Shown here in pieces: positions 1-64,000 of a stretch of DNA of 64,000 nucleotides. Position 1 is the first letter of the stretch; each line of letters starts with the position of its first letter. The stretch covers positions 62,001-126,000 of the forward strand of contig SUVP01000007.1 of NCBI GenBank assembly GCA_015061945.1, given 5' to 3'. The stretch is from Opitutales bacterium (GTDB lineage: Bacteria > Verrucomicrobiota > Verrucomicrobiia > Opitutales > Intestinicryptomonadaceae). The notes beneath the pieces were generated by a model. It saw only the letters and a program-made list of their open reading frames with translations, did not search any database and had not been told where the DNA came from. A program made the position numbers and the translations under genes.

Positions 1-285
1 AAGAATTTTGCGGCAAATATGTTCGTATCTAAAGACAAGAGCAAAGCTGTTGCGTTCATCTTCCAACACACATTCGCATCGGTTTACTACCGACCTTTTA
101 TAAAGCTTGAAGGGCTTGACCCAAACAAGAAGTACAAAGTTGTTGAATCAAACATCTCGGGTAAATCGAATGCACCAATACACAACAGAATTGTGTCGGG
201 AGAATATTTGATGAACCAAGGTATCAATAATCGCTTCAACAAATCTTTTATGAGCGTAATGTACGAAATTACCGAAGTAAAATAG
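1..285 (+). CDS. GH36 alpha-galactosidase, C-terminal fragment (5' end outside window)
   Basis: The reading frame is open from base 1 to a TAG at 283-285, so this is the C-terminal 94 residues of a gene that begins outside the window. The text resembles the C-terminal beta-sandwich of bacterial GH36 alpha-galactosidases: a segment where the enzyme keeps its own record of activity (SKDKSKAVAFIF), then GLDPNKKYKV and SGEYLMNQGIN. GH36 enzymes release terminal alpha-galactose from raffinose-type sugars or galactomannan. The catalytic barrel is not visible, so substrate cannot be judged. It converges on fabH across a shared terminator. Assignment rests on remembered family patterns; a related GH27/GH31-type tail is possible but less likely. 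Confidence 0.7.
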   Translation, partial: KNFAANMFVSKDKSKAVAFIFQHTFASVYYRPFIKLEGLDPNKKYKVVESNISGKSNAPIHNRIVSGEYLMNQGINNRFNKSFMSVMYEITEVK

Positions 286-325
286 TAAAATTTTTCTGAC
301 AATTCGCACAAACATCGCAAAAAAA

Positions 326-353
326 AATGGAAGTCTTTTTCAAGACTTCCATT
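326..353. terminator. Bidirectional intrinsic terminator
   Basis: A perfect 12-bp stem (AATGGAAGTCTT / AAGACTTCCATT) with a 4-base loop is flanked by an A-run on the left and a T-run on the right. It therefore works for both the forward GH36 gene and the reverse rpmF-plsX-fabH genes, which converge here. Confidence 0.9.
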
Positions 354-356
354 TTT

Positions 357-1364
357 TTATTTTCCCCATTTTACCAAAGTTGCACCCCACGTCATCCCTG
401 CTCCAAAGGCGACAAACAAAACATAATCGCCCGCAGAGATTTTGCCCGCTCGCACAGCTTCATCAAGTGCAATAGGAATCGATGCCGAAGATGTATTTGC
501 GTATCTTTCAACATTCACATAAACTTTTTCAGCTGGAATTTTTATACGCTTTGCAACGCTTTCTATAATGCGTGCGTTAGCTTGGTGCGGAATCAAAAGT
601 GCGATTTTTTCGGCTGGCACACCTGTACGCTCCAAAACTTCAAGAGCCTTTTCTTGCATCGTTTTTACTGCGTGTTTGAAAACCGACTTGCCGTCCATTT
701 GTACGCTATGAAGTTTTTTTGCGACTGTTTCAGCCGAAGCTGGCATCATCGAGCCCCCTGCTGGCATACGGAGCATCGCAGTGTCTGAACCATCTGCACC
801 CAGCACAGTATCGATAATCCCAACGCCCTCTTGGTCTGACGCACTCAGTACGACCGCACCGGCACCATCACCAAAAAGCACGCAAGTTGCACGATCTTCC
901 CAATTCAAAATTGAACTTAATTTTTCGGAACTTACAACGAGTGCATTTTTATAAAATCCACTTTGCATCATGCGTGTTGCGACCTCAACACCATAGACAA
1001 AACCAGAACACGCCGCCTCTAAATCGAAGCAAGGAATGTTATTACGAATACCAAGTTTTGCTTGCAAAATACACGCTGTCGACGGGAACATCATATCGGG
1101 ATTGACAGTTGTTACAATCACCAAATCGATTTCAGATGCGTCCATTCCAGCCGATGCGAGAGCCTCACGAGAGGCATTCAACGCCATATCTGAAGTTGTC
1201 TCATTCTCGCCAGCGATATGTCTTTGGCGGATACCCGAGCGTTCATAAATCCACTCATCCGAAGTGTCGACAAACTTCATAAGGTCGAGATTAGTCAAGA
1301 CCTTTTCAGGAACATACCTACCTGTTCCACTTATAATAATAGATTTTGGTTTTTTTATTTCCAT
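357..1364 (-). CDS. fabH: 3-oxoacyl-ACP synthase III (FabH)
   Basis: FabH condenses acetyl-CoA with malonyl-ACP to start type II fatty-acid synthesis in the cytoplasm. The 335-residue protein has the family's usual length and landmarks: ISGTGRYVPEKVLTN at the N-terminus, the catalytic Cys in DLEAACSGF, the His of LIPHQANARI, and the closing GAGMTWGATLVKW. An upstream in-frame ATG at 1409 would add 15 residues without homology, so the ATG at 1364 (MEIKKPKS) is preferred. It is the last gene of rpmF-plsX-fabH, a classical bacterial order linking ribosome and membrane-lipid synthesis. Confidence 0.95.
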   Translation of the reverse strand: MEIKKPKSIIISGTGRYVPEKVLTNLDLMKFVDTSDEWIYERSGIRQRHIAGENETTSDMALNASREALASAGMDASEIDLVIVTTVNPDMMFPSTACILQAKLGIRNNIPCFDLEAACSGFVYGVEVATRMMQSGFYKNALVVSSEKLSSILNWEDRATCVLFGDGAGAVVLSASDQEGVGIIDTVLGADGSDTAMLRMPAGGSMMPASAETVAKKLHSVQMDGKSVFKHAVKTMQEKALEVLERTGVPAEKIALLIPHQANARIIESVAKRIKIPAEKVYVNVERYANTSSASIPIALDEAVRAGKISAGDYVLFVAFGAGMTWGATLVKWGK

Positions 1365-1443
1365 AATTTCAGATAAAACATTTCTTCTGATTAACATTTT
1401 GTACCGCAAAAAAGCATCGGTACATTAAATTAAAGAACAATTT

Positions 1444-2535
1444 TTATGCGTCGCCCTTTTCGGCAAGTTTGCGTTCACGTTCGAGAGCAATAGCCTTATT
1501 TTGTGCGACAATTTCACGAAGCTTAAATACGTCGTTTTTAATTTGCTCTTGCATCTTATTTCTCAAACAACGAAGCGTGATTTCAATCGCCCCAGCAATT
1601 TGTTTTCGATTGCTCGATCCATGTGCCTTTACGACCAAACCATTTAAGCCCAAAAGTGGTGCACCCGAAAATTTTTCGATAGGCATACGCTTTTTCATAT
1701 TTCTAAATGCTCCACTTGCGATAAGCATACCAATCTTATAAATCCACGAACGCATAATCTCTTCCTTGAGAATATCCTTAAACATTCTCGCACAACTTTC
1801 GAGAGATTTTAGCACGACATTTCCAGTGAAACCATCGCACACAACAACATCACACTCGCCATCAAAAAGATTGAAACCTTCGATGAGTCCGCCGTAATTT
1901 ATCACGCCTTCTTGAGCTTTAAAAAGACGATGTGCAGTTTGAACAAGCATATTGCCCTTGCTATCTTCGGTACCATTGCTCAAAAGACCAACACGAGGAT
2001 TTTTCACGCCCAAAGCAACTCGTGCATAATTAGCACCCAAAATTGCGTTATCGACAAGACTTTCTGGTTTTGGATCAGGTGCAGCACCGACATCAATCAT
2101 AACAAAGTGTTTTGTCTTGCCAGGTATAACCGTACCCAACGCTGGACGCTCAACACCTTCCATTGTGCGAAGTCTGATAGTACCACCAGCCATCATAGCA
2201 CCAGTATTTCCGCAACTGAGGACAGCATCGGCAGTGCCGAGTTTAACGAGCTCGATTGCTCGCATCATCGACGAGTCGCGTTTTGTTTTCATTGCCTGAA
2301 TAGGCTTTTCGTGCATCTCAATAACTTCAGAAGCATTGTAGATTTTTATACGTTTATCATTTAAGATTCCGTATCTTGAAAGCAAAGGCGTAACAGTGTC
2401 ATCGCGACCGACGATAATAAGTTGGTATTCGCTCTTGTCGTTTGACAGAGCGAGACGAACACCCGCAATAAGTTCTTCAGGTCCGAGGTCCGAACCCATA
2501 ACATCTACGGCGATTGTAGGGATATTGTTGCTCAT
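1444..2535 (-). CDS. plsX: Phosphate acyltransferase PlsX
   Basis: PlsX makes acyl-phosphate from acyl-ACP, feeding PlsY in phospholipid synthesis. The 363-residue protein starts MSNNIPTIAVDVMGSDLGPE, and carries SCGNTGAMMAGG, DVGAAPDPKPE and CDGFTGNVVLKS, all typical of the family. A longer frame to 2595 adds 20 hydrophobic residues that look like read-through of AT-rich leader, so the ATG at 2535 is chosen. It lies between rpmF and fabH. The 365-base gap to rpmF holds a cluster of terminator-like repeats, so plsX-fabH may depend on its own promoter as well as on read-through from rpmF. Confidence 0.96.
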   Translation of the reverse strand: MSNNIPTIAVDVMGSDLGPEELIAGVRLALSNDKSEYQLIIVGRDDTVTPLLSRYGILNDKRIKIYNASEVIEMHEKPIQAMKTKRDSSMMRAIELVKLGTADAVLSCGNTGAMMAGGTIRLRTMEGVERPALGTVIPGKTKHFVMIDVGAAPDPKPESLVDNAILGANYARVALGVKNPRVGLLSNGTEDSKGNMLVQTAHRLFKAQEGVINYGGLIEGFNLFDGECDVVVCDGFTGNVVLKSLESCARMFKDILKEEIMRSWIYKIGMLIASGAFRNMKKRMPIEKFSGAPLLGLNGLVVKAHGSSNRKQIAGAIEITLRCLRNKMQEQIKNDVFKLREIVAQNKAIALERERKLAEKGDA

Positions 2536-2733
2536 CGCTAAAATTATTATTTCCCCATAAAAGAAAAACGCGTAAAGTATTACAAAAATAATCACGTTTT
2601 ACAACACAAAAAAAAGCATCGAGATATATTTGTATCCAAACGCTTTTTGTCTACTTTTTGCACTTTTTTGAATTTCACACATCAGCCTCAATAAATGGCG
2701 ATTGCTTTGAAAAATACATCTCTCAATCTCACG

Positions 2734-2890
2734 AAAAAAGGAAGAGCTTTCGCCCCCTCATTCCATAACTTCAAAAAAGGGAGCTTCTTGCACGCCCCCT
2801 CCTTCAATCTTCACAAAAAAAGGGAACTTTAATGCAATGCCCCCCCCCTTATACTACAAAAAAAGGGAGCTTTAATGCACCCCTTTTTTT
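2734..2890 (-). repeat. Four tandem terminator-like G-run/C-run/T-run units
   Basis: Most of the rpmF-plsX gap (2536-2899) is taken by four degenerate units at about 2857-2890, 2815-2847, 2773-2802 and 2734-2758. Read on the minus strand each is a G-run, an 11-15 base spacer often containing TGCATTAAAG or a variant, CTCCC or TTCCC, then six or seven T. G-run against C-run followed by T-run is an intrinsic-terminator form. Spacing is about 40-45 bases. The rest of the gap (2536-2733) shows nothing recognisable. Confidence 0.8.
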
Positions 2891-2899
2891 AGCGATTGA

Positions 2900-3079
2900 T
2901 TATACTTTTACGCTAATAACTTGTCTGCCACGGTACATTCCGTTAGACGGATTTACTCTGTGCGACATACAGATTGAGCCATCAGTTGGGTCTTTAGCGA
3001 ACTGTGGAAGCTCATAATGATTTGCAGCACGACGGATGCGTGTGCGTTGTTTTGACTGTTTGCGTTTTGGTTGTCCCAT
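2900..3079 (-). CDS. rpmF: 50S ribosomal protein L32
   Basis: This 59-residue gene encodes MGQPKRKQSKQRTRIRRAAN followed by a short conserved body ending GRQVISVKV. The N-terminal (M)xxPKRKxSKxRxRxRRA signature is that of bacterial L32. It has only one Cys, so it is the zinc-free form of the protein. An AGAGAGG Shine-Dalgarno lies about 9 bases before the ATG, one of the clearest in the window. It heads rpmF-plsX-fabH; terminator-like repeats follow directly after the stop. Confidence 0.95.
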   Translation of the reverse strand: MGQPKRKQSKQRTRIRRAANHYELPQFAKDPTDGSICMSHRVNPSNGMYRGRQVISVKV

Positions 3080-3159
3080 GGTAAATTACCTCTCTAAAAA
3101 ATTATTAAAAGATTTGTAGATTACGTTATCCCTATGATTTGTCAAGCAGGTTTTTTATA

Positions 3160-3828
3160 TTATTTTTCAAAATTCTTTTTTCCAGCAATTTCATTGAGCG
3201 ATTTTCCGTTAACAATAATATCTACTGGCAAGAATGTGCCATCTCGATACCTAAAAACGCCGACTGCATTACGTTTTTCTCCTGGAATATTATTCACATA
3301 ACCCGCAATTTTCTTCAGCTGTTTTTCCGAATACGACAATTTAATAGACATTGAATTGAATACTATCTTGGGCGTTGGCAACAACACTTCCTTTTTATTC
3401 TCGTATTTAATTAAAATGCAAATTGAAGGAGTTGTCTTAAAATAAATATCAAAATTATCAGGCTTTGTAGCGTAGGCTTCGGGGAAATATATCCCGTCTT
3501 TCCCCTCTTTAAAACCTATATAAAATTCTGACTTATAACCCCAAAGATCAATATTTTCTGGATAACTCTTTTTCTTTTTTGCCTTTTTTATTTCTTTTTC
3601 AACAAACACTATATCGCTGTTATAAGGCAAGTAGAAAGAATTTACCCTTTCTCTTATAATTAAATTTCGATAATTCCAACTTCCGATATTCCCAATACTG
3701 CACTTTAATTTTACAACTTGCCCAGATTGTAAAATATCGATTCCCCCAAATGCACTTTTTAGCCCAATCCCGATTTGGACAAGTACAACAATGAAAAATA
3801 ACGCTAATAATATTTTCTTATTCTTCAT
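3160..3828 (-). CDS. GDYXXLXY-type membrane-anchored protein
   Basis: A 222-residue protein with one N-terminal membrane segment (residues about 5-26) and a periplasmic or extracytoplasmic domain. The arrangement and the C-terminal VGVFRYRDGTFLPVDIIVNG resemble the GDYXXLXY family, whose members sit beside DUF2157/DUF4401 membrane proteins. The name-giving motif is altered here (GSWNYRNLII, residues about 48-57), so membership is by context and tail rather than exact motif. Its ATG overlaps the end of the upstream DUF2157 gene by 11 bases, implying translational coupling. Function of the family is unknown. Confidence 0.65.
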   Translation of the reverse strand: MKNKKILLALFFIVVLVQIGIGLKSAFGGIDILQSGQVVKLKCSIGNIGSWNYRNLIIRERVNSFYLPYNSDIVFVEKEIKKAKKKKSYPENIDLWGYKSEFYIGFKEGKDGIYFPEAYATKPDNFDIYFKTTPSICILIKYENKKEVLLPTPKIVFNSMSIKLSYSEKQLKKIAGYVNNIPGEKRNAVGVFRYRDGTFLPVDIIVNGKSLNEIAGKKNFEK

Positions 3829-5209
3829 CGCAACCTCCTCTTCTCTTGCTGATAATTCTATTTATAACAATCACTAATACACCGCAAATCGCAAAGAATA
3901 TCGCTCTTGCTAAAATTTCAACATCCGAATTAAACAATCTAATAGCCGATTGGCAAATTAACATACCTATACCAATATTACCAAAAAGATAATCACGCTT
4001 TTTTACCCCTGCATATATGAACAAACCAGCCGACACAAAGTAAAGCACATTTACAATCAACATATATGGCAAAAATGTTTTGGCTTCGGTAAAATATATA
4101 ATCATATACAATGGGAACATTAGCGACAACACCACCATTCCCAAATGTTTATTTTCTGCACGAAGTGCTTTGTAAACCATCACAAGATACACGACAGATA
4201 CGACACACACAAGTGCAATGAACATCATTACTGCTGTATCTGGATATCTTTCAATCAGTCTTGAATAGCCTCTACCTATATCGCTAAATTCACTACTAAA
4301 ATTGATTGAACCAAATGCAAACGACAAGACAACTATCCCGACATAGAGATGTGGAAGTTTATAAAATTCGAGATTTGCAAACCTCCCAAACGAAGCCGAC
4401 AACAACAATATCGAAGCCAACGCGTAAAGAATAATGCCAGAACTCTCAAAAACATGCCAGCCCGAGACATAATCCACACAGCCATAATTAAGTAGCATTT
4501 TCACAAACCCGCTACTCGCAACTAAAGCACAAATACAAACAACAAGACCGAGTATTCGTTGCAGAATAGTCGATTTTTTCCAATTTTTAGCCGTAAAAAT
4601 ACAAACGAGTGTAAACGCAATTAGAACAAAGAACATATCAAATGTTGTTGGAATTTCTCGTCGAAATTCATCGAACAATATAGCAGTCAAAATTGCGATT
4701 CCGCCAGCAACAATATTAGATTTAAAAATATAAACAGCAATTAAGCCAAATGTAATTAATAGCATTAGGAACGCCTTTGCATTTGGAGGCAACCCCAACG
4801 TATCTGCGACAACCGTAAGCATAAATCCGAACGAGACAATATTGCAAATTCCAGCACTCTCGCTCAATAATACGCCCCAATTTTTAGCTATCACAACTGC
4901 ACCAAATATCCCTGATAAAACAAGAGGAACAAATGCAATAACTAATTTTTGAACTATATCTAAATTATCCCAAACGTTGACAACAAATAGACACGCCGAC
5001 ACAAGCAATAATATCACTCCCGCAAAATATATTGCCGATATGAAGTAGGATTTCTCTGTTTGAACCGACTTCTTTAAATGTTCTGTTAGCCGTGTAGCGT
5101 TGGCAGAATCGAGTATTCCGTCAGCCTCGTACTGTGGAATACGTTTAAGCATTGTTTTCTCGAAAAGCATAACTGTTTTGTAGTAAATTTCTGACAGAAA
5201 ATCAAACAA
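3818..5209 (-). CDS. DUF2157 multi-pass membrane protein
   Basis: The 463-residue product has a soluble N-terminal region of about 65 residues (IPQYEADGILDSANATRL, the usual DUF2157 start, where a short cytosolic stretch precedes the membrane domain) followed by roughly a dozen hydrophobic segments. DUF2157 proteins commonly pair with a GDYXXLXY partner, as here with an 11-base overlap. No enzymatic motif is visible. The role is unknown; a membrane-integrity or transport function would be a guess. Confidence 0.75.
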   Translation of the reverse strand: MFDFLSEIYYKTVMLFEKTMLKRIPQYEADGILDSANATRLTEHLKKSVQTEKSYFISAIYFAGVILLLVSACLFVVNVWDNLDIVQKLVIAFVPLVLSGIFGAVVIAKNWGVLLSESAGICNIVSFGFMLTVVADTLGLPPNAKAFLMLLITFGLIAVYIFKSNIVAGGIAILTAILFDEFRREIPTTFDMFFVLIAFTLVCIFTAKNWKKSTILQRILGLVVCICALVASSGFVKMLLNYGCVDYVSGWHVFESSGIILYALASILLLSASFGRFANLEFYKLPHLYVGIVVLSFAFGSINFSSEFSDIGRGYSRLIERYPDTAVMMFIALVCVVSVVYLVMVYKALRAENKHLGMVVLSLMFPLYMIIYFTEAKTFLPYMLIVNVLYFVSAGLFIYAGVKKRDYLFGNIGIGMLICQSAIRLFNSDVEILARAIFFAICGVLVIVINRIISKRRGGCDEE

Positions 5210-5216
5210 AAAAAGA

Positions 5217-5237
5217 GAAAAGCCTTGTGAGCTTTCC
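5217..5237 (-). terminator. Weak intrinsic terminator
   Basis: On the minus strand a short stem (GAAAGC / GCTTTT with a loop of about 7) is followed by CTCTTTTTTT. It lies just after the stop of the HEAT-DUF1080 gene. The stem is only 5-6 bp, so strength is uncertain. Confidence 0.5.
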
Positions 5238-5262
5238 CCTATTTGAAATTTTGCGAACCTAC

Positions 5263-7389
5263 TTATTTTAATTCTTTAATTTTAATATTTTTCCAAAGAA
5301 TTTTTCCTTGTTTTCCCATGTGGACTTGCAACCCGATAAAGCCTGGTTTTACGTCTTTCCATACCAAATCAGCAACAGGAACGCCGTTTATCCATGTTTG
5401 CATTCTGTCGCCTTCAACCTTAATCGTCATTCTGTTCCACGAGTCGAGATCAACAGCATTGCGAGCATCTTCTTGGTCTTGGCGTGAAAGCGAGTATTTC
5501 CATTCTTTGCCTTCGTGGTAGATGCCACCAGACCAACGGCGAACGCGATTATCGCACATTTCCGCTTGTGGACCAACTACTTTACCATTTTCATTAAAGT
5601 ATCCCTTGAAGATAATACCAGAGTTGCCAAGTTCTTCCCATTTGAAATCGCAAGTAAAGATGAAATCTTTATAGTCGTTGCGTTCAGTGATAAGGAATGA
5701 ATTTTGCTTCATCTTTCTATCGAGAACACCTTGAATGCAACCGTCTACAACCGAGTAGTATGCACTACCTGTCGATGTCTTCCAACCTTTGAGAGTCTTT
5801 CCGTCGAAAAGGTCGACAAAACCTCTATCCAAGTCGGGTTCTGCACCTTCTGCGACTTTCATTTTGTCGTCTTCAACAGCACGCAAGCGGAATTCTGATT
5901 GCCATACATTTTTGCGTTTTGCAATCTTGGTCTTGAGTTTCGATTGGATAAACTTCCACATCGGGTCGTTTTCATTGACGATACCATTGAGTACTTCATA
6001 CGCTGCACCGCCCATATAGAGCTTATCACGAGTCTTTGCGATTTTTCTGATAATTACACGAGCAATTGCTTGTTGAAGTTTCTTGTTGTCCGACTTCAAG
6101 TTTTTTGCCAACTCACGAAGTTCTCCAGTTACAATAGAATTTTCAAATGCTTGATATACTTTTGAATCTTCATAACCGCCTTCAAGGAAAAGCTTCCACA
6201 TCTTTGCACGAGCGTCAATATCGCCACGATTTACGAGAATTTCGAGTGCGAGCAAATCTCCTTGTGCTTCTTTTTCCTTGAGGACTTTTACAACTGCAAA
6301 GCTTGGGTTTTCTTCAAATACACGGCGAGCTTGTTGCTTCAAAATTCTGTGCCCGTCGGACATCATTGGATAAATCTTTTTGAAGTTAGCTTCGTCGGTG
6401 CAGATGAATCGAGCCGAGTAAACCGCTTCGAGTTTCAGGTCAAAATCCTTTGAATCCAAAAGCGGAGCAACAGTTGGGTAGAAACGTGTATCACCCGATT
6501 CCATAAACGTGCTAATCACTGCCAACTGACCTTCCCTTGAGAGATTCGGGAATGCTTCAATAATCGCTTCTGAATCTTCAAATTTGCGATTTTTATAGAT
6601 GAGTCGACCAGCTTCGCCAACGTTCTTACCTTGTATAATCAAAGAATCGAGATACTTTACCTTGTTCTTTGCGAGCATTGCACGAGTTGAGATAGACTGT
6701 GCGAAATCTTCTGGAACTGCTTCAAGTGCTTCTTTAGCGAGCGACTTTTTCCCAGCGAGCATTGCGTTGTTTGCGATTGCCGAGAGTGCTTCGTATGAGG
6801 CTTGCTGACGGAAATCACCTTTCTTTGCTATATCAGCCAAAACTTCTACTGCGTCATCATCGAGGAATCTGCCCAACGCATAAACCGAAAATTCTGCGAG
6901 AGATTTATCTTCGCTATTTGTATATTTTGCGATAACTTCAATGCTATCGTCATCTCCACGTGATGCGAGAGTCGAGATAACTTCTTTTGCAGTTTTCGTA
7001 TTCAAGCTTGGGAGTTTCTTGATAAGGATTTCATCGACATCGTCATCATCGATTGTTACCAAGACACTGCATACCCACGATGTACGGAAGTCATCGCCGA
7101 TATATTTTGACAACACTTCAATACTATCATCTGTCGCAATCAGCTTGAGAATTTCGCAAGCTCTATCGAACGCTGCGTCCGAGATTTCCTTGCTGTCGAT
7201 AATCGACAAAAGTTTTGCTTCAACCGCTTTTGAGTTGCTCTTTACAAGCGACTTTGTACGGAGGTCGTAAAACCATGCGAGACTTTCGCCAGGTTTATAG
7301 TTTTGGAAGTCTGTGTAATTATCGGCATACAATGACGCACATGCACCCATACAAAGTGCCGACAACATCGAGAATGTAAATTTTTTCAT
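5263..7389 (-). CDS. Secreted HEAT-repeat protein with C-terminal DUF1080 (3-keto-disaccharide hydrolase-type) domain
   Basis: The 708-residue protein starts with a signal peptide (MKKFTFSMLSALCMGACASLYA). Residues about 60-490 are HEAT/PBS-lyase-like alpha-helical repeats. Residues about 515-708 form a DUF1080 lectin-like beta-sandwich, beginning GFVDLFDGKTLKGWKTS and including NSGIIFKGYF and AEMCDNR. DUF1080 (PF06439) members are described as 3-keto-disaccharide hydrolases. The upstream Gfo/Idh/MocA gene would supply the 3-keto sugar. The ATG at 7389 is preceded by AAAGGAA; the longer frame to 7569 overlaps the upstream gene and lacks homology. Fusion of HEAT repeats to DUF1080 is seen in Planctomycetes/Verrucomicrobia. 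Confidence 0.8.
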   Translation of the reverse strand: MKKFTFSMLSALCMGACASLYADNYTDFQNYKPGESLAWFYDLRTKSLVKSNSKAVEAKLLSIIDSKEISDAAFDRACEILKLIATDDSIEVLSKYIGDDFRTSWVCSVLVTIDDDDVDEILIKKLPSLNTKTAKEVISTLASRGDDDSIEVIAKYTNSEDKSLAEFSVYALGRFLDDDAVEVLADIAKKGDFRQQASYEALSAIANNAMLAGKKSLAKEALEAVPEDFAQSISTRAMLAKNKVKYLDSLIIQGKNVGEAGRLIYKNRKFEDSEAIIEAFPNLSREGQLAVISTFMESGDTRFYPTVAPLLDSKDFDLKLEAVYSARFICTDEANFKKIYPMMSDGHRILKQQARRVFEENPSFAVVKVLKEKEAQGDLLALEILVNRGDIDARAKMWKLFLEGGYEDSKVYQAFENSIVTGELRELAKNLKSDNKKLQQAIARVIIRKIAKTRDKLYMGGAAYEVLNGIVNENDPMWKFIQSKLKTKIAKRKNVWQSEFRLRAVEDDKMKVAEGAEPDLDRGFVDLFDGKTLKGWKTSTGSAYYSVVDGCIQGVLDRKMKQNSFLITERNDYKDFIFTCDFKWEELGNSGIIFKGYFNENGKVVGPQAEMCDNRVRRWSGGIYHEGKEWKYSLSRQDQEDARNAVDLDSWNRMTIKVEGDRMQTWINGVPVADLVWKDVKPGFIGLQVHMGKQGKILWKNIKIKELK

Positions 7390-7408
7390 TTTCAAAGTTC
7401 CTTTCTCT

Positions 7409-8725
7409 TTATGCTTTGAGTTGCCATGGTGCACAGTATGCACGGTCGCACATACGTGATGCTTGTTCGTCGCCAATAATTTCTTCCTTAACAGGATCCC
7501 ATTTAATTGGGCGATTGAGGCGATATGCAATTTCTCCGAGCAAGCAACCTGTGTTTGTACGGTGAGCAATATTAATATCTGTTACTGCACGACGACGGTC
7601 GAGAATACTATCGACAAACGCTGTAAAGTGATTGTCTGAACGTGGTGGATAGAGTCTGTCTTCGGTTGGGAGAATTCGAGTTTCTGCAATACCGATTGGG
7701 CTTGACGACATCTTACCACGTGTTACATACATCGAACCCTTTGTGCCGAAGAATTCAACACCGATAAGGTTCATATCAGAAATATTGATTTCAAAACCTT
7801 CCTTATAATAAAGCGTTACGCTGAACTTCATTGGTTGGTCAGAGAAGCCATCTTTTGGCCATTCCACAAATTCTGGAACAACTTCAACCGGACCCGATTC
7901 ATCTACGCCCAACGCCCATTGTGCGATATCCAAGTGGTGTGCTCCCCAGTCTGCAATCTTACCAGCACAATAATTCATAATACCACGCCAACGTGTGAAT
8001 GTCTTATTTGGGTGATAATATTCAACACGTGGTGCCGGACCTTGCCACATTTCCCAGTCGAATCCCTTTGGAACTGGAACTGGCGAAAGTGTTTCTGCCT
8101 TGAAGTTTGATGGCAAGCCAATTTGTACACGATGCACTCTGCCCAAATATCCGTTGCGGATAATTTCGGCAGCTCTGACAAATTCTGGAATAGAACGTTG
8201 CCATGAGCCTGTTTGCCAAATTCTGCCCGAACGTACTACTGCATCACGTAAAACTTTACCTTCACGAATTGTGCGTGTTAAAGGTTTTTCGCCATAGACG
8301 TCTTTTCCTGCCGCAACGCAAGCCATACCGATGATTGCGTGCCAGTGGTCAGGTGTTGCCGATTGGATAAAGTCGATATCTTTGCGTGCGACAACTTCAC
8401 GGAAGTCGTTATAGCAAGGAATATCCATACCGAACAATTTGCGAGCATTCTGCAAGCCCCATTGAGCATTATTTGAATAGCCGTAGTATTGTTTACCTTC
8501 TGTTGCGTTAACATCGCAAAGTGCTACCAACTGCAAGCGTCTATCGCTGAAAAAAACCTTGGTATTACCAGTACCTTGTGTACCCAACCCGATTGTAGCA
8601 AAAGTTATTCTTTCGCTCGGTGCTACTGCACCATCTTTACCTAATGCCGATGCCGGAATAATCGTCGGAAAACCGACAGCAAGACCTGCACCTGCAATCT
8701 TTTTTACGAATTCTCTTCTATTCAT
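7409..8725 (-). CDS. Tat-exported Gfo/Idh/MocA-family oxidoreductase
   Basis: A 438-residue NAD(P)-type oxidoreductase. The N-terminus MNRREFVKKIAGAGLAVGFP is a Tat signal (here RRxF after the start). The dinucleotide fold follows (FATIGLGTQGTGN, LVALCDVN), then the family's EKPLTRTIREGK, with the catalytic-region Lys in GEKPLT and the histidine cluster GAHHLDIAQWALG. It lies 19 bases upstream of the DUF1080 gene, in the same direction. Exported members of this family oxidise the C3 hydroxyl of glycosides, giving 3-keto sugars for DUF1080 hydrolases. Substrate is not readable from the sequence. Confidence 0.85.
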   Translation of the reverse strand: MNRREFVKKIAGAGLAVGFPTIIPASALGKDGAVAPSERITFATIGLGTQGTGNTKVFFSDRRLQLVALCDVNATEGKQYYGYSNNAQWGLQNARKLFGMDIPCYNDFREVVARKDIDFIQSATPDHWHAIIGMACVAAGKDVYGEKPLTRTIREGKVLRDAVVRSGRIWQTGSWQRSIPEFVRAAEIIRNGYLGRVHRVQIGLPSNFKAETLSPVPVPKGFDWEMWQGPAPRVEYYHPNKTFTRWRGIMNYCAGKIADWGAHHLDIAQWALGVDESGPVEVVPEFVEWPKDGFSDQPMKFSVTLYYKEGFEINISDMNLIGVEFFGTKGSMYVTRGKMSSSPIGIAETRILPTEDRLYPPRSDNHFTAFVDSILDRRRAVTDINIAHRTNTGCLLGEIAYRLNRPIKWDPVKEEIIGDEQASRMCDRAYCAPWQLKA

Positions 8726-8850
8726 ATTTGTGTATTTTCTTGTTATAAAATTACGCTCCTCAAACGTATGAGATAAGAATCTAAAATAGCCTCTATTTTT
8801 GTCAAGTCATTTTATAAAGACTAACAAAAGAGAAAAATGTTCACAAAAAA

Positions 8851-8877
8851 AACGGAAGGGATTTTACACCTTCCGTT
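8851..8877 (-). terminator. Intrinsic terminator after the first GH97 gene
   Basis: On the minus strand a 9-bp stem (AACGGAAGG / CCTTCCGTT) with a 9-base loop is followed by eight T. It ends transcription of the GH97 gene at 8966. Confidence 0.85.
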
Positions 8878-8961
8878 CTCAAATCAAACTCGGTTCGCAC
8901 ATCGCCCGCTCAATGCAGGATATTTATATACGCCCCTTCCGCTCTCAAATCAAACTCGGTT
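8869..8961. repeat. 27-bp direct repeat sharing one terminator arm
   Basis: Two 27-base copies, at 8869-8895 and 8935-8961, differ at one position and are 66 bases apart. Each begins with the CCTTCCG arm of the adjacent terminator and ends in AAACTCGGTT. Only the copy at 8869 has the complementary arm, so the second looks like a half terminator left by a local duplication. Confidence 0.85.
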
Positions 8962-8965
8962 AAAA

Positions 8966-10966
8966 TTAGTCTGCAAAGAACTTAATGATATCGTCTACAA
9001 CTGGAATCATTTTTGGAGTGATTTTTACAGCAAAACCACCGCCTTTTTGCATCTTAATTTTAAGAGTAGTTGCCGAAGTGATTTCTTGGACTTCACGAAC
9101 ATAATCTGTCGCCATTCTGTTTGAATTTTCTACGTCCTTGATGATTTCAGCTTTAAAATCTTTCCCTTCTGGGAGAATCTTTGAAAGGTCGATTTCGACT
9201 TCACGACTATTCCAGTCTGTCATACCACCGATGTACCATGAATCGCCCTTGCGACGTGCGATAACTACATACTCGCCGATTTTACCTTCGAGTGCTTTTG
9301 TATCATCCCACGATGTAGGAGCATTTGCGAGGAAGTTCAAAATATCAGGATATTTTTTGTATTCCGACGCTGAATCGCAAAGCATTTGAACTGGACCATA
9401 GAAAAGCACGAACATCGAAACCATATGCGAGCGTGTACCCATTACATTTGGGAGCGAGAACGATCTTCTAAAATCTTTTTTCTGCACATTGCGAAGCCCC
9501 CCTGGAGTGTAATCCATTGGACCTTGCAACATTCTTGTGAACAACAAATCGATATTATGCGATGGTGGAATTCCGTCAGAAAATTTATTAAATTCGCAAC
9601 CACGCACAGCTTCAAAATTAACTACGTTTGGATATGTACGTTGCAAACCTGCTGGCTTTGCACATCCATGGAAGTCGACAACCATTTGTCTATCGGCTGC
9701 GAGCTTTGCCATTCTTTCATAGAATTGCGAAGCTTGTTGGTCGTCTCGGTCGATAAAGTCAATCTTAACACCATCTGCATTCCATGACTTGAGGAGGTCG
9801 AACGCCTTGTCGCCATACTTATCCATTGATTGTCCCAAGCACCAAAGGAGAATCTTAACGCCTTTTGAGTGTGCATATTTAATAAGACCTGGAACATCGA
9901 TAGCAGTCTTTCCGCTAATCATAGCTTCGTCGATATTTTCGTCCATTCCGCCTACGTCAACACCTGTGAGCCAGCTTGCGTCAAAGAGAGCGTATGGAAT
10001 ATTATTTTCTGCTGCAAAGTCGATATAATAGCGGTATGTTTCGTTATTTACACCGCCTACAAAACCGGCACCTTCAACTTGCCAATCGCTCCACCATTCC
10101 CAAGCACATGTTCCTGGTTGAATCCACGATGTATCGCCAAGTTTGCATGCCGATGCGAGCTTATAAACAGTGTCGTTGTCAGCAAGGTCAATATCGTTGC
10201 GAGCCACGATAAACCCACGCCATGGGAATGTACGCACCCCTTTTGTTTTTGCGATATAGTCGTAAGTTTCGTTTACGGTGCGTATAAATTTATTCTTTTG
10301 CTTTAACGATTTTGGAGCTTTTGAAAAGAGGGCTTTTGCACCTTCTGCAAAACGCATACCAGGGTAATCGAGTACGTCAGATTCTACAATCGCAACAGTA
10401 TAGCCATTTTTCTTTGTCAAGAAAGGCAACGAGTATGAATGATGTTTTTTCATATCGGCAACTGTTTCACGCAAGAAAAATTCTTCAAACGAACTTTGAA
10501 CACCATTTACTGCGTGAGCGATAATTTTGTCGTCGCTTTTCAATGGCAATTCGAGAGTTTCATCGTACACGACAATCTCGCCATTTTTTGTGTATGCAAA
10601 GCGATATGCGATTGCTTCGTCGTATGCACGCACACTCAAGCGGAAATTGTTAAAGTCGACATCAAGTTGATTATATTTATCTTTAACGTTCGAGCGTATG
10701 CCGTAAACCGTCTTAATTACTCCGTCCGACGATGACGATGTTGAGCCTTTTGCTTTGCCCGAAAAATCGCCCTTATCAGTTTTCATACCGATTTTGAACG
10801 CATCAAAAACAGTCTTTCCGTCTGCTTTAATTTCGAGAGTAAGCTTCGAGCCGTCGTTTACAATTGCTTCAAGCTTACCATCTGGCGATTTTACTGTGAA
10901 AGATTCTGCCTGTGCCAAAACAAACCCAACACAAACAGCAAATATTGCGATTATATTCTTCTTCAT
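8966..10966 (-). CDS. Secreted GH97 glycosidase (retaining, alpha-galactosidase-type)
   Basis: A 666-residue exported enzyme with signal peptide MKKNIIAIFAVCVGFVLAQA. The N-terminal beta-sandwich opens FTVKSPDGKLEAIV; the TIM barrel spans about 250-530; a C-terminal beta domain ends in KGGGFAVKI. The barrel carries GVKIDFIDRDDQ (Asp403) and NFEAVRGCE (Glu452/458). In GH97 an Asp at the GVKIDF position marks the retaining clade, whose studied member is an alpha-galactosidase, as opposed to the inverting SusB-type alpha-glucosidases. It is separated from the other three GH97 genes by a PEP-CTERM gene and has its own terminator. Confidence 0.9.
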   Translation of the reverse strand: MKKNIIAIFAVCVGFVLAQAESFTVKSPDGKLEAIVNDGSKLTLEIKADGKTVFDAFKIGMKTDKGDFSGKAKGSTSSSSDGVIKTVYGIRSNVKDKYNQLDVDFNNFRLSVRAYDEAIAYRFAYTKNGEIVVYDETLELPLKSDDKIIAHAVNGVQSSFEEFFLRETVADMKKHHSYSLPFLTKKNGYTVAIVESDVLDYPGMRFAEGAKALFSKAPKSLKQKNKFIRTVNETYDYIAKTKGVRTFPWRGFIVARNDIDLADNDTVYKLASACKLGDTSWIQPGTCAWEWWSDWQVEGAGFVGGVNNETYRYYIDFAAENNIPYALFDASWLTGVDVGGMDENIDEAMISGKTAIDVPGLIKYAHSKGVKILLWCLGQSMDKYGDKAFDLLKSWNADGVKIDFIDRDDQQASQFYERMAKLAADRQMVVDFHGCAKPAGLQRTYPNVVNFEAVRGCEFNKFSDGIPPSHNIDLLFTRMLQGPMDYTPGGLRNVQKKDFRRSFSLPNVMGTRSHMVSMFVLFYGPVQMLCDSASEYKKYPDILNFLANAPTSWDDTKALEGKIGEYVVIARRKGDSWYIGGMTDWNSREVEIDLSKILPEGKDFKAEIIKDVENSNRMATDYVREVQEITSATTLKIKMQKGGGFAVKITPKMIPVVDDIIKFFAD

Positions 10967-11023
10967 ATGCCTAAAAATCTACTACAAAATAAATGTAGGT
11001 CAAATTAAAAATACTGCGAAAAA

Positions 11024-11055
11024 AAGCAACTTCGTCCGTTTCGACGAAGTTGCTT
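11024..11055 (-). terminator. Intrinsic terminator after PEP-CTERM gene
   Basis: A perfect 13-bp stem (AAGCAACTTCGTC / GACGAAGTTGCTT) with a 6-base loop is followed on the minus strand by a run of eight T, just after the stop of the gene at 11073. Confidence 0.92.
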
Positions 11056-11072
11056 ATAAAAAATATATTTTC

Positions 11073-11969
11073 TTATTTGCGTCTGCGATAGATTGCCAAA
11101 GCAAGTGCAATCCCGCCAAAAATCATCGCCCATTCGGCTGGCTCTGGAACTGCAACTGCAAGCACATATCCATTCACACCATCAACAGTTGCTTGCTCAA
11201 GTGAATAATCGCTTAAATCAGCACCAGTGATTGTAATTGTCTTTTTAAGCGTTTCGCCATCGTAAAATGATACTGCATATTTATCTACCCCTAAGTCGCT
11301 AAAAGTAAGCATACATTCTGTTTTATCAATCATAGATGATAAAAAGATTGAATTTGTTTCTGTAAAATCAACAAGTTTTAAATTAAAGCTATTATTATTA
11401 CCATACCCCATAACATTGAGATCTACATTTTTTGAAAAACCCAATGTTGCAATTTTATCTGTATTTGCAGCAAATATGTAATTATATGCACCAGCACCAT
11501 ACATATTCAATTTTCCATCATAATAGAAAAATATCTGTGCATAATCAGATTTAACTGGATTGAAACCGTCAGGATTATAAACATTTATTACAGAATTTGT
11601 TGCAGTTATCGTAATTTTATCTTCGTACAACTTACCGCCATCTTCAATTGTTATAGTTGCAGCACCTGCCCACGCACCCAAACTGAGAGTATTTTGTTTA
11701 TTACTCTCCGCAGATAAATTTGAGTTCATTCTCAACACACCTGTCGAACCAATTGTAATTGCCTTCTTCGCAACTTTAATAGCATACTGCGATACGCCCG
11801 AATCAAAAGTTAGAGATCCATTTATGATAATGTCTGAGTCTTGAACAAGCCATTCAGCAGATGATATTGCTGTTTCACCGGAAGCAATATTGACGGGAGT
11901 ATCGGCTTGTATTTGAGCAAAAGCTGAAACACTAAATAAAGATAATAAGATTGGAATAAACTTTTTCAT
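11073..11969 (-). CDS. PEP-CTERM surface protein, beta-helix-like
   Basis: A 298-residue exported protein: signal peptide MKKFIPILLSLFSVSAFAQ, a body rich in short beta-strand segments and Asn/Gly turns, and a C-terminal VPEPAEWA tail with a hydrophobic stretch ending YRRRK. The tail is a PEP-CTERM sorting signal, which an exosortase recognises to process and release or anchor the protein at the outer surface. The ATG at 11969 begins the signal peptide; the longer frame to 12008 is not supported. It sits between GH97 genes, with terminators on both sides, so it is probably transcribed alone. Ligand unknown. Confidence 0.85.
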   Translation of the reverse strand: MKKFIPILLSLFSVSAFAQIQADTPVNIASGETAISSAEWLVQDSDIIINGSLTFDSGVSQYAIKVAKKAITIGSTGVLRMNSNLSAESNKQNTLSLGAWAGAATITIEDGGKLYEDKITITATNSVINVYNPDGFNPVKSDYAQIFFYYDGKLNMYGAGAYNYIFAANTDKIATLGFSKNVDLNVMGYGNNNSFNLKLVDFTETNSIFLSSMIDKTECMLTFSDLGVDKYAVSFYDGETLKKTITITGADLSDYSLEQATVDGVNGYVLAVAVPEPAEWAMIFGGIALALAIYRRRK

Positions 11970-12031
11970 ACGACATATATGAAAAACAAAACCCCAACAA
12001 TTTGTCAATAATATAATAGCGTAATCACAAA

Positions 12032-12061
12032 AAAATCGGCAGTAGATTTACTGCCGATTTT
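12032..12061 (-). terminator. Intrinsic terminator of the triple GH97 operon
   Basis: A perfect 13-bp stem (AAAATCGGCAGTA / TACTGCCGATTTT) with loop GATT is followed on the minus strand by a T-run. It lies after the last of the three GH97 genes. Confidence 0.92.
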
Positions 12062-12074
12062 ATATTCCACTAAA

Positions 12075-14051
12075 TTATTTCTTCAACTTTACGACAAACC
12101 CGCCACCTTTTTTCATCTCAATATCGAGAACATCTGTCGATTTAACATTGCGTTCTTCGTATGTAAAGTCGGTTGCAATGCGATTTGCGTTTGTGCCGTC
12201 TTTGAAGATTTCAGCTTTGTATTCGCCTTCTGGAACGATTTTAGAAAGATCGATTTTCACTTTCTTTCCGCTCCAATCGCACATACCTGCAATATACCAA
12301 TCATCACCCTTGCGACGTGCCATAATCAAGTATTTGCCGATTTCCCCAGCGATAACTTTTGAATCGTCCCAAGTTGTAGGCATAGTCGAAACAAACTTGA
12401 GTGTCTGCGGACATTTCAAATACATCGAAGGCGAGTCGCACATCATTTGGAATGGTGCAAAGTATATCACAAACATTGCTGTAAGTTGAGCTCGGGTTCC
12501 CATTGCGAATGGTTCTGTAAAGCAAGTTTTGTAGTGTTCTTTTGCCGTATTACGCATTGCTCCAGGAGTATAGTCCATTTGACCTGCGAGCATTCTTACG
12601 AACGGAATTGTAAGATTATGTTTTGGAGGAACAGGCATCCACTTTGTGCATTCCATTCCACGCACGCCCTCAAAATTCAAGACATTTGGATATGTTCGTT
12701 GAATCCCGTTTGGTGGAATACATCCGTGGAAGTCGACAACCATTTTGTATTTCGATGCGAGATACGCAAAGCGTTCGAGCATACGGTTTGCGAGTTGGTC
12801 GTCACGGTCGATAAAGTCGATTTTCAAGCCGTCAGCACCCCATCTTTTGAAGATTTTAAACGCTTCTTCATCGTATTTATGCATTGTGCGTGCGAGAATC
12901 CAAGGCATAATTTTTATGCCTTTCTCATGTGCATATTTGATGATTTCAGGAACGTCGAGGTACAAATTTTCTTCCATAAACATTTCATCGCACCCTTCGT
13001 GCGATACACGTCCAATTTCAGCACCATTGAGCCAACCTGTGTCGATTACAATCCAATCGATTTTATTTTTCGCTGCATAATCCACATAATATTTATATGT
13101 TTCAATATTTATGCCCGATTCAAAATCGACATCAGTTAAGGTCCAATTATTCCACCAATCCCAAACAGATATTCCGCCTTGAATCCACGATGTATCTTTA
13201 ATTTTTGATGGGCTACCCAATCTGAAAGAGAGGTCGTTGCAAGCAAGTTGAGCTTCATCTTTTGCGATAACAAACGCACGCCATGGGTAATAACGCATAC
13301 CATTTGTCTTTGCAATAAATGGTTCAACTTCTTTTGCTTGCCATTCGTATTTTCTGTTTTCGTAAAATGATTTTGGGTATTTTGAGAAAAATCCTTGCGG
13401 ACATTTTGCATCTTTAGGATATGCCAAACGGAGCGACGGATAATCGCTAACATCCGATTCGAGCAACCCGATAGTGTATCCATTTCTCTTAAAGACAAAT
13501 GGGAGCATAACGCTATACATCTTTTTCATCTTCGAGATGTCGCCCCAAACATAATCGCTTTCAAACGATGTATATTCATTGAGCGGATGTGCTATCATTT
13601 GGTCGGAATCTGAAACAGGGAGCGAGAATTTTTCATTCTCAACTGTAATATCTACATCGCCCAAACGTGTTTGGAAACGATATGCGACAGCGTCGTCATA
13701 CGCACGAACATACAGCCATTGACGTGGTGTTAGGCAGAAACGATACTCGTTGCAGTTGTCGATAACTTGACTTCTTATACCAAACTTATTTTCGATTTTA
13801 TTTTCAATTCGGTTGAAGTCCATAACTTCCAAATTCGCATCTTTACCGACTTCGCCGTGCGATGTTTTCATACCGATTTCAAAAGACGGAATGAGAGTTT
13901 TTCCGTCGGCATTTACACCAAAGGTCAAAACTCCGTTTGCGTCAGACACAACTGCTTCAAGCTTTCCATTTGGCGATTTTACGATGTGTTCTGCACCAAA
14001 AATTGCCGAAGCCGAAAATAATACGCCTAAAAATAACGATAATTTTTTCAT
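12075..14051 (-). CDS. Secreted GH97 glycosidase (operon gene 3)
   Basis: A 658-residue exported GH97 enzyme (signal peptide MKKLSLFLGVLFSASAIFGA). It keeps the family order: N-terminal beta-sandwich (HIVKSPNGKLEAVV), barrel with GLKIDFIDRDDQ and NFEGVRGME, and C-terminal KKGGGFVVKLKK. The Asp of KIDF again indicates the retaining, alpha-galactosidase-type clade. It is the last gene of three, starting 9 bases after the upstream GH97 stop, with GGTAAGG before the ATG. The barrel differs from its neighbours around the substrate loops, e.g. WLNGAEIGRVSHEGCDEMF, so specificity may differ. Confidence 0.9.
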   Translation of the reverse strand: MKKLSLFLGVLFSASAIFGAEHIVKSPNGKLEAVVSDANGVLTFGVNADGKTLIPSFEIGMKTSHGEVGKDANLEVMDFNRIENKIENKFGIRSQVIDNCNEYRFCLTPRQWLYVRAYDDAVAYRFQTRLGDVDITVENEKFSLPVSDSDQMIAHPLNEYTSFESDYVWGDISKMKKMYSVMLPFVFKRNGYTIGLLESDVSDYPSLRLAYPKDAKCPQGFFSKYPKSFYENRKYEWQAKEVEPFIAKTNGMRYYPWRAFVIAKDEAQLACNDLSFRLGSPSKIKDTSWIQGGISVWDWWNNWTLTDVDFESGINIETYKYYVDYAAKNKIDWIVIDTGWLNGAEIGRVSHEGCDEMFMEENLYLDVPEIIKYAHEKGIKIMPWILARTMHKYDEEAFKIFKRWGADGLKIDFIDRDDQLANRMLERFAYLASKYKMVVDFHGCIPPNGIQRTYPNVLNFEGVRGMECTKWMPVPPKHNLTIPFVRMLAGQMDYTPGAMRNTAKEHYKTCFTEPFAMGTRAQLTAMFVIYFAPFQMMCDSPSMYLKCPQTLKFVSTMPTTWDDSKVIAGEIGKYLIMARRKGDDWYIAGMCDWSGKKVKIDLSKIVPEGEYKAEIFKDGTNANRIATDFTYEERNVKSTDVLDIEMKKGGGFVVKLKK

Positions 14052-14060
14052 ATTTTTACC

Positions 14061-16106
14061 TTACCAAATCCAATTATTTACTGGAACGAGTTTGATTGCA
14101 AAACCGCCACCTTTTTTCATCTCGATATCAAGAACATCTTTCGAGCTTACTTCTTTGACGATACGTTTGCAATCTGTTGCAATCTTGTTCGAGTTCATAC
14201 CATCTTGGAAAATTTCTGCTTTGAATTTTCCCTTTGGCAAGAATTTTGATAAATCGAGCTTAAATTTCTTTCCGCCCCAGTCGCACATACCGCCGACATA
14301 CCATACATCGCCCTTGCGACGTGCAATTACAACATATTCACCCATCTTGCCATCGAGAGCTTTTGTTTCGTCCCAGGAGGTTGGCACTTCTGCCATAAAC
14401 TTAAGTTGTTCTGGAACTTTGCGATATTCACTTGGCATATCGCTAATCATCTTCAATGGTTCATTAAACAAAACATAGTGCGAAAGCATATGGGCACGAG
14501 TTCCTTGTACATTCGGGAAATCATTTGATTTTGTCCAATTGCCGATTGTCTTATTACGCATACCACCCGACGTATAATCCATTGAGCCTAAAAGCATTCT
14601 TGTGAACACCAAATCGACATTATGCGATGGTGTAATTGCCTTGCTCCATTTATTTACTTCGCCACCATAAACACCTTCAAAATTTACAGCATTTGGGTAT
14701 GTACGTTGGAAACCTGCCGGTGCTGGACAGCCGTGCCAATCGATAACCATTTTGCGTTCTGCCGCAAGGCGTGTAATATTTTCAAAGTGGTTAATCATCC
14801 ATTGGTCGTCTCGATCGTTGAAGTCGATTTTCAAGCCGTAAACGCCCCAGCTTTTGAAGAGGTCGAGTGCTTGTTCTGGATAATCAAAAACTACTCTACT
14901 GAAAATCCAAATGATAACCTTTACCCCTTTTGAATTTGCATATCTGACAGCTTCGGGAATATCAACACGAGGCTTACCGTTAATAAAGTTTTCGGGTTTA
15001 ACGTAATTTATAAGAAACTCTTTATTATTTTTTGTAGTAAAGTGATCTCTACCGACGTGCCAGCCAGCGTCGAACGTTACAAATGGAATATTATTTTCTG
15101 CTGCAAAATCGATGTAATATTTGCACATATCGAGATTGAACGAAAGCGGAATATCTACATTTTCAGTATTCCAATTTACCCACCAATCCCAAACTGATGT
15201 ACCGATTTTAATCCACGATGTATCTGCAAATTTTTGTGGTTCTGCCAAACGGAAAACTGTGTCGTTGTCAGCAAGCTCAATATCATTGCGTGCAACGATA
15301 AACGCTCTCCATGGGAACGCACGCGAGCCCTTTGTTTTTGCGATATAATCCTGTGTTTCTTTTACCAAATACATACCGCCTTTTTCGACAAAATATGCCT
15401 TCTCATCGAGACCTTTAAAACCAAGTTTTTTTGGTGTTTTTGCAAACTTTGCCTTTATGTTAGAATCGCCTTTTTGCCATGCAATTCGCATACCAGGGTA
15501 ATCAAGCCAAGCCGATTCAACAATCGCAACTTTCATACCTTCTTTTTCAAGAAGGAATGGCAACGATGCATTGTCATATTTTTTCAAATCACTCGCAGGA
15601 ATTCGCAAGAAAAGACGCTCGAACGATGTCTTCATAGTTTTGGAAGCGTGTGCGATAACCTTGTCATCTGCCTTGATTGAAGATAAGTCGAGAAGCTCAT
15701 TTTTGACAATCATTTCTCCGTCAAATCGAGTTGCAAATCTGTATGCAACAGCATCATCATAAGCTCTGACAAAAAGAGTATATTTGCCAAAGTCTAACTC
15801 TAATTGATTAAAGTTATCCGACACCCTGTTTCTCATTCCGTAAACTGTGTCGATATAACCTACGTTTGATGTCTGCTTGCTCGATTTTACGACAGCATTA
15901 GAACCCAATTCACCTTTGTCGGTCGACATAGATATGGCACAATCCTCGAGCATTTTTTTGCCGTCAGCCGATACTGAAAATTTCAAAATTGCACCATCTG
16001 CAACTTTTGCCGACAACTTGCCGTCTGGCGATTTAACTTCGTACTCAGCCGACATAAGCGATGTCGCACTCAATAACACACTCAACAATAACGTTAATTT
16101 CTTCAT
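14061..16106 (-). CDS. Secreted GH97 glycosidase (operon gene 2)
   Basis: A 681-residue exported GH97 enzyme. Signal peptide MKKLTLLLSVLLSATSLMSA; barrel motifs GLKIDFNDRDDQ and NFEGVYGGE place it in the retaining clade. Its first 145 or so residues are almost identical to those of the gene upstream (16125), but the barrel diverges strongly, while the C-terminal VLDIEMKKGGGF matches the gene downstream (12075). It has an insertion around TTKNNKEFLINYVKPENF absent from the others. AAAGGA precedes the ATG. Middle gene of the three-gene operon. Confidence 0.9.
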   Translation of the reverse strand: MKKLTLLLSVLLSATSLMSAEYEVKSPDGKLSAKVADGAILKFSVSADGKKMLEDCAISMSTDKGELGSNAVVKSSKQTSNVGYIDTVYGMRNRVSDNFNQLELDFGKYTLFVRAYDDAVAYRFATRFDGEMIVKNELLDLSSIKADDKVIAHASKTMKTSFERLFLRIPASDLKKYDNASLPFLLEKEGMKVAIVESAWLDYPGMRIAWQKGDSNIKAKFAKTPKKLGFKGLDEKAYFVEKGGMYLVKETQDYIAKTKGSRAFPWRAFIVARNDIELADNDTVFRLAEPQKFADTSWIKIGTSVWDWWVNWNTENVDIPLSFNLDMCKYYIDFAAENNIPFVTFDAGWHVGRDHFTTKNNKEFLINYVKPENFINGKPRVDIPEAVRYANSKGVKVIIWIFSRVVFDYPEQALDLFKSWGVYGLKIDFNDRDDQWMINHFENITRLAAERKMVIDWHGCPAPAGFQRTYPNAVNFEGVYGGEVNKWSKAITPSHNVDLVFTRMLLGSMDYTSGGMRNKTIGNWTKSNDFPNVQGTRAHMLSHYVLFNEPLKMISDMPSEYRKVPEQLKFMAEVPTSWDETKALDGKMGEYVVIARRKGDVWYVGGMCDWGGKKFKLDLSKFLPKGKFKAEIFQDGMNSNKIATDCKRIVKEVSSKDVLDIEMKKGGGFAIKLVPVNNWIW

Positions 16107-16124
16107 AATTTGTATTTCCTTTCT

Positions 16125-18143
16125 TTAAAAAAACCAAAAGTTTCTCGGCGAGAGCTTGATTACAAAACCACCACCACTTTTCATTAAGATTTTGATAGTA
16201 TCAGTATTTCTTACATTTTTAAGTTCGCGTTTGCAATCTGTTGCAATTTTGTTTGCATTCACGCTATCTGTAAAAATTTCTGCTTCGTAAATTTTCTTTG
16301 AAAGAATTTTTGATAAATCTATCTCTACGCTTTTGCCATTCCAATCGCTCATTCCTGCAATATACCAAACATCGCCCTTGCGACGAGCCACAACAACATA
16401 TTCACCAATCTTGCCGTCGAGTACTTTCGACTCGTCCCACGACGTTGGGACTTCTGCCATAAACTTGAGCTGTTCTGGATATTTGCGATATTCACTTGGC
16501 ATATCGCTTAACATTTTCAACGGCTCGTTAAAAAGTACATAATGAGAAAGCATATGCGCGCGTGTTCCTTGTACATATGGCTGTGCGTACGATTTAACCC
16601 AAGTATTATTAGTGCAATTTCTCATTCCACCCGATGTGTAATCCATCGGTCCCATAAGCATTCGAGTAAAGAGCAAATCGACATTGTGCGATGGTGTGCA
16701 AGGTTTCCCAAATTTATTCATTTCACCGCCAAAAACGCCTTCAAAATTTATAACATTCGGATATGTTCGTTGGAAACCTGGAAGCACTGGGCAACCATGC
16801 CAGTCGATAAGCAACCCCAGTTCCGATGCACGATGTGATATCTTTTCGATAAGCTGAATTATCATTTGGTCATCGCGATTGCTATAATCAATTTTCATAC
16901 CAGCAACGCCCCATTTTTTAAATGTTTCCAACGCTTTTTCTGGATAGAAATAAAACACTTGGCTCGGAACCCAAATAATAATTTTTACTCCTTTTTTATT
17001 TCCGTATTTCACAAGACCTTGAATATCTACAACAGGCTTTTCAAGCATATAATTTTCGGGCTTGTATGCAATCTCGCCAAAGGCTCTAAAACCAGTATTC
17101 CAGCCAGCATCTACCACAACAAATGGTATCTTATTTTCAGATGCAAAATCGACATAATACTTGTACATATCGTCGTTTATCCCGATATCAAAATCGGAAT
17201 CTTCGGTTAGCCAACAGACCCACCAATCCCAAACTGCTGTCCCAGTTTTTATCCACGATGTATCTGCAATTTTTGACGGCTCTGCCAAACGGAAAACTGT
17301 GTCATTGTCAACAAGGTCAATATCATTGCGCGCAACAACAAATGCTCTCCATGGGAATACTCGCGTGCCTTTTGTTTTTGCAATATAATTTTCTTCCTTC
17401 TTGACAATAAGCATGCCATATCGCTCTACCGACCACGCTTTCGGATTAAAATTATACCCTAATTCTTTTGGTGTTTTTGCAAAAAATGATGACAATTTTG
17501 ATGTGTTTTTATTCCATGCAATGCGGAGTGCTGGATAATCAGACCATGCCGATTGCACTAATGCGACTTTCATTCCTTCTTTTTCAAAAATAAATGGCAA
17601 TGTTGCGCTATGTTCCGACTTCATCATATCGGCTGTTCCACGAGTATAAGGACTTTCGAACGAGTCTTTAACTTCTTTTACAACGTGCGCTATAACCTTA
17701 TCTTTCGCCTTTAGTGATGATAATTCCAAACACTCATTTTTGACAATCATTTCGCCGTCAAATCGAGTTGCAAATCTGTATGCAACTGCATCGTCATAAG
17801 CGCGCAAAAAGAGTGTATATTTACCAAAGTCCAACTCCAACTGATTGAAGTTATCCGACACTCTATTTTTCATTCCGTAAACAGTGTCGATATAACCAGT
17901 GTTCGAAGTCTGCTTGCTCGATTTTACAACTGCATTAACACCGAGTTCGCCTTTATCGGTCGACATAGATATTGCACAATCTTCAAGCATTTTCTTGCCG
18001 TCTGCCGATACCGAAAATTTCAGAATTGCACCGTCTGCAACCTTTGCCAATAATTTGCCGTCTGGCGATTTAACCTCGTATTCTGCCGACATAAGCGATG
18101 TCGCACTCAATAACACACTCAACAATAACGCTAATTTTTTCAT
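16125..18143 (-). CDS. Secreted GH97 glycosidase (operon gene 1)
   Basis: A 672-residue exported GH97 enzyme heading the three-gene operon. The start at 18143 gives signal peptide MKKLALLLSVLLSATSLMSA with AAAGGA six bases before it; the longer frame (MYIKGN-) reads through this ribosome site. Barrel motifs are GMKIDYSNRDDQ and NFEGVFGGE, so the nucleophile Asp is kept, with Tyr in place of Phe after it. The N-terminal domain is near-identical to gene 2, and stretches around TRAHMLSHYVLFNEPLKM are too, indicating recent duplication with uneven divergence. The likely promoter is in 18144-18270. Confidence 0.9.
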   Translation of the reverse strand: MKKLALLLSVLLSATSLMSAEYEVKSPDGKLLAKVADGAILKFSVSADGKKMLEDCAISMSTDKGELGVNAVVKSSKQTSNTGYIDTVYGMKNRVSDNFNQLELDFGKYTLFLRAYDDAVAYRFATRFDGEMIVKNECLELSSLKAKDKVIAHVVKEVKDSFESPYTRGTADMMKSEHSATLPFIFEKEGMKVALVQSAWSDYPALRIAWNKNTSKLSSFFAKTPKELGYNFNPKAWSVERYGMLIVKKEENYIAKTKGTRVFPWRAFVVARNDIDLVDNDTVFRLAEPSKIADTSWIKTGTAVWDWWVCWLTEDSDFDIGINDDMYKYYVDFASENKIPFVVVDAGWNTGFRAFGEIAYKPENYMLEKPVVDIQGLVKYGNKKGVKIIIWVPSQVFYFYPEKALETFKKWGVAGMKIDYSNRDDQMIIQLIEKISHRASELGLLIDWHGCPVLPGFQRTYPNVINFEGVFGGEMNKFGKPCTPSHNVDLLFTRMLMGPMDYTSGGMRNCTNNTWVKSYAQPYVQGTRAHMLSHYVLFNEPLKMLSDMPSEYRKYPEQLKFMAEVPTSWDESKVLDGKIGEYVVVARRKGDVWYIAGMSDWNGKSVEIDLSKILSKKIYEAEIFTDSVNANKIATDCKRELKNVRNTDTIKILMKSGGGFVIKLSPRNFWFF

Positions 18144-18276
18144 ATTTCCTTTTATATACAAAAGTTGAAATCTTTGATGTGAATATCAAATATCCCCTAT
18201 CATAAAAGTTAAGTTAATTTTCCGATTTAGTTGCGTCAAATAAAAAAGAACTAAACAGTTGAGTAGACAATAAAAA

Positions 18277-18306
18277 AGAGAAAACTCCCCGTCAGAAATT
18301 TTCTCT
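18277..18306 (-). terminator. Intrinsic terminator after the exonuclease operon
   Basis: On the minus strand AGAGAAAA and TTTTCTCT form an 8-bp stem with a 14-base loop followed by six T. The loop is long, so this is a moderate call. The rest of 18144-18346 shows no gene. Confidence 0.6.
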
Positions 18307-18346
18307 AAATTATAAAAGATTGTTTTTTTGCAAATGCCTATGTGCC

Positions 18347-19225
18347 TTATATAGAAATTTGATATTGGTCTTGTGCGAATTTGCGGAGTGCAAAAAGCGA
18401 CTTTTTCATTTCCATTTCTTCCAAGAAATTTATGATTTCTGCAAAGTCTGGAATTTTATTTTTTTCCAACTCTACATTGTGCGATGTATCAATTGTAACC
18501 AACTGCAAATTTCTACGCAAAATATCGGCATTGTCTGCGACAATTTTTCTGAAACGCTCGGGCTTAATCCAGTCGGCACGGCGGATTAGAGTTTCTATAT
18601 CATCAAAATCTTTTAACCATTTCGCTGCAGTCTTTGGACCTACACCATCGATACCAAAAATGTTATCAGCCGAATCGCCAATCAACGCCAAGTACGCTGG
18701 AATCTGAGAGGGCGAAACCCCATATTTTGTCTTTACCCCGACAGTATCAAGCTCTGTCCACTCTTTTACTCGTGGCTTTGGTGGGAGCAACTGGCGGATA
18801 TTTGGCGAAACAAGCTGTGCAAAATCTTTGTCTGCACTGACGATTGTTACGTTATAACCTTGTGCTTTTAAGCTAACAGCAGAACTACCAAGCAAATCGT
18901 CGGCTTCAATCCCTTCTACTTCGACAGGTTCAAATCCGAAAAGCTCGCAAAGATATTTCATATTTGGGATTTGTCGCTTAAAATTCTCAGGTGCCTCGGC
19001 TCGATTAGCCTTGTACTCTGGATAAATTTCAAGATGACGCTTCGACCCGCCCTTATCAAAAAACACTGCAGTCGAGTGTGGCGTATCCATTGATGACAAT
19101 CTAAGTAAACTTGCAAAAAACGCATGCAACGCACCTGTCGGGAAACCGTCTGAACGAGTCAAGTCGGGCATTGCATAGTAGCATCTGAATGCGAGATTAA
19201 ATCCGTCTATTAGGTAGTATTTCAT
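18347..19225 (-). CDS. Stand-alone 5'-3' exonuclease / flap endonuclease
   Basis: A 292-residue cytoplasmic nuclease matching the N-terminal 5'-3' exonuclease domain of DNA polymerase I. It has the metal-site acidic residues in LIDGFNLAFR, EGIEADDLLG and VSADKDFAQLV, and the helix-hairpin-helix part in IGDSADNIFGIDGVGPKTAA. No polymerase domain follows, so it is a separate protein like YpcP or ExoIX. Such enzymes remove RNA primers or flaps during replication and repair. It is the last gene of an apparent operon with a thioesterase, a Sel1 protein and a small membrane protein. Confidence 0.85.
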   Translation of the reverse strand: MKYYLIDGFNLAFRCYYAMPDLTRSDGFPTGALHAFFASLLRLSSMDTPHSTAVFFDKGGSKRHLEIYPEYKANRAEAPENFKRQIPNMKYLCELFGFEPVEVEGIEADDLLGSSAVSLKAQGYNVTIVSADKDFAQLVSPNIRQLLPPKPRVKEWTELDTVGVKTKYGVSPSQIPAYLALIGDSADNIFGIDGVGPKTAAKWLKDFDDIETLIRRADWIKPERFRKIVADNADILRRNLQLVTIDTSHNVELEKNKIPDFAEIINFLEEMEMKKSLFALRKFAQDQYQISI

Positions 19226-19242
19226 ATTATGATATTAAATTT

Positions 19243-19470
19243 TTACTGAAAAATATTCCATGCAAAATAACATTCTCGCAAGAAATAAAACAACGCCAAA
19301 AAGCCAGCAAGCAAGAGAAGTTTTTTTACAGATTTCCAAACTTCGCCCCTAACTTCATACTTGCTAATTTCTCCACGAGTCTTGTTTTTAAAGGCAGACA
19401 ACGGGTCGTTATCGCGTGCAACTCTCGCGTTCTTAGCAATCAGTACTTTATTTCTTCGGCGAAAAAACAT
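19243..19470 (-). CDS. Small single-pass membrane protein, unknown
   Basis: A 75-residue protein with a basic N-terminal half (MFFRRRNKVLIAKNARVARD) and one membrane segment near residues 49-65 (LLLLAGFLALFYFL). No family is recognised. It sits one base after the Sel1-gene stop and 17 bases before the exonuclease gene, and this tight packing is the main support for its being real. Confidence 0.6.
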   Translation of the reverse strand: MFFRRRNKVLIAKNARVARDNDPLSAFKNKTRGEISKYEVRGEVWKSVKKLLLLAGFLALFYFLRECYFAWNIFQ

Positions 19471-19471
19471 C

Positions 19472-20683
19472 TTATTTTATAGAATTGTAATATGCGTTCA
19501 AATCGGCTGGAGCCTCGATTTTTGCGGAGATATCGGCAATCATCTTTTGCAAAACTTTAAGTTTTCCATTTTCCATTTGCAAGTGTCCATCTAAATTGAC
19601 GTCTGCTTTACTTTTTATTATCTGAATATTTTTTTCGACATCTTCAATTATTTTTTTGCATTGTGCAGTCGCATCAGAAAAATCGTTTTCTCGCCAATAA
19701 CGCCATACAAGATACATACGCGTCGAAACATCTCCTTTCTCTGCACCACGTGCGTACCATTGCAAAGATTTTTTTGAATCTTGCGGGAAGCCGTCTTTCC
19801 CCTCGGCATACAACGCTGAAAGCTTGAAACAATACGATATATCGGACTTTGCCAACTTCTCATAGAACTCTAAAGCCCTGTCGAGATTCTGAGGAAGAAA
19901 CTGTCCTTTTGAATACATTTTTGCGAGCTTTTCCATCGAATCGGTATTGCCTGCATCTGCCGATTTTCTGTACCAATAGATTGCACGTGTGCGGTGTCTG
20001 GGCAAGCCGTCTTTACCCGACATATATTTGTTTGCCACATCATACATAGCCTTTGTATCGCCTTTTTCAGCCAGAGCAACTAACACTTGTGCATAACGAG
20101 CATTCCACTTTGCGAGTTCTTCGGGCTTGTCGATTTTTGTATAAATTTCGACAAGTTTTTTTATCGCTTCAATGTAATTTTCTTCGCCGGCACGAGTTAT
20201 CCAATGCAACGCTTTTATGTGATTTTTAGGCACCATAAAGCCGTACAAATAGGCATTGCCGAGTGTCCATTTAATCGAGGCATCGCCACATTCCGCACCA
20301 GCTTCACGCCATTGCACCGCCTTTTGCATATCACGTTGCACAAGCTTTCCTTCGGCATACAGATACCCCAAGTACGACATCGCCGACGCATTTTTTTGCT
20401 TTGCCGATTTCTCGAGCCACTCAATAGCTTTTTGCGAATCTTTAGGGAGTCCGTTTTCGCCTCTTGCAAAATATGATCCCAATGCGAGTTGGGCATCAGC
20501 GTCGCCGTTTGACGCTTTTGCGATTATTTCGTCGATATTAACTTTTGCAGTTTTCTCTTTTGCCTGTTGAGATGTTTGCTGATCCGATATTTTTGCAGTC
20601 GCCCCCGACTCTGCTATTTCACCCAACGATTGACCAAAAACAGAAGTTGCAAAAGAAAAAATTAACAAAGAAAAATATCTCAT
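19472..20683 (-). CDS. Exported Sel1-like repeat protein
   Basis: A 403-residue protein with a signal peptide (MRYFSLLIFSFATSVFGQ) and about eight Sel1-like (TPR-related) repeats from residue 50 to 350, for example ADAQLALGSYFARGENGLP and ASAMSYLGYLYAEGKLV. Sel1 repeats make an alpha-solenoid used for protein-protein contacts, often in cell-envelope signalling. It begins two bases after the thioesterase stop. The partner is unknown; nothing in the operon points to one. Confidence 0.85.
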   Translation of the reverse strand: MRYFSLLIFSFATSVFGQSLGEIAESGATAKISDQQTSQQAKEKTAKVNIDEIIAKASNGDADAQLALGSYFARGENGLPKDSQKAIEWLEKSAKQKNASAMSYLGYLYAEGKLVQRDMQKAVQWREAGAECGDASIKWTLGNAYLYGFMVPKNHIKALHWITRAGEENYIEAIKKLVEIYTKIDKPEELAKWNARYAQVLVALAEKGDTKAMYDVANKYMSGKDGLPRHRTRAIYWYRKSADAGNTDSMEKLAKMYSKGQFLPQNLDRALEFYEKLAKSDISYCFKLSALYAEGKDGFPQDSKKSLQWYARGAEKGDVSTRMYLVWRYWRENDFSDATAQCKKIIEDVEKNIQIIKSKADVNLDGHLQMENGKLKVLQKMIADISAKIEAPADLNAYYNSIK

Positions 20684-20685
20684 AT

Positions 20686-21066
20686 CTACATCTTTTTAAA
20701 TATTACTCTCGATTGGAACATCGCAAAAATCGCACCACTATTTTCGGATGATACCGAAACATCAACAAGTGCTGTCTTTGCGTCGGAATATGTGATTTTT
20801 GCTTCGGCAATCACTACTTCATTTTGTGGACAAGGCGAAAGAAAATTTATCGACGCACACGAGCTTATCGCAACTCGCTCGTCCGTATTTGTCGCCAGTG
20901 CCGACGCAAAGTCTGCCAGCGAAAACAAAAATCCACCATGTGCTATATTCACGCCATTTAAAAACTCGTCTTTGGCAATCGCCCTAACACGAGCCTTCCC
21001 AAACTTCGATTCGAGCGTTTCAAATTGGAGAGTTTTTGCGAGTCTATCGTTATCTGTATTTGGCAT
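20686..21066 (-). CDS. PaaI-type hotdog thioesterase
   Basis: A 126-residue single hotdog-domain protein. It has the PaaI-family core (LNGVNIAHGGFLFSLADFASALATN) with the usual HGG-phenylalanine-DxA pattern, and ends in FAMFQSRVIFKK. These enzymes hydrolyse acyl-CoA thioesters in the cytoplasm. Two starts are possible: ATG 21084 lies inside the terminator stem of the upstream gene, ATG 21066 just after its T-run. The second is chosen because MPNTDND fits the usual length. No clear ribosome site precedes either. Confidence 0.8.
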   Translation of the reverse strand: MPNTDNDRLAKTLQFETLESKFGKARVRAIAKDEFLNGVNIAHGGFLFSLADFASALATNTDERVAISSCASINFLSPCPQNEVVIAEAKITYSDAKTALVDVSVSSENSGAIFAMFQSRVIFKKM

Positions 21067-21075
21067 AATAAAAAA

Positions 21076-21112
21076 GGCACGCATCGGAAATATACATCAC
21101 CGAAAGCGTGCC
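21076..21112 (-). terminator. Intrinsic terminator after aminotransferase gene
   Basis: The arms GGCACGC and GCGTGCC pair, with TCGG/CCGA inside, and the minus strand continues with a run of T. It ends the gene at 21132 and lies directly on the 5' end of the thioesterase frame. Confidence 0.85.
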
Positions 21113-21131
21113 ATTAAAGTTTTTTTGTTAA

Positions 21132-21998
21132 TTAGATTTTAACGCCTTCAACTGGTGCAACTTCATTGAACGCTTTGATGAGGTTGTTTGTCATTTCACC
21201 AGGTTTGCCTGTGCCAATCTTTCTGCCGTCGAGTTCGACAAGCGGAATGAGTTTTGCAGCAGTACCTGTGAGGAAACATTCGTCAGCAGTCCAAACATCA
21301 AAACGTGTGAGTGGTTTTTCGATGAGTTCGTAACCGAGTTTCTTTGCGAGTTCGATTACAGTTTGGCGAGTCATACCGCCAAGTGAACCTGCACTAACTG
21401 GTGGAGTAATCAACTGACCTTCGAATGCGATAAAGACGTTGTCGCCACTGCATTCTGCAACATAACCTTCGTTATTGAGGAGCAAGCATTCTTGATAGCC
21501 CAAGTTTTGTGCTTCGATTTTTGCGAGAATATTGTTGAGATAGTTGAGGCTCTTTACCATTGGAGGCAACGCTGCGTGCGAGTTGCGACGTGTTGGCACT
21601 GTGATTGCCTTCAAACCATTTTGATAAAGTTCATCTGGATAAAGTTGAATTTGGTCTGCGATAATAATCAACTGTGGGTCGCTACACGAACGTGGTGAAA
21701 GACCAAGAGCACCTTTACCACGCGAAACAACCAAGCGGATATATCCGTCTGTGAGGTTATTTGTACGGCAAGCATCGCAAACTGCGTCCATAATTTCTTG
21801 TTTCGACCAAGGCATATCGAGCATAATTGCACGAGCCGAACGGAATAAGCGATCGATATGTTTTGGAAGTTTAAAAACGTTTTTGTTATAGAGACGGATT
21901 CCTTCAAAGATACCGTCGCCATACAAGAAACCGTGGTCAAAAACAGAGACTTTTGCGTCGTCTTTGTCGTAATATTTTCCGTTGATATATACTTTCAT
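21132..21998 (-). CDS. ilvE: Class IV aminotransferase, branched-chain type
   Basis: A 288-residue PLP-dependent fold-type IV aminotransferase. It starts with VYINGKYYDKDDAKVSVFDH, typical of the family, with the GFLYGDGIFEGIRLYN motif; the Schiff-base Lys is in MVKSLNYLNN and phosphate-binding residues are in GSLGGMTRQTVIELA. This is the short archaeal/deep-branching IlvE form, also like D-amino-acid aminotransferase. Branched-chain transamination is the likely role, but D-alanine or aminodeoxychorismate-type activity cannot be excluded by eye. Confidence 0.85.
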   Translation of the reverse strand: MKVYINGKYYDKDDAKVSVFDHGFLYGDGIFEGIRLYNKNVFKLPKHIDRLFRSARAIMLDMPWSKQEIMDAVCDACRTNNLTDGYIRLVVSRGKGALGLSPRSCSDPQLIIIADQIQLYPDELYQNGLKAITVPTRRNSHAALPPMVKSLNYLNNILAKIEAQNLGYQECLLLNNEGYVAECSGDNVFIAFEGQLITPPVSAGSLGGMTRQTVIELAKKLGYELIEKPLTRFDVWTADECFLTGTAAKLIPLVELDGRKIGTGKPGEMTNNLIKAFNEVAPVEGVKI

Positions 21999-22104
21999 TT
22001 CTTTGCCTTATTTTAAATTTGTTAGAATAAAGTGATGTGCTGTTGGTTGAAAAAATCTAATTTATTTTTACCTATATTTAAATTTCGTCAACCGATTTTA
22101 CTTT

Positions 22105-23790
22105 TTATTTGCCGTATGAATCCTTTAATTCAACAGTTCTATTGAACACTGGTTTTTCCGATGTTCCAGACTTAGAATCTGCCATAAAGTATGCAATACG
22201 TTCAAATTGCAAAGGTTGTCCAGCTTTTGCTTCTGCAAGTGCTGGCTCGCCATAAAATTCAGCTTCCACGAGCGATTCAGGATTCAAGAAATCTTTAAAA
22301 TCGCTACCTTCAGGGAGGTCCGACATATCTTGGCGAGTAAAGAGTGTGCTGTAAAGCATAGCCTTGCACTTTACCGCTGAATCTGCCGATACCCAGTGGA
22401 TTGTACCTTTAACTTTTCGTCCGTCTGGAGAATTTCCGCCACGGCTATCAGGGTCTATTGTACAAATAAGTTTTACGACATTTCCATCGACATCTTTAAT
22501 TACTTCTTTGCACTTCATAAAGTACGCATAACGCAAGCGGACTTCGTTGCCGATTGTCAAGCGGAAGAACTTCTTTGGCGGATTTTCCATAAAGTCGCTC
22601 TTCTCAATATAAATGCGTTTTGTGAATGGAACTTTACGCATACCAGCCGATTCATCTTCTGGATTATTGACTGCGTCGAGCATATCGACTTTGCCGTCTT
22701 CCCAATTTTCGATTTCAACTTCGAGAGGGTTGAACACAGCCATTCTGCGAAGTGCAACTTTATTGAGGTCTTGGCGGACACAGTGTTCCAAAAGCGACAA
22801 TTCAGTAAGACTATTAAATTTTGTGCAACCTACTGTTTCGCAGAAATTGCGAATTGCTGTTGGAGTATATCCACGGCGACGCATACCTGAAAGCGTCGGC
22901 ATACGAGGGTCATCCCAACCTTCCACGACATTTTCTGCGACGAGTTGTTGGAGCTTACGTTTGCTCATCATTGTGTACGACAAATTCAAGCGTGCAAACT
23001 CATATTGGCGTGGGTGAACTTTTAGAGTCTTTAGAATACTTGTGTTGTCGATAAACCAATCGTAAAGCGGACGGTGAACTTCAAACTCAAGCGTACACAT
23101 CGAGTGTGTTATACCTTCGATTGCGTCAGACAAGCAGTGTGCAAAGTCGTACATCGGGTAGATGCACCACTTATCGCCAGTGCGGTGGTGTTCTGCTTTC
23201 TTGATTCGATAAATGGCTGGGTCACGCATATGCAAGTTTGGCGATGCCATATCGATTTTTGCCCTAATTACATATGCACCTTCTTCAAATTCGCCAGCAC
23301 GCATTCTGCGGAAAATATCCAAACTTTCTTCGATTGGTCTGTCGCGATGTGGGCTTGGCTTGCCAGGTTTACCAGGAACTCCACGGTACTCCTTAAATTC
23401 TTCAGCCGACAATGTGCAAGCGTACGCCTTGCCTGCCAAAATCAATTCTTCAGCCAGCGAGTAGAGTTTTTCAAAATAGTCGGAAGCGTAAAATTCTCTA
23501 TCGCCCCAATCGAAGCCGAGCCAGTGGACGTCTTCACGGATAGAATCTACAAAGCGTGTTTCTTCTTTATCGGGGTTTGTGTCGTCAAATCGCAAGTTGC
23601 ACAAACCGCCGTTTTCTTCAGCCATACCGAAGTCAAGACAGAACGCTTTTGCGTGTCCGATGTGCAAGCAACCATTTGGCTCTGGGGGGAAGCGGGTGTG
23701 TACGCTTGATGGCGGAAGACCATTTTTGATGTCTTCTGCTATAATTTGTCTGATAAAATGCATTGGTTTATTTTCGACTTCGTCGCTCAT
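22105..23790 (-). CDS. glnS: Glutaminyl-tRNA synthetase
   Basis: A 561-residue class Ib aminoacyl-tRNA synthetase. It has the HIGH motif in [20 protein letters not shown], a KMSKS-equivalent [12 protein letters not shown], and GlnRS-specific features: [18 protein letters not shown] and a beta-barrel C-terminal anticodon domain from about residue 345. Presence of GlnRS means the organism charges tRNA-Gln directly. No neighbour in the same operon is obvious; the GH30 gene upstream ends 73 bases before its start. Confidence 0.97.
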
Positions 23791-23863
23791 AAATAAAAAA
23801 AGTTATGTTAAAAACTTAAACGCATTCAGCGTCGCGTCAACAGAAAATGCAATAGATTAAGCT

Positions 23864-25447
23864 CTATTTCTCAAATACGATTGTAGTTATCGAGCGTGGC
23901 AAAAGTCGGATTTTGTCCGATTTCTGCTCTTCTACAAACTTTGCAAGGTCTCTTCGTTCATCTGTTGTATAAGCATTTATTTTTGCATTCGCAAACTGTG
24001 TCGGCAGGCTAAAATTAAGGCTTTGCAAAGATTCGTTCATATTCACACAAACCACAACAAGCTTGTTTTCGTCAGGCGAAAGATAAGCACTTGCCATTAC
24101 AGAATCGAGACTATCGGCACCTTCAAGAGAAACTCTTTGATAATTTGGACGGATAAAAAATGAGTAATTACCCAACGCCCACAAAAGTTTTGTCGGCACA
24201 ATCGTACCACCTTTTTTGACAGAATCAGAATGGGGAGCAGTGTGAATCAATGCACAAAGACCAAACTTAATTTCTGTCGCAACCCAATATCCCCAACTTT
24301 TTGAATTCGCAAATACGATATCGGCATAGATGAGTTTTGCCATATTCAATGCAGTCTGCATATCGTTCATAGAATCGGGATTATACTTGTGCGTAAAGCC
24401 GTCGAGCTTGCGATAATCCGAGTACGAGCCGAGTTGACACCATTCAGTTTGATGAAAATCTACACCATATTTTTCAGCTTCAATTTTCATTTGTTCGCGG
24501 ATAGATTTCATCTCTTTATTTTTTATGTGAGAATGATAACTATGCGCGCCAATTTGTTTTGCAAGGTGCTTTAAATCGCCAATATAAAACTTGCTTTTTG
24601 GTGAGAAGAAATTTTCGAGGAAATTCGACGGAAACTCCGATTTATCCAAGCCCGATGTCTCCCAAATTTTAGTGAGTCTTTTTGATAAATCACTAAATGT
24701 AGTTTCCAGTCTAATGCACTCGCCTGCGAGCATCTTCACTGAATCGAGCTTGCGTTCAGACAACGCTCTATCGAGTTCCACAAACATCTTTTTTATGTCT
24801 GAATTCGCCCATGGCGAGCCCTCTTGCGTCGAGCGTGTCCACGTCATTTGTGGTTCATTTATGGGACTTACATATTTTATATCGTACCCTTTTTCGAGAA
24901 AATGTTTTGTGCAATCTGCGAGATAATCGGCAAACTTCCCGATGTTTTCAGGAGCAATATTCGTATTCATATTTGATGAATAGCCTTTGCCATTTTTTGT
25001 CCATTGCACGAGAGGAGAATTTGAAAAAAGTAAGAATTGATTGCATCCATACTCGCGTGCTTTTTGCATAAAATATTCAAGCCCTTTGCAACGCGACCAA
25101 TCGTATGAAGTCGAGCTCGGAGCAAGGTACGAACGTGCTGCACGATACGGCAAATCTATCTGCGATTCATCGCCTTCAAGCGTACCTCCGCCCAAATTCA
25201 CACGCCAAAGAGAAAGTCCGATTCCTTCAGGGTTTCCGTATTCATCAAATTTTTGTGAAAATAATAATTGAGCAATTTTTTCTTTGAATTTATCTGCCCA
25301 ATAATCGCCGATATACTGTGTACTCCACGCATCGCTTGCGGTAAAGTATTCCATTTTTTGATAGCGTTTTTGCGTGTCGATTTTCACGGAGATTGCATTT
25401 GCCAAAAGTGGCATTAACATCAGGATTATTGCGAGTGTTTTTTTCAT
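23864..25447 (-). CDS. Secreted GH30-family glycosidase
   Basis: A 527-residue exported enzyme (signal peptide MKKTLAIILMLMPLLANA). The TIM barrel carries a clan-A acid/base Glu198 in YVSPINEPQMTW and a nucleophile Glu335 in FHQTEWCQLG, and a C-terminal beta domain ends with ITTIVFEK. The layout resembles GH30 enzymes such as endo-beta-1,6-galactanase. Substrate is inferred only loosely: beta-linked galactan or related glycan. It begins 5 bases after the ygjP-like gene, so it is in an operon with mazG and a metalloprotease, which is an unexpected partner set. Confidence 0.75.
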   Translation of the reverse strand: MKKTLAIILMLMPLLANAISVKIDTQKRYQKMEYFTASDAWSTQYIGDYWADKFKEKIAQLLFSQKFDEYGNPEGIGLSLWRVNLGGGTLEGDESQIDLPYRAARSYLAPSSTSYDWSRCKGLEYFMQKAREYGCNQFLLFSNSPLVQWTKNGKGYSSNMNTNIAPENIGKFADYLADCTKHFLEKGYDIKYVSPINEPQMTWTRSTQEGSPWANSDIKKMFVELDRALSERKLDSVKMLAGECIRLETTFSDLSKRLTKIWETSGLDKSEFPSNFLENFFSPKSKFYIGDLKHLAKQIGAHSYHSHIKNKEMKSIREQMKIEAEKYGVDFHQTEWCQLGSYSDYRKLDGFTHKYNPDSMNDMQTALNMAKLIYADIVFANSKSWGYWVATEIKFGLCALIHTAPHSDSVKKGGTIVPTKLLWALGNYSFFIRPNYQRVSLEGADSLDSVMASAYLSPDENKLVVVCVNMNESLQSLNFSLPTQFANAKINAYTTDERRDLAKFVEEQKSDKIRLLPRSITTIVFEK

Positions 25448-25452
25448 AAATT

Positions 25453-26175
25453 TTATCTGATTGAAATAATTTGTGAGCCTATTTTTGAAAGCTCCCTATC
25501 GAGCTTTTTTGCGTTTGGACAAATTCGATTTAAGTAAATCCAAAACGATACAGAGTGGTCCATAAACATCGTGTGAGCAAACTCATGGCAGAGTATGTAA
25601 TTTTGCAATTCGGGACGCAAAAAAATTATTCGCCAATTTAGCGACATCGTCCCACTTGAAGACATCGAGCCCCACCTGCCCGATTGTCCACGAACAGAAA
25701 TTTTCTTCACATTCAAACCTGATTCAAACGAGACTCTTCTCGCCGATTCTTCGAGTCGTTTCGTCGCATATTTTTTGAAGCATTCTTTGAGTGAATCGTC
25801 ATCAGGAACGCAAAAAACGACTTCGCCTTTCGCAATATCTTCCACAAAAAATGCGTCTGTTCTCGATTGCATTATCGATGCTTTCAATTCTGCTCCATAG
25901 ACGTAAATTAGGGGATTTTCAGCTAATCGTTCTCTTATTGAAATTTGCTTTGGTGCATTATCCAAGTGTTCCGCAATCCACGATTTTGTCTTTTCTAAAA
26001 ACGCAAACGATTCTGCTTTCGACGCATAGCGTGGCTTTGTGAGCGACACACAATTTTCGCCAATTATCCGAACACAAATATTGCGAGCTCTCGATGAGTT
26101 TTTCACAACAACTTTCACAGCGATATTTTCATCGCCACGCTCAATATTGATAAAAAACTCTTCGCCTGTTGCCAT
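25453..26175 (-). CDS. YgjP-like zinc metalloprotease (DUF45)
   Basis: A 240-residue protein with the YgjP/DUF45 core: VRGQSGRWGSMSSSGTMSLN, then LQNYILCHEFAHTMFMDHS, giving a zinc site with His197, Glu198 and His201 and a further His in the DHSVSFW segment. Family members are predicted soluble metallopeptidases; a substrate is not established. It starts directly at the end of mazG with no gap, and GH30 follows after 5 bases. Confidence 0.85.
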   Translation of the reverse strand: MATGEEFFINIERGDENIAVKVVVKNSSRARNICVRIIGENCVSLTKPRYASKAESFAFLEKTKSWIAEHLDNAPKQISIRERLAENPLIYVYGAELKASIMQSRTDAFFVEDIAKGEVVFCVPDDDSLKECFKKYATKRLEESARRVSFESGLNVKKISVRGQSGRWGSMSSSGTMSLNWRIIFLRPELQNYILCHEFAHTMFMDHSVSFWIYLNRICPNAKKLDRELSKIGSQIISIR

Positions 26176-26817
26176 TTATTTTCCGAGCTTTTCAGCCGAT
26201 TTGCGTATTTGCAAAAGATAATCTCGCAACGCCGATTCTGGCTCTACTTTCATTTCTGAGGCTTTCGCAATTATCGAGAAAAGTTCACGTCCGATTTCTA
26301 TATTTTTGTCGCCTAATTTTTGTGAATTTTCCGAGGCGTCAGCGAGCGTTTCAGCGTCGGCTTTTTTTGCGATTGAATACGCATAGCGAAGTGCAGAAAG
26401 TTGCGGTGGAATCCCTGCGAAAAGTCCGCCGATGGCACGTTCTTTTTTCTCTTTCTTTTTTACGTCTTGCCAAATTTTCAAAACGTCGTCGCTATCATTT
26501 ACCTTTTCTTCGCCGAAAACATGTGGGTGGCGACGCACGAGTTTATCGCCCAATTCTTTTGCGACATCGTTAAAGTTAAAGTTGCCGTTTTCGCTCTCAA
26601 TTTCAGCGTGCAAAAGTAAGTGCATTAAAACATCGCCTATTTCTTCTCGCATTTTGTCTGAATCCTGCAAGTCGATTGCTTCTAAAAGTTCGGCACATTC
26701 TTCGACAAGATGACCACGCACAGACTGGTGCGTTTGTTCTCTATCCCACGGGCAACCATCGGGGGCACGCAATTTTTTTACAATATCTATTAAACGGTTT
26801 ACCTCATTATTATTCAT
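26176..26817 (-). CDS. mazG: Nucleoside triphosphate pyrophosphohydrolase MazG
   Basis: A 213-residue house-cleaning enzyme that hydrolyses non-canonical NTPs to NMP and pyrophosphate. The start (LRAPDGCPWDREQTHQSVRG) and the metal-binding helices (LVEECAELLEAID, EEIGDVLMHLLLHAEI) are those of MazG. It is shorter than the E. coli protein, having the first MazG domain and a reduced second one. It begins the mazG-ygjP-GH30 group and diverges from the lipoprotein gene at 26864, sharing a 46-base promoter gap. Confidence 0.92.
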   Translation of the reverse strand: MNNNEVNRLIDIVKKLRAPDGCPWDREQTHQSVRGHLVEECAELLEAIDLQDSDKMREEIGDVLMHLLLHAEIESENGNFNFNDVAKELGDKLVRRHPHVFGEEKVNDSDDVLKIWQDVKKKEKKERAIGGLFAGIPPQLSALRYAYSIAKKADAETLADASENSQKLGDKNIEIGRELFSIIAKASEMKVEPESALRDYLLQIRKSAEKLGK

Positions 26818-26863
26818 TATGTGTTGATTATATTACGACCATTGCTATTATGGCAAGCAATCT

Positions 26864-28924
26864 ATGAAAAAAATGCGTTATATTATATTAGGTACGATTG
26901 TTGCGTTAGCGTCAGCGTGTAGTTCAGTTTCTACAACTTCGGCTTCGGAACAATGTGAAGATAAACTTGAAATTCTCAACTTGGTAATGCTTTTCGACGA
27001 ACACGTTGAAGACCAAGCGAAAGACCTTGTGGAAATGTCGAAAAACAAAGTTGCCGATGTCCATATGATTTCGTTTTTCCTCGTACCAGAAGGCAATCCG
27101 CCAATCGATAAACTTTCGCTCTATATAAATAAATATAAGCGTTTGCGAAAAGCTATCGGCGATAACGACTGCAAAACTGGAATCATTTTTCAAGCCACAA
27201 TGGGACACGGCTTCCCTCTTGAAGTTCCACATCCATATCAACAGTTGGTTTCTCGAGACGACACTCAAAGAAGTAAGATTGTTACAAAAAATATCGTATG
27301 CCCACTCGACGAAAATTTCCAAAAATATATCTTGGGTTGCATAAAAAAGATTGCCGAACTCAAGCCAGCTCTCGTTATGGTTGATGACGACTTCCGTCTT
27401 TTCGGTGGACGCAACGCATGCCTTTGCCCTCTACATCTCGCAAAACTCAAAAAAGATTTCGGATACGACTTAACTCGTGAACAAGTTAAAAAGCACCTCA
27501 AAGGCAATTCCGAACTCGATAAAAAAATATCCGACGCTATGACAAAAGTTTGTAGCAACTCACTTATCGAGCTTGCAAAAAAAATTCGTGCAACACTCGA
27601 TGAAGTCGATCCAAATTTGCATTGCGAAATGTGTGGTTCGCCTATGGATATGATTCATGATGGCGATATTGCTCGCATCCTCGCTGGCAAAGGCAAGCCT
27701 GCAACTTTGCGTATAGGCAACGCTCGCTACGGTCATATGAAGTATGATGATATTTTCACAACAGCACGCAAACTTGCTGTTCAAAATGCAATCGCAAAGC
27801 CCGACAGAATCTACGCGGAGCTTGATACATTCCCTCGCAACCGTTATTTTTCGGGGGCAAGAGCCTTGCACACTGGGTTTATCGTTTCTATGCTCGAAGG
27901 TGCATCGGGTGCAAAATATTGGCCAAACAGATTTGTCGATTACGAACCCGATAGTGGAATTGAATTCAAAAAAATTCTTTCAACAAACCGCCCTGCGTAC
28001 GACACTCTCTATAAAGAATTGAAAGGTATGAATACAAACGTTGGCGTTGCAGACCTTATCCCACCAACACACACAACACTTCGCTACGACCAAAGTATAC
28101 ATTTTGATAACGCATTTTACTGGACAAATATCACTGGCGTAATGGGCTTGCCAGTAGTATTTCAACCATTGGAAAATCTCGATAGACCAGTATTCTTGCG
28201 TGGCAGAACAGCAATGTTGCTGACAAATTCGCAACTTGAAAAAATCCTTTCTATCGGAGCAGTTCTCGATGGAGACGCTGCAATGGAAGTGCAAAAACGT
28301 GGTCTCGGCGATTTACTTGGTGTAAAAGTTTCTGAATGGGATAAGAATCAAAAAATCACACGCGAACAATTTGCAAAAAATTGTGGCAAAGGTGCAGGCA
28401 AATTTATCGAACCACCCGCAAACCCTGTAAAATTGGAGCTTTCAAGCGATAAGACCGAAGTTTTCTCAACCTTTATTCACTTGCCATACACATACGGCGA
28501 CAAAAAACTCGCACGCACACTTGCACCTGCTTCGACACTTTTCACAAATAAAAAAGGTGGCAAAGTTGCCGTATTTGCTTCGCGTCCAGAATGGGCTAAC
28601 CACTTGTCAGAATCGAGAAAAGCAATGTACATCGAGCTGTTAAATCGTATCAGCCCAATGCCAATTTGGTACGAACAAGACGCACAATGCTACTTCAAGG
28701 CTGGCACACTCAAAAATGGTGCAACTTTGGCAGTTCTCACAAATACTGGCATCGACCCACTTCAACCTTTTGTCTTGAATGGAACAAAGAAATTCACAAA
28801 AGGTGAATACTTGGATACCGACGGCAAATGGAAGAAACTCGATGCAAAATTTGATGGCACACGCATTGAAGTCAACCACAGAGCCGAAATTTATAATCCA
28901 GTAATTATGCGATTCTGGCAGTAA
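26864..28924 (+). CDS. Predicted lipoprotein with glycosidase-like TIM barrel, family not recognised
   Basis: A 686-residue exported protein: MKKMRYIILGTIVALASAC has a lipobox-like ASAC. The middle region reads like a TIM barrel of beta-galactosidase/GH42-type proteins: ALVMVDDDFRLFGGRNACLC (residues about 166-185), then CEMCGSPMDM, YAELDTFPRNRYFSG and GASGAKYWPNRF. The C-terminal part (about 530-686) is beta-rich. Acidic residues in MVDDDFR and YAELDT are candidate catalytic groups. I do not recognise a named family. It stands alone in the forward direction with its own terminator. Confidence 0.55.
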   Translation: MKKMRYIILGTIVALASACSSVSTTSASEQCEDKLEILNLVMLFDEHVEDQAKDLVEMSKNKVADVHMISFFLVPEGNPPIDKLSLYINKYKRLRKAIGDNDCKTGIIFQATMGHGFPLEVPHPYQQLVSRDDTQRSKIVTKNIVCPLDENFQKYILGCIKKIAELKPALVMVDDDFRLFGGRNACLCPLHLAKLKKDFGYDLTREQVKKHLKGNSELDKKISDAMTKVCSNSLIELAKKIRATLDEVDPNLHCEMCGSPMDMIHDGDIARILAGKGKPATLRIGNARYGHMKYDDIFTTARKLAVQNAIAKPDRIYAELDTFPRNRYFSGARALHTGFIVSMLEGASGAKYWPNRFVDYEPDSGIEFKKILSTNRPAYDTLYKELKGMNTNVGVADLIPPTHTTLRYDQSIHFDNAFYWTNITGVMGLPVVFQPLENLDRPVFLRGRTAMLLTNSQLEKILSIGAVLDGDAAMEVQKRGLGDLLGVKVSEWDKNQKITREQFAKNCGKGAGKFIEPPANPVKLELSSDKTEVFSTFIHLPYTYGDKKLARTLAPASTLFTNKKGGKVAVFASRPEWANHLSESRKAMYIELLNRISPMPIWYEQDAQCYFKAGTLKNGATLAVLTNTGIDPLQPFVLNGTKKFTKGEYLDTDGKWKKLDAKFDGTRIEVNHRAEIYNPVIMRFWQ

Positions 28925-28940
28925 AAATTGATTCAAATGA

Positions 28941-28972
28941 AAAAGGCGAAAAGAAAAAACTTTTCGCCTTTT
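28941..28972. terminator. Bidirectional intrinsic terminator
   Basis: A 13-bp stem (AAAAGGCGAAAAG / CTTTTCGCCTTTT) around a loop of six A, followed by T-run on the plus strand. It serves the forward lipoprotein gene and lies at the end of the convergent Fic gene. Confidence 0.9.
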
Positions 28973-28988
28973 TTTGTAGATAGAAAAA

Positions 28989-30047
28989 TTATTCAATAAC
29001 TTTCCAAACTCCGTTTCGACGACCACCTTCTCGCACAAGACGACCTTTTTCTTGGAGCAATACTGTCATTCTTTTCAGTGTTCTAACAGAAATACCTAAT
29101 TTTTCAGAAAGTTTTATTTGGGTTATCTGTGGTGTTGCTTTTAATGCGTTTAATAATGCGACCTCTTCTAACGTACATTCTAAAGTGCCATTTTGGCACT
29201 TTGGAATTTTAAGTTTGGCACTTTGGGGAATATCTTTTTGATAGGAAATATGCATCTCTCTATTCTTAAGCAAATAATTTTCGCCAAGAATTAAATTTCT
29301 AAAGAACATCAGAAGAAAGCGGGATGTCGCCGAGACTCCTTTTTGTATATTTGTATAATTAGCACGAACCAACGCATTTCTAAAATACCAAGAATGTTCT
29401 TTAAACAAATCATTATCGACAGAAAATCCAAAAGTACGCAGATACTTTATTAAGAAAACTGCTGTTGTCCGAGTATTCCCTTCTCCAAACGGATGAATTT
29501 GCCAAATATCAGATATAAATTTTGCAATATTTTCTATCGCTTCAGAAATTGAACATTTTGAATAATCAAATTTTTTTTCCTTTGCGAAATCGTATTCCAA
29601 AGTTTCGAGCAAATCTGTTGCACTTGCGTATAAAACAGTATCGTTATCTAAAACCCATTCTTTTTTGGTTATATTATAATCGCGTAATTTGCCTGCAAAC
29701 TCGTAAAGACCTGAGAACAAATGTCTGTGAATAGAAATCAACCCAACAGGTGAAAAAGTGAATGTCTTTTCCGAGAGTAATTCTGTTATGCGAACAGATA
29801 CTTCGTCGGCTTCTTGTTTGCGTGATAAACTTTTCTTCGTCCCCTTTTTTTCATAGTATGAATTTACGAGAGTGCGAACCTCTGAAAGCTTTATATCTCC
29901 CTCAATATGTTTGCGAGCAGTATCTATCAAATATTTTGAAACTTCTAAATCATCGACTTTTTGAAGACCGATAGCTGTTTGCCAAGCCAACGCACGTTCC
30001 GTTTTATTGGGTTCGCCTTCTCTAATATATTCGCTGAAATCGTCCAT
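28989..30047 (-). CDS. Fic-domain protein (AMPylator) with winged-helix tail
   Basis: A 352-residue protein with the Fic motif HPFGEGNTRT at residues 185-194 (consensus HPFx[D/E]GNGR; the Gly before Arg is Thr here). The preceding LISIHRHLFSGLYEFAGKLRDYNI is the usual Fic lead-in. Residues about 16-65 form a helical segment (AWQTAIGLQKVDDLEVSKYL) resembling the antitoxin-like helix of such proteins. The C-terminus (about 295-352) is a winged helix, suggesting DNA binding. Fic proteins transfer AMP to target hydroxyls. Target unknown; no separate antitoxin gene is nearby. Confidence 0.85.
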   Translation of the reverse strand: MDDFSEYIREGEPNKTERALAWQTAIGLQKVDDLEVSKYLIDTARKHIEGDIKLSEVRTLVNSYYEKKGTKKSLSRKQEADEVSVRITELLSEKTFTFSPVGLISIHRHLFSGLYEFAGKLRDYNITKKEWVLDNDTVLYASATDLLETLEYDFAKEKKFDYSKCSISEAIENIAKFISDIWQIHPFGEGNTRTTAVFLIKYLRTFGFSVDNDLFKEHSWYFRNALVRANYTNIQKGVSATSRFLLMFFRNLILGENYLLKNREMHISYQKDIPQSAKLKIPKCQNGTLECTLEEVALLNALKATPQITQIKLSEKLGISVRTLKRMTVLLQEKGRLVREGGRRNGVWKVIE

Positions 30048-30125
30048 TATAAGATAGTTCTACAACTTAATACACTATGGAATATCGCTTATTTTTCAAG
30101 CATTTTAATAATGACTAATTTAGAT

Positions 30126-30830
30126 TTAAGCGAGTTCACCTGCAGTCAGATAGACTCTTTTATCGGTCAATTTTGCGAAGTCTGGATTATGCGTTATCAA
30201 CAATAATGCCGTTTTTTGTTCAGAACAAAGATTCAAAAACATTTCCATAACATCGTTTGCAGTGGTTTCATCGAGATTACCCGTTGGCTCATCGGCAAGG
30301 ATAATTCGAGGAGAATTTATAATCGCCCGAGCAACTGCAACCCTTTGTTTTTCTCCGCCCGACAACTGCGACGGCAAGTGTTTTATTCTATCTTTCAAGC
30401 CGACTTTTTCCAAAAGCTCAACTGCTCTATCTTTTAAGGTCGCATTAAAAGTCCCTAAAATTCTCGATGCCAAGCATACGTTTTCAAGTGCATTGAGTTC
30501 TGGAACAAGACAATAGTTTTGGAAAACAAATCCCATAAATCCACCACGCAATGACGCTTGTTTTGAGTTTGAAAGATTGTCTACACGATCGCCGTCCCAA
30601 TAGATTTCTCCACTTGTTGGTGTTTCCAAACCGGCGAGAATATTTAAAAATGTAGTTTTGCCAGCTCCACTTTCGCCTCGCAAACTCACGCTTTGCCCAC
30701 GCAATACTTCGAGATTTACACCTCGCAAAACTTCGATTTCACGAGCATCGGGCGATTTAAATTTCTTGCGAATATCAACCGCTTTCAAAACTGCATCAGC
30801 CGAAGTCAAAATATTTTCCCCACTATTCAT
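30126..30830 (-). CDS. lolD: ABC transporter ATPase, LolD-like
   Basis: A 234-residue ATPase with Walker A GESGAGKTT, signature LSGGEKQRVAVARA and Walker B RIILADEPTGNLDE. The sequence is of the MacB/LolD subfamily. It overlaps the LolC-type permease by 8 bases, and with it would extract lipoproteins from the inner membrane for transfer to LolA. An unrelated export role of a MacB-like pair remains possible. Confidence 0.85.
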   Translation of the reverse strand: MNSGENILTSADAVLKAVDIRKKFKSPDAREIEVLRGVNLEVLRGQSVSLRGESGAGKTTFLNILAGLETPTSGEIYWDGDRVDNLSNSKQASLRGGFMGFVFQNYCLVPELNALENVCLASRILGTFNATLKDRAVELLEKVGLKDRIKHLPSQLSGGEKQRVAVARAIINSPRIILADEPTGNLDETTANDVMEMFLNLCSEQKTALLLITHNPDFAKLTDKRVYLTAGELA

Positions 30831-32049
30831 TTCTCATCGCCTCCGACGATTTCAAGCGTGCCGCTCTGATTGCTGGGAAAAATCCAGCGAGCGTACAAAG
30901 TACAATCGAAAACCCGCACGCCCACAACGCATCTGCAAGTTCATATTTCACTGGCAAGTGTGCAAAGTGATAAAATTCCATCAACGCTTGGCGACCAACA
31001 ATCAACTGCACAAGTGGTTCACGGAAGTGCAAAACAAGCACCGTAAGAGCAAGTCCCGCAAAAGCACCAAGCACACCAATCAAGAACCCTTGAAAACAAT
31101 ACATCAGTGCAATTTGATACGGACGTGCCCCCATTGCTCCCATCAGCCCAATTTCTCGAGTCTTTCGCAACACCGATGTGTAGAGCGATATGCAAATTGA
31201 AAACGATGCCACTAAAATAATCAGCACAATTATTAGCGACATCATCACTTTTTCCATTTTGATAACTCGCAAAAATCCCTCATTACTTGTAAGCCATGTC
31301 GACGCACGCATCGGGTACTTTAATTCTCTTTGCAAATTACGTGCAAACTTTGTGCAATCTTGATTTTCATCGAGTCTTAAAACGACAGCGTGCGTACCTT
31401 CGCCAAGCCCGTATAAATCACGCATTCGGCGGAGCGACACCAACGCTATATTTGAATCCACGTCGGAAAATCCGCTCGCCAAAAGTCCGACAACTTCGAG
31501 TCTTGCGGGCATCGGCACTTCGTCTTTTTTGATTCTATCGAGCATTGTAGGCGACAAAATCTCGACAGTATCGCCAACAGAAATACCAGCGTTCGACGCC
31601 ATATATTGACCGATAATAATGGAGTCGTCATCGAGTTTATCTATATTACCCATTCGGACAAAATTCTTTTCAGCAATAGGCAACGCACATTCGCCAGTGA
31701 TTGTATCAAAGCTACGCAACACTGGGAAAGTCGGCACATTGTTGACAAGCATCATTACTGGTCCACGAGCCGTTTGTTCAACGGCTTTCACGCCGTCCAT
31801 TTTTTTCAAACGCTCGACAAACGATTTCAAGTTGTACATCGGGCGACCATTTTGGCGGATAATCACATCGCCAGTTGTATCACGAAGTTTTGTGCCAATT
31901 TGAGAGTGAAAACCATTCATTACACTTTGCGTTCCGAACAAGCCGAGGACACCGAGTGCAACGCCCAAAACCGACACTCCAGCAAAAAAAGAAGCGACTC
32001 TCCCAGTCGGGAAGAGTTGCTTCAATGCGATGTACAACCACCACTTCAT
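30823..32049 (-). CDS. LolC/E-type lipoprotein-releasing permease
   Basis: A 408-residue permease with the FtsX/LolCE plan: one membrane segment near residues 20-45, a large periplasmic domain (about 46-270), and three C-terminal segments (about 275-400). The family start (WLYIALKQLFPTGRVASFFA) and the KTREIGLMGAMGARPYQIAL loop are typical of LolC/E. Only one permease gene is present, so a homodimer is likely. It is four bases after the lysS stop and overlaps lolD. Confidence 0.85.
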   Translation of the reverse strand: MKWWLYIALKQLFPTGRVASFFAGVSVLGVALGVLGLFGTQSVMNGFHSQIGTKLRDTTGDVIIRQNGRPMYNLKSFVERLKKMDGVKAVEQTARGPVMMLVNNVPTFPVLRSFDTITGECALPIAEKNFVRMGNIDKLDDDSIIIGQYMASNAGISVGDTVEILSPTMLDRIKKDEVPMPARLEVVGLLASGFSDVDSNIALVSLRRMRDLYGLGEGTHAVVLRLDENQDCTKFARNLQRELKYPMRASTWLTSNEGFLRVIKMEKVMMSLIIVLIILVASFSICISLYTSVLRKTREIGLMGAMGARPYQIALMYCFQGFLIGVLGAFAGLALTVLVLHFREPLVQLIVGRQALMEFYHFAHLPVKYELADALWACGFSIVLCTLAGFFPAIRAARLKSSEAMRNE

Positions 32050-32052
32050 ATT

Positions 32053-33561
32053 TTATTCTGGACGCAACGATGGGAACAAGATTGTGTCGCGGATATTCGA
32101 CGCACCAGTCAAGAGAATAACTAATCTATCGATACCAATACCCATACCACCAGCAGGTGGCATACCATATTCGAGGGCAGTCAAGAAGTCTTCATCGAGA
32201 TTTTGTTTTTCTTCGCCAACTTGTGCTTCAAACATTTCACGTTGGATAAATGGATCATTTTGTTCTGAATATGCAGGGGCAATTTCTTGTCCGTTTATGC
32301 AAAGTTCAAAGACGTCGAGAACACGTGGATCGTCCTTATTGAGTTTTGCCAATGGGCAAAGTTCGCGAGGAATGTGCATAACAAAGGTTGGTTGAATCAA
32401 ATTAGGTTCAACGAGTTTGCCATAGACATTATTTGTAATTTCGTAATCTTCGAGGTCATCCGAAAGTTCGATATCTGAATTTGTCTTCTTTGCCAGAGCT
32501 TTTGCTTCTGCGAGTTTTTCATCACGAGAAAGCGAGAACCAATCAGGGTTGCCCGTTGCTTCGATAATCAAATCCTTATAATCAACTTCACGCCATTCGC
32601 CACCGAGTTCGATAGTTCCGCCGTCTGCACGAGGAATCGATGTTGTACCCAAAACTTTTTCGCAAATGCTTTTAATCATCGAGCGGAAAAGTTCCATCAT
32701 ACCACGATGGTCAGAATACGCTTGGTAAACTTCGAGCATTGTGAATTCTGGATTATGCTTACGGTCGACACCTTCATTGCGGAAGACTCTACCCATTTCA
32801 AAAACTCTGTCGAAACCACCGACGAGCATTCTCTTGAGGTAAAGTTCGAGTGCGATACGCAAGTAGAATTCGCAATCGAGTGCGTTGAAGTGTGTGATAA
32901 ATGGGCGTGCTGCCGCACCACCAGCGATTGCGTGCAACGATGGTGTTTCAACTTCGACAAAGTCTCTTGACCAAAGGAATTCTCGTATTTCACGGACAAT
33001 CGCACTGCGAAGTTTAAAGCGTTTACGAGATTCTTGGTTGACCATAAGGTCGAGATATCTTTGGCGATAAATTTGTTCGCTATTTGTCAAGCCGTGCCAT
33101 TTTTCTGGGAGTGGACGCAAGCTCTTTGCGAGCATTTTATATTCGCATACACGCACGGTGATTTCGCCAGTCTTTGTTTTGAAAAGCTTTCCACGTGCAC
33201 CAATGATATCGCCAAGGTCGAGATTCTTTTTGAAGTCTTCGTTATAAACACCTTCTGGCAATCCGTCACGGGAAATATAAAGTTGAATAATGCCGTCACG
33301 GTCTTGAATTTTTACAAAGCTTGCTTTACCCATCAATCTGAACACCAAAACACGTCCTGCAACGCTAACTTCGTGTTCGCTGTTTGTGCCTTCTTCGATT
33401 GAATCGTCGAAAGATTCGATAGCAGTTTTGCTTGTATAGGTTTGTTCCCATTCTGCTCTGAATGGGTCAAAGCCTTTGGCTCGCATTGAGTCGAGCTTTG
33501 CTTTTCTCACTGCGTAAAGATCGTGTGAATTATCCTGAATTATTTTTTGTTCGTCGCTCAT
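32053..33561 (-). CDS. lysS: Lysyl-tRNA synthetase, class II
   Basis: A 502-residue class II synthetase. OB-fold anticodon domain near residues 50-150 (VAGRVLVFRLMGKASFVKIQ), then motif 2 FEMGRVFRNEGVDRKHNPEF and motif 3 GIGIDRLVILLTG. The start at 33561 (MSDEQKI) is preferred to the longer frame at 33609. It appears to lead lysS-lolC-lolD, with the permease start three bases after the stop. Confidence 0.96.
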   Translation of the reverse strand: MSDEQKIIQDNSHDLYAVRKAKLDSMRAKGFDPFRAEWEQTYTSKTAIESFDDSIEEGTNSEHEVSVAGRVLVFRLMGKASFVKIQDRDGIIQLYISRDGLPEGVYNEDFKKNLDLGDIIGARGKLFKTKTGEITVRVCEYKMLAKSLRPLPEKWHGLTNSEQIYRQRYLDLMVNQESRKRFKLRSAIVREIREFLWSRDFVEVETPSLHAIAGGAAARPFITHFNALDCEFYLRIALELYLKRMLVGGFDRVFEMGRVFRNEGVDRKHNPEFTMLEVYQAYSDHRGMMELFRSMIKSICEKVLGTTSIPRADGGTIELGGEWREVDYKDLIIEATGNPDWFSLSRDEKLAEAKALAKKTNSDIELSDDLEDYEITNNVYGKLVEPNLIQPTFVMHIPRELCPLAKLNKDDPRVLDVFELCINGQEIAPAYSEQNDPFIQREMFEAQVGEEKQNLDEDFLTALEYGMPPAGGMGIGIDRLVILLTGASNIRDTILFPSLRPE

Positions 33562-33666
33562 TGTTATATAAATAAAAGCCCATTCTTTCACATCTACACA
33601 AAAAGGCAACTTTTTTTACACATTATTGAATATTGACCAAAACAAAAAAATATACGATAAATTGCA

Positions 33667-34161
33667 GTGTCGATGAATTATCAAGTAACAGTTATCCGCC
33701 ACCCTCGTGAGAACCTGAAAAAATGTTCCTTACGCCACTTGCACGAACATCCAAATTTCACGTTCCACAAGGCGATTGACGGCTTTTCGTTCGACGCCAC
33801 AGGCTTCACATTGCTCGAGATAGACGCTCCGCCTATTTCAATAGAAGATGCAAATCGCCCTATACTTTTGCTCGATTCCACATGGCATTTGCTCCCCAAA
33901 GTCAGAGCAAAAGTTTATGGAAATTTTGTTCCACGAAGTCTACCGCCATCGATTTTAACAGCATATCCACGCATCTCAAAAATGCACGACGACCCTAATG
34001 GACTCGCAACAATAGAAGCACTCTACTCTGCACTCCGTGCGATTGCCTCGCCCGATGTCTCTATTTTAAAAGACTATTGCTTCGCAAAAAAATTTCTCGA
34101 AATAAACGGATGGCAAAACGATGCTCCCGCAAATTTTTTCGACGGCACACTGCAAGTTTAA
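33667..34161 (+). CDS. Tsr3/DUF367-like putative rRNA aminocarboxypropyltransferase
   Basis: A 164-residue protein from GTG 33667 (ATG 33673 also possible). Its order of motifs fits the Tsr3/DUF367 family: a KKCSLRHL segment (residues 18-25) like the family's CSGKKL, LLLDSTW (67-73) like the conserved LDCSW, then PRSLPPSILTAYPRISKMHD and GLATIEALYSAL, and a closing CFAKKFLEINGW. Tsr3 transfers a 3-amino-3-carboxypropyl group from SAM to a pseudouridine in archaeal and eukaryotic small-subunit rRNA. It diverges from lysS and its stop overlaps the NamZ stop by four bases. The bacterial role is unknown. Confidence 0.65.
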   Translation: MSMNYQVTVIRHPRENLKKCSLRHLHEHPNFTFHKAIDGFSFDATGFTLLEIDAPPISIEDANRPILLLDSTWHLLPKVRAKVYGNFVPRSLPPSILTAYPRISKMHDDPNGLATIEALYSALRAIASPDVSILKDYCFAKKFLEINGWQNDAPANFFDGTLQV

Positions 34162-35444
34162 TTTCCGTACAAATAATATTTAGAACTCGCTTTTTTGAAT
34201 TCTTGTGCTTGGCGAGACCACTTGTCTACATAATACTTCACATTTGCATTTGCACCTTTTGTAGAAATTTCTCGCCACCATTCTTGCGAGCCGACGTGTT
34301 TATTAAATAGTGAAATCTGATTTTTCCCAGCTCGAGCAAAAACGTTGCCACCATTAAATTTGCACGTTGCTTTCATCATATAAAAACTCAATTCTGTCGG
34401 GCGAAGTGAATTCCAATCAGAAATGCCGACATATAGCCCGTCGACACGTTTCCCCTTTGAATCTTTTGCAACAACAGCTCTATATGAGACTCCACGTATT
34501 CCATACGAACGCAACTCCGCCGCAATTTGCGATGGCGATTTTGACGGGAATGTAAGCAACCTAAATGGATACGTTGTGCCATACCCATGTTTAAATCCAC
34601 CTATTTGACAGCCAAGTCCTGTCATCGCATAACCGACAGCCGATGCAAAACTCGGTACTGCGGGGCTTGTTGGCACCCAACGCAAACCAGTGTCGCTCCA
34701 GAGCATCGAACGCTTCCAACCTCTCATTGGTATGACTGTTAATTTTCCACGTTTTTGTTGTTTTGATGTTATTTCCATTGCTCCGTATGTAGCCTTTGCA
34801 AAACGTGCAAGTTCGCCTATTGTCAAGCCATGGACGTATGGAACACGGAACATACCGACATAACTTTTATATTGCATATCGAGCATAGGACCATCGACTT
34901 TTAACCCACCAAGTGGATTAGGTCTATCTAAAATCATCAATTCTTTTCCGTTCTCAAAACACGCTTCAGCCGCACGGAGCATACAACTTTTGAACGTATA
35001 CGAACGCGAGCCAACGCTTTGCAAATCGACAACTAACACATCTATTTTCTTAAGCATTTCAGGCGTCGGCTTGCGATACTTCCCATAAAGCGAGTAGACA
35101 GGTAAACCTGTGCGTTTATCAATTTTATCGAAAACGGGAACATCGGCTTTTTCGTTGCCATAAATGCCATGCTCCGGACCAAACAATGCTACAAGGCGTA
35201 CATTTCTCGCACGACGCAAAACGTCAACCGTACTTACACCATATCGATTTACCCCAGCAGGATGAGTCAACAGACCGACACGCTTGCCTTTTAGTGGGGC
35301 AAAATTCATAGCTTCGAGAACGTCGATACCCAACATCACGCGTGGAGTTGTCGACGTTTTTTGTGCAAACACACAATTAGAAAAAGCCCCAACGCCTATC
35401 GACAGAATCAAAAACAATCGCAAAATTTTTATAAAAATGTACAT
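34158..35444 (-). CDS. Exo-beta-N-acetylmuramidase NamZ-type protein (DUF1343)
   Basis: A 428-residue exported protein; start at 35444 gives MYIFIKILRLFLILSIGVGA as signal peptide. DUF1343 landmarks are GKRVGLLTHPAGVNRYG, VALFGPEHGIYG, VDLQSVGSRSYTF, MILDRPNPLGG and VPYVHGLTIGELA. DUF1343 proteins are exo-muramidases releasing MurNAc from peptidoglycan fragments in recycling. It follows the B12 locus by 44 bases in the same direction, and may or may not be part of that transcript. Confidence 0.85.
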   Translation of the reverse strand: MYIFIKILRLFLILSIGVGAFSNCVFAQKTSTTPRVMLGIDVLEAMNFAPLKGKRVGLLTHPAGVNRYGVSTVDVLRRARNVRLVALFGPEHGIYGNEKADVPVFDKIDKRTGLPVYSLYGKYRKPTPEMLKKIDVLVVDLQSVGSRSYTFKSCMLRAAEACFENGKELMILDRPNPLGGLKVDGPMLDMQYKSYVGMFRVPYVHGLTIGELARFAKATYGAMEITSKQQKRGKLTVIPMRGWKRSMLWSDTGLRWVPTSPAVPSFASAVGYAMTGLGCQIGGFKHGYGTTYPFRLLTFPSKSPSQIAAELRSYGIRGVSYRAVVAKDSKGKRVDGLYVGISDWNSLRPTELSFYMMKATCKFNGGNVFARAGKNQISLFNKHVGSQEWWREISTKGANANVKYYVDKWSRQAQEFKKASSKYYLYGN

Positions 35445-35488
35445 CGTTTTCGATTCTGCCAAAAGCGACAAATTATGCAACTTTTTAA

Positions 35489-36394
35489 TTATTTTCTTTT
35501 TCTATATATCGCAAATGACAATGCGATTACTCCCAAAATAATGGCGTAAGTAGAAGGTTCTGGAACGCTACTTGTAGACGCTATATTCATCACCGCTATG
35601 CCTTGCAAATCAAATCCGCCACTACCATAAGTCAAATGTGGGTCGTAAATTTCATAACCATCGCTACCATAACAAGAGCCATCGCCGATTATATCAATCA
35701 CACGCACATACGCAACGTTGTCCAAGTCCAAATATTGATAATTTGCCAAGAAATCGTTGCAATATTCTTCGGTAAATTCGCAATCGCTACTTATGATGTA
35801 ATTGTATGCGTATTCGAGTTCTCCTAAATCAAAACAATGCCCATAATCGACCATATATTTTGATGCCAAGTTGTATATCAACGAACCTGCGTGTTGCCCA
35901 TACGCACTAATTGTTGACGCTCCCAAATAGAAGTTCGGGAAACGCACAAAATGGTTGCCGTCGGACGACACTTCTACATACGCAAGCTCCCAAAATCCCA
36001 TACCAGCTGGCGACCCTTCGTCTGCGACAATATTAGAATTTTCAAAGACAGCAAAATCGAAACCTGTACCGTTTTTTATTCCGCTTGAAAACGTCATTGT
36101 GATACTTCCGCCATTACCCAAAACTACTACATCAAAGTTATCCGCTTGCACCGCACCGATTGCTTTTTCTGGAGTTTGCCATTGTGCGTCGACAGCATAA
36201 CCGACATTGTAATTTTCGTAACCAGTCGCCCACGCTTTAATCGACGAGTTTTGGTAATGAATAGATACATCGCCCGACAACCCGATTGGCTCGCCATTTG
36301 CAAAACTCAACGTTTCATTTTGAGGCAGATATTGCGATGCAAACAAAGCACCAGCAAACGTTATACTCGATAATATTGTTATACTTTTTTTCAT
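35489..36394 (-). CDS. PEP-CTERM surface protein of the cobalamin locus
   Basis: A 301-residue exported protein with signal peptide MKKSITILSSITFAGALFA, a globular body and a PEP-CTERM tail (SVPEPSTYAIILG, ending YRKRK). Body motifs are NGTGFDFAVFENSN, ELAYVEVSSDGNHFVRFPN and YGSGGFDLQGIAV, which I associate with cell-surface proteins found beside B12-regulated receptors. The ATG overlaps the stop of the btuB-like gene (ATGA), so the two are translated together. Surface cobalamin binding is an inference from position, not from a recognised ligand site. Confidence 0.8.
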   Translation of the reverse strand: MKKSITILSSITFAGALFASQYLPQNETLSFANGEPIGLSGDVSIHYQNSSIKAWATGYENYNVGYAVDAQWQTPEKAIGAVQADNFDVVVLGNGGSITMTFSSGIKNGTGFDFAVFENSNIVADEGSPAGMGFWELAYVEVSSDGNHFVRFPNFYLGASTISAYGQHAGSLIYNLASKYMVDYGHCFDLGELEYAYNYIISSDCEFTEEYCNDFLANYQYLDLDNVAYVRVIDIIGDGSCYGSDGYEIYDPHLTYGSGGFDLQGIAVMNIASTSSVPEPSTYAIILGVIALSFAIYRKRK

Positions 36395-38394
36395 AATTTT
36401 ATATTGATTCCTATTTTTAAAACTCTACCTATGCTGGGATAATAACTACCTGCATAACCGTACGAAGCGTAGTTTTCGTCAGTAGCATTTTCTATCGCAC
36501 CATAGATTGTAAAATATTTTGTGGGATTTATATTCACTTGAAAATCCAACGTGTAATACGATGGAATACCACGCATAGTGTTATCGTAATCATTACCCAT
36601 TACACTGTTTGAAAAATATGTTGCCCGAGCAAGCACTGTGATGTACTCAATCGGCTTAACATATACTTGGAATGTTCCGTTGAATTTGGCTACAAGTGGC
36701 ACATCGCAACCATCGTATTTTCCGGCTAAAAACTTTGCTCTCACAAAAGTGCCAAAGAGCGACGCACCCCAATATTTTGAATCATAACCACCGCCAAAAT
36801 CCACGCCATAACGCAAAGTTGGGTCGAGGTTTACATTCAATTTTTGCGTATCATCCCAAGATATTTCATTTTGCAAGTGCATAACAAAACCGTTTATTGA
36901 AGCGTTCCAATTTTTGTTTTTTAGTTTGTAGCCAACTTCATAATTCTGTCCGTGTTCTGCTTCTAAATCGGTATTAAATGGCTTTGCAGATGACGATTGA
37001 TAATATGCAATTTCATCAGTTGTCGGATAGTGGAAAATTTGGTCAAAGCGAGCATAGAGCGATTGCTCATCTGTCAATTTGTATGTTATGCCAGCATCAC
37101 CACTCATACCCATATCCCAGACGGAATCGTCATAATCGCCGTCCTTTGTAATAACGGGATTTCTTCGCCCGACGAGAGAATACGTCGACCATTTTGCACC
37201 AGTATAAGCCGTGTCTGCACGCATCCCGCCCGACAAAATAATGTCGTCGGCAATATCATAAGTTGCACCGATATACCCACCAATATCAAAACGCTCAACA
37301 TCAGCCTGACGATTAGAAAATTTCATATCAAAACGCTGTGCATACGAAAATTCATCGAGCGTAATTGTCGAAAAATTTGTATCAATCCCAGCAAAAATCG
37401 ACATATCTTCTATCGATGTTATTTCAATGCGTGGTGAAAAAGAATAAGTCCATTGGTCGTTGTATTTTGGGAAGATTGCACCGTCGTCATAAATTTTTCT
37501 ATCTCGAAAACGCACACCTGTTGTAAGGTCGAACGACGCACTGTCGCTTGCAGAATTTAAGTTTGCAGTGTACAAGCCCGTCTTATCTTTAAACGCCATA
37601 TTTGCAGTGCCTGCGTATCGTGGATTTTCTCGAAATGTCTGCCAATCGAGTGCGTTGGGATATTCTACCGACGATTCGCAATAATCGCCTTTCAATGTAA
37701 TTGAAGTAGTTTCGGTTATATCATAACCACACATTAAACTCGCATAGTTCGACCACGCTTCAGAAAAATCTCTGTATCCGTCTGTATTATAACACGACAC
37801 ACTTGCAGAAAAATACGCATCGCCTTCTCTGCCTGAAATTCTCGCATCGGTATTGTACAAGCCATACGAACCATACATTCCATTTGCAAAACAATCGTAC
37901 CCTTCTTCTTGTTTTATCGTCGAAATTTTTATTACACCAGCTTCGGCATTTCCGCCATACATCGTACTTTGCGAGCCTCTCAAAACCTCTATACTTTCGA
38001 CATTTGCAAGCGGAATGGTCGACCAATTTATCCCAGCCATATCGGCAGGATTATACTTCACACCATCAACTAAAACTAATATTCGTGTCTGCGATTGCTC
38101 TCCAAAACCACGCATCGCAAGATTGCCATCAGAAAATCCACCTGTATACGACATAAAGCGAACATTCGCTTTTTTCATCAACACTTCTGGAATTGTTGAC
38201 GACACACTGTCTTCAATTTCTTGGCGATTTAAAACCTGAGAATTTACTGGGACATTAAGCTCGTTCATCGCAAATCTGTACGCTGTAATTTCGACAGAAT
38301 CCAACTCTTGCGAGCCTTCCGCAATATCCTCATTCGAGTATACAAAGTTGTACGCAAATAGACTGAACAAAACGTAAAATAATTTTGTTTTCAT
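36391..38394 (-). CDS. btuB: BtuB-like TonB-dependent cobalamin receptor
   Basis: A 667-residue outer-membrane receptor. Signal peptide MKTKLFYVLFSLFAYNFVYS; a TonB-box-like LDSVEITAYRF (residues about 32-42); plug domain with ILVLVDGVKYNPADMAG and VLRGSQSTMYGGNAEAGVI; and a 22-strand barrel ending in VLKIGINIKL. BtuB takes up cobalamin across the outer membrane with energy from TonB. The start at 38394 is preferred over 38427, which precedes the signal peptide. Assignment to cobalamin rather than another ligand rests mainly on the riboswitch upstream of its operon. Confidence 0.85.
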   Translation of the reverse strand: MKTKLFYVLFSLFAYNFVYSNEDIAEGSQELDSVEITAYRFAMNELNVPVNSQVLNRQEIEDSVSSTIPEVLMKKANVRFMSYTGGFSDGNLAMRGFGEQSQTRILVLVDGVKYNPADMAGINWSTIPLANVESIEVLRGSQSTMYGGNAEAGVIKISTIKQEEGYDCFANGMYGSYGLYNTDARISGREGDAYFSASVSCYNTDGYRDFSEAWSNYASLMCGYDITETTSITLKGDYCESSVEYPNALDWQTFRENPRYAGTANMAFKDKTGLYTANLNSASDSASFDLTTGVRFRDRKIYDDGAIFPKYNDQWTYSFSPRIEITSIEDMSIFAGIDTNFSTITLDEFSYAQRFDMKFSNRQADVERFDIGGYIGATYDIADDIILSGGMRADTAYTGAKWSTYSLVGRRNPVITKDGDYDDSVWDMGMSGDAGITYKLTDEQSLYARFDQIFHYPTTDEIAYYQSSSAKPFNTDLEAEHGQNYEVGYKLKNKNWNASINGFVMHLQNEISWDDTQKLNVNLDPTLRYGVDFGGGYDSKYWGASLFGTFVRAKFLAGKYDGCDVPLVAKFNGTFQVYVKPIEYITVLARATYFSNSVMGNDYDNTMRGIPSYYTLDFQVNINPTKYFTIYGAIENATDENYASYGYAGSYYPSIGRVLKIGINIKL

Positions 38395-38403
38395 AGTAAA
38401 ATT

Positions 38404-38437
38404 GCGTTGCCACAAGCTATTTTGCAAATGGCAACGC
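38404..38437. other. RNA hairpin between PEP-CTERM gene and btuB
   Basis: A perfect 9-bp stem (GCGTTGCCA / TGGCAACGC) with a 16-base loop sits ten bases before the btuB start, in the minus-strand message. It is not followed by a T-run on the minus strand, so it is not a plain terminator for the operon. It covers the ribosome-entry region, and could act in RNA processing or translation control. Confidence 0.7.
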
Positions 38438-38447
38438 TTTTAAAAAA

Positions 38448-39434
38448 TTATTTACGATTTCTTCTTACAAACACAGCAATGAGTGCAACTGCACCAAAGA
38501 TTGTCGCCCACTCTGCTGGCTCTGGAACTGCAGTACTTGCATATCTAACGTTGTCAATTGCAACATACGCTGGGACTGTCAAACCATAGTTGTCTGCAAT
38601 ATTACTTATCACTTGAAAAGCTAAACCATTAACTGCGTTGCCTCCATTTAATGAAGAAAGCGATACCGTTTCCCAACCTTCTTGAATGTATTTTACCCCA
38701 TCAATATTTTCGCCAAGCATTACATCAACATAGCTGTCTGTAAGGACATTGTCTGTTCCAATACCATATATACGAACTGCATAGAATTGACCTGCGTTGT
38801 CGAGCGTTTTGTCCGAAGATACAAAGCTATCACCACCAGTCATCGAGCGATATGTGTACATCGTCAATGCGATATCAATCGAAGTAAGATTGAGCGACTC
38901 TCCCATAAGGAAAGATACTGCCGAAACATCGGAAAATTCAGTGTAAGAGCCGTTATAAGTCTTACCATTGATAACAAAATCTTTTGGAGATGGTACACCT
39001 GTTTCCCATGAACCCATCATATCGAAAGTCATTATCACGCCAAAATTCGAGCTTGCGTTTGCTCCGCCACCAACTTGTGTTTTGCCGTCATACGCTTTTG
39101 TGTCGGCACTACTACCTGTGATTGAATTGTCAGGTGCATTAGAAATAAATCCACCATAATTTCTCCCTGGAGCAGTTAAACTACCGACAACTCCTGTTGA
39201 AGAAGTTGTTTGCGATGTGAAGCCTGTGCCAGGAACCATTTGCCAAGTATTCGTATCGTAGGTATAACCCCAACCGTTGTTCTCAAGTACGGCAGTCCCA
39301 CTGTTTGTGATATGAGTACTCGCTGAAACAGATTCAAAATCGAATACGCCTGCGTTAGCATTTAGTGTTGATATTGCAAGTGTTGCCAATGCGAGACTGG
39401 CAAACTTTGTATAGTTTGTTGTATTGTATTTCAT
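38448..39434 (-). CDS. DUF4465-like PEP-CTERM protein, first gene of the cobalamin operon
   Basis: A 328-residue exported protein. Signal peptide near residues 10-28 (FASLALATLAISTLNANA), a jellyroll-like body, and a VPEPAEWATIFGAV tail ending FVRRNRK. The body resembles DUF4465: FDFESVSAS at the start, NYGGFISNAPD, VDVMLGENIDG, GWETVSLSSLNGG and TVPAYVAIDNVRYA. DUF4465 proteins occur in B12-regulated loci of Bacteroidetes, where they are lipoproteins; here the anchor is PEP-CTERM. A GGAAAG lies about nine bases before the ATG. A cobalamin riboswitch lies upstream. Confidence 0.8.
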   Translation of the reverse strand: MKYNTTNYTKFASLALATLAISTLNANAGVFDFESVSASTHITNSGTAVLENNGWGYTYDTNTWQMVPGTGFTSQTTSSTGVVGSLTAPGRNYGGFISNAPDNSITGSSADTKAYDGKTQVGGGANASSNFGVIMTFDMMGSWETGVPSPKDFVINGKTYNGSYTEFSDVSAVSFLMGESLNLTSIDIALTMYTYRSMTGGDSFVSSDKTLDNAGQFYAVRIYGIGTDNVLTDSYVDVMLGENIDGVKYIQEGWETVSLSSLNGGNAVNGLAFQVISNIADNYGLTVPAYVAIDNVRYASTAVPEPAEWATIFGAVALIAVFVRRNRK

Positions 39435-39654
39435 TGTTGTTTTCTTTCCGATTTCTGCGAAGCAGATTAGATTTAACTCGGTAAAGAAAACATTGCCCTA
39501 CACAATGCTGTCGATAATGCGAACTTTGAAAACGAAAGAAAAAAGCTCGCCATTAAAAACTGCACAATTTTCACACGCCGACAAAAAAACGATAAAACGA
39601 CATACAAAAATCTGTACAGTGCCCTGTCTTCTTTACTCGAGAATTAAAGGACCA

Positions 39655-39800
39655 TTCGTATACACACGTCTTCTGGCTTATTCTGTTTAAGTTGAACTTA
39701 AAACGATGCACCTTCCCATCTTTTCGACAGTGGCAAATTACATCTTCAGAAAATTACAGCGGCGAGACCGCACCTGAATTTCACAGGATTTCCGTTTGTG
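39655..39800 (-). promoter_or_regulatory. Cobalamin (B12) riboswitch
   Basis: On the minus strand the leader carries the class-defining elements in the right order: GGAAATCC then GGTGCGGTC (39766-39774), GCCACTG (39728-39734), GGGAAGGTG (39709-39717) and the B12-box AGCCAGAAGAC (39668-39678). It lies about 230 bases upstream of the DUF4465 gene. The expression platform in 39440-39655 is not resolved; a T-rich stretch follows near 39590. High cobalamin should shut the operon down. Confidence 0.93.
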
Positions 39801-39914
39801 TACGAACACTTAAAATTGATAAAAATCAATCTCTATCCAAAGAACAATTTTTCGCGATTATTTGATGTTAAAAATTTTTGTCAAGCGATTTTCAAAAAAT
39901 TTTTCAGCGTGTAA

Positions 39915-39938
39915 TTTTGGCACACCTGTGTGTCAAAA
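39915..39938. promoter_or_regulatory. Near-perfect dyad upstream of the sigma-factor gene
   Basis: TTTTGGCACAC and GTGTGTCAAAA are inverted repeats with one mismatch, separated by CT. The dyad lies between the cobalamin riboswitch (minus strand) and the sigma-factor gene (plus strand). It could be an operator or a short hairpin. A possible promoter for the sigma gene, TTGATA then TATAAA with a 19-base gap, follows at 39977-40007 but is weak. Confidence 0.5.
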
Positions 39939-40046
39939 CCTGCTACTTTGCACACACGCACACTCGGCACTTATCATTGATAACAAACAATATACAACTT
40001 TTATAAAAATTCAAAATATATGGCATAAAATCAGCTATATATAAAT

Positions 40047-40826
40047 ATGTCAGGTTTCAAAAAAAAGAAAGATTGGAAAAAAATGACCAAAACTGCAAAA
40101 AAAGAAACCACTCCAAGAGTGTTGAACGAAAAGCAAAAAAAACTTTTTGTAAAGTTTTACCCTCTTGTTCGTAAAATAGTAAATTCAATGCGTGCAAAAC
40201 TGCCGACGTACGCTGATGTTGACGAACTCCATTCGGCTGGCGTAATGGGTCTTGCCGATGCAATCCAAAGGCTCGATCCATCACGAGAAGAACGTGCATG
40301 TGGATATATCTCAATGCGTATTCGTGGTGCGATTATCGACGAACTTCGCGATATCGACTATATGTCGCGTTCGGCAAGAAGCGATGCGAAAAATCTCGAA
40401 AAGCTTCGCTCATCACTCGAACAAGAGTATGGTCGTGATGTCAACGATGAAGAAGTCAGAGCAGAAATGGGTGTATCGAGAAAGCAGTTCGACAAAATTC
40501 TTCGTCGAACACAATCATACGCATTCATCTCGCTTAACGACAATCCTGTCGAAGATTCAGAAGCATCTATTCCAGCGTTTTCGGAATCAATCGCAGATGA
40601 AAACGCAAAACCTGCGTATGCCGATATTGAGCGTCGTGAGACGATTTCAGAAATACGTCGCAACGTTGCAAGGCTACCTGAAAAGCAAAGGCGAGTTCTT
40701 GAAGCTCATTTTTTCCACCACAAAAAACTTGGAGAAATAGCAAAAGAATTCGGCTTAACAGAAGCTCGCATTAGTCAGATTCAATCGCAAGCGTTAAATA
40801 GTTTGCGTCCGATGTTTAACAACTAA
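40047..40826 (+). CDS. FliA/WhiG-family sigma factor
   Basis: A 259-residue sigma-70-family protein of the sigma-28 type. Region 2 has VDELHSAGVMGLADAIQRLD, ACGYISMRIRGAIIDELR and the family's RSARS; region 3 includes RDVNDEEVRAEMGVSRKQF; region 4 ends with FGLTEARISQIQSQAL. FliA/WhiG factors control motility, chemotaxis or development. No flagellar genes are in the window. Two starts, 40047 and 40083, are possible; the first lacks a clear ribosome site. No anti-sigma gene is adjacent. Confidence 0.9.
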   Translation: MSGFKKKKDWKKMTKTAKKETTPRVLNEKQKKLFVKFYPLVRKIVNSMRAKLPTYADVDELHSAGVMGLADAIQRLDPSREERACGYISMRIRGAIIDELRDIDYMSRSARSDAKNLEKLRSSLEQEYGRDVNDEEVRAEMGVSRKQFDKILRRTQSYAFISLNDNPVEDSEASIPAFSESIADENAKPAYADIERRETISEIRRNVARLPEKQRRVLEAHFFHHKKLGEIAKEFGLTEARISQIQSQALNSLRPMFNN

Positions 40827-40850
40827 TCTTGAATTTACTATTGCAAAAAA

Positions 40851-40878
40851 AAGAAGTCCAAATTTTTTTGGACTTCTT
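40851..40878. terminator. Bidirectional intrinsic terminator
   Basis: A 12-bp stem (AAGAAGTCCAAA / TTTGGACTTCTT) with a TTTT loop is flanked by A-run and T-run. It separates the convergent sigma-factor and SAHH-like genes. Confidence 0.92.
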
Positions 40879-40882
40879 TTTT

Positions 40883-41926
40883 TTATCGCATAATTTTATC
40901 GAGCAGAACTTTCGGAACGCTCGATAACACGACATTTTCAATCTCTTCGGATGGCTTGTTTGCACCTATTTTTAAATTGCCCGATAACAATTCGGTCGCT
41001 CCATAATTGTGTAGTGCAAGAGTTGGGTCGATATATTTCAACTGCGTTGGCTCGTTCAAAATAAAGTTAAGTGCTTTCTTATTATTTAATGCACGAGACT
41101 CTTGCACACTATCGCCAAACTCGTCTTCAACGCCCATATTTGCAAAAATTTTATCGGGCATATTTACAATTTCTGACGGGATTTTTATAGCCGATTTTCG
41201 ACCAGTTGCCGACACTATACAATCAGCATTTCGCAAAGCTTGCAAAATTCGCATATCGTCATTCATCGATACAAATTCACTCGCACCAAATTTCAACGCA
41301 ACGTTTTCGAGGCTTGGAATATCAACAGATATGACCTTTGCACCACGTTCCGCACAAGCCATAACAATACCACGCCCAACTTTTCCACAACCAAAAACAA
41401 GCACAGTCTTTTTGAAAACATCACTGTACCCGAGTTTTTCCATTGCACGAGCAAATCCGTCGCCCGTACCGAGAGTTGTTTCAAATTCTTTTGTTATACT
41501 ATTGTCGGCAACAAAAACTTTTTTTGATGTGTTTTCATATCTGATAGCACCTGTGCGAGTGAGTTCAGAAAATCCGTATGTTGTATTTAAGTGTGAATGA
41601 AAGCCACCGCAATCGAGAATGATATCATAAGTTTCATTCGGTGCCGAGCTCGACAACTTTATCCCAAACTGCCCGAGCGACGACAAAACCGATTTATCGA
41701 AAATCGCAAAAGGTGCATCGCAAACAAACAAGTCTGCACCACCAGCCAAAAGCGAAGCATACTTGGGAAAAGTATTTTCAAAAACAGGCGTTGTATCCAA
41801 AATTTTCAAATTCTCCAACGGCTTAGAATCTCGCCAAAGTGCGTATTGGTGGGCGAGAGCGGGAAAATCTTCCGTCGGACAATATCGTGTTGATGCAACC
41901 CTATATAATTTTTCAAAATTCTCCAT
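40883..41926 (-). CDS. Degenerate S-adenosylhomocysteine-hydrolase-like NAD-binding protein
   Basis: A 347-residue protein from ATG 41926. The NAD fold is clear: VFGCGKVGRG (177-186) with VISVDIPSLENVALKFGA after it. Other parts align with SAH hydrolase: YDIILDCGGFHSHLNTT, GFSELTRTGAIRYE, and VADNSITKEFETTLG. But key positions differ. The SAHH KFDN segment (catalytic Lys and Asp) reads EFET, and the NIGHFD histidine reads NMGVED. So the SAHH reaction is unlikely. It diverges from hpt-add. A longer frame to 42409 runs antisense through hpt and is rejected. Confidence 0.7.
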   Translation of the reverse strand: MENFEKLYRVASTRYCPTEDFPALAHQYALWRDSKPLENLKILDTTPVFENTFPKYASLLAGGADLFVCDAPFAIFDKSVLSSLGQFGIKLSSSAPNETYDIILDCGGFHSHLNTTYGFSELTRTGAIRYENTSKKVFVADNSITKEFETTLGTGDGFARAMEKLGYSDVFKKTVLVFGCGKVGRGIVMACAERGAKVISVDIPSLENVALKFGASEFVSMNDDMRILQALRNADCIVSATGRKSAIKIPSEIVNMPDKIFANMGVEDEFGDSVQESRALNNKKALNFILNEPTQLKYIDPTLALHNYGATELLSGNLKIGANKPSEEIENVVLSSVPKVLLDKIMR

Positions 41927-41987
41927 ATCTTGATAATATAAAAAAATAACGTTGACCATTTGCGTTATCGGGAAAAGATTCTTACTA

Positions 41988-42518
41988 ATGACACCAAAGA
42001 AATCAATTCTAATTACATCAGAGCAAATAAAAAAACGCGTCGAAGAACTTGGCGAAGAAATATCAAATATGTTTCGCCAAGAAAAAATCTCCGATGTCAT
42101 CGTCCTTTGGCTCGCTGAAGGTGCTATATTTTTTGCTGCCGACCTCATCCGACATATCGAATGCGAAAACTTGCAAATTCGTTCATTGAAAGCGTCCTCA
42201 TATGGTAAAGAACTCTTTTCGCAAGGCGATCCAAAAATCACTGGCGACGAAAGTGGTTTTGAAGGCAAACACGTCCTTCTTGTCGACGATATTTTTGATA
42301 CAGGTCGCACAGCAGAAGCAATCTGCCAACGCTTGTTGAGAATCGGCGCACAATCAATTTCAACGTGCTTTTTGCTCAACAAAAAAGTTGAAAAGACAAC
42401 ATCAATCACTCCAGATTTTATCGGCTTTGATATTGAAGATGCGTATGTGTTTGGCTATGGTCTTGACGCTGCCGAAGCTATGCGAAACTTGCCTGACATC
42501 TGGAAATTTGAAAAATAA
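41988..42518 (+). CDS. hpt: Hypoxanthine phosphoribosyltransferase
   Basis: A 176-residue purine-salvage enzyme making IMP or GMP from base and PRPP. The PRPP motif VLLVDDIFDTGRTAEAI and the C-terminal DFIGFDIEDAYVFGYGLDAA with MRNLPDIW are of HPRT type. A TTG start at 41952 would add 12 residues; ATG 41988 gives the usual N-terminus. Adenosine deaminase follows after 5 bases, so the pair would turn adenosine into hypoxanthine (with a nucleoside phosphorylase) and then IMP. Confidence 0.88.
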   Translation: MTPKKSILITSEQIKKRVEELGEEISNMFRQEKISDVIVLWLAEGAIFFAADLIRHIECENLQIRSLKASSYGKELFSQGDPKITGDESGFEGKHVLLVDDIFDTGRTAEAICQRLLRIGAQSISTCFLLNKKVEKTTSITPDFIGFDIEDAYVFGYGLDAAEAMRNLPDIWKFEK

Positions 42519-42523
42519 TTGCA

Positions 42524-43519
42524 ATGAACCAACACTTTGAATCTTCGATAATAAAAGCTCCCAAAGCGGAGTTTCATTTGCATATTGAAGGGGCGTTGCC
42601 ACTTAATTTGCTCGCAAAAATTGATTCTAAATTTGAAGTCGGCACACTGCCTACTTGGAACAATTCCTTTCGCTTTGCCGACTTTTCCCATTTCGACGAA
42701 ACTTTACTCGGAATGGCTGTCCCATTTTACAACACTCCCGAAAGATACGCCGAAGCATCAGAAGTTATCTTCAAAAAAATGTTAGCCCAAAATATCAAAT
42801 ATGCAGAAGTAAGTTTTGCATCGGGCATAGTGCAGTTCTTGAAAATTTCAGGAGACGAAATATCGGAAGCAATCGCAAAATCTGTCCCACAAGGGATGAC
42901 CGTAAAAATTTTTATGGGCATACATCATGACGGTCGCCCACAAGATATGGAGAAAGTTTTTGAAGACTCTTTTGCGTGGAAATATCTCGATGGTGTCGAT
43001 TTGCACGGAGACGAACGTGTTGCAATCGAGGACTGGACTGCACAATACTGGCACGCAATGAGAGACTCGCAACATTACACAAAAGCTCATGCGGGTGAAT
43101 TGTGTGGAGCAGATTTTGTCGAACGCATCATTGATGAATTGGGCGTAAAACAAATTGAACATGGGGTTCGTGCGTCGGAAAATTCGCACTTGATGAAACG
43201 CATCGCAAGTGAAAATATCGTTCTCGATGTTTGCCCGACAAGTAATGTAAAACTTCAAGTTTGTGATTCGTACAAAACACATCCACTCCGAACATTAAAA
43301 GAAAATAACATTCAATGCACAATCAACTCTGACGACCCACTTGTGTTCGGCTCCGACCTTGTCAGCGAGTTTAACAAACTTCATCAAGAAATGAATTTTT
43401 CACAACAAGAGTGTATTGGATTTATCAGCTCAAGTTGGAATCACGCAAAAATCGACAACATCCAAAAACAAAAATTTATCGAAGAAACCAACGCTATTTT
43501 GAAATCACTTTTAGCATAA
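42524..43519 (+). CDS. add: Adenosine deaminase
   Basis: A 331-residue metal-dependent deaminase converting adenosine to inosine. Motifs: the metal site FHLHIEGALP, the Glu/His of KAHAGELCGADF, HGVRASENSHLM and the final INSDDPLVFGSD. Adenine deaminase activity is a known alternative in this family and cannot be excluded by eye. It is co-oriented with hpt, 5 bases downstream. Confidence 0.9.
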   Translation: MNQHFESSIIKAPKAEFHLHIEGALPLNLLAKIDSKFEVGTLPTWNNSFRFADFSHFDETLLGMAVPFYNTPERYAEASEVIFKKMLAQNIKYAEVSFASGIVQFLKISGDEISEAIAKSVPQGMTVKIFMGIHHDGRPQDMEKVFEDSFAWKYLDGVDLHGDERVAIEDWTAQYWHAMRDSQHYTKAHAGELCGADFVERIIDELGVKQIEHGVRASENSHLMKRIASENIVLDVCPTSNVKLQVCDSYKTHPLRTLKENNIQCTINSDDPLVFGSDLVSEFNKLHQEMNFSQQECIGFISSSWNHAKIDNIQKQKFIEETNAILKSLLA

Positions 43520-43580
43520 TAAAAGCACCTTCAAAAAAATTATTCTTGAGTTCACAAACGGATTTTTTGATTATTAAACT

Positions 43581-44420
43581 ATGGAATACAAAGGGCAGTT
43601 GACACCATCGCAAACGACCGACTTACTTCGTCAGTTGGGACATTCGCCCGTAAAAAAATTCGGACAAAATTTTCTTGTAGATTCTAATATCGTCAGAAAA
43701 TCTCTCGAGCTTGCCGATGTCAGCGAAGGCGATATTGTCGTTGAAGTCGGTCCAGGTCTTGGAACGTTAACTGGTGCTTTGCTCGAACGTGGAGCAAAAG
43801 TTTACGCTGTTGAGATTGACAAACGCTTGTTTGCCTTTTTGAAAAAACGTTTTGAAGGCGTTGAAAATTTGAATTTGATAAATGACGATGCCGTGGAATA
43901 TCCCCTCGCAGCACTCCCCGATGACGTCGAAAATTTCAAGATTGTAGCAAACTTGCCATACGCAATTAGTACACCTTGGCTCGACAAAGTTCTGTCGGGA
44001 AAACTTCCGCAGAAGATGTCGCTAATGCTCCAAAAAGAAGCCGCATTGAGATTTTCGGCGAGGAATAATTCAGGTGAATTTTCACCAATCTCGGTATTCT
44101 TATCAGAAGCATACAATGTACTGCCCCCACACAAAGTATCAGCTGGTTGTTTTCACCCTCGCCCTGCAGTAGACTCAATGCTCTTGGCTCTCGAGAAAAA
44201 AGAAAACGCATACACTTTCGCACAACGCACTCGAGACATTATGCGTGCGGTTTTTTCAAAACGTAGAAAACAAATTTCATCAATCGCCCGAAGTGCCGGT
44301 GCCGACGCTGAAATCTTGACCAAGTGGCTCGAACTCTCGCCCGAGCTCCCCCCCGATAGACGTCCAGAAGCAATCGAAAATCGGTTCTGGGTAAAGCTCG
44401 ATGAGGTTGTAAGACAATGA
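43581..44420 (+). CDS. rsmA: 16S rRNA (adenine1518/1519-N6,N6)-dimethyltransferase
   Basis: A 279-residue SAM-dependent enzyme that dimethylates two adenines in helix 45 of 16S rRNA. It has KKFGQNFLVDSNIVRKSLEL, the SAM motif VEVGPGLGTLTGALL and the catalytic KIVANLPYAISTP. The last ATGA overlaps the hydrolase start. Length matches the family. Confidence 0.96.
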   Translation: MEYKGQLTPSQTTDLLRQLGHSPVKKFGQNFLVDSNIVRKSLELADVSEGDIVVEVGPGLGTLTGALLERGAKVYAVEIDKRLFAFLKKRFEGVENLNLINDDAVEYPLAALPDDVENFKIVANLPYAISTPWLDKVLSGKLPQKMSLMLQKEAALRFSARNNSGEFSPISVFLSEAYNVLPPHKVSAGCFHPRPAVDSMLLALEKKENAYTFAQRTRDIMRAVFSKRRKQISSIARSAGADAEILTKWLELSPELPPDRRPEAIENRFWVKLDEVVRQ

Positions 44421-45190
44421 AATTTTTGATGACAATCATTCTGTCTATCGCAACAATATACGCATTAATTTTGTTGTTGGTATTTTTCTTTTCCGACAAA
44501 TTGATGTTCGCACCACCAGCCAGAACATACGTTAAAACGACAGAACATTCGTCGTTCGACTATGGCGGAAAATCGCAATTAACTTGTATATTTCTGAAAG
44601 CTGAAAATCCGCGTGGGAACATTTTTTACTGCCATGGCAATGGCGAAGACTTGGGTATGATTTACCCATTCCTCAACGCTCTGCGAAAATTTGGATACAA
44701 CGTTTTCTCATACGATTACGCCGGATACGGATATTCCGACGAAAAACCATCTGAAAAAAAATTGTATAAATCGGCAGAATCTGCGTGGAAATTTGCACAA
44801 GAAAAATACGGCTTTGCACCAACAAACACTTTCTTGATGGGATTTTCCCTCGGCAGTGCCGTCGCTTTGCACACTTCAACGTTGGATGAAAACTGGCGTG
44901 GTGTAATTATCACGGGGGGAATTGCAAAAGGTACACTCACAATCTTGCCAGTAAATATTGTACCATGGAAAATCCTCGATAACGTTTCTAAAATAAGAAA
45001 ATTGAAAGCCCCTCTGCTACTTTTGCACGGCACAAAAGATTCGATTGTCGCACCACGCAACGCAAAATTGAATTTTAATTCGGCAAAATGCAAAAAAAAG
45101 CTCGTTATGTTTGAAGGATTCAACCATAATGACGTTTTTTCGTCCCCAAAATTTTGGGATGAAGTCGAAAAATTTTTAAAAGAACAATAA
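44417..45190 (+). CDS. Membrane-anchored alpha/beta hydrolase
   Basis: A 257-residue protein with an N-terminal membrane segment (about 5-28) and an alpha/beta hydrolase fold. The oxyanion region is GNIFYCHGNGEDLG; the nucleophile elbow is FLMGFSLGSAVAL; the late Asp and His are likely in HGTKDSIVAP and FEGFNHNDVF. It resembles the YfhR/ABHD13-17 type. Substrate unknown. Its start overlaps the rsmA end by four bases and its stop overlaps the DJ-1 start by one. Confidence 0.8.
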   Translation: MKFLMTIILSIATIYALILLLVFFFSDKLMFAPPARTYVKTTEHSSFDYGGKSQLTCIFLKAENPRGNIFYCHGNGEDLGMIYPFLNALRKFGYNVFSYDYAGYGYSDEKPSEKKLYKSAESAWKFAQEKYGFAPTNTFLMGFSLGSAVALHTSTLDENWRGVIITGGIAKGTLTILPVNIVPWKILDNVSKIRKLKAPLLLLHGTKDSIVAPRNAKLNFNSAKCKKKLVMFEGFNHNDVFSSPKFWDEVEKFLKEQ

Positions 45191-45747
45191 TGACCAAAAC
45201 TGCATTAGTCTTACTTTTCAACAATACGGAAGAAATCGAAGCACTTGCTCCGATAGACATCTTGCGTCGTGCAGGCGTATTGGTGACGACAGCGTCAATC
45301 GATGAATCGTTGGAAATTGTCGGACGAAGCAATATCTCGATTAAAGCCGAAAAACTTTTTGACGAAGTATCCGAAGAGTTGTTCGACGCCGTCATTCTCC
45401 CAGGGGGAGCTGGCGTTTACAACATACTTGAGATGCCGACAGAAAAAATCGAGAAGATAAAATCTTTCATCAAACGCCATATCGATAACGACAAAATATC
45501 AGCATCGATTTGTGCGGCTCCATTCATATTTGAAAAACTAAACTTGTTGTGTGGCAAAAAATGTACAGGACATATCTCGGTTGAAGATAAACTGCCAAAC
45601 TGCCAAAAAGAAAGTGTTGTTGTCGACGGAAATGTCATAACATCGCGTGGTGCTGGCACTGCAATCGAGTTCGCTTTGGCAATCGCACAAGCACTTGCCG
45701 GAGAATCGGTCGCATCGCAAGTTGCAACATCAATTTGTCTTAAATAA
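45190..45747 (+). CDS. DJ-1/PfpI (ThiJ/YajL)-family protein
   Basis: A 185-residue class I glutamine amidotransferase-like protein. Conserved parts are VLLFNNTEEIEALAPIDILR, DAVILPGGAG and the nucleophile Cys in SASICAAPFIFEKL. DJ-1 family members act as chaperone, deglycase or glyoxalase; the activity here cannot be told. TAATG overlap with the hydrolase shows coupling. Confidence 0.88.
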   Translation: MTKTALVLLFNNTEEIEALAPIDILRRAGVLVTTASIDESLEIVGRSNISIKAEKLFDEVSEELFDAVILPGGAGVYNILEMPTEKIEKIKSFIKRHIDNDKISASICAAPFIFEKLNLLCGKKCTGHISVEDKLPNCQKESVVVDGNVITSRGAGTAIEFALAIAQALAGESVASQVATSICLK

Positions 45748-45748
45748 T

Positions 45749-47188
45749 ATGCTCGACGAAGAAGTAATAGTAAAAGACGCAAAAAATGGTAGCGAACGCC
45801 TACTCATTTTGAATATCATTTTTATGGTACTGCTTCCTGCAGTGCTATTCGGTGGGAACTCTGACTTGGCAACAGGGCTGTTTATTGCACTCGGAATTCT
45901 CGCACCGCTGAATATCGTAAATTATAGACGTATTTGGATTGATGCTCCAACAGGCACTATCCGACTCTATTTGCTTTCAGTTCTGCCGTTCATAATCTCA
46001 TTTGCGATTGCGATTGTCGGCATATTTAACAACATTCTCATCCCAAGCGAAATTGGTTCAAAAGGATTTTTCCGTTTGGATACTGAAAGCACCGCATCGA
46101 TTGTATCGGCAACAAATTCGGTCTTATCAGTACTAACCCCAGAGCTTGTATCATTGTCGGCAGTAGCATGTGCACTTTCGCTATTTTTTGTGACAGATTC
46201 ACGATACATCATCAGAAGAATATTTTTCTTCTGCGTGTTAGGGGCTGCAATTCTCGCACTCTTTGGCTTCATATATAACGCACTTAATATGATTCCAAAA
46301 TTCATCCTGCCATCGTTTGGCAAAGATGCGTTCTCGACTTTTACCGATGCTTCGCAATGGTCAGCATTCGCAATCTTGTGGCTTGGCGGTGCGATGACAA
46401 TCGCAGCATACTCTGCACAAAGATACAGACTTCTCACGTTCTTGTATTCACTTAAATTTATATCATTACTCTCGGCGACACTCCTACTTTTCAGCGTACT
46501 TTCAGTTGGCACACCTATCGAAAAAGTGTTTGCACTTTTGCTTACATCAATTAGCTATGCGATAATCGGCTTGGACACAATCCCGACAGCTGAAAACCTC
46601 GAACGCCACTGGACATCAAAATATGTCCATTCAAAATATAAGAAGTTGAAACTTTCTATCGCCCCAATTTGCTATTTGACAATTGCTCTGATTACATTGC
46701 TTTCAGCTATTTCGCTCGGTATTGAATCGTACAATAATCAAAACGAAAAATTGATAACAAGCGAAGGAAATGAGAACAGAATAAGTATTGTCGAACGTAC
46801 AAATGTTTTGAAAGACGCCCAATCATTGCTGGATTCGCGTGCTAATTTCGGTTGGGGGACAGGGTCGTTCATAAACGTTTTCTCATTCAAACAAGGAGCA
46901 GATTTAGGCGACGCACCATTCCCATCGCCAGAATCAGATTTACTTCAAAAATTAGTCGAGAACGGATACGTTGGCTTGGCTCTTGTGATAATCACGCCAC
47001 TTGTATTGTTCATTAGATATTTGATTAAACATTCATTCAGTAAATCTGGCATAATTTTATTTATAACAAGTTTATTGGTCGCAATTCTAACAGTCTTTGA
47101 CAATCCTATGCAAAGCATAGCAGTCTTGCAAAGTTTCTGGATTATACTAATAGGAACATTCAAATGGGAAGATTGCGAAGTAAAATAA
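45749..47188 (+). CDS. O-antigen ligase/polymerase-like membrane protein
   Basis: A 479-residue multi-pass protein of about eleven hydrophobic segments. The Wzy/WaaL-type periplasmic loop includes a glycine-rich FGWGTGSFINVFSF and SDLLQKLVENGYVGLALVI, as in PF04932 O-antigen ligases. Start at 45749, 2 bases after the DJ-1 stop, is chosen over the longer frame inside the DJ-1 gene. Role in lipopolysaccharide or exopolysaccharide assembly is inferred. It is the last gene of the forward operon. Confidence 0.75.
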   Translation: MLDEEVIVKDAKNGSERLLILNIIFMVLLPAVLFGGNSDLATGLFIALGILAPLNIVNYRRIWIDAPTGTIRLYLLSVLPFIISFAIAIVGIFNNILIPSEIGSKGFFRLDTESTASIVSATNSVLSVLTPELVSLSAVACALSLFFVTDSRYIIRRIFFFCVLGAAILALFGFIYNALNMIPKFILPSFGKDAFSTFTDASQWSAFAILWLGGAMTIAAYSAQRYRLLTFLYSLKFISLLSATLLLFSVLSVGTPIEKVFALLLTSISYAIIGLDTIPTAENLERHWTSKYVHSKYKKLKLSIAPICYLTIALITLLSAISLGIESYNNQNEKLITSEGNENRISIVERTNVLKDAQSLLDSRANFGWGTGSFINVFSFKQGADLGDAPFPSPESDLLQKLVENGYVGLALVIITPLVLFIRYLIKHSFSKSGIILFITSLLVAILTVFDNPMQSIAVLQSFWIILIGTFKWEDCEVK

Positions 47189-47258
47189 AAAATCTAAAAT
47201 TTACGCTTGACCATAAACGATAAATAAAAAGCATAGAAAAGATAAATATTTTTTCACT

Positions 47259-47341
47259 GCTCGGGTGATGGAATGGTAGACATAGCGGACTTAAAATCCG
47301 CTGGCTTCACGGCCGTACGGGTTCGAGTCCCGTCCCGAGTA
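47259..47341 (+). tRNA. tRNA-Leu (anticodon UAA)
   Basis: An 83-base tRNA with acceptor arms GCTCGGG and CCCGAGT, anticodon stem GCGGA/TCCGC around CTTAAAA (anticodon TAA), a short variable arm and T-arm ACGGGTTCGAGTCCCGT. The discriminator is A; CCA is not encoded. Confidence 0.95.
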
Positions 47342-47686
47342 GCAGACGCAGTCTGCACTTCGGACCAGACGCAGTCTGGACTTCGGAACTTTGTTCCTCT
47401 TTGACGTTGAGCGCCACGACTATAATCGTGGCTTTTTTGTTTTCATACGCATTGCTTCGCAATCGCTCGCTTGGAATATTTTTTATATTCATTTAAGGTT
47501 GCTTTTTTTGTACGAGGGCAGGACGAGAACCCGTACGGGTTTGAACACAAAAGTTTTGCGACAGCAAAAGCTTTTGGGGGAAGCTTTGCGAAGCAAAGAG
47601 CCGAGCGTAGCGAGTGCCGAGACGAGCACCACTGTGCGAGCGAATTCAATCCCGTCCCGAGTAGCAGACGCAGTCTGCACTTCGGA
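47328..47686. repeat. 37-bp direct repeat of the tRNA-Leu 3' end
   Basis: The 3' end of the tRNA and its flank, 47328-47364, is repeated exactly at 47650-47686 (begins TCCCGTCCCGAGTA, ends CACTTCGGA). The copies bracket 285 bases holding no gene but palindromic debris, including an inverted tRNA-like ACCCGTACGG near 47517-47532. This is the form left by an integrated element or by local duplication at a tRNA. Confidence 0.85.
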
Positions 47687-48030
47687 ACTTCGTTCCTCCT
47701 TGATCTTGCTCACCACGACTATAATCGTGGCTTTTTTGTTTCTCACACGCATTGCTTCGCAATGGCTTGCTTGGAATAAAAGTTTTTTTAGATAGAAAGT
47801 AATGACCATAAACGCAGTCTGCACTTCGGAACTTCGTCCCTCTTGATCTTGTACGCCACAACTACAATCGTGGCTTTTTTGTTTCTCACACGCATTGCTT
47901 CGCAATGGCTTGCTTGGAATAAAAGTTTTTTTTAGATAGAAAGTGATGACCATAAACGCAGTCTGCACTTCGGAACTTCGTCCCTCTTGATCTTGTACGC
48001 CACGACTATAATCGTGGCTTTTTTGTTTTC
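47365..48030 (+). repeat. Tandem repeat array containing copies of a terminator
   Basis: After the tRNA the unit starting (A)CGCAGTCTGCACTTCGGA occurs at about 47370, 47669, 47813 and 47957; the last three are 144 bases apart. Each holds a short AGAC-GCA-GTCT hairpin, the terminator hairpin (GCCACGA, CTATAA, TCGTGGC plus T-run) and, in the first three, a GCATTGC-TTC-GCAATGG hairpin. The terminator hairpins are at about 47413-47438, 47713-47737, 47855-47880 and 47999-48024. No gene is supported in 47342-48090. Confidence 0.9.
47413..47438 (+). terminator. Intrinsic terminator of tRNA-Leu
   Basis: GCCACGA and TCGTGGC form a 7-bp perfect stem with loop CTATAA, followed by six T. It is the first and tRNA-proximal of four copies. 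The third copy has one stem mismatch. Confidence 0.88.
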
Positions 48031-48090
48031 CCCTGTTTGCAGTTGTGAAAAAACTTGAAACAAAAAGCAATAGACTTAAAATCATCAATT

Positions 48091-48894
48091 ATGAAAAAAT
48101 TAATTTTTGCATCACTTCTTATGAGTTCAATTTGCCTCAATGCGACTGTTATTGTTGCACATCGAGGAGAGAATAGACTTGCTCCTGAAAACAGTATCGA
48201 GGCGGCAAATATTGCGTGGAAAAACGGCGTAAAATTTGTCGAAGCCGATTTCTGCGAAATATCGACTGGCGAAATTGTTTGTATCCACGGCAACAGAGAA
48301 TTAAAAAAATATACTTGTGTAGATAAAAAAATCGCCGATCTCACTGCGTCTGACATCCCAACTCTCAACCTCGCAAAAGGCGAAAAATGGAAAGGTAAGT
48401 TCGACTTTGTGAAAGTTCCGACTATGCAAGAAATAATGGCGACTGTCCCAAGCGACGGCACGCTCGTTTTCGAGATTAAATCTTATTCCGACTCCTACGC
48501 AAAAAAACTTGACGATGCCCGCCAAAAAGCAGGTTTGCGTAAAGACCAAATTCTTATCATTGCTTTTAATGCCGATTATCTCAAAGACTTTAATTCAAAA
48601 TACAAAGGCTACAAGACACTTTGGCTCTACGCATTGAAGATGAAAGACGGCAAACTTAATTTTACTCCACAAGAAGCAATCGCAAAATGCAAAGAGATTG
48701 GAGCAAGTGGCGTTGATGTCGGCAGAACAGCTCTCATCGGACAACACTACATCAACGAAATTAAAAAAGCTGGTCTCGATTTTTACGTTTGGACAGTCAA
48801 CTCTAATCAAGAAATTTTGCGTATGAAAACACTTGGTGTCGACGGCATCACAACTGACACTGCAACACAAGCTTTAAAACTTCTCGCAAAATAG
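48091..48894 (+). CDS. Exported glycerophosphodiester phosphodiesterase
   Basis: A 267-residue GDPD-family TIM-barrel enzyme. Signal peptide MKKLIFASLLMSSICLNA; active-site VAHRGENRLAPENSIEAA, VEADFCEIS and the second His in VCIHGN; late Glu in LVFEIKSYSD. It hydrolyses glycerophosphodiesters to glycerol-3-phosphate and an alcohol. The ATG at 48091 is chosen; the longer frame at 48055 precedes the signal peptide. Confidence 0.92.
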   Translation: MKKLIFASLLMSSICLNATVIVAHRGENRLAPENSIEAANIAWKNGVKFVEADFCEISTGEIVCIHGNRELKKYTCVDKKIADLTASDIPTLNLAKGEKWKGKFDFVKVPTMQEIMATVPSDGTLVFEIKSYSDSYAKKLDDARQKAGLRKDQILIIAFNADYLKDFNSKYKGYKTLWLYALKMKDGKLNFTPQEAIAKCKEIGASGVDVGRTALIGQHYINEIKKAGLDFYVWTVNSNQEILRMKTLGVDGITTDTATQALKLLAK

Positions 48895-48923
48895 AAATCA
48901 GAATAGTCTTTAACACTAAAACG

Positions 48924-48951
48924 AAAATCCACCAACACTTTGGTGGATTTT
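48924..48951 (+). terminator. Intrinsic terminator after GDPD gene
   Basis: A 12-bp stem (AAAATCCACCAA / TTGGTGGATTTT) with loop CACT and a T-run. It is preceded by AACACTAAAACGA, which also precedes the next hairpin. Confidence 0.88.
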
Positions 48952-49030
48952 TTGTATAATTGTGCAACCCATTTCAATGGACATACCGACATTAACCAAT
49001 CACCCCTAATTTATAAAAACACTAAAACGA

Positions 49031-49056
49031 AAAACTGCCAACGCTTTGGCAGTTTT
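49031..49056. terminator. Second intrinsic terminator, paired with the one at 48924
   Basis: An 11-bp stem (AAAACTGCCAA / TTGGCAGTTTT) with loop CGCT and T-run. The leading AACACTAAAACGA is shared with the terminator 107 bases upstream, though the stems differ. Confidence 0.85.
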
Positions 49057-49082
49057 TCTGTAAATTCGGCAACCCGAAATCA

Positions 49083-49113
49083 GCGAGCGATATTGCTTTC
49101 AGCAATCGCTCGC
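49083..49113. other. Long hairpin in the convergent intergenic region
   Basis: GCGAGCGA and TTGCT pair with AGCAA and TCGCTCGC around TTTC, with a two-base bulge. It has no T-run. The word GCAATCGCTCGC also occurs near 47456-47467, within the tRNA-flanking repeats. It lies just before the end of the reverse PpiC gene. Confidence 0.6.
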
Positions 49114-49131
49114 CGGTGCCCGTCGGACAAA

Positions 49132-50118
49132 TTATTCGTAATATTTTACATATGCGTTTCGGCGTAAGCCTTCGAGCCACTTTTGGTAAATGGCTTTTGC
49201 ATTTTGGTCGACAATAGTCCATTCAATTTGTTCGCGAACATCATCGATTGATTGGATACCCTCTGCTTTTTTTTCTTCGACTTTAAGGATAAAAATCATA
49301 TCGCCGATAACAGTTGGTTCTGTAACTTTGCCGACATCGAGTGCGAAAATTTGTTTGTCGAGGATTGGATTAAGCTCACCTTTTTTGTACCAGCCCCAAT
49401 CGCCACCTTTTGCGGAGCTATCGTCTTTGCTGAATCGACGTGCTAACTCTGCAAAACTTTCGCCTTTTGCGAGACGTTCGATAATTTCTTTTGCGAGTTT
49501 CTTGTTGTCTTCAAGCGAAACATACATCGACGACTTCAGTGTTATCAAACTGATTTTAGCACTTGCTGGAGAATACCACTTTTGTTTGTTTGCTTCGTAA
49601 TATTCTTTAATTTTTGCTGGGCTAATTTCAGAAACGCTCTGACGTTTTTGATTTTGCATATAGCCAACGATGATATCTTTTTCTTGGTCTGCACGGAATT
49701 GTTTTATAGTTTTACCTTGTGCTTGCAAGAATTTGATAAGTTCGGCACGATCGCCGTTAAATTCTTTTGCGAGGTGATCATCGAAGTGTGTATCCAAATA
49801 CGATTGCGGGATAGACATCCCCTTTGCACGAAATTCTTTTACGATAAGTTCACGGTCGACCATATTCTGCACGATTTCACGAATGTACGCATTTACACGA
49901 TGCGTAAACTCAAAATCTGAACGTGCACCAGCTTTAATTTGCGGAATAAATGGTTCAACTTCTTTCATAACTTCCGCACGAGTAATAACACGGTCTTCTA
50001 CGACTGCGATAATATTATTATTACCGAGCACACGTTTTGTCGATGGACGCAAGAGTCCATTTGCAAAGAGAGAACCAGTCATTGCAACAAGGACGAGTAA
50101 TGTAATTTTCAATTTCAT
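49132..50118 (-). CDS. SurA/PpiC-type periplasmic peptidyl-prolyl isomerase
   Basis: A 328-residue exported protein (signal peptide MKLKITLLVLVAMTGSLFA). N-terminal SurA chaperone part starts IAVVEDRVITRAEVMKEV, followed by a parvulin domain with ELARRFSKDDSSAKGGDWGW and a C-terminal helical part. It should fold outer-membrane proteins. The start overlaps the mfd stop (ATGA), so it is translated from the parA-rnc-mfd transcript. Confidence 0.88.
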   Translation of the reverse strand: MKLKITLLVLVAMTGSLFANGLLRPSTKRVLGNNNIIAVVEDRVITRAEVMKEVEPFIPQIKAGARSDFEFTHRVNAYIREIVQNMVDRELIVKEFRAKGMSIPQSYLDTHFDDHLAKEFNGDRAELIKFLQAQGKTIKQFRADQEKDIIVGYMQNQKRQSVSEISPAKIKEYYEANKQKWYSPASAKISLITLKSSMYVSLEDNKKLAKEIIERLAKGESFAELARRFSKDDSSAKGGDWGWYKKGELNPILDKQIFALDVGKVTEPTVIGDMIFILKVEEKKAEGIQSIDDVREQIEWTIVDQNAKAIYQKWLEGLRRNAYVKYYE

Positions 50119-53100
50119 AATTTCTTTATCGATGGGACGACATTTGTTAAAAATTTTTCAATCTCCGATAGTTTGGCATCTGCATTGCGTTTCGTCAAGC
50201 GGGGAAAATTTCCATTTAGTCTAAAATATTGTTGTTCTTTTCCGCCTCGAATTTGCAATTTCAGCAAATTGCCTTGCGTTTCAACTTTCAGAAAACCTTG
50301 TGCTTCGGCACAGACTCGCACACGAGCTGTTTTTATCAAGTAATCTACAACTTTTGGCAATTTACCGAATCTGTCAATCATTTCAAACTCGATAGCTTCT
50401 ATTTCTTTTATCGAAACTGCCATCGAGATTTTTCGATAGAAATCGACACGCAACTGAGTCTGCGGAATGTACTCTGGTGGTATATATGCTTTGACATTTT
50501 CACCGCCACCACGTTCCATTTCACGAATCAAAATTTCTTGATAATAATTTTCTGTATTTGAAACGTTCGCTTGATTTTTGTCAGACTCGCCCATTTTGAC
50601 GAAATCCAGCTCTACGCTTGCACGTTCTATCGCACCGCTTTTCTCGCCTTTCAAAAGAGCGATACTGCGTTTTAGCAACGCACAATATAAGTCGAACCCA
50701 ACGCCTGCGATATGCCCGCTTTGCTTTGCACCGAGAAGATTTCCACAGCCACGCAACTGCAAATCACGAGTAGCAATTCTGAATCCTGCCCCGGGTTTAT
50801 TAAATTGACGTATTGCCCCGAGTCTTTTTCTCGCACTTTCGACAAGACCAGCGTAGCGATGCAACAAAAGCCACGCATACGCACGTCTGGTAAAACGCCC
50901 TACTCTACCACGAAGTTGATAGAGTTGTGCCAAGCCAAATTTGTCGGCACCTTCGATAATAATCGTGTTGCAATTTGGAATATCCAAACCCGATTCAATA
51001 ATCGTTGTGCAAACGAGAATATCGAATTTCCCATCGACAAAATCGCCCATCAATTTTTCAAGTTTCGTTTCCGACATCTGCCCGTGTCCAACAGCAACTT
51101 TAGCATTGGGGAACATCTGACGAATTTTTTGTGCGACATTTTCGATTGTCGTTACACGATTATGCAAATAGAAAACTTGCCCCCCACGCGATAGCTCACG
51201 AGAGATAGCCTCTCGCACGGTATCGTCGGAATACTCACGTACCATAGTCTCAACTGGGAAACGATTTTTCGGTGGTGTTTCCATTAAACTTATCGTGCGA
51301 GCACCCATCATAGCGAAGTAAAGCGTGCGTGGTATTGGCGTTGCACTCATCGAAAGAACATCTACACCTGCACGCATTTTTTTGATACGCTCTTTGTGCT
51401 TCACGCCGAAACGATGTTCTTCGTCGACGACAAGCAAACCGAGATTTTTGAAATCTACATCATCGGCAAGAAGTGCGTGCGTACCGATTATCACGTCGAT
51501 TTGCCCTGCCGAAAGTTGTGCTTTTATTTTTTGCGATTCACCTTTTGTTCTGAATCGAGAAAGCATTTCAACGACAATCGGGTACCCTGCAAAACGCTCA
51601 CGGAAATTTCTAAAATGTTGCTGACACAAAATTGTTGTCGGACACAATATCGCAACTTGTCCGCCATCAACTGCACATTTGAACGCCGCACGCATTGCAA
51701 CTTCTGTCTTGCCAAAACCTACATCTGCACAAAGCAATCTGTCCATTGGACGCTTACTTTCCATATCCTTTTTCACGTCTTCGATTGCACGAAGTTGGTC
51801 AGGCGTTTCAGTGTATGGGAAGGCATCATCAAACGTGCGTTGCCACTCTCCGTCTGGTGCAAAAGCTCTGCCCTCGGCAATTTCACGTCGCGACTGCATC
51901 TCGAGCAATTCCGACGCATAGTCAAGCGTTGCATGCTCTGCGGCAGTCTTTACCTTAAGCCAAGACTTAGAATCAAGTTTTGCTAATTTTGGATGTTTTT
52001 TATCAAGACCTATGTATCGACTCAATAGGTGAGATTTATGAAGTGGTAAATATAAAACGGCTTCGTCTTCAAACTCGAGTTTTATCACTTCTTCTTTTTT
52101 GTTATTTAAGTCGAGCTTCACAACGCCATGGTATCGACATACACCGTGTCCCAAGTGAACAACATAATCGCCTTCGCCAAGCTCGGAAAAATCGAGCAGT
52201 TGGTCGACTTGTGCTCTATGCGAAAACATTCTTCGGCGAGGTTCGAGATCAATTTTAGAACGTCTACCAAAGAAATCTCTGACACCTACAAACGCCACTG
52301 CTTTTGCGTCGGCAGACAATATTTTCCAATCAGGTTTTTGCTTGCCAAACGACGACAATAAAAATCCGTCGCCAAATGCCCCGTCGATAAATTTGCAATC
52401 AAACTTTACACCAGCATCGGCAAACATTCGCTTTGCTAAATCTTTGTCACCATCGCTATCTGCACCGATGAATACATCGATTTTTTCGAGCCTCCACGAC
52501 GCAATTTTCTTGATAAATTTTTCGCGTAATTTTGTTTCCGATTCAAACCTTTCTGCACCAATTTCTGAATCGTACGATGCCGATGAATTTGGGGAAATGT
52601 CTTCGCACAAAAACTTTCCTCGTTTTGCGTCGGCAAACATTTCGCCAGCCATTTCCAATTCGGCAATACCGAAACATTTTTCTTTTCTATCGAAAATTCG
52701 CTTGAATGATTTTGGCACAAATGAATCGTCTTCCGGATACAAAAATAATTCTGAAGATTTTGATTCTAAAATTGCTGGCTCGCAAAAAAACCATTCAACA
52801 CTCCCTGCTTTTTTGGGCAGATAATCGACAGCAGAAAAAACTTCGGCTGATTGATTTTCATCGCTTATAAATTGAGGAACTGCGTCGATTCTTATGCGTT
52901 CTAATTTTTCATCGGCGAGTTGAGTATCTGGGTTAAACGAACGTATTGAATCTATTTCATCTCCGAAAAAATCGAGTCTCACAGGGAATTGCGACGCTGT
53001 CGGATAAATATCAACCACTCCACCTCTAACAGAAAATTGTGCAGGCGACTCGCACAAAACCTCGTTGTAATAACCATATTCAACAAGGCGTTTTTTCAAT

Positions 53101-53519
53101 TCGTCCATTGATAACGTCGCACCTTTTGATATATCAAAACTTCTCGATTGCGACGGTGCTGGTGCTTGTGAAAAGAATGCTTCGCATGTAGTTAATACTA
53201 TCGTGCGTCGCTTAACATCGCTCGATTCTGCTATTGCGTTTAGCGTGCCTGTGCGTTCGCAAAGAGCATCAAAACTGCCAGCGTCGGATTGTGCAAAGTT
53301 TGTATTTGAAGGCAAAACTTTCAGCGAGTATTTTATATCACGCAATTCCAAAAAATATTTCAATCGGGAATAAGCGAACTCGCAATCAGAATAACTTTCA
53401 AAAAAAACGATACTCAAACCATCCTTTTTAGATAGCAAAAGCGACAACAATGCGAAACGTGCTGGCAATGCAACGTTTTCGTAAAAAAATTTTTCTCCTT
53501 CTGGAAGTGCACGGAACAT
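50115..53519 (-). CDS. mfd: Transcription-repair coupling factor Mfd
   Basis: A 1134-residue ATP-dependent DNA translocase that releases stalled RNA polymerase and recruits UvrA. Order: UvrB-like N-terminal domain (from MFRALPEGEKFFYENV), the RNAP-interacting domain (LGHGVCRYHGVVKLDL), RecG-like helicase core with DVGFGKTEVAMRAAFK (Walker A), VDEEHRFGVKHKERIK and QLRGRVGR, and the TRCF C-terminal domain. It is complete and a normal length. It overlaps the PpiC gene by four bases. Confidence 0.97.
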   Translation of the reverse strand: MFRALPEGEKFFYENVALPARFALLSLLLSKKDGLSIVFFESYSDCEFAYSRLKYFLELRDIKYSLKVLPSNTNFAQSDAGSFDALCERTGTLNAIAESSDVKRRTIVLTTCEAFFSQAPAPSQSRSFDISKGATLSMDELKKRLVEYGYYNEVLCESPAQFSVRGGVVDIYPTASQFPVRLDFFGDEIDSIRSFNPDTQLADEKLERIRIDAVPQFISDENQSAEVFSAVDYLPKKAGSVEWFFCEPAILESKSSELFLYPEDDSFVPKSFKRIFDRKEKCFGIAELEMAGEMFADAKRGKFLCEDISPNSSASYDSEIGAERFESETKLREKFIKKIASWRLEKIDVFIGADSDGDKDLAKRMFADAGVKFDCKFIDGAFGDGFLLSSFGKQKPDWKILSADAKAVAFVGVRDFFGRRSKIDLEPRRRMFSHRAQVDQLLDFSELGEGDYVVHLGHGVCRYHGVVKLDLNNKKEEVIKLEFEDEAVLYLPLHKSHLLSRYIGLDKKHPKLAKLDSKSWLKVKTAAEHATLDYASELLEMQSRREIAEGRAFAPDGEWQRTFDDAFPYTETPDQLRAIEDVKKDMESKRPMDRLLCADVGFGKTEVAMRAAFKCAVDGGQVAILCPTTILCQQHFRNFRERFAGYPIVVEMLSRFRTKGESQKIKAQLSAGQIDVIIGTHALLADDVDFKNLGLLVVDEEHRFGVKHKERIKKMRAGVDVLSMSATPIPRTLYFAMMGARTISLMETPPKNRFPVETMVREYSDDTVREAISRELSRGGQVFYLHNRVTTIENVAQKIRQMFPNAKVAVGHGQMSETKLEKLMGDFVDGKFDILVCTTIIESGLDIPNCNTIIIEGADKFGLAQLYQLRGRVGRFTRRAYAWLLLHRYAGLVESARKRLGAIRQFNKPGAGFRIATRDLQLRGCGNLLGAKQSGHIAGVGFDLYCALLKRSIALLKGEKSGAIERASVELDFVKMGESDKNQANVSNTENYYQEILIREMERGGGENVKAYIPPEYIPQTQLRVDFYRKISMAVSIKEIEAIEFEMIDRFGKLPKVVDYLIKTARVRVCAEAQGFLKVETQGNLLKLQIRGGKEQQYFRLNGNFPRLTKRNADAKLSEIEKFLTNVVPSIKKL

Positions 53520-53569
53520 ATTTTTCTTTCTTATTTTTTTGTTTAAATATGTATATGCGTATACGAGTA

Positions 53570-54415
53570 TTATTTCTTTCGAGAAATAGTAGATGTAGTC
53601 TTTTTTTCCGATTGTAGTTTATCGGAATTTTTATTTTCCAATGTAGCCAACGCCAAACGTGCCGCCTTTGTTTCGGCTGATTTTTTCGAGCTTGCAGAGG
53701 CACGAGCGACAGGAGAATCGTTTATACTAACTTCGATTTCAAAAACTTTTTTATGGTCAGGACCACTTTGCGAGATTAACGCATAAGTAATTTTCCAGCC
53801 ATTTTTAGCTGCCCATTCTTGCAATGCACCTTTGGGATTTTGCGATTGCACTAAGTCGGGCAAATCGTCGAGCCTACGTTTATACCACGATAGCACGACT
53901 TTCTTTGCACGCTCAAAATTTGAATCCAAATATATTGCACCGATAACAGCTTCAAATGCATCTTCAGATGCCGATGCACTTTGGCGGATTTCCTCTGCTC
54001 CTTTTGGAACAATCAAACACTGCGGGATGCCAAGCGATTTTGAAATTTCTGCGAGAAACGTTCCTTGCGTAAGTGCGATTCTAATTTTAGTCAACTTGCC
54101 TTCGTCGACATCTTCAAACTTGCGATAGACGGTATCAGTTATAACCGATTGCAACACGGCATCGCCCAAAAACTCGAGACGCTGGTTTGATTTTACTTTT
54201 TTTTCAAACCCAACTGAAACTGGGTGTGTGAGTGCTTCGCGTAAAATAGATGAGTCTTTAAAAGAATACCCCAACGATTTTTCCAGATTTTTTATCTGAT
54301 TTTTTTCAGCCAATTCTTTTGCCTGACTGCGAGCGTGCTTTGCTTTTTTCATAGCCTTTGCACGTTTGACAGCCGCCGGTTTAAAAATCGTTTTGATGTA
54401 TTTTTTCAGCTCCAT
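53570..54415 (-). CDS. rnc: Ribonuclease III
   Basis: A 281-residue dsRNA endonuclease. The catalytic signature RLEFLGDAVL is at 79-88, with SEDAFEAVIGAIYLD after, then a dsRNA-binding domain (NPKGALQEWAAKNGWKITY) and a 20-residue basic tail. It has a lysine-rich N-terminal extension of about 40 residues before the family core. The start at 54415 (MELKKYIK) is two bases before the parA stop; the longer frame to 54517 lies inside parA. Confidence 0.95.
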   Translation of the reverse strand: MELKKYIKTIFKPAAVKRAKAMKKAKHARSQAKELAEKNQIKNLEKSLGYSFKDSSILREALTHPVSVGFEKKVKSNQRLEFLGDAVLQSVITDTVYRKFEDVDEGKLTKIRIALTQGTFLAEISKSLGIPQCLIVPKGAEEIRQSASASEDAFEAVIGAIYLDSNFERAKKVVLSWYKRRLDDLPDLVQSQNPKGALQEWAAKNGWKITYALISQSGPDHKKVFEIEVSINDSPVARASASSKKSAETKAARLALATLENKNSDKLQSEKKTTSTISRKK

Positions 54416-54416
54416 T

Positions 54417-55199
54417 TTAGGACTTGAGCGAAAACCTTTTGTCGAGTTCTTTTGCGAGTTTATCGTACGCAAACGAACCTTCGTTCCACTTTGCGTATTC
54501 AAAGATTGTCTTGCCAAAGCTTGGTGCTTCAGCGAGCTTTACAGTGCGTGGAATTTTTGTATTAAAAACTAAATCGTTGAGATAATTTTTAACCTCGTTA
54601 TGCACTTGTTTTGAAAGGTTTGTACGGCGGTCGTACATAGTCATAATCACGCCACCAACTTCGAGCGTATCGCTGACACCAGCTTCGCGAAGTTGCTCTA
54701 CAACGCCCATAATTTGCCCCAAGCCTTCCATAGCCAAATATTCGCATTGGAGAGCAATCAGCAAATAATCGGCTGCTGCGAGCGAGTTCATTGAAAGCAA
54801 TCCGAGCGATGGCGGAGCGTCGATAACAATAGCGTCGAACTCGCCAGATTCTTTCAATGGTGCGATACAATCACGCAATCGAACAAGATAATTTTCGCTT
54901 CCCGACAACTCAACTTCGATTGCAGAAATATCTGTTTCTGACGGAATCAACCAAAGATTTTTACGTTCTGTTTGAATAAGTTTATCACGTGCAGTTCCTT
55001 CGCCGTGCATAACCTGATACAAACTTGCACCCTTTACTTTTTCGTACCCGAGTGCACTTGTTGCACTTGCCTGTTGGTCCATATCAATAAGTAATGTACG
55101 CAATTTTCTGCGTGCAAGGCCTGCTGATAAATTTACTGCCGTGGTTGTTTTACCCACGCCACCTTTTTGATTTGCTATTGCGAAAACTTTGGCTGACAT
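54417..55199 (-). CDS. parA: ParA/Soj-family ATPase
   Basis: A 260-residue deviant-Walker ATPase: ANQKGGVGKTTTAVNLSAG (Walker A'), LLIDMDQQASATSALG, and IVIDAPPSLGLLSMNSL. It is of the chromosomal Soj type for segregation. No parB is adjacent: the next genes are rnc and mfd downstream and a GH92 gene upstream. The parB partner may be elsewhere in the genome. Confidence 0.9.
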   Translation of the reverse strand: MSAKVFAIANQKGGVGKTTTAVNLSAGLARRKLRTLLIDMDQQASATSALGYEKVKGASLYQVMHGEGTARDKLIQTERKNLWLIPSETDISAIEVELSGSENYLVRLRDCIAPLKESGEFDAIVIDAPPSLGLLSMNSLAAADYLLIALQCEYLAMEGLGQIMGVVEQLREAGVSDTLEVGGVIMTMYDRRTNLSKQVHNEVKNYLNDLVFNTKIPRTVKLAEAPSFGKTIFEYAKWNEGSFAYDKLAKELDKRFSLKS

Positions 55200-55243
55200 A
55201 CTTTATAGTTTCGCAATTTTTTATTTCTTTGGAAACAAAAAAA

Positions 55244-57430
55244 TTACTTTTTACCCATAAAAAATTCAATTTTTCCGCCTTTGAGAATATCTGAATGCGA
55301 TAAAGTGTCGGCTTTGTACTCTTTACCATTGAATTTTACAGATTTTACATACTTATTTTCTTTAGAAATATTGTGTGCGACCATCTCAAATTTTTTACCA
55401 TTTTCGAGATGCAACACTGCTCCTTTTATCTGCGGAGCACCAATTACATATTCCAAACCATTTGGATTTACAGGGTAAAATCCGAGAGATGAAAACACAT
55501 ACCACGCACTCATTTGTCCACAATCGTCATTGCCACAAAGTCCGTCTGGTTTGTTTGTATAAAGCTCATTACAAATTTGCGAGACGATTTCCGCAGTTCT
55601 ATCTCTGCGATCTGCGAGCGTATACAAATATGCGACATGGTGGCTTGGCTCGTTGCCATGTGCATACTGTCCGACAAACCCAGTGACATCGCTCGATTTC
55701 TTAAATGTCCCAGCCTTGCGAGTATCTTGTGCCGAGAAAAGTTTATCGAGCATTTCGACAAATTTTTCACGACCGCCAAACAGCTTGATAAATTCGGCAA
55801 TATCGTGCTGAACATGGAAGTTATATTGCCACGCATTACCTTCTGTATAATCGCCACCGAAAGTCTCTGCATGCGAGTATTCAAAAGGATTAAATGGTTT
55901 ACGCCACTTACCTTTTGAATCTTTGCCACGCATAAATCCAGTATGTACATCGAAAATATTTTTATAAAAACTTGCACGTTTTGCAAAGTGTTCAGCGACA
56001 TCCTTTTTACCCATTACTTTTGCCGATTCCGACAAACAATAGTCGCCATAACAATTTTCCAATGTCTTTGAAACAGACTCCGGATTACACAAGTCAAACG
56101 GATAATATCCATATTTTTCAAGCACCGAAAATTTACTCTTGTTGTGGTCTTTGGTTGATGATGATAACATCGCATTGAACGCACGTTCATAATTAAACCC
56201 TTTTTGTCCACGCTGAATACAACCTGCAATGACGCTTATCGAGTGATTGCCAATCATACACCACGTTTCTTTTCCCCAGTATTCATTTGTCGGCAACACG
56301 CCCACTGCATCAAAATGCTCGAGCATTGAATTAACAATTTCAGGCAAGACATCGGGCTTCAAAATTGACGTCAATGGAATGACTGCACGATATGTATCCC
56401 AAAGCGAAAGGTTAGTAAAATATCTTTTTGACGCATTTGATGTTTGTGCAACTTTGCTATCTCCACCTCGATATTTTCCGTCGACATCGGCAATATTATT
56501 CGGAGAAATGAACGAGTGATAAAGTGCTGTGTAGAAAATTTCTTTCTGTTCTGGTGTTGCATCAATATCAATTTTTGAAAGAATTTCATTCCACTTTGCA
56601 CGAGTTTGCGACGCTGTTTTTTGCAAATCCCAAGTATCGAGCGTTGCGAGATTTTTCAACGCACCATCTACGCTAACTGTCGATATTGCCGTTTTGATTT
56701 TCAGCGACTCGCCCTTTTTTAAACCAAATTGCAAGACGATTCTCTGCCCTTTATAATTTGTAGGACGTTCAACATCTATCATCTTTTTGACTGGCTTATT
56801 AAACTTTATTACGATGTTGATATCACGGGCGGTGAAAGCTTTTACGTTTTGCGTTGCCACAAGCGTGTAGTCGTCGAGCAACTTTACCAAGCTTGATTTT
56901 ACACGGCGTTCTTTGTCTTTTCCCCAAAACATAGCCGACTGAAAATCGAAGTATAAACTTCCGCCATCCTCGAAAAATTCGACATCATACAAGCCTACTC
57001 GTTCAGAAGCAGTGAGACTAACCTTGCACTTTGCATCATCCAAAATTACGCTATACAAACCTAATTGCGATTTCTCATTTTCTTTTTTAAATGCACTGGA
57101 ATAATCTTTTTTTGTAAATTTATCCGTCGCACAAAATGGCATAAATCCACCATCGCCACTATCAGGACAACCTGTTCCCGACAAGTGCGTTTGACCAAAC
57201 GATATAATCCGATTGTCGTCATAAACATATCCCGAACAATATTCCCAGCCGACATTCCCTGTCTCTGGCGACGGCTGAACCATTCCAAATGGTGCAACAA
57301 CACCTGGGTATGTATGTCCATTCCCGCCCGTGCCGATAAATGTATTAACGTATTTTGCATTGTCTTTATCGCAAGCAGACAACATTAGAATCGAAGCAAT
57401 AGCCACAAAGATGATAGATGTTTTTTTCAT
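55244..57430 (-). CDS. GH92 alpha-mannosidase lipoprotein
   Basis: A 728-residue exported enzyme with lipobox LSAC (residues 17-20). GH92 landmarks: VNTFIGTGGNGHTYPGVVAP, PFGMVQPSPETG, YPFDLCNPESVSKTLEN and GLCGNDDCGQMSAWYVFSSL. GH92 enzymes are calcium-dependent exo-alpha-mannosidases that trim N-glycans or yeast mannan. It lies 67 bases after ppk1 and 44 bases before parA in the same direction. Confidence 0.93.
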   Translation of the reverse strand: MKKTSIIFVAIASILMLSACDKDNAKYVNTFIGTGGNGHTYPGVVAPFGMVQPSPETGNVGWEYCSGYVYDDNRIISFGQTHLSGTGCPDSGDGGFMPFCATDKFTKKDYSSAFKKENEKSQLGLYSVILDDAKCKVSLTASERVGLYDVEFFEDGGSLYFDFQSAMFWGKDKERRVKSSLVKLLDDYTLVATQNVKAFTARDINIVIKFNKPVKKMIDVERPTNYKGQRIVLQFGLKKGESLKIKTAISTVSVDGALKNLATLDTWDLQKTASQTRAKWNEILSKIDIDATPEQKEIFYTALYHSFISPNNIADVDGKYRGGDSKVAQTSNASKRYFTNLSLWDTYRAVIPLTSILKPDVLPEIVNSMLEHFDAVGVLPTNEYWGKETWCMIGNHSISVIAGCIQRGQKGFNYERAFNAMLSSSTKDHNKSKFSVLEKYGYYPFDLCNPESVSKTLENCYGDYCLSESAKVMGKKDVAEHFAKRASFYKNIFDVHTGFMRGKDSKGKWRKPFNPFEYSHAETFGGDYTEGNAWQYNFHVQHDIAEFIKLFGGREKFVEMLDKLFSAQDTRKAGTFKKSSDVTGFVGQYAHGNEPSHHVAYLYTLADRRDRTAEIVSQICNELYTNKPDGLCGNDDCGQMSAWYVFSSLGFYPVNPNGLEYVIGAPQIKGAVLHLENGKKFEMVAHNISKENKYVKSVKFNGKEYKADTLSHSDILKGGKIEFFMGKK

Positions 57431-57497
57431 ATAGTTAATCGTTAAACTAAAAATTTTGATTTTTCAACAGATAACTTTTTATTCTTAAAAAATCGCC

Positions 57498-59561
57498 TTA
57501 CTGAATTTCAAAAAATTTCTGACACGAAAACTGCTCGGCTTTCTTCATCTCGGCACTTTTGTAGTATGCACCATTTGAATGAAGCACGCTTGAGAATTGA
57601 TTATCTTTCAACATCGCTGGCAGAATTTCATCGACAATTCGCGATTTAATTTCTGCGTCTTCAATTGGGAAAAGACATTCAATTCGCTTGAACATATTGC
57701 GTGTCATAATATCGCCACTACCGACATAAACGATAGGGTCGCCACCATTTTCAAAATAGTAAATTCGGCTGTGTTCAAGATAAACGCCAACTATACTTTT
57801 CACCGTGATGTTGTCGCTCAATCCCTTAATTTTTGGGACCAACGCACAGATGCCACGCACAATCATATCAATTTTTACACCTGCTTGCGACGCCTCGTAA
57901 AGTGCGTCTATCGACAACTGTTCGACAACTGAATTTACTTTGATAATTATTCGTGCAGGCTTACCTGCTTTTGCATTTTCAGTTTCCCGTTTTACAAGCT
58001 CGATAAATTTTGAATGGAAACAAAATGGTGCAACCCACAACTTTTCAAAATTTGGTTTTATATTTTTTCCAGTGAGTGTGTTGAACAAGCTTGCAACTTC
58101 GGAAGCGATGTCCTCACGTGCACTGAAGAACGATAAGTCGGTATAAATTTTTGCAGTCTTTGAGTTATAATTACCCGTTCCCAAATGAACGTATCTACGC
58201 AAGATTCCACCTTCTTCACGTCGTACAATCAGACACGTTTTGCAGTGCGTTTTCAAACCGACAATTCCGTACACGACGTGTACACCACGCTCTTCGAGTT
58301 CTCTCGCCCACTGAATATTATTTTCTTCATCAAAGCGTGCTTTCAGCTCGATAAGCACTGTTACCTGCTTGCCGTTTCGTGCAGCCTCTTTGAGTGCCTT
58401 GACAATCGGCGAACCCTGACTTGTTCGATAGAGTGTCAACTTTATCGCAAGCACATTTGGATCTTTTGATGCCCTTGAAATAAACTCTTCAACCGGTGCG
58501 AAACTATCGTATGGATGGTGCAAGATTCTATCTTTTTCTTTTATCACCGAAAAATAGTCGCTACAATTTTTGAATTCATCGGGAACATTTTGACGATATG
58601 GTGGGAACTTCAAATCGGGTCTATCAATCATATCGTATGCAACCGACAAACGTGCCAAATTCAGCGGACTTGCGGGAATCTTAAAAATAAAACCTTTGTC
58701 GATATCAATCGCTTCGACAAGTGGACGCAACGCTGAGTCGCTCACGCAATCTTCAATTTCGAGTCGGACAGCAGCACCTTTGCGTCGGTTGTGAAGTTCG
58801 TTTTCTATTGTCTGCAAAAGATTTTCTGTTTCTTCTTCGTCGAAGTATAAATCGGAATTGCGAGTAATTCTAAATATAGCCGAGTTGCGAACCTTATACC
58901 CTGGGAAAAGTTGCTCTGCATAATATTTGATTGTGTCGCTCAAATAAACCAAATGTATTTCATCGGGCTTTGACGATTCTATTCTTATCACACGTGATAG
59001 AATTGGCGGGACGGGAATAATAGCCATATCCGCTGGAGCTCTGCGTTGCAACGGGTTTGATATCGAAAGTAAAACGTACAAGCCCTTGTTGCGAAGGTGG
59101 GGGAACGGATGTGCAGGGTCGACCGCAAGTGGAGTCAACGCAGGAAAAACATTGTCTTCAAAATATTTTTTCAACCAACGTTTTTCTTGTGCAGAACATT
59201 GGCGTGGTGTCTTAAAAAATATTTTTTCTTTTTTGAGTTCTGGCACAAGCGTATCTGTCCAACACGAGTATTCGTCGGCTGTCATCGCCGATGTTATCAC
59301 GCTAATCCGACGGAGTTGCTCTCGTGGACCGAGCCCGTCGAAACCTACTTCGATAACCCCCGACTCAAGTTGTTGCTCCAACCCCGCTACACGTATCTCA
59401 AAAAATTCGTCGAGATTATTACTGACGATTGACAAAAATCTCATTCTTTCGAGGAGCGGAAATGTCGGCTCTGAACACAAATTCAAAACACGACGATTGA
59501 ACGCCAACCAACTCAGTTCACGATTAAAATAATTCTTTTTTACTTCAGATTTGCGTGACAT
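57498..59561 (-). CDS. ppk1: Polyphosphate kinase 1
   Basis: A 687-residue enzyme that polymerises the gamma phosphate of ATP into polyphosphate. N-domain starts NYFNRELSWLAFNRRVL; the head follows; the catalytic phosphohistidine is in YVHLGTGNYNSKTAKIYTD, and the second PLD-like motif includes SRIYYFENGG and YVGSGDIMTRN. Length and order are normal. Confidence 0.95.
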   Translation of the reverse strand: MSRKSEVKKNYFNRELSWLAFNRRVLNLCSEPTFPLLERMRFLSIVSNNLDEFFEIRVAGLEQQLESGVIEVGFDGLGPREQLRRISVITSAMTADEYSCWTDTLVPELKKEKIFFKTPRQCSAQEKRWLKKYFEDNVFPALTPLAVDPAHPFPHLRNKGLYVLLSISNPLQRRAPADMAIIPVPPILSRVIRIESSKPDEIHLVYLSDTIKYYAEQLFPGYKVRNSAIFRITRNSDLYFDEEETENLLQTIENELHNRRKGAAVRLEIEDCVSDSALRPLVEAIDIDKGFIFKIPASPLNLARLSVAYDMIDRPDLKFPPYRQNVPDEFKNCSDYFSVIKEKDRILHHPYDSFAPVEEFISRASKDPNVLAIKLTLYRTSQGSPIVKALKEAARNGKQVTVLIELKARFDEENNIQWARELEERGVHVVYGIVGLKTHCKTCLIVRREEGGILRRYVHLGTGNYNSKTAKIYTDLSFFSAREDIASEVASLFNTLTGKNIKPNFEKLWVAPFCFHSKFIELVKRETENAKAGKPARIIIKVNSVVEQLSIDALYEASQAGVKIDMIVRGICALVPKIKGLSDNITVKSIVGVYLEHSRIYYFENGGDPIVYVGSGDIMTRNMFKRIECLFPIEDAEIKSRIVDEILPAMLKDNQFSSVLHSNGAYYKSAEMKKAEQFSCQKFFEIQ

Positions 59562-59640
59562 AAAACTTATATAATTTCAATCGAAGATTATCTGCTACTC
59601 TTAAAAAATTCAAGCACAGAAACATTTTTATTTACACAAA

Positions 59641-59666
59641 AAAAGGACGGCTTTCACCGTCCTTTT
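59641..59666 (-). terminator. Intrinsic terminator after valS
   Basis: A 10-bp stem (AAAAGGACGG / CCGTCCTTTT) with a 6-base loop, followed by T-run on the minus strand. Confidence 0.9.
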
Positions 59667-59673
59667 AAAGTTC

Positions 59674-62379
59674 TTATGCACCGTAAGATTTCAAAAGTTT
59701 TTTGATTTCTTCAATCTTCGTTCGGCAATCATCGAGTTGTTTTTTCGCACCCTCGATAACATTTGCCGGAGCTTTAGATGTAAACGCCTCGTTGTTCAAA
59801 CGTGCTACTGTCGACTTTTCAAAGCCTTCGAGCTTTGCAAGTTCTTTTTCCAAACGTTTAACTTCCGCACCCATATCGATTGCATCGGCAATATCCAAAT
59901 AGACTGTTCCCAACGCTGTGAGAGTTGCAGGTCTATCGTTTTCTTCAGCGAGAATTTCAATCGAATTTGCTCCGACAAGCTTCTTAAGTTTTTCCAAATT
60001 CTTTGTCAAAACTTCGGCTGAATCGGCGTCGACTGGCAAGAGGAACATTTGCGAATCGCGTTTTGTTGCGACCTTGCACTGTGCTTTCAATGCACGGCTC
60101 TTTGCGACAAAATCCTTGAGTTTTTCAGTCTCGTCGGCAGCTTGCTCATCGATTGACAATCCCAAGTTTTCGATTTCTTCGATAAACTTGGGCGATACAT
60201 TTTGGATAAACTCGCCACTCTTGCCATATCCGAGAGAATGCCAAAGTTCTTCTGTGATAAATGGTGTAAATGGGTGGAGCATAAGCAATGTTTGACGTAT
60301 GCAAAGGTCTTGCACTGCCAAGACTGTCGCTTTTGCAGACTCATCTGAAAGACGCGATTTTGACACTTCCAAATACCAACCACAAAAATCGTTCCAGAAG
60401 AATGCGTAGATATTTTGAGTGATGCTGTTGAATTGATAATTTTGATAATCTTTTTCAACTTGCTCTGCACACTTTGCGAGGTTTGCAATAATTGCACGGT
60501 CATCAGCGTCGAGCTTTGTTAAATCAATTCTATCGACAATCGCTTTTATCGACGAGTTGTCGCCCATATCGCCTGACATTTGGCGGAATCGGCAAGCGTT
60601 CCACAACTTGTTACAGAAGTTTCTACCCAACTCAACACGTTCTTCACTGAAGAGAATATCTTGACCTTGTGGAGCACAATTCATCACGCCAAAACGCAAA
60701 CCATCGGCACCGTAGCGTGCGATAATATCGAGTGGGTCTGGCGAGTTGCCTAAACTCTTCGACATCTTGCGACCTTGCATATCACGAATAATTCCAGTGA
60801 AGTAAACATTCTTGAAAGGAATGCGTGAGCTCATTGTGCCTGGGAGGAATTCCAAGCCTGCCATAATCATACGAGCAACCCAGAAGAAGATAATATCCGG
60901 ACCTGTTACCAAATCGGAAGTTGGGTAGAAATATTGCATACCCTTTTCTTTCATTGCCTCTTCATTTGGCCAGCCCATTGTGCCGAATGGCCATAGCCAT
61001 GAGCTTGCCCAAGTATCGAGCGAGTCAGGATCTTGCTCCCAATTTTCCTTATCAGCTGGACCGTCAACGCTAACGTGTACTTCTTCAGGATTATTGATAT
61101 CGGGCTTTTCAACGCCTTTGCGATACCACACAGGGATACGATGTCCCCACCAAATTTGACGGCTGATACACCAGTCGCGGATATTGTCGAGCCAGTGGAC
61201 GTATGTTTTTTCCCAACGTTTTGGCCAGAATTTAATTGCCCCCGATTCAACCGCTGCTTTTGCTTCAGCGATTTTTGGATAACGCATAAACCATTGGTCT
61301 GAAAGTCTTGGTTCAATCGGCACACCACCACGTTCCGAGAAACCGACATTATTATCATAATCTTCGATTGCGATAAGTTGTCCGAGTTCGTCGAGTTTCT
61401 TAACAGCTTTTTCACGTGCGACAAATCTATCCAAACCGCAGAAATCTTCGCCTGCGAGTTCGTTCATTGTGCCGTCGGGATTCATCACATCGATAATTGG
61501 CAAATTATGGCGTTGACCAATTTCAAAGTCGGCAACGTCGTGTGCTGGGGTTACTTTCAAAACACCAGTACCGAACGATGTATCAACATATTCGTCGCCA
61601 ATAATCGGAATTTCTTGGCGTGGGAAAGGTCTCCAAACGTGTTTACCGATATACTTTTGGTAGCGTTCGTCGTTAGGGTTTACTGCTACTGCCGAGTCGC
61701 CCATAATTGTTTCGGGGCGAGTTGTAGAAATTTCGAGGAATGTACCCGGCTCTTCAACGACTTCGTATTTCATCTTGAAGAGTTTGCTCTTTTGTGGAGT
61801 CATTATAACTTCTTCGTCAGAGAGAGCTGTGAGGTTTACTGGACACCAGTTAACCATTCTCTTTCCACGATAGATATACCCTTGCTTGAAAAGCGATACA
61901 AATGCTTGGAGAACTCCACGCGAGTAATCGTCATCAAGAGTGTGAACAAGGCGACCCCAATCGCACGATGTACCAAGCTTTTTCAACTGCTCGATAATGA
62001 TACCGCCGTGTTTATCACGCCATTCTTTTGCGACTTCAATAAATTTGTCTCTGCCTAAATCTCTCGCACAAGTATTTTTTTCTTTGCGAAGATACGAGTC
62101 TACTTTTGTTTGAGTAGCGACACCAGCGTGGTCTGTACCCGGAATCCAAATAGCACTCTTGCCCATCTGTCTTGCACGACGTATGAGAATATCTTGAATG
62201 GTATTGTTCAAGACGTGTCCCATTGTCAAAACGCCGGTTACGTTTGGTGGTGGAATCACGATTGAATACGCTTCTTTTGACTCGTCAACCTTGCCTTCAA
62301 AACAGCCTGATTCGACCCAAGTTTTATACCACTTGTCCTCTACTTCTACTGGACTATATGCCTTTGAAATTTCGCTCAT
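59674..62379 (-). CDS. valS: Valyl-tRNA synthetase
   Basis: A 901-residue class Ia synthetase. HIGH equivalent in PPPNVTGVLTMGHVLNNT, editing domain about 200-340, KMSKS in QGRKMSKSLGNSPDP and a C-terminal coiled coil (VKRLEKELAKLEGFEKS to the end). Order and length are normal for ValRS. It diverges little from the family and has its own terminator. Confidence 0.97.
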   Translation of the reverse strand: MSEISKAYSPVEVEDKWYKTWVESGCFEGKVDESKEAYSIVIPPPNVTGVLTMGHVLNNTIQDILIRRARQMGKSAIWIPGTDHAGVATQTKVDSYLRKEKNTCARDLGRDKFIEVAKEWRDKHGGIIIEQLKKLGTSCDWGRLVHTLDDDYSRGVLQAFVSLFKQGYIYRGKRMVNWCPVNLTALSDEEVIMTPQKSKLFKMKYEVVEEPGTFLEISTTRPETIMGDSAVAVNPNDERYQKYIGKHVWRPFPRQEIPIIGDEYVDTSFGTGVLKVTPAHDVADFEIGQRHNLPIIDVMNPDGTMNELAGEDFCGLDRFVAREKAVKKLDELGQLIAIEDYDNNVGFSERGGVPIEPRLSDQWFMRYPKIAEAKAAVESGAIKFWPKRWEKTYVHWLDNIRDWCISRQIWWGHRIPVWYRKGVEKPDINNPEEVHVSVDGPADKENWEQDPDSLDTWASSWLWPFGTMGWPNEEAMKEKGMQYFYPTSDLVTGPDIIFFWVARMIMAGLEFLPGTMSSRIPFKNVYFTGIIRDMQGRKMSKSLGNSPDPLDIIARYGADGLRFGVMNCAPQGQDILFSEERVELGRNFCNKLWNACRFRQMSGDMGDNSSIKAIVDRIDLTKLDADDRAIIANLAKCAEQVEKDYQNYQFNSITQNIYAFFWNDFCGWYLEVSKSRLSDESAKATVLAVQDLCIRQTLLMLHPFTPFITEELWHSLGYGKSGEFIQNVSPKFIEEIENLGLSIDEQAADETEKLKDFVAKSRALKAQCKVATKRDSQMFLLPVDADSAEVLTKNLEKLKKLVGANSIEILAEENDRPATLTALGTVYLDIADAIDMGAEVKRLEKELAKLEGFEKSTVARLNNEAFTSKAPANVIEGAKKQLDDCRTKIEEIKKLLKSYGA

Positions 62380-62453
62380 AAACCTCTAATATTCCTTTAA
62401 CTCGCCCCTTCTGTCAAGTTTTTACTTACATCTAACACTTTATGGCAACAAAT

Positions 62454-62488
62454 AAAAAACTACCCAAAATTATTTTGAGTAGTTTTTT
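62454..62488 (-). terminator. Intrinsic terminator after the partial PEP-CTERM gene
   Basis: A long AT-rich stem (AAAAAACTACCCAAAA against TTTTGAGTAGTTTTTT, one mismatch) with loop TTA lies just after the stop of the gene at 62508. Confidence 0.8.
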
Positions 62489-62507
62489 AGAATTTTGTAA
62501 ATTCGGC

Positions 62508-64000
62508 TTACTTTCTTCTTCTGTATATTGCCAAGCCGAGTGCGATAGCTCCAAAGATGACTGCCCATTCTGCTGGTTCTGGCACTGCTACTGCATTGAG
62601 CCAGAAACCTTTTGAAGTACCGTAAGTACCTGCTACAAATTCAAGCTCGTCTGCTTTATCAGCTTTGATTGTGTAATTGCTATTTAGTTTGAACGTATCT
62701 GCTTCGGTCTTAACAAATATTCTTTCGTTTTCAAAGTTTTCTATATTGATAGTCAATTTTGCACTATCAGATGTAATAGCCGTAAAGATAATTACATCAT
62801 CTTTTGAATTCGATAATACCAAGTCTAAATCAGCCGATACCGTTTCTCCACCATAAACACGGAGATTTGCACATTTTACAATAGCATTTACATTTATTTT
62901 GTTGTTATTACCTGTAATGAGAATGTTTGAATGTTCATATTTTTTACCATCTTCACCAAAACGTGTAATAGCGTTATCCTTGTTAAATGTAACTGTTGCA
63001 TCACCAGAAAGCATAAGTCTGCCTTCATAAAGATTTTTTGTTCCATTCGCCGCTGTATGCGTTCTATCGCGAAGAAGAATATCGCCACAATCTGCGTCAA
63101 TTGTCAATGAAGTAGAGTTTACTTCAATAGCACCTGTGATATCTACAGTTGCACCATCACTAAAAGTAGAACCATTTGTACCAACTAATATAATGCGTCC
63201 GTTTGAACCTGATTGCAAATCGTTTGCAGTCAAAGAGCCTTTCAAATTGAGATTTGAAAATGTCCCTTTTACCCCAGTGTAAACCAACGAACCGTCAATA
63301 TTCATCGTCGCACCATTTATATCCTTTACAGTCTCAAGCACACCACCCGATTTAACATTCACTATTGAACCAGAATCCATTGTTATATTTGCCGATGAAT
63401 TATTGAATTGAAGTGTGCCTCCAGTATTAACATTGATAGTCGAATCAGAATAGGCAGTCATACTCGCTGAATATTTAAGAACTGCACCATCGTTTACATC
63501 AAGGTGTGCTCTTGCTGCCATATAGATAATTCCTGATGTATATTCAACAGTACTGTCCTTGTCTACGATAAAGAAATTGCTACCGCCACCAGAGTTCGAC
63601 AATGATACTTGTCCCAATACTTTTGCGTTTGTAGCAAATCTAAAACCAGCCGACTGATTAGCATTATTTGTGATAAATCTTACTTGGGTTCCAAAATTAA
63701 CTTTTGCAATAGTTTTATCTGTTGCACTCTCGTTAGAATTTTTAATTAAGATTTCACCGATTCTCCACTGGATTTTTCTACCAGAATTATTGAATGCCAT
63801 AACTTCACCTTCAACAGATGAATTTATATCAATTGTTGTTCCATAAGCAAAATCCCATTGCGATCCTGCAGGTGCATTTGTTGAAGAATCAAGAGATGTA
63901 ATTACAATTTCACCATCACCACCATCAAAGCGGTCGCCAGTGCCACTCTTCAGTACGTTGTCGTAGCCAGCTACTAACTGCGTACGTCCTTCCGAAGCAC
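62508..64000 (-). CDS. Large PEP-CTERM beta-helix-like protein, N-terminus outside window
   Basis: The reverse frame is open from the stop at 62508 to the end of the window, so the 5' end is missing. The ATG at 63800 is not the real start: codons beyond it read on with the same composition (e.g. GDGEIVITSLDSSTNAPAG). The body is a repetitive adhesin/autotransporter-like sequence of short Asn-, Gly- and Ser-rich beta turns, such as GTLQFNNSSANITMDSGSIV. The C-terminus is VPEPAEWAVIFGAIALGLAI then YRRRK, a PEP-CTERM tail. Function unknown. Confidence 0.85.
   Translation of the reverse strand, partial: ASEGRTQLVAGYDNVLKSGTGDRFDGGDGEIVITSLDSSTNAPAGSQWDFAYGTTIDINSSVEGEVMAFNNSGRKIQWRIGEILIKNSNESATDKTIAKVNFGTQVRFITNNANQSAGFRFATNAKVLGQVSLSNSGGGSNFFIVDKDSTVEYTSGIIYMAARAHLDVNDGAVLKYSASMTAYSDSTINVNTGGTLQFNNSSANITMDSGSIVNVKSGGVLETVKDINGATMNIDGSLVYTGVKGTFSNLNLKGSLTANDLQSGSNGRIILVGTNGSTFSDGATVDITGAIEVNSTSLTIDADCGDILLRDRTHTAANGTKNLYEGRLMLSGDATVTFNKDNAITRFGEDGKKYEHSNILITGNNNKINVNAIVKCANLRVYGGETVSADLDLVLSNSKDDVIIFTAITSDSAKLTINIENFENERIFVKTEADTFKLNSNYTIKADKADELEFVAGTYGTSKGFWLNAVAVPEPAEWAVIFGAIALGLAIYRRRK

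What the first reader, a model, noticed from the sequence alone, without database searches (positions are those of the whole stretch)
35489..39800. Cobalamin-riboswitch operon with a BtuB receptor flanked by two PEP-CTERM surface proteins
A B12 riboswitch precedes DUF4465-like PEP-CTERM protein, BtuB-like receptor and a second PEP-CTERM protein, the last two overlapping by ATGA. In Bacteroidetes B12 loci the accessory surface proteins are lipoproteins. Here both carry exosortase tails, which suggests a cobalamin-capture system attached by a different sorting route.
Basis: partly seen in the sequence, partly recalled or inferred. Interest (0 to 1): 0.8.

Follow-up and report, generated by a model that had tools for sequence, protein, structure and literature searches.

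The report
Vitamin B12 capture operon with PEP-CTERM tails
A verrucomicrobial bacterium that probably cannot make vitamin B12 carries a B12-controlled set of three genes for catching B12 outside the cell and importing it, and its two catcher proteins carry exosortase (PEP-CTERM) sorting tails instead of the lipid anchors used by gut Bacteroides, an arrangement that recurs in several other phyla.

Summary
Confirmed and largely explained. A cobalamin riboswitch (39646-39835, minus strand; 64.1 bits, cut-off 31.5) precedes three genes. (1) A DUF4465 protein: the family now called BtuJ, shown to bind B12 (PMC12751083, PMC13398666). (2) A TonB-dependent receptor; the genome has only two plug-domain receptors and both lie behind cobalamin riboswitches. 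(3) A protein with no Pfam family. Its AlphaFold model (pLDDT 88.8) best matches the B12-binding BtuH domain (7biz Z 12.0; 8blw Z 11.4; next 8.8), and the asparagine that contacts the B12 phosphate in BtuH2 is invariant in 62 homologs. The operon therefore reads btuJ-btuB-btuH, with both binders bearing PEP-CTERM tails and no lipobox. The genome has three exosortases, MetH, NrdJ and BtuCD, but no CbiC, so it probably scavenges B12. The arrangement is not unique: 16/16 DUF4465 proteins in the class carry the tail, 27/35 scanned homologous loci have a cobalamin-type riboswitch, and the same domains carry T9SS-like tails in Bacteroidota. I found no paper linking PEP-CTERM to B12 uptake; the zinc protein ZepA is a close precedent. 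B12 binding, repression and final location were not measured, and the DUF4465 protein here lacks three of five conserved B12-contact residues.

The parts
39857..39884 (-). sigma-70-like promoter (TTGACA-16-AATAAT, 11 of 12) just upstream of the riboswitch
   Evidence: consensus match only, total number of matches in the region is not above shuffles
39646..39835 (-). cobalamin riboswitch aptamer (RF00174)
   Evidence: 64.1 bits, E 1.5e-13;
39441..39489 (-). hairpin whose 3' arm contains the likely ribosome-binding site (GGAAAG, 39444-39449) of gene 1; candidate translational expression platform
   Evidence: segment 39435-39560, z -3.7; inference
38448..39434 (-). btuJ-like gene: DUF4465 protein, 328 aa, signal peptide, PEP-CTERM-like tail
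   Evidence: PF14717 65.6 bits
38451..38528 (-). PEP-CTERM-like tail of the DUF4465 protein (VPEPAEWATIFGAVALIAVFVRRNRK)
   Evidence: below HMM cut-off but at a conserved place in all 15 aligned proteins
38404..38437 (-). 10-bp hairpin between gene 1 and gene 2; possible partial terminator or mRNA 3'-end stabiliser
   Evidence: -21 kcal/mol, z -4.0; role inferred
36391..38394 (-). btuB-like TonB-dependent receptor, 667 aa (alternative upstream TTG start 38427)
35489..36394 (-). btuH-like gene, 301 aa, start overlaps receptor stop (ATGA), PEP-CTERM tail
35492..35569 (-). PEP-CTERM tail of the BtuH-like protein (VPEPSTYAIILGVIALSFAIYRKRK)
   Evidence: TIGR02595 20.8 bits, cut-off 16

Best explanation
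The locus is a cobalamin-repressed scavenging operon, btuJ-btuB-btuH. When intracellular cobalamin is low, the riboswitch leaves the leader open, probably by freeing the ribosome-binding site of gene 1 (inferred). Two binders of different folds, BtuJ (DUF4465 jellyroll) and BtuH (CBM32/discoidin-like), cross the inner membrane by Sec. Exosortase cleaves their C-terminal PEP-CTERM tails and they are passed to the outside of the outer membrane or to its matrix (inferred from the tails). There they catch cobamides and hand them to the TonB-dependent receptor encoded between them. BtuCD and a periplasmic binding protein encoded elsewhere complete import for MetH and NrdJ. It works like the Bacteroides BtuB/BtuJ/BtuH system, with the lipid anchor replaced by the exosortase route. 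Shown here: riboswitch, gene order, families or folds, tails, exosortases, absence of CbiC, conservation. Not shown: binding, repression, location.
For: Riboswitch. DUF4465 match, and the class profile hits solved DUF4465 structures, best 9HMU from Coraliomargarita (E 2.4e-58) and B. theta BtuJ1 9FCT (1.1e-36). Eight family members bind B12 (PMC13398666). The two tyrosines equivalent to BtuJ1 Tyr146 and Tyr245 are kept (Y193, Y290). Third protein: profile hit to the BtuH part of BtuGH in 8BLW (E 9.2e-5); AlphaFold model pLDDT 88.8; Foldseek best 8blw_B, the only match under 0.001; VIA best 7biz Z 12.0 and 8blw Z 11.4, next 8.8. The phosphate-contacting Asn399 of BtuH2 (PMC8941943) aligns with Asn119, invariant in all 62 aligned sequences. 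Receptor: only two plug-domain proteins in the genome, both behind cobalamin riboswitches. Genome context: third riboswitch before nrdDG, MetH and NrdJ present, CbiC absent, BtuC/ATPase pair, one periplasmic binding protein, three exosortases. Comparative: in 27 of 35 scanned loci holding the BtuH-like gene a cobalamin or AdoCbl riboswitch is present on the strand of the module; DUF4465 is found in 46 of 80 loci and the receptor in 45 of 80 within about 7 kb.
Against: The window's DUF4465 protein is divergent (about 25-30% identity to those sampled) and lacks the equivalents of BtuJ1 Tyr97, Asn241 and Thr242 (Ile97, Thr286, Val287), so binding could be weakened. The receptor scores far below the BtuB equivalog cut-off (TIGR01779 115 against 600). 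The other BtuH2 contact residues could not be mapped. In close relatives the BtuH-like protein often lacks the PEP-CTERM tail. Nothing shows where the cleaved proteins end up.
Confidence: 0.82

Rival explanations
1. Same genes and ligand, but the two proteins are released into the medium or held in exopolysaccharide and act as protein 'cobalophores' that bring B12 back to the receptor, rather than being anchored on the cell surface.
For: PEP-CTERM tails are thought to be cleaved; the zinc-uptake PEP-CTERM protein ZepA is found in the exoproteome and was proposed to act like a siderophore (PMC10957091). B. theta BtuJ acts on released vesicles (PMC12751083). In two deltaproteobacterial loci a c-di-GMP riboswitch sits between a cobalamin riboswitch and the DUF4465 gene, hinting at biofilm control.
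Against: No direct localisation data in any of these bacteria; a surface-anchored form is equally consistent with the tail.
Confidence: 0.4
2. The third protein is not a B12 binder but a carbohydrate- or matrix-binding module (CBM32/discoidin-like) that helps tether or place the receptor complex.
For: Below the two BtuH structures, the structural matches are CBM32/discoidin domains at Z 8 to 8.8. BtuK2 and BtuL of B. theta, in equivalent loci, do not bind cobalamin (PMC12751083).
Against: BtuH structures rank first and stand clear of the rest; the phosphate-contacting Asn is invariant; riboswitch association in 27 of 35 loci.
Confidence: 0.12
3. The receptor and its partners import another ligand (siderophore, PQQ or haem) and the riboswitch association is incidental.
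For: The best NCBIfam score is the generic siderophore-receptor subfamily and PqqU/YncD is the best PDB hit by phmmer.
Against: All these family scores are below cut-offs; both plug-domain receptors of the genome follow cobalamin riboswitches; neighbours are B12-binding families.
Confidence: 0.05

Closest known systems
Bacteroides thetaiotaomicron cobamide loci (BtuB, BtuG, BtuH, BtuJ, BtuK; PMC8941943, PMC12751083, PMC10404256)
   Same: Cobalamin riboswitch, BtuB-type receptor, BtuH-fold and DUF4465 (BtuJ) proteins encoded together.
   Different: There the accessory proteins are lipoproteins; here both have PEP-CTERM tails and no lipobox. There is no BtuG propeller in the window operon, and BtuCD and the binding protein are encoded elsewhere.
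DUF4465 proteins of Coraliomargarita (D5EK51, 9HMU) and Haloferula (PMC13398666)
   Same: Same family, same phylum, B12 binding shown by experiment. The 9HMU construct stops at VVPE, i.e. inside a likely VPEP motif.
   Different: The paper does not mention PEP-CTERM or exosortase; the window protein is more divergent and lacks three contact residues.
ZepA zinc acquisition protein (PMC10957091)
   Same: PEP-CTERM extracellular protein for capture of a scarce nutrient, with TonB-dependent transporters among its gene neighbours.
   Different: Different fold, ligand (zinc) and regulator (Zur).
LIC_13355 family lipoprotein (NF033170)
   Same: Weak sequence match to the BtuH-like family (10 of 18 members, best E 9.7e-5).
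   Different: Well below the curated cut-off (18.7 against 120); described as a lipoprotein.

Membership tests
Cobalamin riboswitch (RF00174) | score at or above the curated gathering score | tested here: met
   64.1 against 31.5 bits
Cobalamin riboswitch (RF00174) | represses expression on B12 binding | not testable with these tools
   needs RT-qPCR or reporter
BtuJ / DUF4465 (PF14717) | domain match over the curated cut-off | tested here: met
   65.6 against 25 bits
BtuJ / DUF4465 (PF14717) | tyrosines on the DE helix and HI loop (BtuJ1 Tyr146, Tyr245) | tested here: met
   Y193 and Y290
BtuJ / DUF4465 (PF14717) | other shared contacts (BtuJ1 Tyr97, Asn241, Thr242); shared by BtuJ1 and BtuJ2, not required of the family | tested here: not met
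   Ile97, Thr286, Val287 at the aligned places; alignment in the first region is loose
BtuJ / DUF4465 (PF14717) | lipoprotein, as in Bacteroides (a feature of the Bacteroides members, not of the family) | tested here: not met
   no cysteine in the signal peptide; PEP-CTERM-like tail instead
BtuH | fold of the BtuH C-terminal domain | tested here: met
   7biz Z 12.0 over 161 residues, 8blw Z 11.4 over 176; next unrelated 8.8
BtuH | sequence relation to BtuH domains | tested here: met
   profile hit to 8blw_B 373-480, E 9.2e-5; weaker (0.06) with the broader profile
BtuH | Asn399 contact to the B12 phosphate | tested here: met
   aligned Asn119 invariant in 62 of 62
BtuH | Tyr510, Trp511, Trp577, His476, Gln333 contacts | not tested
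   no residue-level structural alignment was available
BtuB | TonB plug and beta-barrel domains | tested here: met
BtuB | equivalog model TIGR01779 or NF007926 | tested here: not met
   115.4 against 599.7 and 68.6 against 836; the assignment rests on context, so it works like BtuB but is not filed as the E. coli-type equivalog
PEP-CTERM/exosortase | tail model over cut-off | tested here: inconclusive
   BtuH-like tail met (20.8 against 16); DUF4465 tail below cut-off (10.7 against 20.7) though with the three parts and positional conservation
PEP-CTERM/exosortase | exosortase encoded in the same genome | tested here: met
   three, best 134.6 bits; likely catalytic Cys and Arg motifs visible in the translations

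The most novel reading that the evidence does not exclude
Across PVC and Proteobacteria, exosortase-processed BtuJ and BtuH proteins form an extracellular or matrix-held B12 trap feeding a BtuB receptor, and the same two binding domains have been fitted to each phylum's own export route (lipid anchor in Bacteroides, T9SS-like tail in other Bacteroidota, PEP-CTERM in PVC and Proteobacteria, fusion into very large proteins in Planctomycetota), in some lineages also under c-di-GMP control.
Probability: 0.45. Interest if true: 0.7.

Novelty: new variant of a known kind. Interest (0 to 1): 0.58.

Why it matters
PEP-CTERM proteins are numerous but few have a known ligand or job, and what happens after exosortase cleavage is poorly known. 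Two cargo proteins with a predicted, coloured, tightly bound ligand and a vitamin-repressed promoter would give a clean readout for exosortase sorting. It also extends BtuH, described in gut Bacteroidetes with a few Firmicutes homologs (PMC8941943), to Verrucomicrobiota, Planctomycetota, Proteobacteria and others, and gives a Pfam-less family a likely function.

Tried and rejected
Single-sequence fold of the third protein gave pLDDT 31 and was discarded. The 18-row alignment was too varied for the contig scan; a 7-row one worked. phmmer of single proteins against PDB found no convincing relative for proteins 1 or 3; profiles did. I tried to fetch the Coraliomargarita akajimensis gene to read the D5EK51 tail directly; that gene was not reached, so the tail is inferred from where the 9HMU construct ends. 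A DNA alignment of riboswitches had two rows on the wrong strand and was not used. Considered and rejected: the receptor as a siderophore receptor, and the third protein as a plain sugar-binding module. Literature searches for PEP-CTERM or exosortase with DUF4465, vitamin B12 or cobalamin plus TonB-dependent found no paper, and the one paper with PEP-CTERM and cobalamin riboswitch is on a denitrifying reactor community (not read); only open-access PMC is held, so this is not proof of absence.

Full report
What is there. On the minus strand the order is: promoter-like site 39884-39857, cobalamin riboswitch 39835-39646 (RF00174, 64.1 bits), DUF4465 gene 39434-38448, TonB-dependent receptor 38394-36391, third gene 36394-35489 overlapping the receptor by ATGA. 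The leader between riboswitch and gene 1 folds a long hairpin whose 3' arm contains the likely ribosome-binding site, which suggests control of translation; this step is inferred. A second strong hairpin (z -4.0) lies between gene 1 and the receptor and may set the first binder above the receptor in amount; this is also inferred.

Protein 1. It matches DUF4465 at 65.6 bits. This family was named BtuJ in B. theta, where two members bind cobalamin very tightly (PMC12751083), and in 2026 B12 binding was shown across eight divergent members including two Verrucomicrobia (PMC13398666). A profile of the window protein and 14 relatives from the same class finds the solved family members, best 9HMU of Coraliomargarita. 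The two tyrosines that contact the corrin side chains are kept (Y193, Y290), but three other contacts shared by BtuJ1 and BtuJ2 are changed (I97, T286, V287). The protein is divergent (24-31% identity to the others). I therefore hold binding as likely, not certain.

Protein 3. No Pfam family matches beyond the tail; NCBIfam gives only a weak LIC_13355 hit. A profile of 18 homologous sequences hits one solved chain, 8BLW chain B, B. theta BtuGH, in its BtuH part. With 62 sequences AlphaFold gives a confident model (pLDDT 88.8, pTM 0.88). Its best structural matches are 8BLW by Foldseek and, by VIA-align, BtuH2 (7biz, Z 12.0) and 8BLW (Z 11.4), with CBM32/discoidin-like and other folds following at 8.8 and below. 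BtuH2 contacts the B12 phosphate through Asn399 and its lower ligand through Phe401 (PMC8941943). In a direct alignment of BtuGH with BtuH2 the motif GNAF ends at chain index 301; if that F is Phe401, then the N two places before it is Asn399. That numbering is my inference from the N-x-F spacing. This asparagine aligns through the profile with Asn119 of the window protein, invariant in 62 of 62 sequences. Fold and residue together are the best evidence that the third gene is a btuH.

Receptor. Domain matches are clear but no BtuB equivalog cut-off is met. Context decides: the whole genome holds only two plug-domain receptors and both sit directly behind cobalamin riboswitches.

Genome. G000 (2.5 Mb, 97% complete) has three cobalamin riboswitches: this operon, a second receptor, and nrdDG. 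It has MetH, NrdJ, a BtuC-like permease with ATPase and one periplasmic binding protein, and no CbiC. That is the pattern of a cobamide scavenger; only one biosynthesis gene was tested. Three exosortases are present and about 54 proteins carry a PEP-CTERM tail over the cut-off, so the tail is common in this genome. Its nearest named relatives in the scans are Opitutales of ruminant guts.

Comparison. In 286 genomes of the class, DUF4465 occurs in 16; all 16 proteins end in a PEP-CTERM-like tail (15, the sixteenth, L032). Most have a BtuH-like neighbour and many a receptor. A scan of 85,000 species genomes for the BtuH-like family kept the best 80 of more than 500 loci, in Verrucomicrobiota, Kiritimatiellota, Planctomycetota, Beta-, Gamma- and Deltaproteobacteria, Bacteroidota, Cyanobacteria and others. 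Of 35 of these loci scanned, 27 hold a cobalamin or AdoCbl riboswitch. DUF4465 is present in 46 of 80 and the receptor in 45 of 80 within about 7 kb. By a simple motif rule, PEP-CTERM-like tails occur on all 13 betaproteobacterial and all 6 gammaproteobacterial BtuH-like proteins, but on 6 of 21 in Verrucomicrobiota and none of 7 in Kiritimatiellota; the three Bacteroidota proteins end in tails that look like T9SS sorting domains (judged by eye). So the double PEP-CTERM of the window is frequent but not universal: relatives such as L045, L046, L049 and L050 lack the tail on the BtuH-like protein. These 80 loci were chosen for similarity to the window protein, so the counts describe this set, not all genomes.

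Known or new. Binding by DUF4465 and by BtuH, and riboswitch-run BtuB loci, are known. A PEP-CTERM nutrient-capture protein is known for zinc (ZepA, PMC10957091). The paper on DUF4465 does not mention PEP-CTERM, although its crystal construct stops at VVPE, which I read as trimming at the PEP motif. I found no paper joining exosortase sorting and B12 uptake. I therefore file it as a new variant of a known kind.

Verdict.

Noticed in passing
L067 5417-6108 and L068 3228-3765: In two deltaproteobacterial contigs a cobalamin riboswitch is followed by a c-di-GMP-I riboswitch directly upstream of the DUF4465 and BtuH-like genes: possible joint control of B12 capture by vitamin and biofilm signal.
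   Followed up: no
L005 6025-8593: A cobalamin riboswitch of the window's genome lies before nrdDG (anaerobic ribonucleotide reductase), while NrdJ is also present: B12 would switch off the B12-independent enzyme.
   Followed up: partly
L027, L029, L034, L036, L040 and many PVC loci: A recurring protein of about 260 aa with a pseudopilin-type N-terminal motif and a YGG..LGWFGP..NNGYWNP ending sits next to the BtuJ/BtuH genes in PVC genomes; function unknown.
   Followed up: partly
L036 10847-12697, L040 11298-12380, L047, L059, L090: Propeller-like proteins with PEP-CTERM tails stand in these B12 loci, possible counterparts of BtuG.
   Followed up: no
L077, L096, L103, L105, L113, L115, L123: In Planctomycetota DUF4465 domains occur inside proteins of about 900 to 2000 residues at BtuH-like loci.
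   Followed up: no
window 34158-35444, minus strand: A NamZ-type exo-beta-N-acetylmuramidase gene follows closely on the same strand and could be co-transcribed; conservation of this neighbour in relatives was not tested.
   Followed up: no
window 11073-12008 and 62508-63800, minus strand: Two proteins with weak similarity to the BtuH-like or DUF4465 queries; the first has a PEP-CTERM-like tail (below the Pfam cut-off; over the TIGR02595 cut-off at G000:C10:73076).
   Followed up: partly
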